Source: Spirogloea muscicola (taxonomy: Eukaryota; Streptophyta; Zygnematophyceae; Spirogloeales; Spirogloeaceae). Taken from it: a DNA stretch of 64,000 bases. The stretch spans positions 263,877-327,876 of the forward strand of contig WELB01000005.1 of the NCBI GenBank assembly GCA_009602725.1, written 5' to 3'. Below, piece after piece: positions 1 through 64,000 of the stretch. The stretch's first letter is position 1, and each line of letters begins with the position of its first letter. Below the pieces are notes generated by a model. The model was not told the origin of the DNA. It was given only the letters and a program-made list of their open reading frames with translations, and ran no database searches. The position numbers and the translations under genes were made by a program.

Positions 1-1243
1 GCTTGTTCAGTACTTATAGAGCTATTCCCTAGGTTTAAGCATACATGCTGACACGAATAGATGTGATTCATTCGCCTGCGATGTGGACGAGGACTTCTTA
101 GTTACTTACCTGCTGATCTAGCCTATCGGCGTCGCATGATAGTAGACGGATGGCATGAAACCATGACATCGCTGTCTACATTCTCGGGTCTGGCCTTTCA
201 CAGCAACCAAGTTCCATTGAAATCTCTATCTTTGATAGCGTCTACTACCAGCTTGTTCACCTTGCACCTTGCATTGGCACCTCGAGCAACCTCTGGCGCC
301 TATCTCGCACTTACTCGCACCCGTGCCAGCTGGCCCAACTGCCTACAGTGCCACCTCAGCAAGTACATCTGATTCTTTCAAAATGTCACCAGCAACATTT
401 CTTTCAGCCACTGTCCCATGACCACGATTGTGAACAATTCTGTTGAATGTCCTGGCTTTAACAGTAGTAAATGGTACGGACGTAGGGCATGGTCTTTACT
501 ATTCAACTGGTCTCAATGCCCTCACAATGACTAGGTCTACATCTACCCTGCCATTCAACTCAGTGCTTCTTGCAAGCAGGTGCACATCCATTCGCAATCC
601 GAAGCTGGGCCAGCAATAGCACTTCACATGAGTAGGGACTTGGCCACTTAGAGTGGCACTTGAAGCGTGCAAGTAATTTGTGGAAGAAACAAGTATGAGG
701 ATTATCTTGATAAGAATTTGTGCCATTGCTAGGACAAGCTGATATATTAAGTAGAAGCTGATATATGGCACAGCGGAATGCGTGGTACAGCTGCAGCAGG
801 CTTTGCTGCGCAAGAAAAATAAATAAATGAATATCTACACACGATGATGCAAAAGTCCATGCCCAGTGGCTGCGTTGACTTATTTGTCCTTGCAAGTGGT
901 ATTTGCTACTGGTACTCATCATACAACGATATGGAAGATATGAAGGTGAATAAAAGTTGCGGCAGTCCATCTATTACCAGTGTGATTTTCACCACCCTAA
1001 TGGGCAAGGTAATAAGGAATCAATCACATTCCGCCTGCAAAACGGGCAGCAAGTTGCAATCAGAAACGCGATGACAAGACAAGGTAAATGACAAGTAGCT
1101 GCGGCAGCAAGATTGGCTCCTCTATTCTTGCAACAGACTGCAACTGCAACTCAGCAAGGACGTGGCCCAACTTACAACATGCCACAATTTGAACCAAGGA
1201 ACAAAGCATAGAAGGTGGTTGAAATATAGAATGCAAAGCTCAC
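1..1243. other. No recognisable gene
   Basis: Short open frames exist on both strands, but none has a recognisable domain, biased codon use or a convincing splice pattern. The right part (about 1000-1243) may hold the last exon or 3' UTR of the minus-strand cysteine-module gene that follows, because its last visible exon ends at 1244 with a donor-like GTGAGC in phase 1. I could not identify the following exon. Confidence 0.4.
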
Positions 1244-3057
1244 GCTTCGGACGGTGGCCGCAGAGGCAGTAGCCAGGCTTGGCGGGGTTGCTGAACCACA
1301 CCCCGAACAGCCCCTGAGGATGTGCATGATGTGCACTGTCAGACCCTGGGCATGCTCACGTGTGAACAGTAGGATGACGGCCTTCAAGTATTCATGAAGA
1401 CAAGGAATTGACGGCAATAACCAAGTGAATGGCAATGTAGGAGAGCATTGACAATGCGCGCGCTGGCAGAAGTTATGACCTTGCTGGCGTTGACAATGCA
1501 ATTGCTGGCAATGGGGACAACTGCGCCGCCATCTGTGCGACAGGTTGGATTGCCGGGGCTGTTGTTGCTCACGGGAGCTGAGATTGGCGCTGCCAAAAAG
1601 AAGGGGAAAGTCAGGCACGGGCCTCCACGGGCTGTGAAGGATGTCCTGTAAGGGCTGTAAAGTTGCAATGAAGCTCTGAGTGGGAGCTGTGTGCAGCTTC
1701 AAATTGAGTGGTCAACTCTGATTGGAGACAATGCTTGAGGAGCACAGGTGCTTATAATGGCAGCAACTCACTGGGCTTCTGGCAGATGCACGTCCCCTTG
1801 CGCAAGGGGTTCAGCTTGTAATAACCATATGACTGCGGGAAATAGAGGCAAGTGTCAGGCTGTGCACTGAGTAACCCGCATTGTCTTGTTGGTCAGAGCA
1901 ATGAGGTTGGACGGGTGCTTGGTAGCAGTTTTGTTCTCCAAGTATGTTGCAGTCCAATCAGCCACTTAGTGTATCTGCGACTTGCGCCTATGTGCTTGCG
2001 GACACGCAGGCATCATCCATGACTCTAATGCAGTCACAATAAGCTCCAACTTACTACATGCGGGGCCATAGCAAGAACCCTCTTGGGCGAAGGAGCAGGA
2101 TAGACCTGGGGGCCAAGAGCACAGTTGCTGTACACAATGACAGTGAGGCCGTTGTATGTGCACGTGGGATTGCCAGGGCCTGCCCGCGGCTTCGTGGCAG
2201 GGGGGGCTGCAGACACACAACAGGATGCCGCGCTTACAACTCCCAGGCGAAGTCCACGACAGAAGGTGTCCCTACACCACATGTTGCACAGAGGTGACAT
2301 AGAGATGGGGTGTGTCGCTCACGCTTGGGAGCGACCTTGACACAGAGGCAGTGGCCGGGACTCTTGGGATTCACGACGTACACGCCAAAGGTCTGCACAG
2401 GACGTCCAGCCGAGAAAATTGTGGGGTTGCCACGACAACCTCATCACAACAAGCCAATCACCGTTAGGAGCAGACGACTGCAGATAGCATCCTAAGGGCT
2501 GCTGTTGTTGTCAAGGCAGTGCAAGATTCAGATGTCAGCGCCAGTGCTTGGCTGCTCTGAGCACCATGCGCTGCCGACCCTGTTCCAGAACTGCCGAGAG
2601 CCTCACCGACGCAGTGAGCTGGCAGTTGGAGGCGGGCGCAACGACAGCGCCGCGGGGCGTCACGCAGGTGGGGTTCCCGGGGGCCTTGGACGCCTTCGCT
2701 GGCGGCGGCGGCGATGCTGGGAGACGCCACCACAGGTAACGTCAGTGGGCTCGCAGCGGCCAGCCGAGTGCCACAAGCGACGCCGCCGGCAACGTCAGTG
2801 GTTTCGCGACGGCTAGCCGAATGCCACAAGCGACACCGCAGCTGCTGCTGGGGGGGCGAGCTCTCACGCTTGCGGCAGACGCAATTGCCGCCAGCCCCAA
2901 CGATATAGATGCCATAGTTCTGCACACCGGCGGCGTCAGCTGAGGCGTCAGAGCTCAAGGGGCGCTGGCGGCGGTAGAGCTCCAGGCTCCGAGCTGTAGC
3001 CGCCATGAACGCCGCCAGCCATGGCCTAGAGGCAGGCAGCGGCACGGCGGCGGCGGG

Positions 3058-3088
<31 letters not shown>

Positions 3089-3193
3089 TTAGACCTGGTT
3101 GAAGGGGGAGGAGGCGGTGGCGGCGGTGACGGCGCAGTTGCTGCCAACGGGCACGGCGTGCCCGCCCACGAGGCACGTCGGGTTGCCGGCGGC
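1244..3193 (-). CDS. Four-module Cys-repeat protein, probably extracellular (partial, 5' end in gap)
   Basis: Eight exons on the minus strand form four repeats of a two-exon module. Exon alpha carries PGNPTC, 11-13 residues, then SNC; exon beta carries YG(V/I)Y, often NP, then GxCxC. Alpha exons: 3095 to the gap, 2607-2716, 2106-2206, 1480-1589. Beta exons: 2868-2919, 2323-2392, 1772-1832, 1244-1313. Every alpha-beta intron is phase 0 and every beta-alpha intron is phase 1, so each module is a symmetrical phase 1-1 unit with four cysteines. That spacing and phase pattern is typical of shuffled extracellular domains, so a secreted or surface protein is inferred. I do not recognise the family and assign no function. 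The N-terminus lies in the assembly gap and the C-terminal exon was not found. Protein similarity with divergent DNA argues that the modules are translated. Confidence 0.7.
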
Positions 3194-3337
3194 NNNNNNN
3201 NNNNNNNNNNNNNNNNNNNNNNNNNNNNNNNNNNNNNNNNNNNNNNNNNNNNNNNNNNNNNNNNNNNNNNNNNNNNNNNNNNNNNNNNNNNNNNNNNNNN
3301 NNNNNNNNNNNNNNNNNNNNNNNNNNNNNNNNNNNNN
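3194..3337. other. Assembly gap (N run)
   Basis: A run of 144 N bases lies inside very GC-rich DNA with GCC/GGC trinucleotide repeats on its left. It interrupts the first visible alpha exon of the minus-strand Cys-module gene. Open frames spanning the Ns are artefacts. Confidence 0.98.
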
Positions 3338-3591
3338 GGGCGCCGCCCGACGGGCGCGTCGGGCGCAACGGGCCGGGGCGCGGGGACCGCATCACATCGC
3401 CACGTGGCGCCGGCGCCAAAGCGCGCGCCTTGACGGCTGCGGCCCCCCGCCCTGCGCTCGCTAGAAAGTGGCTCTCCCAATGTGGGCTACGGCTGTGAGC
3501 AGCCAGCCCGACAAGAGTCGACAAGGTTATACTAGACACAAGACGGTGCAACGGGAAACTCAGTAACCTGCCGCTGCTAAGCAGGCGTAGG

Positions 3592-4292
3592 TTGGAGAAA
3601 CTAGAGGGTTGGCATCTTCGTGGAGGCCGCTTACACTGTGGCGCTCGGGAATGCCAGCACCATGCCTCCGACCGTTGGGGCGGATGGCCGCCTCCACACC
3701 CGGCGCGCGCCGATCTCGTCGCCAGCGCGCTCGGCGGGGGGCCTCCGCTCATTGCCGACGTTGTCACGACTGACTGTGTTGATTCCAGGAGCGCCAAACG
3801 CTCGTCGGCAGAGGCGTCGGCGGGCTACGCAGTCCGCCTCGCGGCGGACGCGAAGGAACGGAAGAGCAAGCGCGGCCAGATTAACTGGTGGCTGGGAGAG
3901 GCCAGCCCAAAGGTCTGAAGGACAAGGTCTGAAGGAGTCGGAGTGCTAAGGACACGGAACGGAAATACTCGGACCCACCCGTGGGGAGACGAGTTTGTCC
4001 CGCTCGCCGTCGACGTACACGGCCGCCTTTTGGCACGAAATGGCTTGACCTGCTTCACCGCCTTGCGCGGCGTGCAGCGGCCCGCCGCCACGGGCAGCAG
4101 GGCGCGCAGCCTGGCTTCAATGTCGCCGGGTCTCTCGCTCAAGTCTTCTGGATGCGCTCGGCCATCTCTTTGCAGCCGTCCTTACTCGCGCGAGCAGGCC
4201 GTGCTATGGCCGCCGCCTCTGGGTCTCGGCGGAGTGCCTCTTTCCCTGCAGCGAGCTACTCAGACCTGATGTTGCTCACTCGTGGGTACTGA
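3592..4292 (+). mobile_element. Retroelement 3' fragment: endonuclease-like domain and C-terminal tail (broken)
   Basis: The upstream part reads, across a frame change near 3700, as an endonuclease-like block with a DLV, GGGPP and ADVV series. It aligns with the DIVG, GGGP and VDIV series of the longer copy at 39781-40629. The downstream part (3981-4292) reads through a tail containing FNVAGSLAQVF and AGRAMAAASG and ends SYSDLMLLTRGY-stop. The same tail occurs at 12 kb, 5 kb (minus) and 13 kb (minus). A block of about 85 nt near 3870-3955, itself a piece of the family's 3' UTR in reverse orientation, interrupts the frame where other copies read straight through (AKELKYSDHP at 33.85 kb). The copy is therefore dead. 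The family resembles retroelements ending in a Cys/His finger plus a PD-(D/E)xK-like nuclease; the reverse transcriptase is absent here. Confidence 0.6.
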
Positions 4293-4690
4293 GCTTCCCT
4301 CTGCATCGTCTATGTGTTTTGCAGTGTTTTGTAGTGTACTTCTTTTTCCGGCTCCTCTTTCTTTAGCTTTAGACATAGTCTATTCTTTTTTGGGCTGGCA
4401 AAGCCAGCCCCTCTTCTCCATGGGCGAGCACTTTCTTCTTTGCAGCGGTCCCTTGCCTTCGCGGTTCACTTGCGCGCAGGCCGCGCTTTGGCGGCGGCCT
4501 CCGGCTTCCGTCAGGGCGACGTCTTTCCGCCAGCTAGCTATTCAGACTTGCATCTTCTGACTAGATTTCACTGAGAGTCCCCTTTGCTGATGCCTTAGTC
4601 CTTCGCACTCCGGCTCCTTCAGACCTTGTCCATTCCTTTTGAGCTGGCTTCTCCCAGCCACCAGTCAATCTGGCCGCGCTTGCTACTGAA
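4293..4690 (+). mobile_element. Retroelement 3' UTR and second tail fragment
   Basis: After the stop codon come a T-rich stretch, the phrase CATAGTCTATTC and a stem-loop with arms GGGCTGGC and GCCAGCCC around 4398-4420. A second partial tail follows (GRALAAASG-like reading at about 4440-4560, ending near TTCTGACTAG). It is followed at 4600-4680 by another 3' UTR copy that begins with CCTTAGTCCTTCGCACTCCG. Two truncated 3' ends of the same family are thus stacked in the same orientation. Confidence 0.55.
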
Positions 4691-4789
4691 TGATCAATCC
4701 ACATGGTGACGTGTCAAACGAGAAAGACTCTTCCAGTAAGGGGCGATGAGCCGTCTCTTCCAGACCTTGGAAGAAAGACGCTTCCAGGA

Positions 4790-5290
4790 ACGGGCAGTGG
4801 CTGTGAGAACAAGTGGCTCTCCCAATGGGGGCAAAGAAAGAAAGTGCTCGCCCGCAGTGCTAGAGAGAGAGAAGAAGTGGCACTCCCAATGGGGGCAAGG
4901 GCTGTGAAAGGCCAGCCCGAAAAGAATTGACAAAGGTTCGAAGGGGCCGAATGATGGAGGGGCCAAAAAGCGCTAAGCAGCTACGAAGGGGCCTGAAGAT
5001 GCTGTGTCAGAACGGGGGAGCAGGGACCACTCAGTAGTTACGAGTGAGGAGCCTCAAATCCGGCAGACTAGCTGCCGGAAAATTATTCCCCTGCCTAAAG
5101 CCGGAGGCCGCAGCGAGAGCACGGCCAGCACGCAGATGCAAGGCGTGGGCCATGGACCGCTGAAGGGAGACTGACAATCGCATGCGGTATACCTGGGCCC
5201 ACGAGCCAGCGGCGTTGAAGTCAGCCGGCTCACCGCGCCTGCGGGACACAGCGCGCCGCGCAAGCCTGGCCAGCAGGTCGAGCCACTGGG
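4790..5290 (-). mobile_element. Retroelement tail and 3' UTR module, minus strand
   Basis: The minus strand reads the family tail at 5031-5249 (FNAAGSWAQVYRMRLSVSLQ, AGRALAAASGFRQG, ending LLTRNY-stop). Its 3' UTR follows in the same direction at about 4800-4960, with CAGCCC stem-loop arms and the phrases CTTTGTCAATTC and CCCCCATTGGGAG. It faces the plus-strand fragments to its left, giving a tail-to-tail arrangement. Only the 3' part of the element is present. Confidence 0.6.
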
Positions 5291-5299
5291 ACCGAGAGC

Positions 5300-5700
5300 C
5301 CCGTGCTTAGCCAGGGGGACGAACTCATCTGCAGCCGGGTGGTCGGCGTGTTTGGCCGCCTTGCTGCGAGCGGCGCCTTCGCCGCGGCGTGGCCAGCCCG
5401 CGAGGCAGTGCTAGGCCATGGTGGCTGAGAGGCCAGCCCAGTTGGAAGCGTCTTTCTTCTTGTTCAACAAGAGAAAGAACAGCGCTTCCAAATTGACTGG
5501 TGGCTGTGAGAGGCCAGCCCAAAGAAATAGACAAGGTCTTTAGGGGCCGGATGGCGTAAAAAGGCAAGACACTATGAGATAGAGCTGCTTCTTAAGAAGT
5601 AAGCTGTCAGCTTCCAATGGGGCGAGGGCTGTGAACACAGCTCATCCAAAGGGGGCTGTGAAAAGCCAGCCCTTTGGACCTTGAGATTCAAAAGGCTGCT
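5300..5700 (-). mobile_element. Degraded retroelement 3' UTR modules
   Basis: Several incomplete copies of the GGCTGTGAGAGGCCAGCCC module and of the adjoining AAGAAATAGACAAGG phrase occur at about 5410-5440, 5505-5550 and 5620-5680. No coding tail is recognisable except a poor stretch near 5330-5400. Confidence 0.45.
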
Positions 5701-6871
5701 TCTATGGAAGAGTTATTCTGTATATTTGCGCCCTCTAGTAAGAAAGAGCGAAGATACTTGGCCGGTCTTTCATAGCCGCCCTTGCTTAGAGCCTTTTATA
5801 TAAAAGGCATGACGAGGTCTAAGGAAATAGTACGTGTATTTAAAACGAACGAAGGCCAAATGGCCAAAATCTAAGGGGGATCTCTGCATATGGAGGGGAG
5901 CAACTTAGTAAGACAGAGTGCTGCCGAGGATTGTCACTCCCTTAACTCCTAGTGCACAGCGGCAAGCCGGAAAGTGACGGCGCTCCTAAGGAGGCCGTGG
6001 CTGTGACGAGTCAGCACCAGGACTTGGTATGTATGAGAATCATCCATGGACGAGCACACCAGAGCTATGTGAGTAGCCAGTGCAGTCCACAAGGAGAAAG
6101 CAAGAGGAGGGCGCAGGCCTACTGTAGCGGCCTGGCCGCATCTGTACACAGCAGTTTCAGCTCGCTTGTGGTAGGTGGGCAGTGTATACAGCCACCTAAC
6201 CAGCTACGACGATGTGGTGGAAGCAAGGCCTGTCTCGGCCATCATGCCACAATACCAACACCCCAACCGCCTAGTGTGGCCATCACAAGCTGTTGCTGCA
6301 ATGGCTCGGAGCCTCTCACCATCTTCACTTGTCCGAAAAGACATGATACTGTCGTTAGGTGCTTAACCGACACTTTCCTGTTGGCTTGTGGAGACATGTG
6401 ATATGCAGACATACATGGGTGGCTCATGACTCCGTCCGAAGGGGCTACTTCATTTAAAGCTCTGAAGTAGCCCCCTCTCCCCCCCCCCCGAAGAACGCCT
6501 ACTACAGGTGAAAGCTTGATCTCAAACACACAGGTACCTGGCTAGCATCTAAGGAGTTTAGATCCCACCAGGCTCACTATCTCAGCAGAAGTGATCTAGT
6601 CATGGCGACTGGAGCTTATTAGTTCTTCACTCTCCAGCGTAGAACAGTTTTACTTGCAGTGCATCAGCATACTGCGCTCATCTCAGTGCAATTTTTGGGT
6701 TCCACACATGGTGCTGACCCTTACTGCATGCTTCTCAATCCATAAGCCGGCCAGCCAAGACACTAACAAAGATCGAAGCACTTACTATAACCAGGGACTG
6801 CCTGAGGCATTGTTTGTGAATTCTAGAGGCTTATTCAAAGAATTTGCAGGGGTGATCAGAAAGTCGGGCAA
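5701..6871. other. Intergenic, no recognisable gene
   Basis: At 5835-5865 lies a short match to another 3' tail of the retroelement group (ACGAAGGCCAAATGGCC, also at 39.70 kb and, inverted, at 43.56 kb). The rest has only short open frames without recognisable motifs. The part next to 6872 is probably the 3' UTR of the minus-strand ABC transporter gene. Confidence 0.4.
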
Positions 6872-9800
6872 TTACGCTGTGACAGCTGTGGTTTTCTCAT
6901 TGTGGTTCACGTCTCCATCGAGGCTCTGCTGCTGATGCCACAGCTGCGCATATCGTCCATCTTGGTGCATCAGCTCATCGTGAGACCCCCTCTCCACAAC
7001 CTGCCCGTGCTCGAGCACCACAATCTGGGGCAGAGTGCAAGAAGAGATGCAAGCTCAGTAGCTTTCGGTGCCAAAGTCAGCAGGCTAAAGCATGGCCTAT
7101 TCGAGAAGTAATCTCCCGCACTTCCATTGGGTGTCACAAGCAGTAGAGACAATCAGCAGGTCCTGACAGAAGCTGTGTCTGTGCCACACTAGTCATCGCT
7201 ATACAAGAACCCTCAGTCTGCACCCTTGCCAACCTCGTCGCATTGCATGGCGGTAGTGAGCCGGTGCGCAACAAATATGGACGTGCGGTTCTGAGCCAGT
7301 GCCCGAAGAGCAGCCAGGATGTCAGCCTCAGTCGTGCTGTCCAGGGCGCTGGTGGCCTCGTCACACAGCAGGATGGCAGGGGACTTGAGGAAGGCACGGG
7401 CGAGCGCGACGCGCTGCTTCTCGCCACCGCTCAACTTGAGGCCCCTTTCGCCCACTTGTGTCCCATAACCCTCGGGGAAGCGCAGGATCGCTTCATGTAT
7501 GGCCGCCTGCTTGGCTGCGTCGTGCACCTGCCACAACTCATGGCTACATGAGTCTACATGAGGCTACATGGGGTTTTCTGTACTCATGAGAGGTCCAAGG
7601 GGCAGGCTTTCTATCTGCCTGTTGCAAGGAGGTCATCAGCAGATGGAGCATGCAAGCAGCATCGCTGGCGCCGTCATGCTCACCTCCTCCTCGGTTGCAG
7701 AAGGCCGACCATACTGAATGTTGTAAAAGATGGTGTCGTTGAAGAGCACCGTGTCCTGCGGTACAACCCCAATGGACGACCTGAGACTCTCCAAAGTCAC
7801 GTCCCTCGCATCTTGCCCGTCAACGATAACCTGCAAAGTTGGAGGCTGCTGTGAAAATCTCAACCTCAGCTACCACATTCCTTGACAAGCAACAACAAAT
7901 TGTGCACCAGAACCTGAGCAGGCACTGCCCACAGCAGTAAATTGTCAATTCAGTAATGCTCAAAAACAAAACTCAGGGCAGGATTTCCTTGCTTGATCCC
8001 GACTCACAGCGCCTGCTTCAGGGTCGAAGAAGCGGTAGAGCAGGCGCAGAATTGTGGATTTGCCGCTGCCGCTGGAGCCAACTATGGCCACGCTCTTGCC
8101 ACCGGGGACGGTGAGGTTGACTCCGTCCAGGATCGGCCTCTTGTGTAAGTAGCCGTACTTCACGTCCTTAAGTTCAATGGTGCCGCTCTGCAGCTGCAGC
8201 GGCTTTGCACCAGGCTTGTTGTAGACGCCTGGCTCTACCTGCAATGACGTGACCGCAGGCAAGTAACTATGTCAGGAACACGAGATGTTGAAGGAGTGAG
8301 GTCTCAAGTGATTCTCACTCTTGGCTTCTCGGCTAAATATTGGATTGCAGGTAAAGGCCTTAGTAGTGATCCTGATAACAGCCACAAACACAAGTGCCAC
8401 ATTACATAAGCCTCTCGGGTTTTTGTATGAAGAACTTGATAAGTAGTATAGTAAGTAAGTAGTAGTAGTATCCTGCCTCCAAAAGAGAGAACATGGCCTG
8501 CATGTCGATCAAGCTCTGCCGCGTCTCGCGGTACACGGAGCCGAGGAAGTTGAGGGGCAGCGAGAGCTGAAAGAGAAGCCCGTTGACCATGACCTGCAGC
8601 CGTGCCAGCGGCACTGATGAGACCAATCTTAATCAGTAAGCTCTGCTCAATAAATCTATTCTGAACAAGTCTATGCCTGCTCTGAAGAGCACGGCAAACA
8701 TAGAGCCTGGCGACATTTGCAGCTGTGCCAAGTTGCTTGCCTAGCCAACTCAGCCTCGTGCTCTGGGTGGCTTGCTTGTTTTGACTGGGGTTTGGCAGCA
8801 GTAGCAGGCAAGCACGAGCAAGCTTGTTCAGCCATCTGATAGAAGCCCTTACAACAGGTACTCATCTCTTTCCTTCTGCCCAGTGGTAATGGCCTACCAG
8901 ATCTCCAATGGACATGGTGCCGGCCACGATGCCGTTGGAGCACATGATCATTGCAGCGACGAGCGCGGAGCTGAAGATGGCATTTTGGCCAAAGTTGAGC
9001 AGCGAGAGGCTGGTCTGCGTCTTTAGGGATGCATCCTCATAATCTGCACAGTGGGCCAGACGTCAATCTGCATCCCCAGATCCACTCTATAGCACATGCT
9101 CAAGTGATGCTCTGCCACTTCCTGCGGCCATGTCACGACCTATCTTCATAGCGTGGGGTCTAGTAATAATCAGATCAAAGGTACAGACCTCTCAAGTACT
9201 TGTCATAGCGTTCAGCCTCGAGCGCCTCGTTGTTGAAGTACTTAACGGTCTCGTAGTTGATCAGCGAGTCGACGGCGCGGGAGCTCGCTGCATTGTCGGC
9301 CTGGTTCATCTGCTGCCGAAATTTGGTCCTCCACTGCATTGATGGTGCCAGGTAGTCCATATTGCAAGGTTTGATACAGACTTCTTGGCTACTAGCGTAG
9401 CAGTCACATACATGCAAGTTGCATCATACTTTTATCAAAAGAAAGATTTTGGTAATCTTCTGAGTCCGCAGGGACAAGCAAGCAGCAACCTCTCAATAAA
9501 AGTCGTCTTAAGTCTAGGCCCTAATGTTTGACCTTATATTCACCTGCGTAACCACGAGCGTAAAGGCAGTGTACGCAGCAACAGTGGCGGACGTGATGAG
9601 AGCAAACGGCGAGCCAAACTTCCAGGCGAGGATGCCGGCGACCAGAGTGATCTCCAGCACCGTCGGAACGACGTTGAAGACCATGGAAGAGAGGATGAAA
9701 TTGATGCCACGCGTACCGCGGTCAATTGTGCGGCTGAGCGCGCCAGTCTGCCTGCTCAGGTGGTAGCTGAGGTCCAGGTTGTGGAGGTGGAGGAAAACCT

Positions 9801-11653
9801 GCACATGCTCAGGCAGTGCCCGACTTAGAGATACCTAGTCATGACTAGGTACCTCTTCTAAGCACTAACTTAGACTTACTAGGCTTAAGGCCTGGGAAAT
9901 AGGCTGCCCAAACCCCAAGACCTAGGCTGGAGACGAACCAATTGCAATCCTGTATGCTGAGCCAACTTCTGTTGAGCCTCCCTGCGCGTGCCAGCTGCGG
10001 TTGGCGAGCTTCTTGGCAACCATGGGAATTTGAGAGACCTGCAATGCTTCTGCAGGTTCCAAGCGCACGTCCAAGACCACCTTGCAGCTGCTGGATCGAG
10101 CTTCTACTCCCCGCTACGAGCTACCCATATTGGCAGTTCGACCAGACTAAGAGATCTGCGGGCGCCCAGGATGGCCATGAGCCGTCTGGACTGGGATTAC
10201 ATGGAACTGGATGTAGCTAGATAATCTGCACCAAGCACTTTAAGGCCGGAGGTTTATCACAATTCTTTATCGGGCCCGGCCCACGACATGTTCACCTTCT
10301 TGGCGACCTGGCGGATGGTGCCCTGCGCGACCTTGGCGAAGATGGCATTGCGGAGCTCGTTGCAGGCAGCAGAGCCGGCGCGCGCGGCGCCATAGCCGAG
10401 GAGCAGCGCCGGCGGGCTGGACGCCGCCAGCCACAGGAGCGGGTGGCTGCTGGCAGCGGCGGCTGTCGCGCCCGCGGCGCCGACCGACGCCGATAGCGTG
10501 TCCACAACGTACTTGAAGAAAAAAGGCACCTGGATGTTGAGCACCTGGGGAGCGGCAACGACGACCAAGTATTTAATGGATATATACCTACAGATTATAA
10601 CCATGTAGTATAGAGTACGACCAAATATTCACAGGAAACATACCTACAGATGATAGCCATGTTGTGTACAGTTCAGCAGACCCTGTAGTGACTACTACTT
10701 GTGTAATACTATCTACAAATTTATCTATAATTGCCCTTCACGAAGTAGCTTGAGGTGCAAGCCCTTTTATGAGGTGTTCTGGCTGCAACAGTGGAAGCCC
10801 ACTTTCAAGTCCCACATCTTGTAAAGGAATCAGAGCCTTGTGGGATTGGCCGTTAGGCAAAGCCATAACCCACCTTGGACCCCACGAGCAGGCCGAGCGA
10901 TCCAGCGACGCGGCGCTGGAGCTCGGGATTGTCGCGCGGCCACAGGTAGGCCGACAGCGTGCGGAGGATGCGGATGTCCGCGCCAGGCTCGCCGTCCTCG
11001 CCGGCTGCCGCAGCCGGCCTCGCTGCCTTCTGCGGGGCCTGGCCGGCCTGTGTGGTCAGGCTAATAGAAAAAGTCAATGGACCTCATCTAAGCCTGCTAC
11101 TAAGAGAATCAAACTGATAATAGAAAACAATCAAGGCTAAGTCGGTCACAGTACAGGCGGGTCAGCTGGGCACCCATCAAATTGGTGCAAATCATCAACG
11201 AGGACCAAGCAGGGCCTGCTAAAGACCTTCACCTCTAAAATCCCTAAACCCCCAATCTCAAGATCCCGGTTCAAATCCTAGGCCCTTCACCGTCGCTCGC
11301 GGAAATACGGCCGCGCAGGCGGCCGAGACCTCGGCGGTGTCCTCACCGCGGGCTCAGGACGGCGCTGAGCAGCGGCAGCTGCTGCCGCTGGCGGCGGCTG
11401 CCCCGTCGACAGCTGCCGCCAGAAATTTGCCGGCGGCACCGCCGCCGCCGCCGCCGCCGTCGCCGCCGCCGCCGGCGAAGCATGCAACGGACGAAGGCGG
11501 CACCGGCCGCGCACGTCCTCCTCGGCGGCACTTGCTGGGCGGGGCAGCGGCCCCTCCCCACGCTGCCGATGCCAAGACCANGCCGCCGCCGCCGCGGCGG
11601 CGCACGGGGAGGGCGCGCAGGAAGCGCAGCGCGCGCGCAGATGGCGCAGCCAT
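6872..11653 (-). CDS. ATM3: Mitochondrial ABC half-transporter, ATM1/ATM3/ABCB7 family
   Basis: About eleven exons read in order on the minus strand. The start at 11653 gives a basic, Ala/Arg/Gly-rich leader, as expected for a mitochondrial presequence. Membrane-domain exons follow: [13 protein letters not shown] (10.5 kb), then [20 protein letters not shown] (9.7 kb), a hallmark of this family, then [20 protein letters not shown] (9.2 kb). The nucleotide-binding domain has Walker [10 protein letters not shown] (8.09 kb), a Q-loop in [12 protein letters not shown] (7.76 kb), signature LSGGEKQR (7.42 kb), Walker [13 protein letters not shown] (7.36 kb) and the H-loop in FVAHRLTT (7.25 kb). The last exon ends at the stop at 6872. 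Family members sit in the inner membrane and export a glutathione-linked sulfur/persulfide compound needed for cytosolic Fe-S protein and molybdenum-cofactor synthesis. All catalytic motifs look intact. The single N at 11581 lies in the leader, so its exact sequence is uncertain. Confidence 0.93.
11229..11260. promoter_or_regulatory. Telobox-like CCCTAAACCC tract in the first intron of the ABC transporter
   Basis: A short tract containing CCCTAAACCC lies just downstream of the GC-rich first exon. Plant teloboxes (AAACCCTAA) occur in 5' regions and first introns of housekeeping genes. A regulatory role here is inference only; similar tracts sit near the 5' ends of FAM91 and RPAC1. Confidence 0.3.
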
Positions 11654-11699
11654 GGCCGGGCGGCGAAGCTCTGGAGACTGCAGGCGATGGGAAGGCCCG

Positions 11700-12342
11700 G
11701 AAAGGCTTGCCTAGAACGTGGGTCCGGCTGAAGCCTCCAAGAGGTCTACCTCTTCCAGTGTAAGGCAGTGGCTGTGACATAGGTCGCTCGTCAGCCCAGT
11801 GGAGAGAACAGCTCTTCCATAAAGGTCGCTACTCGATGCCTGAACAATGACAGCAGTGGCCGTGAGAGTCCAGCCCAAAGGAAGGGGCGCGCAATTTCTT
11901 CCTTTCTTTCTTTTCAATAAGAAAGCGCGGCCCAATTGACTGGTGGCTGTGAGAAGAAGTGGCTGTGAGAGGCCATCTCTTATCGCTGTCGACGTACACA
12001 GAGCCCTTGGCGCAACATGGCCTGACCTGCTTCACCTCCTTGCGCGGCGAGCAGCGGCCCGCCGCCACGGACAGCAGGGCGAGCAGCCTGGCTTCAATGT
12101 CGCCGGGTCTTTAGCCCAAGTCTTCCGGATGCGCTTGGCCATCTCTTTGCAGCGGTCCCTTGCCTTTGCGGTCCACTTGCACGCAGGCCGCGCTTTGGCG
12201 GCGGCCTCCGGCTTCCGTCAGGGCGACGTCTTTCCGCCTGATAGCTATTCAGACTTGCATCTACTGACTAGAGCTTACTGAGGGTCCGCTTGCTGCTGTC
12301 TCAGTCCTTAGCACTCCGGCTCCTTCAGACCTTGCCCATTCC
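11700..12342 (+). mobile_element. Retroelement 3' fragment, plus strand
   Basis: The 11943-12281 frame reads the family tail well: LARRAAARRHGQQGEQPGFN, then AQVFRMRLAISLQRS, AGRALAAASGFRQG and SYSDLHLLTRAY-stop. Its 3' UTR continues to about 12342, with the phrase beginning AGTCCTTAGCACTCCGGCTC. Module pieces with GGTGGCTGTGAGAG precede it. There is no upstream nuclease or reverse transcriptase. It lies immediately upstream (5' side) of the ABC transporter start, so it may lie in or next to that promoter. Confidence 0.65.
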
Positions 12343-12391
12343 AGAGCAGGCGCGGCCAGATTAACTGGTGGCTGGGAGAGGCCAGCCCAAA

Positions 12392-12720
12392 GGAATGGAC
12401 AAGGTCTGAAGGAGCCGGAGTGCTAAGGACTGACACAGCAGCAAGGGACTCTCAGTAACCTCTAGTCAGTAGATGCAAGTCTGAATAGCTAGCAGGCGGA
12501 AAGGCCTCGCCCTGCGAGGGCTGTGCACTAACTTATTTCTATGAACAGCCAGCCCGGAATGCTTCAACAAGGTCAGAAGGGGCCCAGCAAGCTTATCCAA
12601 AGGGGGGGAGGGCTGTGAAAAGCCAGCCCAAAAATAATGGACAAGGTCAGAAGGGGCTAAGGAGCGCTGGAACACACAAGCAAGCAAGTACACGAATAAC
12701 ATACTGTCAGCTATAGCGTC
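12392..12720 (-). mobile_element. Retroelement 3' fragment, minus strand, tail to tail with the previous copy
   Basis: On the minus strand, FPPASYSDLHLLTR precedes the stop (about 12440-12510). The 3' UTR then runs to 12392, where its 40-nt block (12392-12431) is the near-perfect inverse of 12303-12342 of the plus-strand copy. Additional CAGCCC stem-loop modules lie at 12530-12640. Truncated 3' end only. Confidence 0.6.
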
Positions 12721-12759
12721 AACCTGACCCGACTGGAATCTAGTCTGGAGTCCTGTCTT

Positions 12760-13360
12760 GTCATGTGTGGTGGCTCGGCCTTGGTAGCGACATTTTCGAC
12801 AACTCGCCTGTCTTTGACTTGGACCATGCCAAATCAGAAAGTACTCCCCAAGAGGGGGCGATGGCTCTTGCTGCTCTTTCTTTGGCTTTGGACGTTGTCC
12901 ATTCTTTTTGGACTGGCTTTGCCAGCCCCCCTAAAGCCCCTTTATGGGCACTCTGTTGGCTGTGAAAGGCCAGCCCAAAAAGAATGCACAACTCAGAAGG
13001 GCCGGGAAAGCGCTGGACCATGCTGCTACGCAATTGGCTATCATAGATGGGTGCTCAATAACCCCTAGTCAGCAGCCGCAAGTCGAATAAGCTTGCAGCA
13101 GAAAAGTGTCAGGACGGGGAGACCCAAAAGCAGCAGCCACAACAGCAGCCCGCCCGCAAGTGCACAGCAAAAGCTTGGTTATTTTGGCACAGGGCATACG
13201 AGCGCATGCGGAGTACCTGAGCCAGCGACCCAGCGGCGTTGAAGCCGGGCTGCTCACCTTGCTGACCTTGGCATCGGGTGATCTTACGTGAATTAAGCAG
13301 TAGAAGGTCTAGCCATGGACTCACAACCCACCCCCTGAACGTCAATGGCCAGCCTGACAT
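12760..13360. mobile_element. Second tail-to-tail pair of retroelement 3' fragments
   Basis: At 12880-12935 the plus strand carries the 3' UTR phrase GACGTTGTCCATTCTTTTTG followed by GGACTGGC..GCCAGCC arms. At 12960-13010 the same phrase occurs inverted. Then the minus strand reads a tail at 13109-13360: QGEQPGFNAAGSLAQVLRMR, then AVHLRAG. The coding part is degenerate, with altered frame after AGC. Confidence 0.55.
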
Positions 13361-14355
13361 CCATCACCAGAGGATGCAAAAGACGCCAAAGGACGCTTTC
13401 ACCCCAAGGTCGCCAATGCAAGGCCAGGTCGTCGAGATCATTGAGACGACATAATGAGTGGCTCATCGTTGACTCTGGGCTATGTGAGCCCCTTTCACCA
13501 CAACATCCTGAAGTCATGGCTGGCTGAGCTGGTCCTTGTACTAAGTTGAGCTATTTCTGTGTTGAGTGTGACGAGCTTCTACACCCCAGGGGCTAACCAA
13601 CCCTCCCAGCTTCTGTCAAGTGAGTCAATCCCTTCATGCGGCGGCATCAGCCACCATGTCACCACTTGCAGCGCCACCAAGGGCCGCATGGTGCACCTGC
13701 AATTGCAAGCTTAATGTCGGCACTGGGATTTGAAGTGTAACAAGCTGCCATGGCCAGAGGGCTTGGGCATGCTGGCGAGCCCACACACAAGAGCTTCTGG
13801 AACAGCCACTGCACTAGCTTGCTTTGCTGGAAGGCCTGCAGAATGGCGAGAGGCCTGGAACAGGAGCCCGTTGCTAAGCAACTGGTGACCAAGCTGGTGG
13901 CTGCAGCAAATGCGGCCAAGAAACTTTTGCAGCGAGCCCTCAACAACAATTAGCGGAGATTTGCAAAGCGATGTCCTATCCTGCAAATCCTGCCAGACTA
14001 GACAAAAGCCATGCTAGCGACACGCTGCTCGGTCACGGCTAGCGCCAAAGGCTCAGATGTGTAGTGCACCTATGCCAATCCAAGGAATGTCCTACCGTCT
14101 CTCGGCTGTAGTCGAAGTTCCTGGGGGGCCCCACTTCAGCCACCGCCGGCAGGTTGACCAAACAGGACTTTCTGAGGCCAAGCGAGAGACCTGCACCTGC
14201 CACGTTGTCACTGCCAGGGGAGGCATCACCAGAGGGGTCGGCTACGGCTTCCTTGAGTACCTACTACTACTTATCGATCCTAATGTTCAGCACCGCGGCC
14301 ATCAATGACGTCCCAGAATGGGCCCTGCTAGGCTGTCAGCATGCAGTGACATTCG
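13361..14355. other. Intergenic, no recognisable gene
   Basis: Small open frames only (for example 13659-13986 minus, 13750-13953 plus). None has a recognisable domain. The right end is presumably the 3' UTR of exportin-1, whose stop is at 14356. Confidence 0.35.
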
Positions 14356-17300
14356 TCAGGCATCCACCATCTCGTCTTGTATCTCTGCGGGTGCGATGAG
14401 GCCAGGAATGGCCAGCATGCGCTGCCTCTCAGCCTCTCGCTGGGCTGCTGCCTCCTCGGCATACAGGTCCTTGTTGTCCTGCACACAAAGAGTGCGCAGC
14501 CAAGGACGACTAAGCATAACTTGGACGCACTCTGGGACCAAGCAATGAAGCAAGGACTGCACGAGCATGTTGACTCTTGTGCCCCAACTCTTGCCAGCAT
14601 GTCTTGGTGAAAGTACAGTAGTAATCGAACCTGCACCCAAGAAGCAGCTGCATGCAAGGACTCATTGATAGACAAGCTCAACCCCTGCACGGTACCTTGT
14701 CCGAGAACTCTTTTGATTGCACGAGGAAGTCGCGCAGGTGATTCTTAAAGGCAGCGAGGTCATGCTTGACCTCAAAGCTGCCCTTGACAAATGCAGCCAC
14801 CTCAATGGGAGTCATGTTGGGAAAGGACTCGCTCAGCAACTTGATTGTGTAGTCAAGTACAAAGGCAGCATTGTTTGCAAAGGCCGTCGGCCCCAACTTA
14901 GCAACATCCCATAGTGGCTGCGTGAGAACATCAGAATCCACCTGCCAAACAGGAGTTGTCCCAGGTAAAAATTGGCAAAGGCAAGTGGAATACCAGCGAC
15001 TGGAACCTGCAAGCCTCTGCATGTTACTGGACTCCATAGACAAACAAGCCAGCTCTTAACAATCTCCTGGGTTATTTCCATAACAAAGTCTACAAAGTCT
15101 GGACACACCAGGCAGAAGAGGTGCTGCAAGATTAAGGTATGAAGCTTGAAGCCAGGCTTGTGAAAAGAGTCCGTCAGCACAGCAAAAATTTCCTGCTCAA
15201 TGGTAAGGAAGTACGTCTGGTGGAACTGGTTGCAAAACTCCGACGTCTGCAAGCAGGGGTAAAACGAAAATCCTTGACATGAGCGAGGTACAAAGAGCTT
15301 ATCTGAGCTGCTCTATGTCCATCAAAGTCGGGCTTTCTGATAGAAGCTTCTCTGGATGACCTCCAGTAGCCTACTCAGATCTAAGAGGAAAAGGAGGTCC
15401 CGATCTGCTCACTGACACTTGGCTGTCCAGATAGACATATAGACAGACCGACAGACCTACCTGGAAGTTGGTGAGTATATCCAGCAGCAAGTCCGCTGGG
15501 GCATACTGCAAGGTCATTATGTACGGACCACGTACAAGGACCTCAGCAGACAGCTGATAGAAGCCTCTACAACTTCTAAGTACACCTCCAGGTGCATGCC
15601 CAAGGTGATCATGGCGTGCACCCATTAGAGTGAGGTGTTATGGAAGCTGGTGGAAGGTTGACTGAGGAATCGGGGTCTGAGCTATATCTCGAGATTGAGG
15701 AATTTACTTGTTACTGACCTGGAATTGGGTAAGGATCTCTAATAGGAGGTTGAGGCCTGTCTCTGCAACATTCCTTTCTGTGTGGCGGAATGCCCAGAAG
15801 ATGCTGTCCATCACAAGCTTCAATTGCTGCGAGGCCAAAACAGACAACGACCCGCTCAATGTTGAGAAGCAAGTCAATGAGCAGCTATGCGCAGCAAGGA
15901 GTACAAAATGATAATAATGATCATGTCATAGCGGCATGCCTGCATGCCTTCAAACTTAAGAGACGCACACACACCTGGCTGGAAAGAGTGAAAAGTGCAC
16001 GGAAGCAATGTGAGGCAATGGCTTTCAAGAGTGAGAAGAACTTGAGCCTGTGCTCAGGGTAATCCTCAAAGTTCGTTGTGATCATCTGGTGTAATGACAT
16101 CAACAGTGTTAGCCATGTCAGAAGCACTTGAAGATGGGACACCCGCCAAGTACTAGACAGCAACAGCCAGGTGCTTTTAAGCTGGGTAAGACGAAGTTTC
16201 ATGCATGTCACGGGCTGTGCAACTGCAACCTCCTCAAGAAGATCCTGACCCCTGCTTTGAGCACTAGATGGATGCCTAGAAGCGATAGTTGCTCTACCTT
16301 GAGCGTGCACTCAAAACAGGCCTCGAAAATGCGGGGGACCTCATCAAGCATTGCAACTTTCAACCTGCAAGTAACAGCCCTTCCAGTGAGCCAAGCCTGC
16401 CAAATCTCCACACGTCATCTCGCACAGCACCAAAAACCAAAACATCAACAATGGGACTTGGAGGACGTCGTAAACAAGACCCTCATATTGACAAAGTAGC
16501 CCAACACTTGTATATACTGCATGCAAAACAAGCGGTAAGACTGCCCTCACTTGTTGATGATGGTGGCAAACAGAGAGAGGACTTCGGATTCCCTTGCATC
16601 AGGCACATTGCGCGCGTAGTCTCCAAGGATGGGGTCCATCATAGCCGGCACAAATTGTTTTGCAATGAGCTCGGGGTCCTCGGACTTGTCCACAAACGTC
16701 TCAATCAACTTCAAAGTCTCCCGCTTGACAGACCTGCAACAACGCCACGATAGCCAAAAATGATGACAATCTGCACTGATGACTTGCAAAATAAATTTAT
16801 CATCGCATGCTGCTGCACCATCTTCGGCAAGCAGGACTTGCTTGAGGCAGGATAATGTGCAGGCTGATGAGGCTATCAGTGCTGGCATTTTTGTTAGCCA
16901 CCAAAGGTACCTTGTGCTTCCAAGAGCCCAAAATGATAGCAGCAACAGTAGCATCGACAATATTTGGCACAAGCCAGCTGATGTCCATTACCTGAGAAGC
17001 TTGACAAATGACGTTTTTGAAGCGTAAGGCCCTCCTTCAGCAACACTACTTGAGATGAGCTCGCTGTACATCCTGCACAAAATTGAGCAGCAAAACGACT
17101 TATAAGACTTAATTAGAAACAAGCTCCACCACAGGCATAAAGCTTCCAATGACCTGAATATTACACAACTATGTAGGAAAGTAACAGTCAAGAATGACAG
17201 GAACCTGGTAGATCATTCCAGACTATACGATCATGAAATGACAGCAATAGGGTGGACTATCAAATGACCAAATTGTATGCTGGCATATGCTGTGCCAGCC

Positions 17301-20300
17301 TACCGGTATATATTGAGCATGTCAAGATAGATGAGTGTGATCTGCGTAAGGAAAGGCTGTCCAAGTGCACTAGCCACGCTTGTGTTGGTCTGCATCCGCC
17401 GAGCATGCACATAGACACGTGTCAGAAATCTGCCTTAGTCATTGAGCTGCAATAGTTGCATCGACATGATTAACTGCTGACAGTTGAAGGAAAGAGTTGT
17501 CCTTGATATGCACCTGCAGAATGTTCAGAATTGCTCTGATGGAGTCGGGCAACTTCAGAAACTCGACATTTTGCTTAGCCTGTTCAATAATCTGCGCCCA
17601 TCTCTGCAGATCACACACCAAGGACAGAGGCAGGATGTGACTGATGCAGTTTGTGCAGTGGCAGACAATGCCAACTGGGCGGTTACTGGAGACTCATACT
17701 TACAGACAGGACATGGGCTTGCTAGTAATAAGCTTGGCATCAAGAGACTGCTACAGCAAGCTTCTTGGAAAAGCAAGATAGTCTCATGCAGTGCAAAATT
17801 TGAGACTGACCACGTTGGGCGGCTGCATCAACTTCTGAAGATACTCGTCACGCTTCAGCTGATCAGTTTCTGCTTGGATCATATACCCAACCTGATAGCA
17901 GCAAGTAGACTTGATGAGAAACTTGACTGGCCTGCTTGATAGACTAAGAGGCCAAAAATCCTCTCACCCCACTTGATTAAACTGCACAAATTTGAAGTGG
18001 CCATTCCAAGGACGTACACGTATAGTGCACAAATGGCAAGCTGCACTTACAGACTCGTAGAAGGTGTGGATCTGATGTGCCTGCAGGTCAAGAATGGTTG
18101 TTGACAGCCCTCGTAGAAGCTCTAGTATGAAAGGCTCTGTCTCACCCACCTGCACAAAGAAGCACATGATTAGAAGCACGCTAGCAAATCTGGTGTTGCA
18201 CAATGCGATGGCGAATTCGACTTCCATACATATGCTGGTTGAGTATATCAAGCACAGAAAATGGTTTTGCACATCTGACAAGTGAAACCGTGGCATACCT
18301 GTAGTATCACAAATTTGCGGCGGCACTTCTGTACAATCTTCAAGAAGGTGTCACACGCCATGTCCTTTTATTTGCAAGAAGCAGGAGGCCTGTCAGTATA
18401 GCTGCCAGCCTAGCGCACAGCACAGGCACGCGTACATTGCGAGGCGAATCGAAAAAGAGGCAAATCTAGCTATTTGGAAACAATTGCTCACACATTGAAA
18501 GTTAAGGCACGGTCAACATAAGCTCTCAATCAATAAAGTAAAATGGCTCTCATTTACAAAAAGCTGCCCTCAGAGGCCACGGTGAAGAGATAATGCACAC
18601 ACCTGCACCCCAGGGTGAGTCTCGTGCATAAATTCAAACAGCTTGTTCACAACCGTCTTCAAGAATTTCCAATGAGCTCGCAAGAATCTCGGATACTGTC
18701 CAACGACATACCTGCAAAAGCAGACCACAACAATGAGCATGGCACTATGTGGCAGCAGACTTTACATCTTCACAGTGTTCTTTGCTGCAGCAAATGTTCC
18801 TGTTTGCCACTTAGGGCAGTAAATTTAGCATAAATTAGACAGAGCAATTTTGACATGTACGACAGCAGATGAAAGCTCTCCGGCTTCAATTTGCGCCTTT
18901 TCAAGGTCCAATGGCCTAGCCTACATGATGTCACTGGCGACCACCGCCTTATGATCCTTTCCCTTGACTGCCTTTGATAAGGTGAGAAGATCTTGGACCA
19001 CTTGCACCAAGAATCGGCTCTCCTGCATGACAAGTAGCAAGCACTTGGACGTCTCTCAAGAACTAGTCAAGCAGAGGACTCTCTTGTGTGGACAAGACCC
19101 GACTCGACCCCAGGTCGCCCCACTTTGCTTCGTACATGATGTTGCTGGCAATGACGGCCTTGTTGTCCTTCCCTCTTGTGAATTCACAGAGATTCAACAG
19201 GTCGCGAATCACAGTCACCAAAAAACGGTTCTCCTGCATTGCGCAAGAAGTCCAGCATTCCATGTGACAGCTGCCCAACATCTGCTGACTAACTGGGCAG
19301 ACACGAGCTGCACACCGTGTGGTCTCTGTGCCATGGACACACCCGTGCAGCCTTTGACACTTGCATCAGCTTCAGACCCACCCACTGACATCGCAAGCAA
19401 TACGACATTCACAAACACACTTCCTGGGAGTAGGCTGTCAGAATAATTGTGTTGACTGACCTGATCCTCCACCATAGAACCAGAGATGGAGCCAATCGCC
19501 CAGCACAGAGTGTTCAGGTTATTCCACGACCATTCATCTCCATTCAGCTGCTTAGTCAGCTTCTTGAGCATCTGCAAAAGTTTAGCAATGTTTGTGCTTG
19601 TAAGTATCGGCAGGATGCTTCCCAATCTCATCGTCGCCAACTGTAAGGACCTCCCTCTTGATCACGGCCTGAAAGGCATCAAAAGTACATCAATGCTTAA
19701 CTAGCTGTCCTTTAGTATGTGGTTGCAAGGCCATTCCATCACATGATTTAACACTATCAGTCATGTGCTGACCTGCTGTTCAGTGTCCTCGTGGTCTAAA
19801 TGTGAGAGGTAGATCAGCGTCTCTCTCATTATCTGCAACATTACAACGTGAAGACAATACAACTGAGCACTTACGACTACACCTCTCTGCTCGCACTGCC
19901 ATCTTAAAGCCTAGGAGAGCAGAGAAATTGGTTAATACATCAAGCATTTGATCGATGAAGCAACACTCAACAACAACTCTACCTTGTACTGGACAAGAAC
20001 GTCATTGTCTTTCATTGTTTCTCGGACTATATTGCCATTTTCGTCCTCAACTATCAAAACCTCCTCTGGCTTGGCCATTCTACTGATCATGAGGAGTCGC
20101 AGCTTAGACATTGGCCCCGAGTACAGCTGCTTTCGTGGTGACATCTGCCCGCCAATCCCGTTCGTCATGGGTGCACCAACTACTAAGCCCACCTGCGAGC
20201 CCACAAGTACAATAATACGTGACTTAGTGTTGTTGCTTCCTACTGCCCTTGCAGTATTTGCAGGTTTGCTCCCTTTGCACAATCTCCATGTCATGACTCA

Positions 20301-23300
20301 GTAGGAGACATGTTTCGCTACTCTCACTGAGGCAAGTCACTGTAGAGCGTACAAGGATGATAGCAGGTGTTCAAATGGACGCTTTGATCTGTGGATACTG
20401 CTGTCTGCAAAACAAACAATGCTTTGCCCGTACTCATGATGGCTGTGTGCATGCTAATAAACTGTGGCGTTTCAAAATTGGAGCAAGTAAAGACTTGCCT
20501 GCAACCCAAGAGGTGTTGGTTGCAATGTTGCTTCCATACTGCACTCTGACTGGAACAGCTCGCAGACAAGCACATTCCAGTAGTCTAAACACACCTGCAC
20601 ACAGCTATCAACACTCTCCTTGTAAGATGCCAAAGAAAATATGCCAAGACTTGTTGCTGTCCAAACACACTTGACAAATGGAGTAGAGGAGCATGTGTAC
20701 CACCCATTTGCACAAAATAGAGGTGACTGCATCAAATAAAGCTATGGTGCCAGCAAGGTGGGCAATGAGCTCGCTGCAATTCTGACAAAATGATGCTTAT
20801 ACTGACGGAGTATAACCACTGAAAATCAAGAGCACCAACAGCATGCCAATCAAAAGCATAGCTAAGTAGCAAACATCAGAGGGGGTGTGATGAAGACCAA
20901 GCAGCAACTTGGTAATACAGCTTGGCAGATTCAAGCTAGAGTGCAAGATGTACCTTGAAGACCTCAGTGTCCTCCACGTACGAGATATATATGAGGTAGT
21001 CAAGGCCGAATAGGAGGGGCTCTGGTGCTGCTTCCAAGACCTGGATGTGAGCCTGCGGACACAATGCAACACACCTTAGAACCAGCTACTGGAAGCAGGG
21101 AGCTCCATGCATTGAGGTGACACTGCAGTGGACTCATGGAGACGTATATGTACAGGTGGTCGTCCAAAACGTCGGATGCTGACGATTGGAGCAACTTGCG
21201 TAACCCAGAGAAATCTATCATCACGTGCTGCCTTCATTAACACAAAAGCACAACGATGCAAGAGAATACATCCAGAGTTCACAACATGCATATCAATCTC
21301 ACCTTGAAAAAGGACGTGAAGAAGAGTGCAAGGTTCTGAATGAAAGCCTGTGTACATGTACAGCCAGGCACGGCACCAAGCATCAGATGGGAAATGGCAA
21401 AGTAGCAAAGGTAAAGCTAATGGGAGCACTACTGTCAGACTTGTGATTAGCTGGATGCTAAATTACTGCGAGATAGGGAGGTAGATCCTTGACATGCCAA
21501 TGTCACTGCTTGATAGCCCAATATTACCTGATCCTCATCACTGCCTACGTTATAGGCTTCAGGAATATTTGTAGTGAGCGGCAAGATGGCCTGCAATGGC
21601 AGCCAAGAATATGCATCAGCTTTAGGTATGCCATATATCTACAGCTTCTCCACCCGTAAAAGACCAGGGTCTAATGTCTGCAGCAATTGGATGCATAATA
21701 GCTCTCTTGCCTGAAGCTGCTCCATGAAGAACGTGTATAGCTTGGCAAAGTGTGGATTGTAATAGTCGCCGAAGCTGAGAGCAGCCACCTGCAGCAACCA
21801 CCCAAAGGCGAGGCACCTGTTGGCAAGTGATCCTGGGTAGGCATGACGAGAGAATAGGCAGTACATACCCCATAGCAAGTGCAACTTCAACACTGCTGTG
21901 CATTACCCACAGGCCCTACAATCCTTTTGGTGATTGGACGCAGGTATCTTGATGTGGCACTCCATTGCAAAGCATAAGCAAGCCATGTTGTGTATAACAT
22001 AGTCACAAGCTCAGACTCAGAGGAGGACATGCTTTACTCCAAAGTGATTCCCTCTGCGCCCCACGAAGCGACATGCTTGACACGATCTCAAGCCATTGCT
22101 AATACTGAAAGAGCTCACGATAAAATATTCACCTCTGTGAGGCACTGCAATGCAAGATTTCTGTACGCCGGTACGGGGAAGAGTTTTAACAAACTCTCCA
22201 ACTGCAGTGGACACAAGGCACATACAGCAGCAAATCAATATTTGTAACCTGCCATCTTGCTCCATAATCTTCCGCAAGAATGAGAAGTTCCTGTCTACTT
22301 AACCCAGGACAAGAAAACAGCAACACTGTGCATCTCACAATATACAATCCTGACAGCTTCTGCAAATTTGATATCTACATGAGCTCCAAGAAAGGCGGTC
22401 TGACCAGAGTGGACTCAAAAATGTAGCCCAATGGTATCCAAGATAGGAATGCATGCAGTGTGGAGAGCGTCGCCCTGGTCAGTGAGGGCCGCTGCGAGGC
22501 AGCGAGAACATACTGGCAGAGTTCGTGGACCAGCTGGAACTCGCTGCACCAGCAGTGCACACACAAAAGCAACATGGCTGTCACTGCCACAAAAAATCTG
22601 GAACCTGGAGCAGAGGCGCATTCACCAGAGAGAACAGCGGCACATGAGTGCACATGAGTGGCAGCCAGCTTACCTGTTGAGTGATTGTTTCAAGTCTTTG
22701 ATCTTCTGCTGAGTCATCTCTCCCCGCGAGAAGTCAAACACCTCCTCACTCAGGAGCTGTAAGTGGATAAGAGATGGTTGTGAGCTCAATCTCAAGCTAT
22801 GCAGCAAATGGAAGGCATCAATGATTGACTAGACACATGATCACATTGCATGGATGTCAGCTTCTCATGCATATGCAGCCAACTTCTCGAAGTAGAAGTA
22901 CCTTAAGAATGACCATGCAATTTTCACACAGGGTTTCACTGCTCCTTGCAGCTGTTACAAGGTCTGGTATGAAGTTTGGCCAACGTTGAGGCCACTCATG
23001 CTTGAGGACCTGCTCAACATGAATATATGAAGTCATCAGACACAGCAAGCTAAGAGGGCCAGACCCAAATCGACGTCCGACAATGTCAAGAAACTGACGT
23101 CACAGAGGGGGCTGCATGACCCCCATTGCCCAGGACATACTAACTGGAATTACGAATCCTTCGAGCCGCATTCTAAGCAGTACTATCCAGGTTGATGCAG
23201 GACACAAAAACAACAGGTAGGATGGTGGGGCCATCCTTTCATGCCTGGACTAAAATGATGTTGAGTTTGTTGAGGTACAGTCGCTCAGAGCGGAATGTCG

Positions 23301-24431
23301 TCTCATCTCGTGATATCTGCAGGAAAATCGAAATGATGGAAAGCTCGTTGGCGCGGAGAAGTTGTTATCAACGACAGACAACCCTGCATGCATGCTGACC
23401 ATGGCACGACATGCCATAGTAGTGAAGCTACCTGGTCAAGGCTTCTTTTGATAGAGGACTTTACTGCTATTGGCTGCTAAAGCAAAGCCCTACCTGAACA
23501 ATCAAATCAGAGATGTAGTTCTTGATCCCGTCCCTCTGCTCCACAGGAAGGGCGTTCCACCGGTACTTGATGACACCCTCTAAGACCTGCAAAGTGCCAA
23601 ACAAGGAAGAGCATGCTTAGAATCAGCTCAATGGCCAAGATTTTACCAATATCATGAGCCTCGGGATGTTGTCGTTCACTATGTCGGCAGCCTGGGTCTC
23701 GCTTCTTGTGACGACCATGTGCAAGTGGGCTGTGCTACTTGTCCAAGACAAGAAAAGCAGCTGAGTTCCAGGAAAATGACTTTAATGCATGTCCCCTTGC
23801 CTAGCCAAGCGCCTGCACAAAACCTTCGCTAAGAATACTACGGCGGTTGAGCAGACTGACCACTGCTGCACATGCTTAGCCTTCGTGACCTAGAGGACGC
23901 CGCACCACAGGAGCTCACCTGTAGGGCGAAAAATTTGGAGTTCTGGTTGCGGCTGGTCTGGAGGACCGACACGACGCGCGTCCAGGTCTCGGGATGCTCT
24001 TGGAGGGCTCTCAGGACGCGCTCCGCGGCGGCCCGCTGCAGGAACCGAGGAGCCCGCAGATGGCATTGAATATACACTATCTCAAGCGGTACCAAGCAGG
24101 TTGAGTGCCGGCCGCACGACGACCGCGAGACGGACGCACGCACAGTGCAGCGCCACAAGCTGCTAAGGTCTTTGAGCTTCGGGCCAGAAGCTCCAACTCG
24201 TCATATTCCGTGTCAAGGCCTACCATGAACGAGCAGGCTTGGCAGAGAGAGCCTCCAAGCCCCATTTGAGCTTACTAAGGAGCTTCTGGAATGGGAGCGA
24301 GTTGTTGGCAGCAGACGACATCATTAAGGCTTAACCTCGTCTTTGGATCCGGTGCCGTAGAAGGCGTCGATGGTGGAGTCGAGGAGGGCAACGTCGAGCG
24401 GCTGCGAGAAGTCGAGCAGCTGCTCTGCCAT
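14356..24431 (-). CDS. XPO1: Exportin-1 (CRM1), nuclear export receptor
   Basis: About thirty short exons read colinearly with CRM1. The start at 24431 gives [18 protein letters not shown]. Downstream blocks include [18 protein letters not shown] (23.0 kb), [20 protein letters not shown] (20.1 kb), [19 protein letters not shown] (19.5 kb), [13 protein letters not shown] (18.3 kb), [19 protein letters not shown] (16.7 kb), [19 protein letters not shown] (15.7 kb), [20 protein letters not shown] (15.2 kb) and [13 protein letters not shown] (14.7 kb), then the stop after [12 protein letters not shown]1 binds leucine-rich export signals together with Ran-GTP and carries cargo through nuclear pores. 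The cysteine equivalent to human Cys528, the leptomycin B target, is present in MACDTF. Two alternative versions of one 98-nt exon exist (18925-19022 and 19136-19233, listed separately). The locus is divergent from the receptor kinase at 25136, with a retroelement module between them. Confidence 0.95.
18925..19022 (-). other. XPO1: XPO1 alternative exon, copy B
   Basis: This 98-nt segment is flanked by a CAG acceptor and a GT donor (GTAGGC). It encodes a peptide starting [13 protein letters not shown], with [13 protein letters not shown] at its end. Copy A (19136-19233) encodes [13 protein letters not shown] and [13 protein letters not shown]. Length, splice phases (0 in, 2 out) and both borders are identical, and 20 of 33 residues match. 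By motif order it corresponds to roughly human residues 456-488, between the HEAT9 loop and the cargo groove. Inclusion of both copies would add 98 nt and shift the frame, so the two should be mutually exclusive. Copy A is closer to the canonical sequence. Confidence 0.8.
19136..19233 (-). other. XPO1: XPO1 alternative exon, copy A (canonical-like)
   Basis: This is the first of the two alternative exons in transcription order. It is 98 nt with a CAG acceptor and a GTACGA donor, and encodes [13 protein letters not shown] through [13 protein letters not shown], very close to CRM1 of animals and plants. The next constant exon (about 18612-18712) starts with G and completes the Met codon from either copy, then continues [18 protein letters not shown]. 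An intron of 113 nt separates A from B. Confidence 0.85.
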
Positions 24432-24511
24432 CCCGCCGCCCCGCGGGCTGCGGCCACCGCACGAGCCGCCGCCGCGGTCCTAGCCGCCGCCGTTGCCGCC
24501 GCCGCCGCTNC

Positions 24512-24640
24512 TCAGAGAAGTGTCACTCCCAGTGGGGGCAAGGGCTGTGAAAAGCCAGACCGAAAGGAATTGACGAAGGTTCGAAGGGGCCAAATGACGG
24601 AAGTGCCTTATAAGCGCTAAGCGGCTACGAAGGGATCTCT
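24512..24640 (-). mobile_element. Retroelement 3' UTR module in the XPO1/receptor-kinase upstream region
   Basis: The phrases GTCACTCCCAGTGGGGGCAA, GGCTGTGAAAAGCCAGACCG and GAATTGACGAAGG match the 3' UTR module seen at 4.9 and 39.5 kb. The module begins about 80 nt 5' of the exportin-1 start codon and lies in the 704-nt divergent interval. No coding tail is present. Confidence 0.6.
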
Positions 24641-25008
24641 TGGCTGGGCTGACATCAATTTACCTGTAATAAGCTAACCTAAGTGATTAAAGCACTATTA
24701 GCGCTAAAGACGCCGGGGCAGTACATGTCACCGCAGGAGTCGGCAACTCCGACCATCTCGATTCTCATCCGCGTCGCGCGATGACAGCTATTCCGTTTTT
24801 TGATATCACAATACACGACTTCCATATAAGATTCATACCTGGCGGTTAAAGTCCAAGATTCGACCGCTCGAAGACCGGCGGGAGCGGGGATACCTGGCCG
24901 GGGATAGCAGCCCCGCCCGCAGCCATTTCATTGGCCGCACAGATCGACCAGCCTTGGCCAGCGCCGCCTCTGTCGCCGCCGCCGCCGCCGCCGCCATAGC
25001 TGCCGCCG

Positions 25009-25039
<31 letters not shown>

Positions 25040-25135
25040 CGGTCCCTGCACGGGCAAGCAGGGTAGCAGGCGCTCCGGTCAGCCGCTGCATCAGCCGCCG
25101 GCCGCGAGTCATCGGCGCGGCGATCCCAGCGAGCC
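24641..25135. promoter_or_regulatory. Divergent intergenic region between XPO1 and the receptor kinase
   Basis: Exportin-1 is transcribed leftward from 24431 and the receptor kinase rightward from 25136, so this interval should hold both promoters. It contains a GCC-rich trinucleotide stretch at about 24970-25030, probably 5' UTR of the kinase gene. The open frames read through it are low-complexity Ala/Gly/Arg strings. No TATA box was confidently identified. Confidence 0.4.
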
Positions 25136-28100
25136 ATGGCGTCGTGGAAGCTCCGGCGCCGCAGCCTCGCTGTGTTCCTCGTGCTCATAGCCAGCGCTGT
25201 GGAGGTCGCTGCTGAGGCCAGCCGCAAGGAGGGTGAGTCGACAGAATGGTGTCCTGTCAAGAATACCCCAAGCCTCTCCTTGTGTTCCCAAGATGCCTTT
25301 GTTGAGTAGCACCCTGCTTTATGAGGAAAAGGAAGACCTGCCGTTGGTGGGCCCGGTGATCTCTGTGCCTCGCCTACAAGCTCATGTGACCACTTTACGA
25401 GCCTACATTCCTGGCACGGTGCAGTGTCTAAGTTGTGGGCCAGGTTCACGACAGAACGTACAGTAGCTTCCTATTCACATAGGCACTTACGATGCTGTGA
25501 TAGCACGTCTCACCCTTCCTCTTTTCGTCGAGCAGTGGAAGCTCTGAAGCAGATATATGCTTCCTTTGGGAAACCCATCGCCTTGTTGGATTGGACTGGA
25601 CAAAGCCCCTGCCGTGATAGCTGGTCAGGGGTTGTGTGCGACAACAGCCACCCTCAATATGTCGTTGGCTTGTGAGTGACATGATCATCTGACATGCATA
25701 TACCCTGCAATTAGGCATTCTCGAAGACCACTGCTACTTGTCTGCAGTAGCAAACTAGGCCATTCTTTTCCTGGTTAATGGGTGCTGCGCGCCAGTTAGC
25801 AGGGAGCTAGACCTTGCTGCAATGACATTCAGTGGGAGCTGAGGGTCTTAAGGAAGTCTCTGCAAGTTCCTCTGCATCCTGGTGGTCCTTTGTACGTCAA
25901 GCCATCTTCTAAGGATTACTTTGCATTGCTTCTATCTTCTTGCTAATCTTCATACCATGTGCTTGTAGATTGCTGGGCAGCATGCGCCTGTATGGAGACA
26001 TTCCAGCAGCCATCTTCAAGCTGAAGCAATTGCGGACTTTGTGAGCAATACGCCACTTCAATAGGACTGTATAGTGCAGACGGGGCACATGGCTAGTCTG
26101 TAAATAGGATAAGTTGTTGCCAATGCCAGAAGGCGGCTCAGGATCAATTGAGGTGATAGTAATTATGCTGCATGGTCTCAAGAGACTTAGGAGGTGCTTT
26201 TGCATGCACACATGAAAGTGCTTCTTACTGTCAAAGCTTTATGGTTGCGATTACAAAGGGGTTAGTCTCAATGTGTCCACCACTCACAGTCCTTCCCTTG
26301 TCACATCATGTGGCATGTTGTGGCTCCAGGCTTGAGATGCTCCAGCAATGAGAGAAGCGCACAGCTTGTGCGCCAGGAATATGTATGTCGCAATGCATGT
26401 CCATGTCACTACAACTACATCAAGGCACCTTCTCATTGTCGCCAAGCAACCTGCTGTGTACTGCAGCGTTCAGCAGAAGGTGGTCAGAGACATCACTGCA
26501 GGCTCACTGAATATGAGGAGCTGATACTTGCATCTATTGGATTGCACAGGGACCTCAGCACAAATGGCATCTCTGGAGGCATCCCGGAGTGGCTTGGGCA
26601 CCTAAGTAATCTACAAACTCTGTAAGTTCCACAGACGTGGCTACTGTGGCTTATGCTTGCAGTGGCTTATACTGGCAGTCGAATAAATAAAAGCTTCAGC
26701 CTCCAGTTGCATTATACAGTCACGATGACGTTGGTGATAGCATCTACAGCCTCTGCTTGAGTTGGACAGTCCTGTCTGACCTCGCTCATTAGCAGGGTTA
26801 AGGTCATTTTCTATTACAAAATGTATGATGCTAAGGCAATATGGCCGAATCATGACTATTTTCGTCTTCTCGCTGGCAGTGAGCTGGAGCACAATCACCT
26901 CACAGGAGCAATTCCTAAATCTCTTGCACATCTGACAAAGCTCACGTGAGTGCTCACAGAGCTCAACCTAGGACTGACCCCTCCTTGTAAGTATGTGCTA
27001 GTAGCTGCAGATTTTGCAATATCTTACTAAGTCCTCCATGCTGCAACAGGTACGACACCGGTAGTCTGTGTGAGGCAACCACCCCAGGTTGCGTTGCAAA
27101 TGCATCACCCAGCACCTATCCAACTCCACAAGCCTCCAAGCCACCAGCACCGCACCCAAGCACACCAGATAAACCCAAACCCCCGGCTCGTCGCAGCCCC
27201 TCTCCAGTGACACTCGTCACAACTTCCCATCCACCAAAGTTTGTGTCACCACCAGTAGCAGCAGTGCACAGTGCTCCACCTCCTAGATCATGTGTCATGG
27301 AGGATCCTTGGCCATGCATCTGCTCGGGCGGTTACCAAGGCCTTGAGACCTGCAAATCTACAGTCTCCAGCACTTTGTGCAGTTGCAATACATGTAAGTC
27401 TTGTGTCCACATCCACTTTATAGCCCAGAGGAATGTCCTTGCGATCTATTGCAACTGATGTTGTCTAGATTCAAGCACTTCATATTATTATTTCTACTTC
27501 ACTCAAGCTTACTTGACACATCAAGCAGTGTGTTTTCTTGTTAAGGTTTTGTTCAAGCAAGTAGTGCCATAATCTGATAGCAACAATCAACAAGCAATAG
27601 GGGCTTGTTGCATTGTAATTGCCTCTGACCTTCATGCAATTGCAAATCTGTGCCAGCATGCCCAGCCTGTCCGGCAGCTCAATTGCTGTTACAGCAACAA
27701 GAGTCCAGCTGTCAATGCTCGGCACCTATGATGGTCAAGGTCCGGCTGTTGGCAGCAAATTTCAGTACCTTTGCACCCTCAGACCAGCGAAGCTTCCTCT
27801 CACAATTTTCACAACTGCTGCATGCCAGCCAAACACAGGTATTCTCCGATACCCGAACAATGTCGTGAATGGGTAACTATATAGCACTGTCATATGAATT
27901 GCACCTTAATGCAATCCTGTAATGACACTAAACGTGTTGTAGTCTGCCAGACAACTTCATATGTCAATATATTATGCTGATGCTGGCATGCAGTGTTTGC
28001 CCGCACGTCCAGGGGCGTCTGACTTTAGTACTCAACTCGGCTTGCTGGCTGCAGATGACGGTGTTGTCAAGGCAAGCTGGCAGCGTGATCCTTGATCTGG

Positions 28101-30512
28101 CGCTTTTGCCAGTAGCAGGACCATCCCTTTCCTCAGAGGACGTCTCCGCGCTGCGCAAGCAGCTACTGGCGCTAAATGGCACACTGGTGCATCCACAATT
28201 GGGTCCATATATTATCTTGAGTGTCACCGACCCTTGGCAAACTGGTGAGTGAGTAGCTGTCCATGCAGGCTTTGCACGTCTCCTCAATTGACGACAAAGT
28301 TATGACAGAAGGATCCAAGAATAAGTTATCCTGCACATTGTGCACATCTAGGACTGAACTTGTTAGAAACAATCTGGGCCAAAGCTCTTTAGCATGTGCA
28401 CATCGCTGTATTGATGCCTTTCAGAATGTGTTGGAGGTACTGTCGCAAGACTTTTTGCTTGCTTGTACCTTGCTGCTGGCTGCTTCTTGGTTATGCTTTT
28501 AATGCAGCCCTTGCAATTGTAACAGGAGTCACATCCAAACGGCGCTCTGTCCCACTCATTTACATTATCCCAATAGTAATAACTGCCGCAGCTCTCATTG
28601 CTCTGGCAATTGCACTTATAGTGTACAGAGAGATGCGTATAGGTGGCATCAAGAAGTCCACAACCATCATGGGACCTTATGACGACAGTCATCCTTTTCA
28701 GCAGTTGCCCAGCCGACCGAATTCTTTTGATGGCAACGAGGCACCTGCTCCACGTAAAGACGATAACCGCAAAAGTGGTATGAAGACTCTACAACTTACC
28801 CAAATTCTGACTGCTTGCTATGTTCCTCTGTACTCTGAAGCAAGCCATGTTTTATGGATCCACCTGCTGACCATTTCGTGTCTACTTCTTTGTGCTACTT
28901 TGATCCAGATCCACCTCTGCCAGTCGAGACTGAGCCAGAAGAGACAGTTCTCAGAGTCAAGGTGTTGCAAATACCGTATGAGGAGCTGTACATGAGCAGC
29001 GGTGGCTTCAACGAAGGGCATCGGATCAGCTCCGGAGAGGGCAGTGCTGTATACAGGGGCACTCTTGCAAACGGGCAAGACGTTGCCATCAAGCATTTGC
29101 GCGGGAGAAGCGGTCAGGGCCTCACCAGCAAGTTCCGTGCTGAGGTATGCGAGCATGCGATAACCTCATTTGCAGCTTTTGCAGGACTGCAAGTGAAAAT
29201 GGTAATACCTTCCTACATTCTCTTGGTAGGCTAAGACATTGTATATTAGCAATTGATAAACCCTCGTCATTTCCTCGAGCAGGTGGAAGTCCTGTCAAAG
29301 GCACAGCACCTCAATCTTGTGAACTTCATAGGTTACTGTACTGAAAGGAATGAGCAGCTCATTGTGACACAATTTGCACCAAACGGGACGCTCAGAGAGC
29401 ACCTCGACTTCAGTGCGGGCAAGAAGGGCCTGAGTTGGGAAGCAAGGATATGTGTGGCTCTTGGTGCTGCCAGAGGCATGGAGTACCTCCATGATTCGGC
29501 ACCTGTACCTATTATGCACGGCGACTTGAAGTCTAGGAACATCCTGCTGGATGAGAAATGGCGAGCAAAAGTGAGGTTTCCTCCCTCAAACTTTTACTTG
29601 CTTGCTAGCTGAGGGATATGGACGAACATGCTGCCAAGACATTGCTCATTGATCATCATGACTGGTGAGGTCTTAGTCATATACGATCTGCGTCCTCCAG
29701 GTTTCCAGCTTTGGTGTAGCCAGACCGGCAACATCCGCGACAGGGGCGCATTCATCATCCTTTGCTGGGGTTCTAGGCAGCTCTGGCTATCAGGCCCCCG
29801 AGCAGGCAAATATGGGCTTGACTACAATCAAGAGCGATGTGTTCAGGTACTGTTGCATTCACATTACATGCACTTAAAGCATGTCTGGGTCTGAGCATCT
29901 GAAAGCATCTCAAGAGGCCCCGAGTGGGAGACCCACAGTGATTGGCCTTGTCAGTGGTTCATAGATGCCCATCGTTGCTGCATCTTGTCACTGTCCAATA
30001 GCCGTGTGTCAAGGGGAAGAGAATGACGTCCAAATGAGTGTTGAGCCCAAGGAATTCCACTCCTTGTGCAGCTTTGGGGTGGTCCTTTTGGAGCTGCTGA
30101 CAGGCCGGAAACCCATCGACCACGCTCGGCCAGAGGGCCAGGAGAGCCTCGTTCTTTGGGTGAGTCTTGTGTCTGACATTGAGGTGTGCAATTCTCGAGC
30201 CTGCAGAGCTGGTCTGCATATGACTGCAGTCTGACAGAACCTCATGACGTGCTGACATACTGCTGATTGCCATTTGTTCTGAATACTGCACAGGCTGTTC
30301 CACTGCTGCAAAAGGCAGCCAGCGTGGCGGACAAGCTCGTCGACCCGGCCTTGAGGGGCCGCTACCCTGTACACGGCATGGAGCAGCTCGCCCGGCTCGC
30401 CTGGGCATGCCTGCAGGCGCAGCCGGCAAGCCGGCCGGACATGCCGGCGGTTGTGGACGTGCTGGTCCAGCTGATGCCAGAGCACCGCAAGCTGCAGGAG
30501 CAGTCAACGTGA
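25136..30512 (+). CDS. LRR receptor-like kinase, LRR-VIII/HPCA1-like, probable pseudokinase
   Basis: About fourteen exons. Exon 1 (25136-25232) encodes a signal peptide ([20 protein letters not shown]). Exon 2 (25536-25671) is an LRR N-cap with [19 protein letters not shown] exons follow at 25969-26040 and 26550-26621 (each 72 nt) and 26880-26945. Then come a Cys/Pro-rich stalk (27050-27393), an ectodomain with [20 protein letters not shown] (27.7 kb) that resembles the membrane-proximal region of plant LRR-VIII-1 receptors, and a transmembrane helix ([20 protein letters not shown], 28.6 kb). The kinase domain has [22 protein letters not shown], a catalytic loop HGDLKSRN and APE, but SSFG in place of DFG, and its glycine loop is [10 protein letters not shown]. 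Loss of the DFG aspartate predicts weak or no catalysis. Exons of the C-lobe: 29283-29570, 29701-29846, 30072-30159, 30294-30512. A GTGAGC at the terminal ACG/TGA could instead be a donor, so a short extra C-terminal exon is possible. Ligand unknown. Confidence 0.88.
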
Positions 30513-31600
30513 GCAGAGCTGCCGTCTTGCAGCTACTGTGATTGACAGTTACCAAACAGCGCCCTTGACCTCCCATAAGCTCCTATGACCTATCCCTTAT
30601 ACATCCCACCATTACGAGGTTTATGTACTCTTCTCGTGGTAGTAGCGTGCAGGAGCCGCGGTCTTATAGGTCGACATCCCATGAACTTTCTGGGGTTTGG
30701 GCACCTTAGATCGATGCACTTGGGTTTCGCCTGGCAGCAGCTTTGCTGGGCAGCAGCCATGGGAAGATTTCCAGGACTTATCATTCATAAGAGAGTTGTA
30801 CGTTTGGCCCACTAACGAGATTGATGTAGTGACCAGCACAACTGATGTCGGCAGTCCGAAACTATTTTGTATGACCGTCATGCACATTGCTCAATAAGAC
30901 ATTGTGCAGTTTCTTCATGAATCTGCAGTGAGTATCGCAGCAACGACGCTCTGCTGCAAAGCCCTCCAGAGCAAAAACTGCTGGCAGTATTGGCGCTCTT
31001 CTCCTTCATATCCTTCTCGTCGAAGTGCTGACCTTTCCGCAGCTCAAGAGCAGGCGGCTAAGCAGTCACTTTGAGACACATGCGGCATGCAACACCATCG
31101 CCACCTCCCTGTGGCTCCGCTTACATGTTCATGAACGCCCTCTGTATGCACCTGGCTGGCTCTAACGGCCTCTTTATTGCCATCAGCTTTATCTCTGCAG
31201 CCAGAATGAAACCTGCTCATTTGTCTCTAGCCGCTTTCGGCACCTGGGGGTTGTGTCCAACCACCCGGCCACACAGCGGCGGGGCTGACTAACTCAACTG
31301 ACTGAGCGCCAGAATGTGCCCTGCTTGGCACAGGCTTACCTGCAGTTGGCGCTTGTTATGTGCGAGAAAATTCGTCAAGCAATCCAATCATTGGTAGTTG
31401 ACTGAAAAGCAAACGGGCATTGCCGCCGCTGCCAGACCGCTGAAAGGCCACCCGGCTATGCTATCTGTGCTTGGCTGTCGACGCCGCGCTTGCTCGCAGC
31501 CCATGGCGGCGCGCCGTCACCTGTCCCCGCGATACTCGCCGATTCCCAGGAGGTCCTTTGCCCAAGCGACCCAAAACCCCACAGCAACTCGACATGCTCA
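30513..31600. other. 3' flank of the receptor kinase, no recognised gene
   Basis: If the kinase is spliced beyond 30507, an exon near 30930-31040 could add a short tail. Otherwise this is 3' UTR and spacer. Open frames here show no recognisable motif. Confidence 0.3.
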
Positions 31601-32300
31601 GCAACGGGGAGTGCGGCAGCAACTACTCACACAGACGGCAGCGCATCACTGTGGCAGAGAAGCCGCTGAGCCGGCTGGGAACCTGGCAAGCGCGCGTCTT
31701 GGCGCGGGTCTCCGCCGTGCACGGCACGTCGTTGTTGGGCTTGGCGAACCGCTTCTCGGCGCGGTCGCACGAGCCCCACGCCTCGGCGAAGCGGCCGGAC
31801 CTGCCGCCGCGCCCTCTGCCCATCAGGCTCACAGACGGGCAGCAGCGGCGGCGGCGGCGGCGGCGGTGGGCTGCGCAGGGCTCGTACGGCATGCTGGCGC
31901 GCGCGACACACTCGCAGCGGACGACGTCCGGCAACCCGGGCTCGCGCTCGATCCGCAGGTCCCGCAGCTCGAACGACACGCCAAAGAAGAAGGCGATCTT
32001 GCGCCAGCCTGCACCATGGCCACCACCGTGGCCACCGGCGGCCACCGGCAGCTGTCATCGTCGGCTGCAAAGGTCGGCTCTATGGTGGTGCCCCATTGGC
32101 GTCGGTGGCAGTGGCACCGGTGGCGGCAAAGGGGCCAGGGTCACACCGCTCTTCTTGATGAAGGGCTTGCCCTGCAGGTGCACGTAGTCGGTCGGCTCCA
32201 GGATCTGCACCAGCCACCGATGCAGCCACGACCGTTGCCAGTGATGCAGACAGTGTGAGTGCGCTTGCGCGGGTAGCCGATGTGACGTGCCAATGGCAGG
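31600..32300 (-). CDS. Unrecognised protein with Cys-containing exons (partial)
   Basis: Two adjoining minus-strand stretches have GC-rich third positions and sensible protein. The first (about 32250-32090) reads WLVQILEPTDYVHLQGKPF and KKSGVTLAP. The second (about 32010-31625, different frame) reads KIAFFFGVSFELRDLRIERE, then VRCECVARASMPYEPC, GSCDRAEKRFAKPNNDVPC and a final CRLCE. They look like two exons separated by a short intron or joined by a frame change. The upstream end is lost in the 645-nt gap at 32363; a GCC-rich piece starting MFRKATPHFAAAPAAA at 33091 (minus) may be its first exon. Family not recognised, so no function is assigned. Confidence 0.45.
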
Positions 32301-32362
32301 TGCGCACAAGCGGGTAGGTGCTGCATAGAAGGGAGATAAGGGAGATTGGGGGCGGGGGGGGN

Positions 32363-33007
32363 NNNNNNNNNNNNNNNNNNNNNNNNNNNNNNNNNNNNNN
32401 NNNNNNNNNNNNNNNNNNNNNNNNNNNNNNNNNNNNNNNNNNNNNNNNNNNNNNNNNNNNNNNNNNNNNNNNNNNNNNNNNNNNNNNNNNNNNNNNNNNN
32501 NNNNNNNNNNNNNNNNNNNNNNNNNNNNNNNNNNNNNNNNNNNNNNNNNNNNNNNNNNNNNNNNNNNNNNNNNNNNNNNNNNNNNNNNNNNNNNNNNNNN
32601 NNNNNNNNNNNNNNNNNNNNNNNNNNNNNNNNNNNNNNNNNNNNNNNNNNNNNNNNNNNNNNNNNNNNNNNNNNNNNNNNNNNNNNNNNNNNNNNNNNNN
32701 NNNNNNNNNNNNNNNNNNNNNNNNNNNNNNNNNNNNNNNNNNNNNNNNNNNNNNNNNNNNNNNNNNNNNNNNNNNNNNNNNNNNNNNNNNNNNNNNNNNN
32801 NNNNNNNNNNNNNNNNNNNNNNNNNNNNNNNNNNNNNNNNNNNNNNNNNNNNNNNNNNNNNNNNNNNNNNNNNNNNNNNNNNNNNNNNNNNNNNNNNNNN
32901 NNNNNNNNNNNNNNNNNNNNNNNNNNNNNNNNNNNNNNNNNNNNNNNNNNNNNNNNNNNNNNNNNNNNNNNNNNNNNNNNNNNNNNNNNNNNNNNNNNNN
33001 NNNNNNN
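32363..33007. other. Assembly gap (N run)
   Basis: A run of N bases between a G-rich tract (32350-32362) and a GCC-repeat region. All open frames crossing it are artefacts. Confidence 0.98.
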
Positions 33008-33298
33008 CCACCCCATGGCCGCCGCGGCCGCCGCCTCCGCCGCCGCTGCCGCCGGGGCCGCCGCGAAGTGCGGCGTGGCCTTTCGAAACACCCCGCGCCG
33101 GCTAGCGTGCGGCAGGGCGACTGGCGGGCCGGTCGCAGCGCTAATCGAGGCCGTCCGTTATTTCCCTGCGATTCCCTGCCTCAGCTGCAGCGTTGACACA
33201 TGGCAATCGAGCGAAGTTTTTGAATCCTGCTTCACCGCTCGACACGTGGCAATATGGTTATGACTGCAGACTGCGCCGAAATGTGGTATTTCTTTGTT

Positions 33299-33382
33299 GC
33301 TAGCTTGCCCGAGTGGTCCAAGGGGGGAGACTTAAGATCTCCTGTGCGTTAGCACGCGCGGGTTCGAACCCCGTAGCTAGCA
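33299..33382 (+). tRNA. tRNA-Leu (anticodon TAA)
   Basis: The 84-nt sequence folds as a class II tRNA. The 7-bp acceptor stem GCTAGCT/AGCTAGC is perfect, followed by discriminator A. The anticodon arm GGAGA-CTTAAGA-TCTCC puts TAA at positions 34-36, which reads UUA. A long variable arm (GTGCGTTAGCACG) is present, and the T arm contains GGTTCGAACCCC, which also serves as the B box. No intron and no encoded CCA, as expected for a nuclear gene. Confidence 0.95.
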
Positions 33383-33655
33383 CGGAAGACAAGCCGTGGC
33401 ACCTCCTGCGCTTTTCGAGCCCCATCACATGCACCCCGCCTGCGGTCGTGCCGACTGCTGCGGGGCCGCCAGACACAAACCCACGTTGCTCCCTGCCATG
33501 CAAAACCACGTCGGTGGCCCCTACTCAATGGTGGCGTGGTAGTACACCTGGACATCAGAGGTGCACTCACAGCTGGAATCGTGTGAAGTAGAGTGCGATA
33601 TTGTCACAACAGTGAAATGGTTTCAAACTATGTGTGAGATGAGCGACTAGTCTAC

Positions 33656-33996
33656 TTGCGACTCCGCTCAGGAGAGTTGCTCATCCGATTCCTACGACCA
33701 TTTGGCCGCTTCGAACCTTTGTTAGGCCTTTTTAGGCTGGTTTTTTACAGCCCTTGCCCCCATTGGGAGTGCCACTTCTTCTTTGATTCCTACGAACGCA
33801 AACACCCCACGCATTGTGCCTCCAAGGCGGGGTATGCAGTAGCCTGCGCCGCTCGAGCCAAGGAATTAAAATACTCTGACCACCCGCGGGACGACGAGTT
33901 CTTCCCGCTGGCTATCGACATGCATGGGGCGTTGGGCGCTCGGTGGCTCGAGCTGCTCAACCGACTCTCACAACACGCCATCGCCTGCCGCTTCCA
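33656..33996 (+). mobile_element. Retroelement tail, left half, interrupted by a copia LTR
   Basis: After a CAGCCC-type module at 33690-33790, the plus strand reads AGYAVACAARAKELKYSDHP, then DDEFFPLAIDMHGALGARWL and ends abruptly at RLSQHAIACRFHV where the copia LTR begins (33997). The missing right part reappears at about 39610-39670 as ASALHLRAGRALAAASG, beyond the copia element, although about 30 residues between the two halves are absent. The older element was therefore broken by the copia insertion or by a later deletion. Confidence 0.6.
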
Positions 33997-34416
33997 TGTT
34001 GGAATTCCTGGGCTGACTGCTCCTGTATCCGCTCCTGTACCTGTTCCTGTCTGTTGTAGTCCGTGTTCCTAGATTGTTCCTTCCGCCAGTTGCAGTCCTC
34101 CATCGGACGTTTGCCCTTGTCTACGGGCCCAGCAGACCGCCCTTGACGCGGCGGCACAGATGCAGATGCGCTCATGGCGCCAGACAGATTCAGATCTCAG
34201 ACAGTCAGTCAGCCTGACAGCACAGGCTCCGCCCTCACCCAAGGTGGGTGGCAGCCATAGGGCGCACGGGCGCACCGCGTGGCCTCAGATGTGGGGAGTA
34301 AACCCGATGGGTGGCCGAGGCCTCCCTTATCCAGGGGAGACTCTCACGGCCCAATGAGACCGTCGGTAAGGTCACCCATCCCGACCCGCCGATTCACCAT
34401 ATTACAATATTCAACA
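33997..34416 (-). repeat. 3' LTR of the copia element
   Basis: The minus-strand sequence starts TGTTGAATATTG and ends in TTCCAACA, so the borders are TG..CA with short inverted ends. It is about 420 nt. Just outside it on the coding side lies the purine-rich AGTGGGAG, a polypurine tract. The second LTR copy in direct orientation starts at 39121. The LTR carries an open frame (MEDCNWRKEQSRNTDYNRQE) that matches the start of gag in the other LTR. Confidence 0.85.
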
Positions 34417-34422
34417 CTCCCA

Positions 34423-37140
34423 CTAAATATGTGAATCAGCCGAACCTAGCAAACTTCTACATCTATCATACTTGGGCTTAGGCAAGCCCTTGGTCAGAAA
34501 ATCTGCAGTCATATCTGCTGTACTACAGTACTGCATCTTGATGACTCCTTCGTCTACCTTCTCTCGGATGAAATGATGTTGTATCTCTATATGCTTAGTA
34601 CGAGCATGATAGACAGGATTCTTAATCAAAGCCATGCTACCTTGATTATCACTGAACAAATTGCTTGCACTCGATGAAGAAAGAAATCCACATTCTTGTA
34701 GTAGTCTCCTCAGCCAGGTTGCTTCTTTTGCTGCTGCAGTCGTTGCCATGTACTCCGCTTCTACAGTTGAAGTCGCCACAGTCTGCTGTTTCCTACTACT
34801 CCAACTGACTGCTCCTGCTCCCAACTCGAAGGCATAACCTGTTACTGACCTTCTATCATCCAGACTGCCTGCCCAGTCGGCATCACAGAATCCTACCAGT
34901 TCATCAGATGTATCTCCTGTATGTCTAAATGTCAAGCACAGGTTCTTGCTTCCCTGCAGATATCGCATGATCCTCTTGACAGCTTGCCAATGTTCACAAC
35001 CAAAATCTTGAACAAACCGAGCAACCACTCCCACTGCTGCTGCTATGTCTGGACGTGCTGCCACAGCTATGTACATTAAACATCCCAATGCCTCCCTGTA
35101 AGGCACCTGTGCCATCTTTTATCTGTCTTGATTTGTCTTGGGTCCCTGATTTTTGCTCAAAGTCTGTTTTGTATCCTGTGGAGTAGAGATAGGATTGCAG
35201 TCTTGCATACCAAATCTGTCCAAGACTTTAGTTATGTACTTTGACGAACTCAAGGTCAATATCTTCCTGCTTCTATCTCTCTTGACCTGGATACCCAAAA
35301 AGTATTCCAAGGGCCCAGATCCTTCATCTTGAATCTACTACTCTTGCTCTTGCTCTTGCTTTACTCTTTTCACTTCAGTAGCTGAGTCTCCCAGAAAAAT
35401 CAGATCATCAACATACAGTGCCAGAACCACTTCGGCAGGTTTCTTCCTCACATACACACTGTGATCAGCCTCAGATCTCTTGAAACCTTGGTTCACTAGA
35501 AAAGTATCAATCTGTGCATACCAGGCCTGGGCGCCTGTTCAAGTCCATACAGTGCTTTCCTCAGCCTGCACACTTTACTCTCCTTGCCTTTGACTTCAAA
35601 AACTGCAGGCTGTTGCATGTAGATCTCTTCCTGGAGATCGCCATTCAAGGACGCTGTGGTGACGTCCATCTGTTCTCCTTCTAAATTACGAATAGCTGCC
35701 ATAGCCAGCAAACTTCTGACAGCACTAAAACTGGAGCAAATGTCTCGTTGTAATCAATCCCTTCCTTCTGAGCACAACCTTTGGCCACAAGGCGTGCTTT
35801 ATATCGATCTACAGACCCATCGCCCTTCAGTTTGATCTTGAATACCCATTTGCTGGGTATCGCTTTCCTGCCAACAGGTAACTCTACCAAATCCCAAGTT
35901 TCTTTAACCAATCTAGCTCTGCCTCTGCTGCTGCTTTCCACTTGAGTGCTGCATCGCTACTCATAGCCTCTTGCATTGTGAGAGGCTCATGTAACACTAC
36001 AGCAGCAAAAGCACGAACATCTGTCCTAGATACTCCCAACGTAGCAGTAGTTTCTTCCAGATCATCACCTCCTGTCCTTGCTTCCACTCCATTGCCAGAT
36101 TCCCTGCCTCCACAGTAGCCACAATGTCAGGCTCTTGAGATACAGGCCACCATTGCACTCCTCCCACTTTCTCAGATGGCCATAACAGGAAAGCAGAATA
36201 GTCTGGGCTTCTCTGTTCATCAAACACTACATCTCTGCTGAACACCATCCTCCTGTTCTCAAGATCAAACAACTTCCACGCTATCACGTGTTCACCATAT
36301 CCTACCATGACACACTGACGAGCCTTTGATTGCAACTTGTGTCTCATCTCAGTAGGAACATGCACCCACGCAGAACAACCAAATACCCTACGGTGGGCAA
36401 CTGTAGGTCTCTTTCCAGTCCAGAACTCCTGTGGCGTCGTGTCTTTTACTGCACTAGTAGGCATTCTACTCTTCAGATAAACAGCCGTTGCGACTGCTTC
36501 AGCCCAAAATCTTGATGGTGTATAAGAATGAAATATTAAGCACCTTGCAATCTCCATAACGGATCTATTGCAACTTTCCGCCACACCGTCCTGTTGAGGA
36601 CGACGATAGGTTGCTGTCAATTGCCTGTGTATACCCTGTTGTTGACAGAACTGTTCAAACTCTCTAGAAGTATATTCTCCACCATTATCAGATCTAAGAG
36701 CCTTGAGCTTCTTCCCTGTCTGCAACTCCACTGCAGCTTTGAAACGCATGAACTTCTCCAGCACCTCAATCTTGTTTTTCAGAAAATATACCTTGCTCCA
36801 TTGGCTGGCATCATCAATGAAGGACAAAATATATCTGCTGCCCCCTAAAGAAGGTATCTGCATAGGACCACAGACATCATAATGCACCAGCTCCAGAAGT
36901 GAAGAAGCTCTATAGTGCTCACCAGCAAGCGGTTGTTGAAGATGGAGATTTCCCTGAACACAGCTCCGAAAAAAATCAGACTCAACATCTTGTGCAAGAG
37001 TATCTACTCCGTGCACCATACTCTACAGCTTCTTCATCCGCTGAACATTGGGATGTCCCAGTCGAGCATGCCGTTGCTCAAACGTGTTTTTGTCAGACTC
37101 AGAAACCATTACCCTGCCCTGAACCTGCATCTGTTTCTGA
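34423..37140 (-). pseudogene. Ty1/copia pol: integrase, reverse transcriptase, RNase H (degenerate)
   Basis: Reading down the minus strand: the pre-integrase motif QRHARLGHPNVQRMKKL (37.05 kb); the integrase core with LRSDNGGEYTSREFEQFC and the third acidic residue in RRPQQDGVAESCN (36.6 kb); reverse transcriptase with [20 protein letters not shown] (35.8 kb) and ALYVDDLIF (35.4 kb); RNase H with GFCDADWAGSLDDRRSVTGY (34.87 kb) and VEAEYMAT. The frame is broken several times: near 35700, near 35520, and by paired TAG codons at about 35338 beside a CTTGCT microsatellite. The order integrase before RT defines copia. It cannot be autonomous in this state. Confidence 0.9.
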
Positions 37141-37670
37141 ATGAAGATCAGTTTGCAGGATGGAACAGGAATCCTCTGTACCCTAGAACTTGCTTCTACT
37201 GCCGTGAACCTGGTCATGTGATCAACGACTGTCCCAAGAAGAAGGCTCTGGGATCTGGTGGCAATAGTAGAAGAGGCAGAGGCAGCTATGCTGAGGGAGA
37301 AGCACACTTGTCCAGACAATCTGACAGGTCGAATTGTGATAGCTGGCTGATCGATAGTGGCGCGTCTCACCATCTCACTTACAGGCGGGATTGGCTCCAG
37401 AATAACCAATCTGTTCCGGCTTTCAAGATTCAACTGGGTAATTATTGTGTGCAGCCTGCTGAAGGAAAAGGACAAGTGCAGCTGCAAGTGCCTAACCTCC
37501 ATGGCACTGAGACACAACATCTGACGAATGTATATCATGCTCCTGGGTTGGCGTCCAATCTCCCAGCTCTTAGACCAGGGCTATCAAGTTGTTTTGGACA
37601 GAGATATCTGTATTATCACGCGATCTGGTGTTCCCACTCTGACAGGGCGCAGGTCAGGAGATCTGTTTAC
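37140..37670 (+). repeat. Inverted duplicate of copia zinc-knuckle/protease segment
   Basis: This segment is in the opposite orientation to the rest of the element. It reads CFYCREPGHVINDC (zinc knuckle) and WLIDSGASHHLTYR (protease active site) on the plus strand. It is a near copy of 37760-38290, which carries the same motifs on the minus strand. The two arms of about 510-530 nt flank a spacer of about 90 nt at 37670-37760. The zinc-knuckle cysteines are intact here, whereas the minus copy has YRPK in place of DCPK. Confidence 0.8.
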
Positions 37671-37759
37671 CTTGCCCTGAACCTGCATCTGTTTCTGCAC
37701 CTGCATCTGTTTCTGCACCTGATTCTGTATTCCCACAGCCTGTACTTGCACCTGTCCGT

Positions 37760-39365
37760 TCAGAGTAAAAGATCTCCTGACCTGCGCCCTGTTAAAGTGG
37801 GAACACCAGATCGCGGGATAATACAGAAATCTCTGTCGGAAACAACTTGATAGCCCTGGTCTAAGAGCTGGGAAACAGATAGAAGATTGGACGCCAAAGC
37901 AGGGGCATGATATACATTCGTCAGATGTTGTGTCTCAGTGCCATGGAGGGTAGGCACTTGCAGCTGCACTTCTCCTTTTCCCACAGCAGGCTGCACACTA
38001 TCATCACCCAGATGAATCTTGAAATCCGGAACAGATTGATTATTATGGAGCCAATCCGGCCTGTAAGTGAGATGGTGAGACGCGCCACTATCGTTCAGCC
38101 AGCTATCATAATTCGACCTGTCAGATTGTCTGGACAAGTGTGCTTCTCCCTCGGCATAGCTGCCTCTGCCTCTTCTACTATTGCCACCAGATCCCAGAGC
38201 CTTCTTCTTGGGACGGTAGTTGATCATATGACCAGGTTCACGGCAGTAGAAGCAAGTTCTAGGGTACAGAGGATTCCTGTTACATCCTGCAAACTGATCT
38301 TTACTCAGACGACTACTACCACCAGTCCCGCTCCGAGGACTGCGAGCAACAGTCTGCTTTGAAGCCTCGTTTGATTCAAGTCGTGTCGAAGGTCTTGCTC
38401 AGATTGGCGTCTAGCCAGCAGCGCTGCCTGTGCACCTGTGAGAGAGCCTATCAGAAAACCTGTCAGCGAACCTGTGTTCAGAGAGCCTGTTGGAGGTCCT
38501 ATCGGATATCCTGTCAGAGACCCTGTCAGAAGTCGGTGTTGCTCCTCCAATGCTCGCTCCTTATGAAGGAGGCGAGCCAGCACATATTCTACAGTCAGTT
38601 CGTCGGCGCTGACAATGTATCTCTGACAGTATCATATGCAGGCGGGAGCCCATAAGTATGGCAAGAACTAGGAATCGGACTGGAACCTCCTCTCCAATGT
38701 CGTGCAACTGAAGGGCCAATGAGTTCTACTCTGCTTACAAATGCTTGGATGGGCTCATCCTCCTCCTTTCTGCACTCGCGCAAGCGCATGCTGAGGTAGT
38801 AAGCCCTGTCAGTTCCGCGGTTCTCAAACTTGTTCTTGAGATACTCCCAGATGCCACTGGCCAGAGACAGGTTGACAACGCCTATCACCTCTTCATCAGC
38901 CAGATCTGCTGCAAAAATTGCTGGGGCTACAACATTCTCAAGAGAGAAGGGCCGACAAAGCCCTCGATCAGCTGGAAGCTCTACAGCATCCCAGACATTT
39001 TGAAACTGAAGCAGCTTCTTCATTTTATGCTTCCAGACTAACCAGTTGGTATCTCTGGCTAGCTTGGAAGTCAGAACAGGGAGCGAACCTAGGGAACCCC
39101 CAAGGGGTGGGCCCAGGTCCTGTTGGAATACCTGGGCTGACTGCTCCTGTATCTGCTCCTGTACCTGTTCCTGTCTGTTGTAGTCAGTGTTCCTAGATTG
39201 TTCCTTCCGCCAGTTGAAGTCCTCCATCGGACGTTGCCCTTGTCTACGGGCCCAGCAAATCGCCCTCAACGCGGCGGCACAGATGCAGATGCGCTCATGG
39301 CGCCAGACAGATTCAGATCTCAGACAGTCAGTCAGACTGACAGCACAGGCTCCGCCCTCACCCAA
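37760..39365 (-). pseudogene. Ty1/copia gag, zinc knuckle and protease (original orientation)
   Basis: The gag frame opens in the 5' LTR (MEDFNWRKEQSRNTDY), crosses the LTR border at 39121 without a stop, and continues with TNWLVWKHKMKKLLQFQNVW and LKNKFENRGTDRAYYLSMRL, typical of copia gag. A region of short TGSLTG-type repeats (38.45-38.55 kb) precedes a zinc knuckle with a damaged last cysteine and the protease motif DSGASHH. The pieces lie in different frames, so the polyprotein is broken. Confidence 0.8.
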
Positions 39366-39482
39366 GGTGGGTGGCAGCCATGGCTAGGGCGCACGGGCGC
39401 ACCGCGTGGCCTCAGATGTGAGGAGTAAACCCGATGGGTGGCCGAGGCCTCCCTTATCCAGGGCAGTCTCTCACGGCCCAAA
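39121..39482 (-). repeat. 5' LTR of the copia element (truncated)
   Basis: Direct repeat of 33997-34360, differing mainly by scattered substitutions. It lacks about 55-70 nt at its outer end, where the sequence switches at about 39481 into the AAGAAGTGGCTCTCCC module of the older retroelement family. The tRNA-type primer site expected just inside the LTR (TGGTATCAGAGC in most plant copia elements) was not seen at 39120. Confidence 0.8.
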
Positions 39483-39780
39483 GAAGAAGTGGCTCTCCCA
39501 ATGGGGGCAAGGGCTGTGAGAAGCCAGCCCGAAAAGAATTGACAAGGTTCGAAGGGGCCAAACTACGAGCTAAGTAGCAACTGTGGGAGAGAGAGAGAGA
39601 GAGGTCCATAGCCAGCGCGCTGCACCTCCGTGCCGGACGAGCCCTCGCTGCTGCTTCTGGCCCTAGCCAGGAAATATCGTGTATTTGAAACAAACGAAGG
39701 CCAAATGGCCAAGTACAAAGGCAAGCACATCTTAAGACCTACATAACCCACAGTAGATTGACCCGCTCAGAAACCACGGG
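39483..39780. mobile_element. Retroelement module and right half of interrupted tail
   Basis: At 39483-39560 lies a minus-oriented 3' UTR module with GGCTGTGAGAAGCCAGCCCG. A GA-rich stretch follows, then at 39610-39670 the plus-strand reading ASALHLRAGRALAAASG, the continuation of the tail broken at 33996. From 39680 the hairpin-bearing sequence AACGAAGGCCAAATGGCC belongs to the 3' end of the minus-strand element next door. Confidence 0.5.
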
Positions 39781-40629
39781 TCAAAACATAAGGTCGCTAA
39801 CCGATGCCTGGATACTAGATGGCAGATACGAAGCCCTTCTGCCACCAACTAGAGCTCGCCCAGCTTTCTGGTGCAAAGCACTAGCCTGAGCACGCTGCAA
39901 ACAGGCCGAAACTCGTCGTCGCAACAACGACAGATAGGCAGCTGGCAAGCCCATCTCAGCCGGGAACACATCTGCATGTCGTGTGTAGCCTAGATTGGCT
40001 ATGTTTTGAAGGAGAGTAAGGAAACGAGGACCTAAGCAGCCAAAGATGTCGATTGCCGCTGGCAAGAGCTGATCACATCGGGGGTAATCGGAGTAGTGCT
40101 GCAACTTTCTTTGTTCAGCACTGCCCACTGCGTGGCCAGCAATGTGTGTCGATGCTGGACCTTTATAGGCCTCCGTAATCACAATATCGACCAAAGCCCT
40201 TGGTCCTCCACCAGGTTGCACGCCCACAATGTCAAGTGTGCGGCGATGATGACGTCCCTGGGCATCCGTGGTGATAGGCATGATGTTGTTCACTTCCACG
40301 ACCGCACGGTACCTGGCGTCGCGCATCAAACCCGCCAGAGCATCACGGAGGAGGTTGTGGATGCCCACCACTTCTGGTCCAGTGGGGCATCGCAGCATGT
40401 GAGTGGCGAGCTCAGCACTCTCTGCACGGAAGCCGCACTCACACTGGCGCACCCCAATCAGGCAGTTAGGTGGGAGGCCGAGGAAGATTTGATGCAACGT
40501 TTGAAAGGCCTCGGAGCTGATGCTGAAGGCGCTGGCCGCGGCGTGTGAGGTGATCCAGAGCCAGGGGACCCACTTCCAGGAGCCAAGTTTCTCTGACTTG
40601 AGGCTGCTTAGCAGGGATTCCTTCTGCAT
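39781..40629 (-). CDS. Retroelement C-terminal protein with Cys/His finger and PD-(D/E)xK-like nuclease
   Basis: The open frame of 282 codons is the longest member of the dispersed family. Its N-terminal part (SSEAFQTLHQIFLGLPPNC) resembles the linker found after the reverse transcriptase in several plant and algal retroelements. A CxC..HxxxC finger follows (CECG..HMLRC, residues 75-95). A block RRTLDIVGV, then GGGPRALVDIVITE (about residues 135-165), has the spacing of a PD-(D/E)xK-type nuclease, although proline is replaced by leucine. The tail (AIDIFGCLGPRFLTLLQNIA, QKAGRALVGGRRASYLPSSI) is shared with fragments at 4, 12, 34 and 43 kb. No reverse transcriptase lies upstream, so the copy is 5' truncated. 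Whether it is translated is unknown. Confidence 0.6.
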   Translation of the reverse strand: MQKESLLSSLKSEKLGSWKWVPWLWITSHAAASAFSISSEAFQTLHQIFLGLPPNCLIGVRQCECGFRAESAELATHMLRCPTGPEVVGIHNLLRDALAGLMRDARYRAVVEVNNIMPITTDAQGRHHRRTLDIVGVQPGGGPRALVDIVITEAYKGPASTHIAGHAVGSAEQRKLQHYSDYPRCDQLLPAAIDIFGCLGPRFLTLLQNIANLGYTRHADVFPAEMGLPAAYLSLLRRRVSACLQRAQASALHQKAGRALVGGRRASYLPSSIQASVSDLMF

Positions 40630-40679
40630 CGTCTCGTGTCTAGCTGTGTAATCTTCCTCTTCGGCACCTTCGGCTCATT

Positions 40680-41160
40680 TGGCTCTTTGGTTCTTGTCCA
40701 CTCTTTTTGGGCTGGCCTTTGCCAGCCCCTCTTCTCTATGGGCTAGCAATTTCTTCTGCTCATCTGCCGCCAAGCCTTGCCCTAGCGTTCACTCGTGGAT
40801 ACTGAGCATCCATCTGCATCATTTCGTGTCCTGGTGTGTAGATTTCCTTTTCGGCACCGTGTGGCCTTTGGATATTGTCCATTCTTTTCTGGCTGGCTTT
40901 GCTAGCCCCTCTTTTTTCAATGGGCCGCAAATGTTCCTGGCATTGGCGCACAGCCCCTACCTGCAAAATGGGCCAGACAGCTCGCTCCAAGGAACAACGT
41001 CAGCCTTTGCCTGACCGCGCATAAGGATGCGGAGGGCCAAGACCATCGCTCTCCACTAATGGCTAATGGCTTCCGTGGTGGTTGTTTGGCGCCTCAGTAT
41101 AGCTTGTCAGATATGCATGTGCTCACTCGGGGATATTCAGTGTCCCCCTTAGCCAGCATT
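40680..41160 (+). mobile_element. Stacked retroelement 3' ends, plus strand
   Basis: Two 3' UTR modules occur at 40694-40745 (GGGCTGGCCTTTGCCAGCCC) and 40865-40930 (GGCTGGCTTTGCTAGCCCC). Between and after them are remnants of the coding tail, such as TCACTCGTGGATACTGAGC (40785) and YSLSDMHVLTRGY (about 41095-41135). All are truncated. Confidence 0.55.
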
Positions 41161-41596
41161 ACCAGTTAACAGGACATTTGTAAGGCTAGAATTGGCCTCC
41201 CTTTCAATTTCATGCGCACCGTGCGCCTTCTCTCCACTGGAAGAGTCTTTCTCTCGCCAGGACCTAGCAAGTCCAGTCTCTCGCTCTGACTTGTTGCCGA
41301 CCTTGTGCCGCTGCTTCCGCCGCTGCCACCGCTGCCGCCGCTGCTACATCAGCAGGCTTCTCGGACCGTGCCAAGAGGGCGCGGGCGGGGGCCACCTAGC
41401 GGGCCAGTCGCTTGAGAGCCTTACCCCGATAAGACTCTGTTCAACAGCACATAAAGTGGCTTACTTCCAAGACAAGCGTTCTTTCTTAAAAGAACTATCG
41501 AACATTTAAGGCCTGTAGAGCCTACATTTGTGTCACTTGCGTGACTGTAGATGTCTTGGTGCATTGTGTGACTGTATCAAGTGCATCTTGGAGTAC

Positions 41597-41757
41597 ACTT
41601 GTTACTGCTATTCCATTCTTGCTACCGACACTAGGTTACTGCTACTCTCTTCTTGCTACCGACACTTGTTACTGCTGCTCTGCTCTTGCTATGGACACTT
41701 CTTACTGCTACTCTGTTGTTGCTACCGACACTTGGTCACTGCTACTCTGATCCTGTG
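41597..41757 (+). repeat. Tandem repeat, unit about 33-36 nt, nearly five copies
   Basis: Imperfect units of the form GTTACTGCTACTCT..TCTTGCTACCGACACTT repeat head to tail. Unit length varies by a few bases, so no single frame is kept. No function is evident. Confidence 0.8.
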
Positions 41758-41779
41758 ACCCATGATAAGCCAAGCTAAG

Positions 41780-42180
41780 ATTTTGTCCCACCTTTCCATG
41801 CCTCTGTGGAGACTTTACTTGGTCAGACCACGTTTGATGGTCTGTACCACACGTTCTGCATAATTATCGGCCTTTGGATGGTCGCGTGAAGTGAGTCGAG
41901 GGTCAATGGAGGCCTGATCAAGCAAACGCTAAAAATCACCCTGAAATTCAGTTCCTTGATCAGTGGTTACTTTGGCGCAAGCTCCATGTCGAGACAACGC
42001 CTGTTCCAAAGAAGAGCCTGAAAATCAGTTCCTTGATCAGTCGGTACTTCGGCGCAAGCTCCAAATCGAGACAACACCTGTTCCAAAGAAGAGCCTGAAA
42101 GTCAGTTCCTTGAATAGTGGGTACTTCGATGCAAGCTCCAAATCGAGACAACACCTGTTCCAAAGAAGCTCCGCAACGTA
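41780..42180 (-). pseudogene. Gypsy-type integrase fragment with 77-nt tandem triplication
   Basis: On the minus strand the integrase core reads VTTDQGTEFQGDF, a TAG stop, then DHPKADNYAERVVQTIKRGL, the classic end of a gypsy-type catalytic core. The segment encoding the DQGTEFQ part is repeated three times: units start at 41949, 42026 and 42103, 77 nt apart, with the third incomplete. Because 77 is not a multiple of three, the copies are in different frames. Confidence 0.7.
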
Positions 42181-42224
42181 TGCACTAGGCTTTCCAGGGA
42201 TAATCGATACATATGCACTAGGCT

Positions 42225-42650
42225 TTACAGAATGTCAAAGCGAATATATTCGTCTGGTTTCTGTCCCCATTTTCTACTTTATGGACGTCATCCACTCATT
42301 CCCATTAGTCTCCATTCTGTGAAAGCGGAAGTGAAAGCGGTTGCAGACCTTGATGATCCCAACATGTGGCTGAGCATTTGTGTTGAGGGTGGTATTTTGT
42401 TCATATATGCCTATTACAGTGGACAACTTGCTCATTGCTCAACATCGTGATACACAACAATGTGCCACCATACGAAGTGGTGGGTACAAGCCGAAACCTT
42501 CGACAACTGATGTAGGTGACTACGTCTGCCGTGAGGTCACCCCCTCAAGATTGCTTGGATGCTTCTGCACGTCCGTTCACATACAAGATTGTTGGTAATA
42601 GCTCTTCAGGTGTGATTCGTCCTCAAGGTCCTGTGACGGGAAATTCTTGA
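42225..42650 (+). pseudogene. Gypsy-type integrase C-terminal fragment, inverted relative to the core
   Basis: The plus strand reads CPHFLLYGRHPLIP, the block that normally follows the catalytic core. Further on come a GDYVCREVTPSRLL-like piece and SARPFTYKIVGNSSSGVIRP in a changing frame. Core and C-terminal part are thus in opposite orientations around about 42200, which indicates a rearranged element. Several frameshifts are present. Confidence 0.55.
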
Positions 42651-43009
42651 CAATGTTCAGAATGGTTTCCCGTGGCATCTTAGTAACATCGACTGTACAT
42701 AATAATGGGTATCCATGCATATGTCGTGCAAAATCTGCCGTCAAGGTGTTTAACCTGGGTTAAGCTCTTGTGTTATAAATGCAATAGAGGGTGGCGTATT
42801 TTCTGCCTAACACCACCGCTCACCAGTGTACCTACAGATGACTGGTTTTGCAGAATCTAGCCGGGTGCAGATCCAACTCCTCAGCCAATGACAGGACTCG
42901 CGATTGGGGGGGGAGCAAAACATTTTGTTCGGTACAAGTTATTGCGGCCGCTGACTCGGGGTCACTAAGCTCCCATCCGCTGTATTCTCTTGCATAGCGA
43001 TGTGGTATT

Positions 43010-43600
43010 GGCGCCGCTCGGCCCGTTGGACCTTGTACATTCTCTGGGCTGGCCTCACACAGCCATTGCCTTACTTTACAAGAGCTGTTTCTTTCCTTTT
43101 AGTTACGCACCATGTCATCTATTCCTACTTTCTACTCTATTGTGCCAATGCTTTGCTTGATTGATACCTACGCAAGCTAATATCTCAATTTTTCGCTAAC
43201 TTCCTTCTTTGTTTTGCTCTGCTTGCTAGGTAGAACCGCTGACGCGTCAATCAAGTCGCTACAACCTGCCCATGACGTAGTATTGCAAATGAAAGACGCC
43301 CTGTGGCATGACACATCCTTGCATATCTGTCGTTCTTGCGAGGACAAGTTTCGGCCTATTTGCAGCGTGCTCAGGCTAATGCTTTGCACCAGAAAGCTGA
43401 GCGAGCTCTAGTTGGTGGCAGAAGGGCTTCGTACCTGCCATCTAGTATTTAGGCATCGATTAGCGACCTTTATGTTTTGACCCTTGGTTACTGAGCGGGT
43501 CAATTTACTGTTGGTTATGTAGGTCTTCAGATGTGCTTGCCTTTGTACTTGGCCATTTGGCCTTCGTTTGTTTCAAACACGAATTTTCTTGTAGGTAAAG
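43010..43600 (+). mobile_element. Retroelement 3' fragment, plus strand
   Basis: A module at 43015-43065 (TTGGACCTTGTACATTCTCT, GGGCTGGC) is followed at about 43385-43495 by ALHQKAERALVGGRRASYLP, a stop, and ASISDLYVLTLGY-stop. This matches the end of the 39781-40629 protein. Its 3' UTR (43500-43590) is the inverse of 39690-39780 and contains GGCCATTTGGCC and TTCGTTTGTTTCAAACACGAA-type inverted arms. The two copies form a large inverted pair around the 40-43 kb region. Confidence 0.6.
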
Positions 43601-43901
43601 CTTTTTATCTGTAAAGTATCGTCATTCATTACCCTGTTAAGCTGGGCTCTCGTCAGTTATCGCCGTTCTGATTATGGACGCCGCACCATGGCAGATTGAC
43701 GGCTTCTAGCCGTAACGGTACCACGGCCATGGCCGTCGCCGCCGCGCGCACGCCGCCGCCGCCGCCGCCGCCGCCGGCGGCAGGGCTCTCTTGCGGGCGG
43801 CGACTCGACGCCTCCCCTCCTCCCTGGTGGAGCACACCGGTGCCTCCGGCTCGTCGCCCTCCCGCACGCTTGGCGCCCGCCCGCTGCTCCCCGCCGCCAC
43901 C

Positions 43902-46419
43902 ATGGAGTCCGGCTCCAGCCGGGCTGCCAGGCGCTCCNGCCTCGCCGCGGGACCCGCCTCCGAGGCCGCGGCGGCGGCGGCGGCGGCGGAGAGCCCCAGG
44001 CACAGCGGCGGCGGCGTGGCGCCGTTCGTCGACCAGCGGCCGGTGTCAATCGTCATCCCGGTGTACAACGAGGTCGCCGGCATCCCCATCCTGGTGGAGC
44101 GCGTCGGCGCCGCCATGCGCGCCCGCGGCGGCCCGTACGAGATCGTCTGCGTGGACGACGGCTCCTCTGACGGTGAGCAGCTGGTCCACTGGCCTTCTTC
44201 TCCTTCGAGCAGCTTTCGCTCCTAGCTCCTACTCTCATTCTACTACTGAAAGCACCAGCTTAAGTGGCAAGATCATTGCAACGTGCACGTCGATAGCGAC
44301 AGCAGAAGTGAATATCGCTGCATTGCATGTGTTGTGGACTTGTACCCTAGGGTTCTGTTTCGCTTGGTAGGGGCAGTTCTTGGCACAGTGCCACAGGGCC
44401 TTCAAGTGGAACCTCAAAGACAAATTGCCGAGTCATAATGGCAAGCCATACTGAAAGCCCGAGAGATACCCATCAAACTCCATAGTTTTGATAGTCAGTA
44501 GCACTTTGAGGTCATGGTTTCTTGCCATGGTCTCCTTGGGACCTTGTATCTACCTGTCGAATGTAGGTCATGCACTTCAGGGTTCGGGGTGAAGACTTTG
44601 AAAATTGATAAATACTGGCCTTCGGTATAGTATAGGCATGTACCATCCATTGAAGCAGCTTCTGCCAAGTGATGCCAGGCACCACGCAGTTGCTGCAGGC
44701 AATGGCAGCTGAGCGGCAGGACCTCAGGGCCGTGATTTTCCGTCGGAACTTTGGGCAGACGGCAGCCATGGCTGCCGGGTTCGACTTTGCGGCTGGCGAG
44801 CTCCTGGTCACTATGGACGGGGACTTGCAGAATGATGCGGATGATATTCCCAGAATTCTGGACAAGCTGCTGTATGGGGAACCAGGCCAAGGTGGGAACC
44901 CGGGTAATGGTGCTTGGGGCAGCGGGCCTCGTGACGATGGCGGTTACGACATGGTAGTTGGCTGGCGGCGGCACCGGAAGGACGATATGCTGACGAGAAA
45001 CGTCCCCTCAGCTGCTGCCAACTGGCTGATTGGCCGAGTCACTGGGGTATGATTACTCTCACTTTGTGAGTAGCCTGCTTCCTGATCTGCTCCTGCTTGT
45101 CTAGGGGCTTAGAGACTGTACTTGATGACTCAGAAGTTAAGAGAGCCCTATCTTGATGACTCAGAGGTTTTAGAGGGGCCTAGATTATAGGCGGAAAAAG
45201 GGTCCAGAATACCTTGGCATTCAGCCACTTGTGACTGCCTGGCTTTCTTTTTTAGGTCAAGGAAGTCAAGCTAGTTGACACACTTATCTGCTCGTGTTAC
45301 AGCACAATAACTACATCATGACCCTTGTCTTCTTCGTACGTAAGTATGCCAAGCAGCTTGGCCTGATTCTCTTTATTGTACCATCTTATTGCTTGTCGCT
45401 GGAGCAGGTGAAGCTGCATGACTACGGCTGCAGTCTCAAGGCCTATCGTGCTTCAGTTGTAAGCAGCCTGAGGTTGTATGGCGAGATGCACCGCTTCATC
45501 CCTGCCCTTGCTGCCATGGAGGGCGCTTCAATTTCAGAACTAGAGGTGGGGAATGCTCTTGACCACTCCTCCAGCCGCCTCTGCAACATCAACAGCTTAT
45601 TGCTGGTCGCATCCAAGCATTCCATCTAGTGCCTAGCACTAGGCATGTAAACCCCATGATCTTGCAGCTTACTACTCATGCCATGGTTAGTGTGCTAAAC
45701 ATTTGGTGGCGCAGCAGCGTGAAACAGGGCAAGGAGCTTGCAACCTTAATCCATGCCCCTGCATGCTCTCTCTTGTGACAGGTGCAACATGCCCCTCGAA
45801 TATACGGTGCATCCAAGTATGGGCTGGGTAGAATACCCAGGGTTCTGCTGGACCTGGCCACCATATGGTTCCTCAGCAGGTACCGGGACCGACCGATGCA
45901 GCTCGTGGGCCTCCTTGGCACCTTGTGCCTCCTCAGCTCATTGGCATTTGGAGTTGCAGCCTGCTGGTCCTTCGCCATTTCAGCAAGATCATATGGCGTC
46001 GCAATGGCCCTCTCCAGTTCCATGGCTCATGCAGTTGCAGCTCTTGAGTTACTTGTTATGGGCTCGCAGGTGAAATGTCTCAATAGCATGTACTTAATAT
46101 TATCAGGCCAGCTTTACATCCTCTTCATGTTGTGTGGTAATTTGTTCCTGCCTGATGCTAATGTGTGCAAGTTGGGAGCCTTCAGGCTGGTACCCTAACC
46201 TGTTGGAGACAGATGCAGACTAGACTACTGGCAGAGCCTTCCATGTCTCTGGCTGCACCAAGAAGCTCTTCTCTGCCTCTGCTGATTTGCAACTCGTTTC
46301 TTGCTCTTTGTCAGCTGATGTGCCTTGGCTTTCTGAGTGAGATCTGCATCCGCACATACTTTGAGTCTCAACCTCGCCCTGTATATCGAGTCCGGGAGGT
46401 TGCCACATCTACAGCCTGA
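43902..46419 (+). CDS. Family 2 glycosyltransferase, GtrB/dolichol-phosphate-sugar synthase type
   Basis: Five exons: 43902-44172, 44679-45046, 45408-45546, 45782-46069, 46315-46419. The ATG at 43902 sits in GCCGCCACCATGG; no in-frame ATG lies upstream before a stop at 43713. The GT2 fold begins PVSIVIPVYNEVAGIP, followed by VCVDDGSSDGT, FRRNFGQTAAMAAGFDFAAG, a DxD-like metal site in TMDGDLQND, and DYGCSLKAYRASVV. Two membrane helices follow (LVGLLGTLCLLSSLAFGVAA and the next helix ending VAALELLVMG), and the C-terminus is LSEICIRTYFESQPRPVYRV. This layout matches bacterial and cyanobacterial GtrB-like enzymes, which move a sugar from a nucleotide donor onto a polyprenyl phosphate, rather than the shorter soluble DPM1. 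The N-terminus is Ala-rich and ambiguous as a targeting peptide; the N at 43938 affects one residue. Sugar donor unknown. Confidence 0.87.
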
Positions 46420-48211
46420 AAATTGAAAGCCCCGGCTGAATATCATGGAGATATCTCTTCGACAAGCCCTCCTCGTGTTGTGAAAACCTCTTGTCTCAGC
46501 TTGATTTAGAGAATAACATCCTCAAATGGCAGCGCGGCTTTGGTGCTACCTGTCTTCCGTAAGGACGATAGTCCTGGCTAAAGCCTATCCTGCTGGCAAC
46601 TAGGTGAATAAGCGATTAGCTCAGATTTTACACCTATGAAAAGTGTGTCGACAGCCATGTTTTCATATTTGCTTCTCTCCTTAGGTTTCCTTGTTGCTTC
46701 TCTCCTTAAGTTGTCCTTGTCATTAAGAGCCCAACTTTGCCTCCCTGACATTGTTACATGAGTAAATGGAGTGAGTCACCGAGCGCCACTAGTAAGAAAT
46801 TTTCATTGCTAGTCAGCCCTCAAGCTGACAAATTGTCAAGCACACATTCTTGTCAGTCATTGACTTATGCATGTAGATAGTTGAAAATTTCTCTGGGTGA
46901 ATATTGTACGCAATAGTGCAGCAGGTATGCTAGCACTCCGTGGGGAAGATACTTAAGCCGCCATTGAAATACCAGTTCTCCATCAAGCGCTTCTTGTGCA
47001 CTGAGTGAGAGAGCGCGTCTCTCCAGCATTCACCATTGACGCCCAGTTCTATGCCAATCCCAAGGGAATTTCAAGCCTAACAAGCTGAAGCGAAGTCAAG
47101 TCGGAAGCAGAGGGGGGATTGTAGTCCACAATCAGGCGCACCCTAGCCGACAGAGCCATGGTTGCGCTAAGACAGCGAGCGACATGTGAGGTCGTAAACT
47201 CAGCACAGGTCCCACCAAAGTCGAAGCCAGCACCTTCTTTGATTAACAAGTGAAAGCAATGTCCATGGCGTAAGCTCAGTGGGGCTTGAGACTGGCCACC
47301 ATGGCCTCGACAGGCAACTCTATGACTTTTGCCACAAGCCACATGATTCTTGCCTTTCCCGGCATGCCGACCCTAGGAGCAAGCCTAAGGCTTGTACTTC
47401 AAGAGGCTTAAGCTGGACAAGTACAAGCCCGCATTTTCATATGGGTTTTCTGTGAACGCTGAAGTTTGCACGAGCGAAGGTAGTCCTGCCAATTGGCAGT
47501 AGTAGTCTTTACTAGCAGGATGCAAGCAAGTCACAGCCACAGGTCGCCTTGATGCATGTAGTAAATCAGCACTAGGACGCAATGGAGGAGACAACTGTGA
47601 AAAGAGGGGGCATAGATGCAGAGAAAAGAGAAAGAAGCTCTATCTAAAGGGGTTGGTGGCTGTGAGGAGAGAACATTACCCTCTGGGAATGCAACACTGG
47701 CCTTTGACTTACATGCGAATCATGCGGCGTTCAGATCCCCACTGACTGTCTGACCTGGGTCATCGTCCCGTCAGTGGCAGTCAGCAGCAGGTTAAGGAAG
47801 AGCTCAAGTCAACGCCTAGGACAGCCTCAGCTTTCTCAGCGCTTCTGCTTGTTGATGTCCATGTTTCTGCCTGAGGTCTTTTTACTTGACTTAGCAACTG
47901 AAACCATGAGCAATCCTTGCTTGGGGGCCACAGAAGGTGGCAAAGCAGGACTTGCAGGGCTTTGAGCAGACCACTGAACTCCACAGCAAATGGAGCGGCT
48001 TAACTGCAGAGCATGCAAAGCTCGGAGGGAGGTTCGAGCAGGAAACTTTGACATCGAGGGAAAAATGTGCAGAAAAGCAGCAGCTTTGAGTAACTGAAGC
48101 AGAGCCTCAAGAAGAGCCTATATATGAGAAGGTCAGTATGTCATATATAAGGCACGAAGTGCAAATTGACTGGCTGCCATAAGCACAAGCCAAGATGGAT
48201 GGCCTCCGCAT
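46420..48211. other. Intergenic, no recognised gene
   Basis: Open frames such as 47049-47342 (minus, 97 codons, containing FTTSHVARCLSATMALSARV) show no family I recognise and no supporting splice pattern. The region is moderately AT-rich and lacks the retroelement modules seen elsewhere. Confidence 0.35.
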
Positions 48212-48249
48212 ACACCAAGCACCTCTGAGCTGTCAGAGGTGCTTGGTGT
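48212..48249. repeat. Perfect 17-bp hairpin with 4-nt loop
   Basis: ACACCAAGCACCTCTGA and its exact reverse complement TCAGAGGTGCTTGGTGT are separated by GCTG. It lies about 115 nt beyond the stop codon of the minus-strand ICMT gene, so it would be in or just past its 3' UTR. It could affect 3' processing or be the scar of a small foldback element; neither is shown by the sequence. Confidence 0.85.
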
Positions 48250-48362
48250 GAGTTTGAGTAAGCTTCAATGACAGGCTCACTATGTAACAGTAAGAGATCT
48301 GATTAGCTAAATGACGGTGCAGCTTTAGGAGATCTGGCAGGGGAGCACTAAAGACAATGAAG

Positions 48363-49745
48363 TTATGGGACAAAAGGGATGCCTGAAGGAGTCAGGATGG
48401 CATACTCGTCATATGCTAGCCCAAAGAAATTCCGCAAAAGTTGCTCCTCATACCTGAAGCAACAGAGGTAAGCTTTCTGCTTTAGCTGCAATATAGTACA
48501 AGTCAGGCATTGCAGAATCCTGCTCAAAGTCATGACCATTGCTGGATAGGAGCGGGACGGCAACAACGCGTGCATCAAGAAGGTATAGAATAGTCGCCAG
48601 CAACGTACAAGATCCTGTCAGAGAAGAAGCGCCAGGAGATGCACGCAAAAACGGCGGTGCAAAGCGGATTCGCGAGCATAAGCTGCGTAGCAATGGACCA
48701 GATAAACCAGCCCATGTAGCCTGGGTGGCGTACATACCTGCGACCCCAGTCGGCAATGTCGTAAGGCTTCGCGCAGCAAGGTCCAACGAAATTGTAGCAG
48801 GAGAGCTTTACTCTAGCTAGCTCACGTTACTGCAAGTGCTTGCTGTTGTGTAAAGACCCCCTGAACCCTTGCTATGGAGGAAACACTTTAGCTGCTAAAT
48901 TTCTCAAGCAATGCACGGCAAGCCTTGATGCAGAAGTCATTTGTCAAGTAAGTAAGGAGAGAGTAGGTGAGGACCTTCTCATTTGCAGGTGCTAATGAGT
49001 ATTTAGCAGCAACAACCCTCACCGGTAGATGCCGTGCATGACGAGGCGGTGATTGGGGCGGCGCACGTGCTTGATCTCGTGCGTGAAGTTGTGGCGCGCC
49101 GTCATGAAGGCGGCCTTGCGCACAACCTCGCCGAGCACGACGAGAGCGGCGCCGAGGCGCTGCACCGCTGGGAAGCGGGCCTTGAGGCCAGGCGCCAGGC
49201 GACGCTCCACTTCGTACTCGAGGCAGGAGCACGTGAATGCGGCCACGTACGCCGGGCTGATGAGCCACGCTGCCGCCACAGAGAGGCAGCGGCCGGCGCT
49301 CCCGGTCAGCACCATGAGCCTTAATCTAGCTGTACTCGAGACCCAAACCTGAACAACGAGTAATGAATTTCAAGAACTTTACACCAAAGCATAGGCCTCA
49401 CAGTACTTGTCCATGGACACCTGACCTCTTTGATGCCTGATGAGGCATGACCTTCATATCCTAACAGCATCAAAACCTTTGCCTCACTTCCAGTCTCAAA
49501 CACTCAAGTATATACAATTCAGTTGGGTTTCTTATCGCAATCTGAGGCAGCGAGATTCAGGAGGCGCAGGTTCGAGCGCAGCAGCTGGCTGCTCAAGCTT
49601 GCTGGCGAGAGGAACTGTGGGCCAGGGAGTGGTCCGCATGAGCTCACGCACAGCGGCGGCTGAGCTCGGCGGGCGTGAAGAGAGCGGCGAGGCCGAACTC
49701 GGTGAGGTGGAAGAAGGCCACCGCCAGCAGGTACGCCCAGAGCAT
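48363..49745 (-). CDS. ICMT: Protein-S-isoprenylcysteine O-methyltransferase
   Basis: Four exons: 49652-49745, 49023-49329, 48609-48737, 48363-48453. The first reads MLWAYLLAVAFFHLTEF, like the short N-terminus of plant ICMT. The second contains SPAYVAAFTCSCLEYEVE and RKAAFMTARHNFTHEIKH. The third has the family signature YVRHPGYMGWFIWSI and WRFFSDRIL. The last has YEEQLLRNFFGLAYDEY and ends GIPFVP-stop. The enzyme is a polytopic ER membrane protein that methylates the prenylated cysteine of CaaX proteins such as Rab/ROP GTPases, using S-adenosylmethionine. The RHPxYxGW and EExxLxxxFGxxY motifs that form the cofactor and substrate site are present. Exon phases agree at all junctions. The gene is divergent from FAM91. 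An upstream start in the GC-rich region near 49.8 kb cannot be excluded. Confidence 0.92.
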
Positions 49746-50825
<1,080 letters not shown>

Positions 50826-53800
50826 ATGGCGAAGGTCGTGTCGGCGGTCGAGGACGACCTGCTGGCACGCGCCGCTGACGACGGCGTGCCCTGGGACCGC
50901 CTCCCCAAGCGCCTCAAGCTCTACCTCGGATTGCGCGACGCCTGGCTCCGCCGGTAGAATCGAACCCAAACCTTAAACCCTAAAACCTGAAACCCTAACC
51001 CTTAGTCCGCACTGAGGGACATCCACTGTCATAGTTTCCTGTAAGCTGCTTGCTTGCGGACTGTGCATTCCATCTGGGCGATGATCATCGCACGCCATAG
51101 TGCAGACTGGCCTTGGTCACGCGTGGGATTATGCTGGCATACAACTGTGCTGGTCAAGCACGCAGCTTCCTTCAGCGGACGCGATGGCTGACTTGCCTAA
51201 ATCTAGCGTGGCTCGTGGTTGTCATGATATCTTGCAAGCCATGGGCTGAGCGTAGCTGCAGTGCTCCCAGACTGAGTTAGCAGAGTGATGATCGTCAAAG
51301 GCGAAGCTGCGAGCCCCCCCAATGCCAAGGACGAGCTCCTGGCCATGCAATAGCATGCAACATGACCACTGGACGTTGCAATCCCTTGCTACGCAGAATC
51401 AAGGAGCACTGCATCAAGAAGAGGTACAGGTGGAGCAAGTGCGCCGCCAAGAACGTCTGCAAGGAGTACGAGTACTATGAGGACCTCATGCGCCACCTCA
51501 AGAAGAATCAGTCAGTGAGCTCTTGAGCGTGGCTGCGTCCACCTTCCCTTTCTGGGTGCTTCAGGGCGGCATTGTCAAGATTGAATCTGACGCTCACGGT
51601 ACCAATGAGTATGGCAAGGCAGCACCCTGCTCGCTTGGCTTGCATGCAGTATACAGTAACTTAGCCAGCTGCTATAAAAAATTGATGTGCAAGAGTTGCT
51701 ATATACTGTATAATGGGTGCAGCTGTTTCCATACCACCTCGCTGAAGACGTGTGCCGCATCATCCGCGTCTCGCCGTTCAATTACTACTGCGACATGCTG
51801 TTCGAGGTGCTCAAATCAGGTATGTCTCAGTAATGGGAGAATCAGCTCCGTTTTGCTTGCCGCCTGAAGGTTATGCTGGTGGCCCCTCCGTGGCTGGGTT
51901 CTTTGTGGATGCTAGCATTATGAGTAAAACATAGAAATCATTCCACCTCACAGACATTCTGTAGCTAAGTGAGAGCATGCAAGCAGAGCTGTTGACCTGG
52001 CAATTTTTCAGATGAAGACTATGATGCTCCACTGCAGAGCGCTCGTATGACTCCATTCCCAACTTCAGCGCTGCGGATGCTCTTCGAGAAACAGGAGTTG
52101 GTCGCAACCAGTACATAGACCTCATGAATAAATGTAGATCCAAGGTGAGCATTGGTGCAGTCAAGCTCGTGGTTTACATTGAGTCGGATGCTTGATTTGT
52201 AGTGGTGCTAGCACTTACCTTTCATGCTATATGGTGGATATATTTAACAGATGTTGTGGAGAGTGAACAAGAGCTTCGTCAAGGAGATGCTGCCAAGCCA
52301 GCCTATACAATTCCCGCTGGAACCATGGTGGCACGTCAATGTTGTCAATCTGACTCACGAGGAGTTCAGGGTCAGGTCATCTCGTGTCCTAACTCCCCTC
52401 ATCTCGTGTCCTTACTTTCCTTACTCATGTCCTAATTGCTCGGGGCTGCATACGCTTGTCAGGTCTTGCCTTTGAACAGTGTCATAGTGGCACCTATTGG
52501 ACATAGTAAATTCGTCTTCATGGCATGCCAATGCAGGACTACCCGTCAGGTGCTCAGTGTTCTCGCTGTTGCTGATTTCTCGTACCTTGTCAATCTTCTT
52601 CTTCTTGCAAAATTGTCCTACAGAAGCTGTCTGATGAGGAGAGCGTCTTGGTGAAGACAGCAGCCAAAGATGCCCCAGCCCTGGTTGGCGAGTTCAACAT
52701 TGACACTCTGAGAGAGCTCTACAACCGGGGTCTCATCTACTTCGATGTGCCGGTCTTTCCAGACGATATCTTTCACAGTAAGTAGCAATTAGGAAGGAAT
52801 GTGGGTGGGAATGTGGGGATCTGGGTACATGTGTATATCTGACAGCAGTTACACATGCTGGGTACACGAAGCTTACAACTTGTAAGCAGTTGCAATGAAG
52901 AGTAGAGAGAGCGGCGAGCCTGACTACGTTTGCATTTGGATGCAGTTTCGACACTGGAAGGCTTTGTCTCCAACACCAATCAAGCTTATGAGGATGAAGT
53001 TGAAGGGTACACGAGCGCAACTTACTGATGCCTTCAACATGCTGAGCAGCTTGATTCTGAACATTGTCTGGGTGTATGCTTGGTGAAGGAGGTAGTCATC
53101 TACTTAAGTAAGAGCAGATAGCTATTTTCTCTGTTGCATTCAGGTACAACATCAAGTTGCTTGTAGATACCTCTTTGTGGCTTTCCATGCCTTTGAGCAG
53201 GTCACGGAAAGTGATGGCTAGTGAAGACCCATCCATGCCGCAGGCTACTCTACTCGCTTTTCGTGGCATTTAGCGAACGAGCCACTGTAGCAGAGCTAGC
53301 TACAACGCTGCAAGCAAATCTGGAGCGCCTTGGGGCTGCCGTCTCTCTGGCCTGCCGGCTCGGCTGGGCTCGTAAGGTGGATGCTATATATGAGATGATA
53401 TAAGATTACATTATCGATTCTAAATTTTATTGCTCATTTTGACCTGCTTACCAGGCTTGACGTTCATAGAAATTGTTGGCCAATGTCGACTCCAGAAGCT
53501 TGATTGTAGAGTGATCACCTCGTTGGTTCAGACTTCTCTGTGCCGATTACTAAGTCAAAGTGACGACTGTACTCGCTTCAGGTGATGAACGTCGAAGCGA
53601 TACTCGACGACGTTGACAGTGAGGAGGCTTCTGCTGTTGCTGATCGCAACTTAGGCTTGACTGAAGGGGCTACTGACAAGGGCTTGAAGCCAAGCCTGTC
53701 AGCTGACCAGCTTGCGGATGCCCCCAAAGCGGCAATCAACAGGATTGCTTTCCTGGTGGACGCCAACCTTACCTCCTACCTCATGATGGGATCGCTGTCC

Positions 53801-56800
53801 CCTGGTGCTGTGACAACAACCCCAAGTCTTGTCATACAGCAGTGCTAGTTCTCTACTCTATGTGGTCTATTAATGGTGAAGTAATCTGGATTTGGTCTGA
53901 AGCAGGTCTGAAGCAGCAGGCTGTCACGCTATTTGAGGCCGGGAAGCTGGGCGACAGGCAGGTCATGGAGCTGTGCAATGGCTTGAGGGGCCTGGAGGGC
54001 ACCAAGCTCGAGGGCGAGCTCCAGCATTTTGCGAACCACGCCGAGAGCCTGCGCTGTGCACTCGAGTACCTCTCAACCGGCCAGGTGGCACCTGCCACTT
54101 CAGTAAAGGACCAAGACCGTGGCGAGAGCCTTGCGGCGGAGGATGAGGAGATGGCGGCGCTTGGCGTGGCGGAGCTCAAGCTTGACAACGTGGAGCTCGC
54201 TGGTCACAGTACGCTGAAGACGGCGGATGGGCAGCGGGAGAGTGTCACTGAGTCTCTGGGGTCTCGGCCAGGGCTGCTACAAGTCGAGAACAGCACCTCG
54301 CTCACAGAGTGGGCTACGTGGGGCCCTCGAGAAAAGCCAGATGGGGACCAAGCGCCGGACGATGGCAACGAGTTTGGCGACTGGGAGACGGCAGCAGCTT
54401 CGAGCAGCGGCGGCGGTGGTGGCGAGGCAGAGGGCCCGATGTGGGCCGGAAGCTGGGAGCAGGATGCTGCAGCTTCCGGCCACGCCGGCACGGCCTCCTG
54501 GCTGAGCCCCGTTGGTGCAGCGCCCTCGAGCACCAGCCGAGGCATAGCGGCGCGAGAGGCCAGTGATGACCGCACACTGCTGTCGCTGAATCTCATTGAC
54601 ATGGACATGGTGCTCAGCTCGTCGCCTAGAGAAGATGGTGGTGAAGTCAAGGATCGCAGCAGCAGGAGCAAGACGGTGCAAGGGGCCGCGAGGTACAAGG
54701 TGGACGTGCTGCGCAGCGAGAGCCTGGCAGGGCTGCCGCCACCCACATTGCGCCGCGTGCTGCGGCGCGAGTACTCCACGGTGGTCTCCATGGCGCCGCT
54801 TGCCGCCGCGCCGGCGCTGCATGGCGGTGACACCGAGGACGGTGGCGAGGGCCCGGCGCATTTTGGGCCGCCCTGCGCTGCGGCAACGTCGCCCTGGATG
54901 GCGCTGCTGCTGTATGCGGCAACAGGGTCCGGGCCGGTGACCCTGGCGCTCGTCCGTGGACAGCGCCTCCGGAAGCTGCCGCCGCCACTCGGCGGTTGCC
55001 GTAGGGCGTCCGTCTGGACATGGGATGCGTCGGCACTCGGTGGCGTCGGAGGCAAGGCCGAGGGCTCCCTCGTCGATGGCAGCGTGCTGCTTCACGTCCT
55101 GAACGCGCTCCTCCGGCTCTCGGCGGTCCTCGTCCAGCCATACCCGGCACATGGCGGCAGCTTGGAAGATCCGCCAGGAGATAGCAATGTGGAGCTCGTC
55201 ACTTGTGATGTCCCGCTCCCCATCAGCTTGCCAGCAGTGGAATCTGCGGCGGCAGCAGAGCTGGCTTTGCGACACGGCGACTGCCTGAGCGCCGCGGAGG
55301 ACGTTGCGACCAGAGCCGAGCTGCACACCATTGGCTCCTTGCGGATGCTGCGAGTGCTTCGGGTAGCTCGCAGTGGCACCGGCGCTGCCGATGACTCGTT
55401 GCAACCCCAAGATAGTGCTATCATGGCCCAAGGTGGCGCGCAAGTTGACGGTGGCGAGGACTGCCGGGCTGCCGCACACTTGCCATCAGACAACGAAGGC
55501 TTGCCGCCGGGCGTCACTTGGGGCTGGGTGCCGCTGGGGGTCTCGTTCGGCATCCCCCTCTTTGACACGCAGCTGTGCCGGAGGGTGTGCGAGAACGCCG
55601 CCAAGCTGGGCATGCTGGAACCGCCGAGGCTGCAGGTGCACGGCGCCTGCATGGCGGGCTTGAGGGGCAAGCTGCGCAACTTCATATCGGACCTCAAGCC
55701 CAACGGCCCAGTCTCCATGTAAGCTCCAAGAACAAGTGACGTATCTCTGGCTGTCGCGATGAACAGGAAGAGCTTTCCAGACTTGAAGTCGTTGAGGGAA
55801 GAGACGATATCTGCTGCTTGCTACCTGTTCTCGCTGACAGTTTCTTAGACTAACGCTGGCAACCCGACTTCGCAATCAATATTTAGTACTTATGAAGTAC
55901 CTCAACAGTAAGTAAACAACAAATGTCAGGTCATTGCTGATGTCAGGGTCCATCAATTTGCCTGCCTATGCAGGGCTGCTTACAAACCAGGTGTACAGAG
56001 TCAAGCACGCGTGGATGGCTTCGAGGGCTATCCATTAGCCAGCAAATACTGGTCGCGACACACAGATGCTGCTGACATTCCAGTACTGATTCCGAGGATT
56101 CCCCGCCGTGATCCCTGGTGCAAGCCTGAACACACTGATGAAAGTCTTAACCACTTGGAGTCTGTACTTGTAGGCTTTGAGAAATTCAGGTGGGTTGATG
56201 TCCTCATACCTGTATGACCGCCTCACTTAATTTTGTCACTACTAGATGAAGCAACGCGACGAGCTCTTCCACTGATTCCTAGGTGACTTCTGAAAAGTTC
56301 CGAATTAATATCAGCAGCTTACTTGCATTGCCATCTCTGCCCTACTCAGTTGGTAACAACTTGATCTAGCAAGGCATGGACGCTCAGTGATCCATGCAAC
56401 CACAAATCAACGCTGGTTGCTTTTGATCTCAGATATTCCAGGCAAGCCAGTCAGCCATCTGGAGTGAAGAGGGACATAGCTGACGAGCAGTCGATGTCAA
56501 CTTCACATCCATCAGGTTGTGGACTGCAAACAAATGTGCAGCCTGCTTGTTTGCTTGATACCATCCAAGTATTTGTACGAGCTTTCTAGTGTACTGTCCT
56601 GGGCCAACATTCGCCTTCTTTCTGGCTCAAAGCATATTGCTCTGGAGATTATATATAAGCCAAGGCTGTGGCCCATAGGCTCATAAATGATGCCTTGTTC
56701 TGCACGGCAGATAGACCAGTTGAGGATGAGGACATCATGCCCGGTGTGAACCTCATATTCAATGGGGCCACTTTGGCTGCATACAACATCGGCTCCGTCC

Positions 56801-56814
56801 TCCAGGTACTATAG
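50826..56814 (+). CDS. FAM91A1: FAM91 family protein (FAM91A1 homologue), Golgi/endosome tethering factor
   Basis: About twelve exons. The first (50826-50953) has [20 protein letters not shown]. Then come [20 protein letters not shown] (51397-51510), [20 protein letters not shown] (51.75 kb), [15 protein letters not shown] and [17 protein letters not shown] (52.05-52.14 kb), [20 protein letters not shown] (52.3 kb), [17 protein letters not shown] (52.7 kb), [20 protein letters not shown] (53.3 kb) and [20 protein letters not shown] (53.75 kb). A very long exon (to about 55714) has a Gly/Ser/acidic low-complexity middle and ends with [19 protein letters not shown] further exon lies near 55973-56190. 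The last (about 56710-56814) reads [17 protein letters not shown], then AYNIGSVLQ, as in plant homologues. In animals FAM91A1 binds TBC1D23 and WDR11 at the trans-Golgi network and helps capture endosome-derived vesicles; the algal role is inferred. Confidence 0.9.
50971..51005 (+). promoter_or_regulatory. Telobox-like tract in FAM91 intron 1
   Basis: The start of intron 1 contains TTAAACCCTAAAACC and AAACCCTAACCC, including two copies of the plant telobox core AAACCCTAA or a one-base variant. Such motifs near transcription starts bind Myb-like telomere-repeat factors in plants. Function here is not demonstrated. Confidence 0.4.
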
Positions 56815-57164
56815 GCAGATCTCAGCTACCATGTGCCACTAAGATCCTGGATGCTGGGTACGTCAACATCAAGGAGCTAGCATGCATCAGACGGCTACAT
56901 CGAGCCTGACTTTGCAGACTGCCTTTGGCCTTATGTGAAGCACACTAAGACGGTCATGCCAATGTTTCGTGGATAACTAGAAGTGGGTCGCGTTTATTTA
57001 GTCCTCTCACACAGTAACCATGAAGAATGCCACGAACAATGTTGCTTCCAAATGCAGGGGAGACTTCCTGCTGCGCTCATCACCGAAGCAGCAAATCTGG
57101 TTGCTTAGCGATTGTTGACTTGTACATCAGAACCCACAAGGTGCCTCCAAATGCATGTCTGCTC

Positions 57165-57252
57165 TTGTTTGGAGGGAGAGACGGAGCAAGAGACAGAGAG
57201 AGAGAGAGGAGGGAGAAAGGGAGGAAGAGAGGGAAGGAGGGAGGGAGAGAGC
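57165..57252 (+). repeat. GA-rich purine tract
   Basis: Nearly pure A/G sequence made of GAGA, GGGA and GGAA words. Frames through it give Arg/Glu/Gly or Ser/Leu/Pro strings without meaning. Confidence 0.85.
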
Positions 57253-58493
57253 TTTGCTTGCTGCTCAATTTCAGCCAGGGCCTTCAGATCAAGTGCTACA
57301 TGTGACATCACACATTTTTGGCTACCATGAGAGCATACACAAGAATACGATTTTTTGTGCTTACAGTGGCGAGGCTGGATATGTCTTAAGATTGTGTCCT
57401 TTGGCAGAGCATCACTGGCTTATTCAGCATTTCATCTTTGCCAACCTGGTCAGCATTCCCCCTCTCATCTCTGCCTTGGATCCCACTTTGCCTCATCGTG
57501 CAGAAGAGTGGTGCAGCAGCTGGGCTACCACATACTTCATATATGTGTTATCAAATACGAGGAGTATAGCTCCAGGATCGAGTAGCTGCCTGAGGAGCTG
57601 ACTGCTTCAAGCCAGGTGCACACTCCTGTGTGGGCTTTGAGAGCAAGTTCAGCTGCTTGCACTTGGAGTAATTCGCATCAAGAGAGATGATGGCACCAAA
57701 CAATGGCACTTGCTTTCGTGTAAGAAGCTGCAGGAGAGCTGACGGAAGCACAGTGTTTGTGGCATGTGCAGAGCTGCGAAGTCGAGGAGCCAATTTGTTG
57801 CTTGTTTTCCATCATTAAGTTTGGGGGCACAACCTGCAGTTGTGATGCCATTATTGATACCGCCATAGATAAAGCGGAAGATGCAACGGACCAAGAGCTT
57901 AGTTGCTCTTAACATGGTCTATTTGCATCAATTCAGTAGCACTCACACTCTGTAATCCCACATTATCTTCAAGATTTTGCGTCAACGCAATCTGGAAGTG
58001 CATCCGGATGTGTCACACTCCCTATTGGGCAGGATATCGACTTGTCCCCTTGGAGGAGGGAGAAGCATTTTCCCCTCATGCCTTCAGAAACGATCACTTG
58101 TACTGATGATAACAGTCGCTAATGACAGTGGCGTTTTTCCTGACATCACTGTGAAGTCCTTGGGCCAGCATTAGAGCTGCTGCTTTGATCTGCTGACATG
58201 ACCAACTGGGCTTGCTGCTCCAGTCCACCACCGAAGGTACAGATCTTCATTCATACCTGAGGCACAGAAATGATTACATGGCATCATGGGACAGATTTTG
58301 TGGCAGCTGAAGGCAGGTGAATATGCTCCAAGTGGTAGTGCGTCGAAAGCAATAGAAGCAATGCGCGCATGCTGCCATCGTGAACAACAGGAGTCCTCTG
58401 TGCTAGACTACTGCTGTTGGCACTAGTCTGAGGTACTGCGGTCCTAGTGGCACTGAGATTATCAAGTCCCCACCTCCGAAGTGGAGAAAGTTT

Positions 58494-58521
58494 ATGAGCT
58501 TGCATGAGCATGCAAGCTCAT
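58494..58521. repeat. 13-bp perfect inverted repeat, 2-nt spacer
   Basis: ATGAGCTTGCATG is followed by AG and then CATGCAAGCTCAT. It includes two copies of the CATGCA (RY-like) word. It lies at the edge of the GC-rich unassigned segment. Confidence 0.8.
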
Positions 58522-59943
58522 GAACCCACTTGGAAGCTCGAAGGTCAGATGGCACGACAAAGCCATGGCGCCTTTCAAGCAAGCGCAGCGGCCGCAAGCG
58601 CAGCGGCAGCTGCGCACGTCAGACGGACCCTCTGGGCCGCCGGAAGATCTGGCGCAGACACTTGGCCACGACGTCCCAGACCTCGCGCCAGCACAGCCGG
58701 TTTAGCCCCTTGTCCGTCGCCATAGTGCAGCGTAAACTCCCCGCAGCGCTTCCAACGATGGAGGTCCGAGCCAATCAATGCACACACAATTTGACGAACC
58801 TCCCTTGCCGCTTCAGCTGTCAAAGATGCCGGCGCTACTGCGCTGGCTATGGGCGAGCGACCCACACAGCACAGTGGCAGCGCTAAGTACGGAGTGTCGT
58901 GCTGCGGTAAGTATTGTCTGAAGAGCTGGGAGAAAAGGCGAGGGTGGTGATCGTTGACATGCATGCAGGAGCTGGACTTGCAGGATCTGGGACCATTGGT
59001 TTATGTTTGGCATCAAGAGTGGGTTCTCGAAGTCAAGTGGTAAATGCTCATTCTCGAAGAGCTCGGATAATGTAGTTTAGGCCCTAGCAGTGCTTGGCTT
59101 CCATGTCGTGCAAGCTTCCAGGGTTGCCGGCACAGGGCCAAGAGAGAGTCGTCATGCGTCAGGTGCCAAGACTCAGCTTGGCCCTCAGTGGCACCCAACG
59201 GCTTGTAATGCTTCAGTGTTTTGATTACCGAGCGCCCAGCTGAAGGCCCGTACTCAAGAACAGGCCTCGTAAGCGTGGCGTCAAGAGCCCCATCTGTGAA
59301 CTGTTGGGTTGCGGGCGCCTGTTGCCTAGGAGGGAAGGCCAGCAAGTAATCAATAATAACGATATGACAAAACCTTATCCAATCAAGGGCATCTTGAGTC
59401 GCTCTTTTACCATTAGGGACGTGCTAACAGGCTCTTGGGAGGCGCATGGCACCCAGGTGCCATGCGTCGCAGCCTACGCAGTCTTGGTGTGAAGAGGTTG
59501 GAGCAAGGATGAATGCTGCAACATCGAGCTTACTACAGTTGCATGGCCTCAGTCTGATGGCGGCAAGAGCAGCTGCCAGAAGCATGAATCGATGCTGGCG
59601 AACCTGCAACATGTCCTCTTTCTTAATAGGCCACAGGCTGTTGATGTCTGTGTGGCACTTAATATCGACATCCATTACGCACTTGATTCTACAGTACTGC
59701 ACAGACAGACTTGGGGCCAAAGTAATGTGCTTAAAGCTTGGGGTCAATCACCCTGCCAGCAGGCAAAAGAATCGAGGACTTGAGGGCTTACTTCGAGTGC
59801 TGTTGATCAGCTTCGAGTTTACCATTTTCACTAGTATTCGGCCAGCTTCTAAGGAGGCGCCCATAGAGGGGTGCCACTATACGTGATACGCTGCGGGCTT
59901 CAACTTACACCTGACTCTGCTAGCTTCTACTGTGGGCTCTGCA

Positions 59944-62900
59944 TCAACCAAGTTCGCCCGCCACCCTCATCGCCTTGTCTGCAAGAACATTTATAGCCTC
60001 TGTAAAGAGGACGTCCGGTGGCAAGGCTCCTGTTGACTCGATGGAGACTGCAAATATAACATAAGTTCAGATGTCAGTTGACTACCTCATACATAGACAC
60101 ACATGCTGGCAAGGAAGGTCCAGCTTCAACCAATGAGTACACAGAAAGCTGTGAAGACGTGGCACAAGGAAACCAGCCCCTACATCTGCCATAGCACCCT
60201 GCAATTTTGCCACGATGGCACTGAGTGCTAGCATCATGTGCGGACATTGGGCTGCGCAGCAAGGAAGCAAGCTTCAACGTATGGATGTACTATCCAAACG
60301 CATAAAGGTGGCACAATCTCCAATCACTGCACATAAGCAGTCGCAACGAAAGCAATCACGTACAGATGAAGTGATCCCGTTTTCTCGTCAGCTGGATGTG
60401 CTCCTCCCAACCCTCCTCCATAATGCACTCACGGCACAGAGTGCACGCTCGGGGGTTCACAACCCGGGCTTGCCTTTCTCCTGGCACCCATCTTCAGGAA
60501 TCTTCAGGGTTTCCCCAAGAAAAGCAAGACTATGCTGAAGCCACACATGATTGACATCTTTAAGCAGATTCGCGAGCGAGTGCAGCATCAGAGAAGTGGA
60601 CAGGGTGAGATACAGCTTGCTTGCATATTACTGCTCCATGCACAGACTTTCTAAATAGCATTCAATGGGATAAGAGCCTGATTGCAATGACGCATCAGGC
60701 GATTGAAGCACCCCTGCACTCACCGCGGCCAAGGTTCTCAATGTCAAAGACGCTTGCAGGGCACTTCTGTATGAGGCCGTCAGCCATATCCTGTTTCACT
60801 GGCTTCTTTATTACCACCTACTTGAAATCGCCACAACACTGGCTTGTGAGATAGACACAAGGCAAGGCAAGCATGGCCATCTATCTGTGCAATGGCATTG
60901 ACATGACAAGCCAAGACGGAAACCGCAAATTATAGAGCTCTGCAGATTCAACATTCTTGAAGAGGCTTTAACTAAAACGTTCAACAGATCTATTGTCAAG
61001 CTTGACTGTACAAGCCAGACGCAACTTACAAGACAAAGCACCAGCACCTGAAGGATCTGCAGAGAACATACGTGGGAAGCATTCAACAACAGAAGATCAA
61101 TCGCATCAAGAAGGTGCTGAAGACAATCCTCACCTCAGGCAGCATCTTGTAGAAGGCTGTGGCAACAGGTGACCACTTGGCATGCGTCTTGCCCACGCCC
61201 TTCACAGCGTGCGCCTCCAACTCAACAGACTGAATTAAGCAACGATAGCCCATGAGTATGTTGCTGCAGCTTGAGTTGGATATTGCACAGGACAACCTGC
61301 CAGATAGCTAAGCTAGTACCAATGTGAACAGCCTTCACGGTGATGACTGCAGTGTAGTCAAGGAACGGCATGAAGCCTGGCGACAAGTGCGTGCTTAGGA
61401 GAAAGGGCAGGCTGGCAGGACCTGGCCCGGCCGCAGCTTGGTGAGCACGATGTCGTCAAGCGTGGGCTGGATGCTGGCGCCCTTGAGCTCTCGCCCATCC
61501 TCCTGAGAGGTGGCAAACGACGTAAACTTCTGCTCCTGGTTGGGCGGCAGCTCGCTGCCAGCCGGTAACCACTGCAGCGCTCCCGACAGGACTGCCAAGC
61601 GGGGGCCACCGTATGTAAGTCTGCAGTCAGGTCCATGCTCCACATGGCAACTTAGAAGTGATTGGTATAAATTAGCAACTGCACTCCTACTCTCTTGAGC
61701 GATTCTCGAGGGAGGAGGACTGCTTGCAGAGAATTTTCACTGACAGATAGAACGTTAATGCGTCCAGCACAAACCACAAAGCTTACAGCTCAACACTTAA
61801 AGCTTTCCTCCATGCAGCATGACATCGAGGACCTTGATAACTCCAATGCTGGACTCATACAGGCACATGTCTGCAGTGGTGCTCCTCTTAGTGTAGCAGG
61901 GCCCTTTTCTGTGTCAGGAAGCAGATTACCTGAGGCGCCAACGACACGGTCGCCGTCCCGCTTGCACGTCGCAGCAAGCTTGAAGACAATCGTGTTCTTC
62001 TCCCCAGCCGCATCATCGTCTGCGAATCCCTCGACTAATTGAAATGAGACCAAGCAATGCTCAAGCTATATGGCCTATGGCTCTTGCTTGTGACAAGCTG
62101 AGAAGACCCAGGCCCCCTGACCGCAAGCACAACTTCGAGGCTGTCTGCAAACAGATTGGCAACTGCAGATAGTAGACCCAGGAAGGCCGCAACATGACCA
62201 TAACAATGCCAACGTTTGGCTGAAGCTCTCAACTTGGCCTTTGCTAAATGTTTTGCTTTACTTTGCTTATTGTTGATCTAATTGCAACCTCCAGCGAGAC
62301 CAAGAACCTGACCCAAAAGGCTAGAGCTGAGTCTTGAAGGAAGGATGCCTTGGGCTGGCAGTGGGCGGGAGAGGGCAGCTGGCCACCTACCTGCCTTGTA
62401 CTCAAATGCGCGAGGGTCAACCCTCAGCGGGACAAGGCCAAGGCGATGAGCCAGGACCTCGTCCTGCATCACCGACGTGTTGTCAACCATGAACACCTTC
62501 TCGATTGCCATCGTCGGCACCTGCAGGTTGTGTCAGAGCCCCAAGACGTACAGCACCAGGCACCACGCCATGTCAGCTTCAAGTAATCAATCACTCTGGT
62601 TTATCATCACTGAATTTAATCTAGATATCACAGTCAACTACAGCAAGGCAAGGAATAAGTGATGTTTCAACAACACACAGTGGCTGTGTGTTGTTTATCG
62701 AAACGAAGTTGGGGCCTACAAGCCATGCAGGTGGGGCGGTCACCTCCGCGATGAGGATGCGGCGAAAGGCGTTGGCCAGTGAGGCGTCAATGCCCACCAA
62801 GTCAAACTCCATGTCGGTGGCGCTCATGGACTTGATCTCCACCTGCCGCGTCACGTTAACAGAGGCAGCTGCTAAATGATAGCCCCTCCTTCTACCCTGT

Positions 62901-64000
62901 AGCCTGTAGCTCAGATACTTAGGCTATCCAACCTTGTACATTAGGCTTCACACAAGCGCTCTATGATTAAGTTTGCACGTCGCACTTCGTGTTCAAGGGC
63001 AGCCACGACCTTATGCTGCACAATGTCTGTGCGACGAGAGTTATAAGCCCACATTCAGCTCAAAGACCAGGAATCAACGGTGCCAAGGGTTTCTGGTGGC
63101 GGCACCTTGAGGTTGCGCAGGAGTTCCTCAAAACGGAAGCTGTTATCAACACCCAGCGCCAGGTACGCGCCCGCCGCTTGCACGGAGCTCGTCTGCAGGC
63201 AGGCCGACGCTGCGCCGGCGTGAGCAGTGGGCGGCAGAGATGATGCTGACGGAAGGTCCACCTTACTATTGCTGTTGTTGGTCAAGGTCAAAGTCTGGGG
63301 TGGTCATACACTTTGCTTATACATTATAATTTGAGCTGAGTAATCAATCTGTAGCATGTTGTCAGATGTCACACTTTTGGTTGGGCTTGCAGGAATACTA
63401 AGGGACTGGAATGAAGGGTCACAAGGGTCAAGGGTGAAGAGCCAGCGTCAAAGGCTAAGCTTCAAGTCGTGGTATGAACATCCGGGTTTTGTGTTTGGGG
63501 ACGACAGGGTTCCTTGTTCTAGTTGATCGTCGTACAGTAGATAAGTCCTGATTTTGTTTATTGTAAGCTCCTGATGTGTTCTCCCCCAGTCGATAGACTC
63601 CTGATGTGTCTCCCCGAGTCTCTGTCGACTGGGGAAGAACACATCAGGAGCTTACTACGACTAAAATCAGGACTAATCTACTGTACGACGATCAATCAGA
63701 ACAAGAAAACCTGTCGTCCACTTTGTAGAAATTGCCAAGGTATATGCTTCTTTCTTCCAACGATAGTATTGATACACCTTTACGTTTTGGAATCCGGGGG
63801 AAAATCAGGGTTTGGAATTCGGAAAAATTTAAGGCTCCAAGTTCCAAGGTGCTCCGAGCAGGGTTTCGGGGCCAGGGCTTTGGGCCCTGCGGCGGAGCTC
63901 GCACGTGGTCGGGCGCGTCCTTGCGGCAGGCGACGCGCGTGCGCCGCAGCTCCAGGTGCGGTGGCAGCGCCGGCGCCGCCCCGCCGCCGCCCTCCGCGTC
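59944..64000 (-). CDS. POLR1C: RNA polymerases I and III subunit RPAC1 (AC40), 5' end beyond the window
   Basis: Ten exons are visible on the minus strand: 63905 to the edge ([18 protein letters not shown]); 63106-63192 ([19 protein letters not shown]); 62744-62842 ([30 protein letters not shown]); from 62520 down to about 62391 ([30 protein letters not shown]); 61930-62019; 61422-61620 ([12 protein letters not shown]); 61134-61229 ([20 protein letters not shown]); 60724-60790; 60364-60480 ([12 protein letters not shown]); 59944-60047 ([16 protein letters not shown]), ending AGELG-stop. RPAC1 pairs with AC19 like the bacterial alpha dimer and nucleates assembly of Pol I and Pol III. The alpha motif ANAFRRIL and the CxxC of the insert are present. 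The start codon lies to the right of 64000. Phases checked at the last junction agree (F split T/TC). Confidence 0.93.
63499..63719. repeat. Foldback element: two about 98-nt inverted arms in an RPAC1 intron
   Basis: The left arm (63499-63597) and right arm (about 63622-63719) are imperfect inverted copies. Shared words include GATCGTCGTACAGTAGAT, TAAGCTCCTGATGTGTTCT and CCCAGTCGA. The spacer of about 25 nt itself repeats CTCCTGATGTGTCTCCCC. The element starts GGACGACAGG and ends CCTGTCGTCC. It lies in the first visible intron of RPAC1 (63193-63904). It could be a foldback MITE or a hairpin small-RNA precursor. Target-site duplication is unclear. Confidence 0.85.

Follow-up and report, generated by a model that had tools for sequence, protein, structure and literature searches.

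The exportin-1 (XPO1/CRM1) gene of Spirogloea muscicola, a zygnematophyte alga of subaerial habit, contains a tandemly duplicated exon whose two versions, A (17A) and B (17B), are probably spliced in a mutually exclusive manner, so that each mRNA would carry either A or B as the exon for one wall of the NES groove. The pair is real, old and maintained by selection, lies at the core of cargo binding in CRM1 and is seen here in one species; while mutually exclusive exons are a known kind of gene architecture, this site for them appears new in the literature searched.

The window, i.e. the whole stretch of 64 000 nucleotides that was analyzed, corresponds to positions 263877–327876 of contig C5 within the 153-Mb genome. 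The exportin-1 gene lies complete on its minus strand with 31 coding-exon positions (Table 1). The deduced protein is homologous to XPO1 over its full length, with 84% identity of the 1074-aa model to a Riccia homolog, and a 157-aa piece comprising the groove aligns to solved CRM1 chains. Searching the genome revealed at least three exportin-1 loci (on contigs C4, C5 and C138), whose resemblance extends beyond the gene itself. By contig number and coordinates, they agree with the EukProt gene models with SM identifiers (s5, s4 and s138). Over the whole coding sequence, the three loci diverge by 0.135–0.174 at synonymous and by 0.0024–0.0036 at nonsynonymous sites. This three-fold occurrence fits the recent whole-genome triplication of Spirogloea muscicola that the accessible part of PMC9065682 credits to Cheng et al. 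2019. Three introns of the gene are of the GC-AG type (at window positions 23245, 21711 and 20499, the ends of E4, E9 and E13) and are kept as such in all three loci. The acceptor of E19 (window position 18364) reads AAAAG in the window copy and TATAG and TACAG in the other two copies. Just past the stop codon and outside the modelled coding exons, 200 alignment columns on the minus strand (window 14083–14282) are 96.5% identical across the three copies.

Table 1. Features of the exportin-1 locus in the window
Feature	Position	Strand	Remarks
XPO1/CRM1 gene, start to stop codon	14356..24431	-	spliced model open end to end; 1074 aa in all three loci found
E16, constant upstream exon	19461..19571	-	donor CAG/GTCAGT
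Conserved intron stretch upstream of A	19234..19383	-	142/150 columns identical
Exon A (17A)	19136..19233	-	98 nt; plant-like type; Cys528 position kept; human 513–545
Intron A-B	19023..19135	-	113 nt; 111/113 columns identical in three copies; rank 1/31 introns
Exon B (17B)	18925..19022	-	98 nt; Ser at Cys528 position, I521V, E529K; same protein in all three loci found
400-nt conserved block	18888..19287	-	intron 16 end, A, A-B intron, B, start of next intron; 98.8% identical in three copies
E18, constant downstream exon	18603..18711	-	acceptor GCAG/GTATGTC
Candidate cassette exon X	15461..15505	-	45 nt, in-frame, 15 residues; partial echo of E28 end

The duplication of the exon is real. A and B are adjacent, equal in length, share the same phases (0 in, 2 out) and encode segments with 20 of 33 identical residues; the coordinates, strand, 98-nt lengths, CAG acceptors, GT donors, phases and residue identity given in the original prediction all proved correct upon re-checking. 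Its argument from the reading frame is likewise borne out by the spliced models. Inclusion of either A or B alone yields an open protein of 1074 aa, whereas inclusion of both or neither results in a frameshift and an early stop. The reading frame is the sole anatomical bar that we see to the joining of A to B, not the 113-nt length of the intron between them. In all three loci found, both exons are intact, use the same splice sites and show no amino-acid change between copies, with only two silent differences in A and one in B; the C4 and C138 copies are identical throughout both exons. We also considered unusually weak splice sites at A and B and rejected them, because the donors are the seventh and eighth weakest of 32 and the acceptors the 18th and 13th of 32.

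To place the exon in the protein, we employed the alignment to solved CRM1 chains, in which the exon starts at position 515 and the cysteine of the motif DLLGLCEQK is residue 530 of the 1073-residue chain 3gjx_A. Human CRM1 comprises 1071 residues. Removal of the two-residue offset inferred from the chain length puts the exon at human residues 513–545 and the cysteine at 528. This offset is confirmed by the excerpted text of PMC7938638, which names DLLGLCEQK as the tryptic peptide with Cys528 and locates the NES cleft between the HEAT helices 11A and 12A. By this alignment, the exon encodes helix 11A together with the first part of helix 11B and thereby a wall of the NES groove in HEAT 11. The predicted model of a liverwort homolog that carries only A similarly has an extended helix, followed by the first part of another, over the exon (residues 512–534 and 536–550), with modest confidence in that region. 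The original prediction had mapped the segment to human residues 456–488, which is off by 57 residues, and had set it between the HEAT9 loop and the groove; the exon is itself groove wall and holds the position of the leptomycin-reactive Cys528. Its description of the differences as mostly surface-type does not hold either, since positions 521 and 528 of the groove wall are among those changed. The corrected mapping strengthens the finding.

Exon B differs from exon A at 13 positions (human numbering 514, 519, 521, 522, 526, 528, 529, 530, 531, 532, 536, 540 and 543). These changes comprise C528S, I521V, an arginine-to-glutamine replacement at 522, E529K and nine others, while L525, K534, K537, A541 and M545 are kept. 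Residues 522, 529, 534, 537 and 545 are presumably located at the NES groove. In the accessible part of PMC7503480, the groove residues I521, L525, F561, F572, A541 and K568 are named, and of those lying inside the exon, L525 and A541 are retained in B and I521 is replaced by valine. Since I521A and L525A are described there as having the mildest effect among the single hydrophobic groove mutants, the I521V replacement alone may do little. The cysteine at 528 is the residue bound by the bacterial CRM1 poisons leptomycin, anguinomycin and ratjadone, and excerpts of PMC7221118 state that its replacement by serine renders S. pombe leptomycin-resistant and that S. cerevisiae, which lacks the cysteine, is insensitive. 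Judged by its sequence, B would be of this leptomycin-insensitive type, as it encodes serine at the position in all three loci found. The insensitivity of an isoform containing B may nonetheless be partial, because leptomycin can occupy the CRM1 groove without the cysteine according to the available text of PMC4588050. The same text describes an acidic loop that aids cargo release and packs near helices 11B and 12B, and the changes of B in 11B might therefore touch cargo release as well.

We next compared both exons to a set of 234 homologs, consisting of the best 120 of 149 and the best 120 of 3886 matches, each minus the three models of this alga; the set is redundant and is made up of land plants and otherwise mostly yeasts. 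Exon A matches these homologs with a median of 27.5 of 33 residues and exon B with a median of 21 of 33. The original prediction had also suggested looking for a second copy of the exon in other green algal XPO1 genes; among the 234 listed homologs we found no exon B, at most 22 of 33 residues in common with B and no insertion at the exon site. In the search for B, the 98% match belongs to the three models of this alga alone among the best 120 of 149 matches, and a shorter query returned no homologue. A transcript-derived XPO1 of this alga was not present among the best 120 of 149 and the best 120 of 3886 matches. Eight of the 13 residues particular to B never occur at their positions in the 234 listed homologs. 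Position 528 is occupied by cysteine in 126 of them, by threonine in 106 and by serine and valine in one each, the single serine being that of P0016, a solved yeast chain. On the plant side of the list (117 homologs), 116 possess the cysteine, and the exportin-1 of Klebsormidium nitens (P0134) possesses the valine, together with a change of KDN to KAH just after it. As judged from this residue, P0134 is possibly a naturally leptomycin-insensitive streptophyte CRM1. In the titles and abstract openings covered by our literature search, which lies outside most subscription journals, no mutually exclusive exon pair in exportin-1/CRM1 is described.

The divergence between A and B indicates that both are read as protein and that the pair is selectively kept. 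Synonymous differences amount to 20.67 at 21.5 sites (pS 0.96), while nonsynonymous differences amount to 19.33 at 74.5 sites (pN 0.26), a contrast with a Fisher p of 2.8e-9 on rounded counts. As nearly all silent sites have changed and far fewer nonsynonymous ones, the duplication is old and the amino-acid sequence has been guarded. When B was allowed to drift neutrally away from A in 20 000 simulated runs, an exon free of stops and still matching A at 20 or more of 33 residues was left in 0.2% at 0.5 substitutions per site, in 0.005% at 0.75 and in 13.6% at 0.3, the last distance being unlikely since the silent sites are saturated.

Conservation extends into the surrounding introns. In the alignment of the three copies, the median of the 31 introns is 73% identical, while the A-B intron reaches 98.2%, the following intron 92.0% (rank 2) and the intron before A 88.8% (rank 4). 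The chance for three given introns to fall among the top four of 31 is 28/31465, or about 0.0009. The 400-nt block spanning both exons is the best of 15 447 three-way windows (17 043 positions aligned in all three copies), the next separate window reaching 94.5%. Its conservation is centred on A and B and fades into the flanking introns without a sharp end. Residual similarity from the duplication is small in the flanking introns, as the upstream value was reached by 112 of 200 shuffles and the downstream value by 18 of 200. In fly and human, introns beside mutually exclusive exons show higher conservation than randomly chosen introns from these genes (PMC6071210, section 3.2), and the conservation of the block in all copies against the 73% of the median intron fits regulated alternative exons. 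Other origins of the block were considered as well. A repeat was rejected because the genome search found the block at three places only, and an intronic RNA gene because no Rfam match was obtained at E up to 1 in the 901 bases searched. An antisense gene was dismissed since neither of the other two copies keeps the 163-aa open frame of the plus strand intact.

These data give good support to mutually exclusive use as the probable mode of splicing: the exons are adjacent homologs of equal length with matching phases, they are frame-incompatible with double inclusion or skipping, and they show selection and conserved flanking introns. The original prediction of such use gains from the frame logic, the purifying selection, the retention in all three loci found and the intron conservation, while its functional placement had to be given up. 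Under exclusive splicing, mRNAs containing both or neither exon would be frameshifted, carry early stops and be degraded. Isoform A would represent an ordinary plant-type exportin with the reactive cysteine, and isoform B a cysteine-free one with a re-lined wall and altered charge at 522 and 529. Isoform B should still export, would show reduced sensitivity to inhibitors that target the cysteine (leptomycin-like polyketides and other electrophiles) and may shift its affinity among cargo signals. Splicing regulators presumably bind the conserved stretches of the introns. A switch based on RNA secondary structure received no support: in simple tests, neither the A-B intron nor the intron upstream of A nor the 749-nt region as a whole showed excess structure (z +0.7 to +1.0, with only 20 shuffles for the 749-nt region), and a simple test for long-range pairing between the introns gave no duplex excess over shuffles.

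All three public models of the gene (P0003–P0005) depict a different arrangement, in which A is followed by a short linker and then by B, via donors downstream of the normal donor of A. Taken at face value, they would mean a tandem translation of A and B that inserts some 45 additional residues into HEAT 11. We consider this highly unlikely, as neither the in-frame donors nor the linkers agree between the copies. Two copies offer an extended-A donor at +37 nt (CGG/GTCTTG), while in the third, where a 1-nt deletion shifts the frame downstream of A, the donors lie at +31 or +55 and the model uses +31; one linker reads YEASGATWGR and another has 12 residues. The public models moreover drop, shorten or extend exons beside the GC-AG introns that all three loci keep, and the lack of any insertion here among the 234 listed homologs also speaks against a tandem protein. 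AlphaFold is weakly informative on this point: the block has a pLDDT of 42–63 in the tandem model (residues 511–630) versus 57–66 in the A-only liverwort control (residues 491–560), which is poorly confident there too. Because the extended-A donors are not homologous between copies, the A+B fusion is most likely a prediction artefact, the predictor's way to retain both coding exons. The three public models further include the candidate cassette exon X, which is absent from the 24 homologs aligned with P0005. The intron hosting X is 90% identical across the three copies (rank 3/31), and X itself shows amino-acid differences between copies. X is a possible second alternative event, separate from the A/B switch.

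Three further readings take B to be unproductive, unused or tied to a particular gene copy. B might be a regulatory (poison) exon, with A as the sole productive exon and A+B inclusion leading to decay that controls the XPO1 level. Poison exons, too, would be in keeping with introns conserved this strongly, and A+B inclusion would indeed create an early stop. For Chlamydomonas XPO1, the accessible text of PMC7534427 moreover reports a regulated exon-skipping event that brings in a premature stop and is said to disrupt the N-terminal domain. A poison exon, however, need not keep its amino-acid sequence, frame or exact length, yet replacement changes in B are far fewer than silent ones, and neutral drift rarely yields such an exon at 0.5 substitutions per site, although it does so more readily at 0.3; we regard this reading as unlikely. 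Less likely still, and in our view highly unlikely, is that the three copies owe their similarity to recent gene conversion and that B is an unused relic. The identity of the C4 and C138 copies over both exons is a pattern that conversion can also make, but all three copies would need to be converted, the block has its centre at A and B and tapers off rather than ending sharply, and a relic would hardly hold its frame, splice sites and residues while silent sites became saturated. Finally, the presence of three loci makes subfunctionalization possible, with different XPO1 copies committed to either A or B. Since A and B are retained in each of the three, with identical use of splice sites and without a protein change in either exon, we deem such a choice per gene copy extremely unlikely.

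If A and B are indeed used exclusively, cargo selection and inhibitor sensitivity of CRM1 would be switchable by splicing. The common view of CRM1 is that of a single receptor whose one groove serves very many cargoes, and Cys528 is the site of its best-known inhibitors. We tentatively propose, as an idea somewhat more apt to be wrong than right, a splice-controlled export receptor in which the cysteine-containing exportin is swapped for a drug- and electrophile-insensitive one with a different cargo preference, possibly in answer to soil-bacterial CRM1 poisons or to oxidative stress in the subaerial habitat. Exon B would also provide a ready-made combination of 13 linked substitutions, already tested by evolution, that is useful for studying the role of the cysteine and of the residues that determine cargo preference. 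The pair adds a strongly conserved candidate for mutually exclusive exons from a lineage that stands close to the land plants.

Pyruvate kinase M and tropomyosin possess mutually exclusive exon pairs that arose by tandem exon duplication, and Dscam is a named example of mutually exclusive exons (PMC6071210). The pair described here resembles such known systems in its adjacent homologs of equal length, the frame incompatibility of double inclusion or skipping and its unusually conserved flanking introns. It differs from them in its occurrence in a karyopherin of a streptophyte alga, in that no RNA-structure signature was found and in that exclusivity is here predicted from the gene sequence. 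With the leptomycin-insensitive CRM1 proteins of S. cerevisiae and of the S. pombe Cys529 mutant, as described in the excerpted text of PMC7221118, exon B shares a non-cysteine residue at the Cys528 position. Unlike these fixed alleles, the algal gene holds a cysteine and a serine version side by side, chosen by splicing if the exons are exclusive, and the serine is linked to 12 further changes. Chlamydomonas XPO1 (Cre03.g146487; PMC7534427, accessible part) is likewise an algal XPO1 with alternative splicing, for which the gene studied here is a candidate; the event there is reported to bring a premature stop and is said to disrupt the N-terminal domain, whereas the one proposed here would be a coding swap in the groove.
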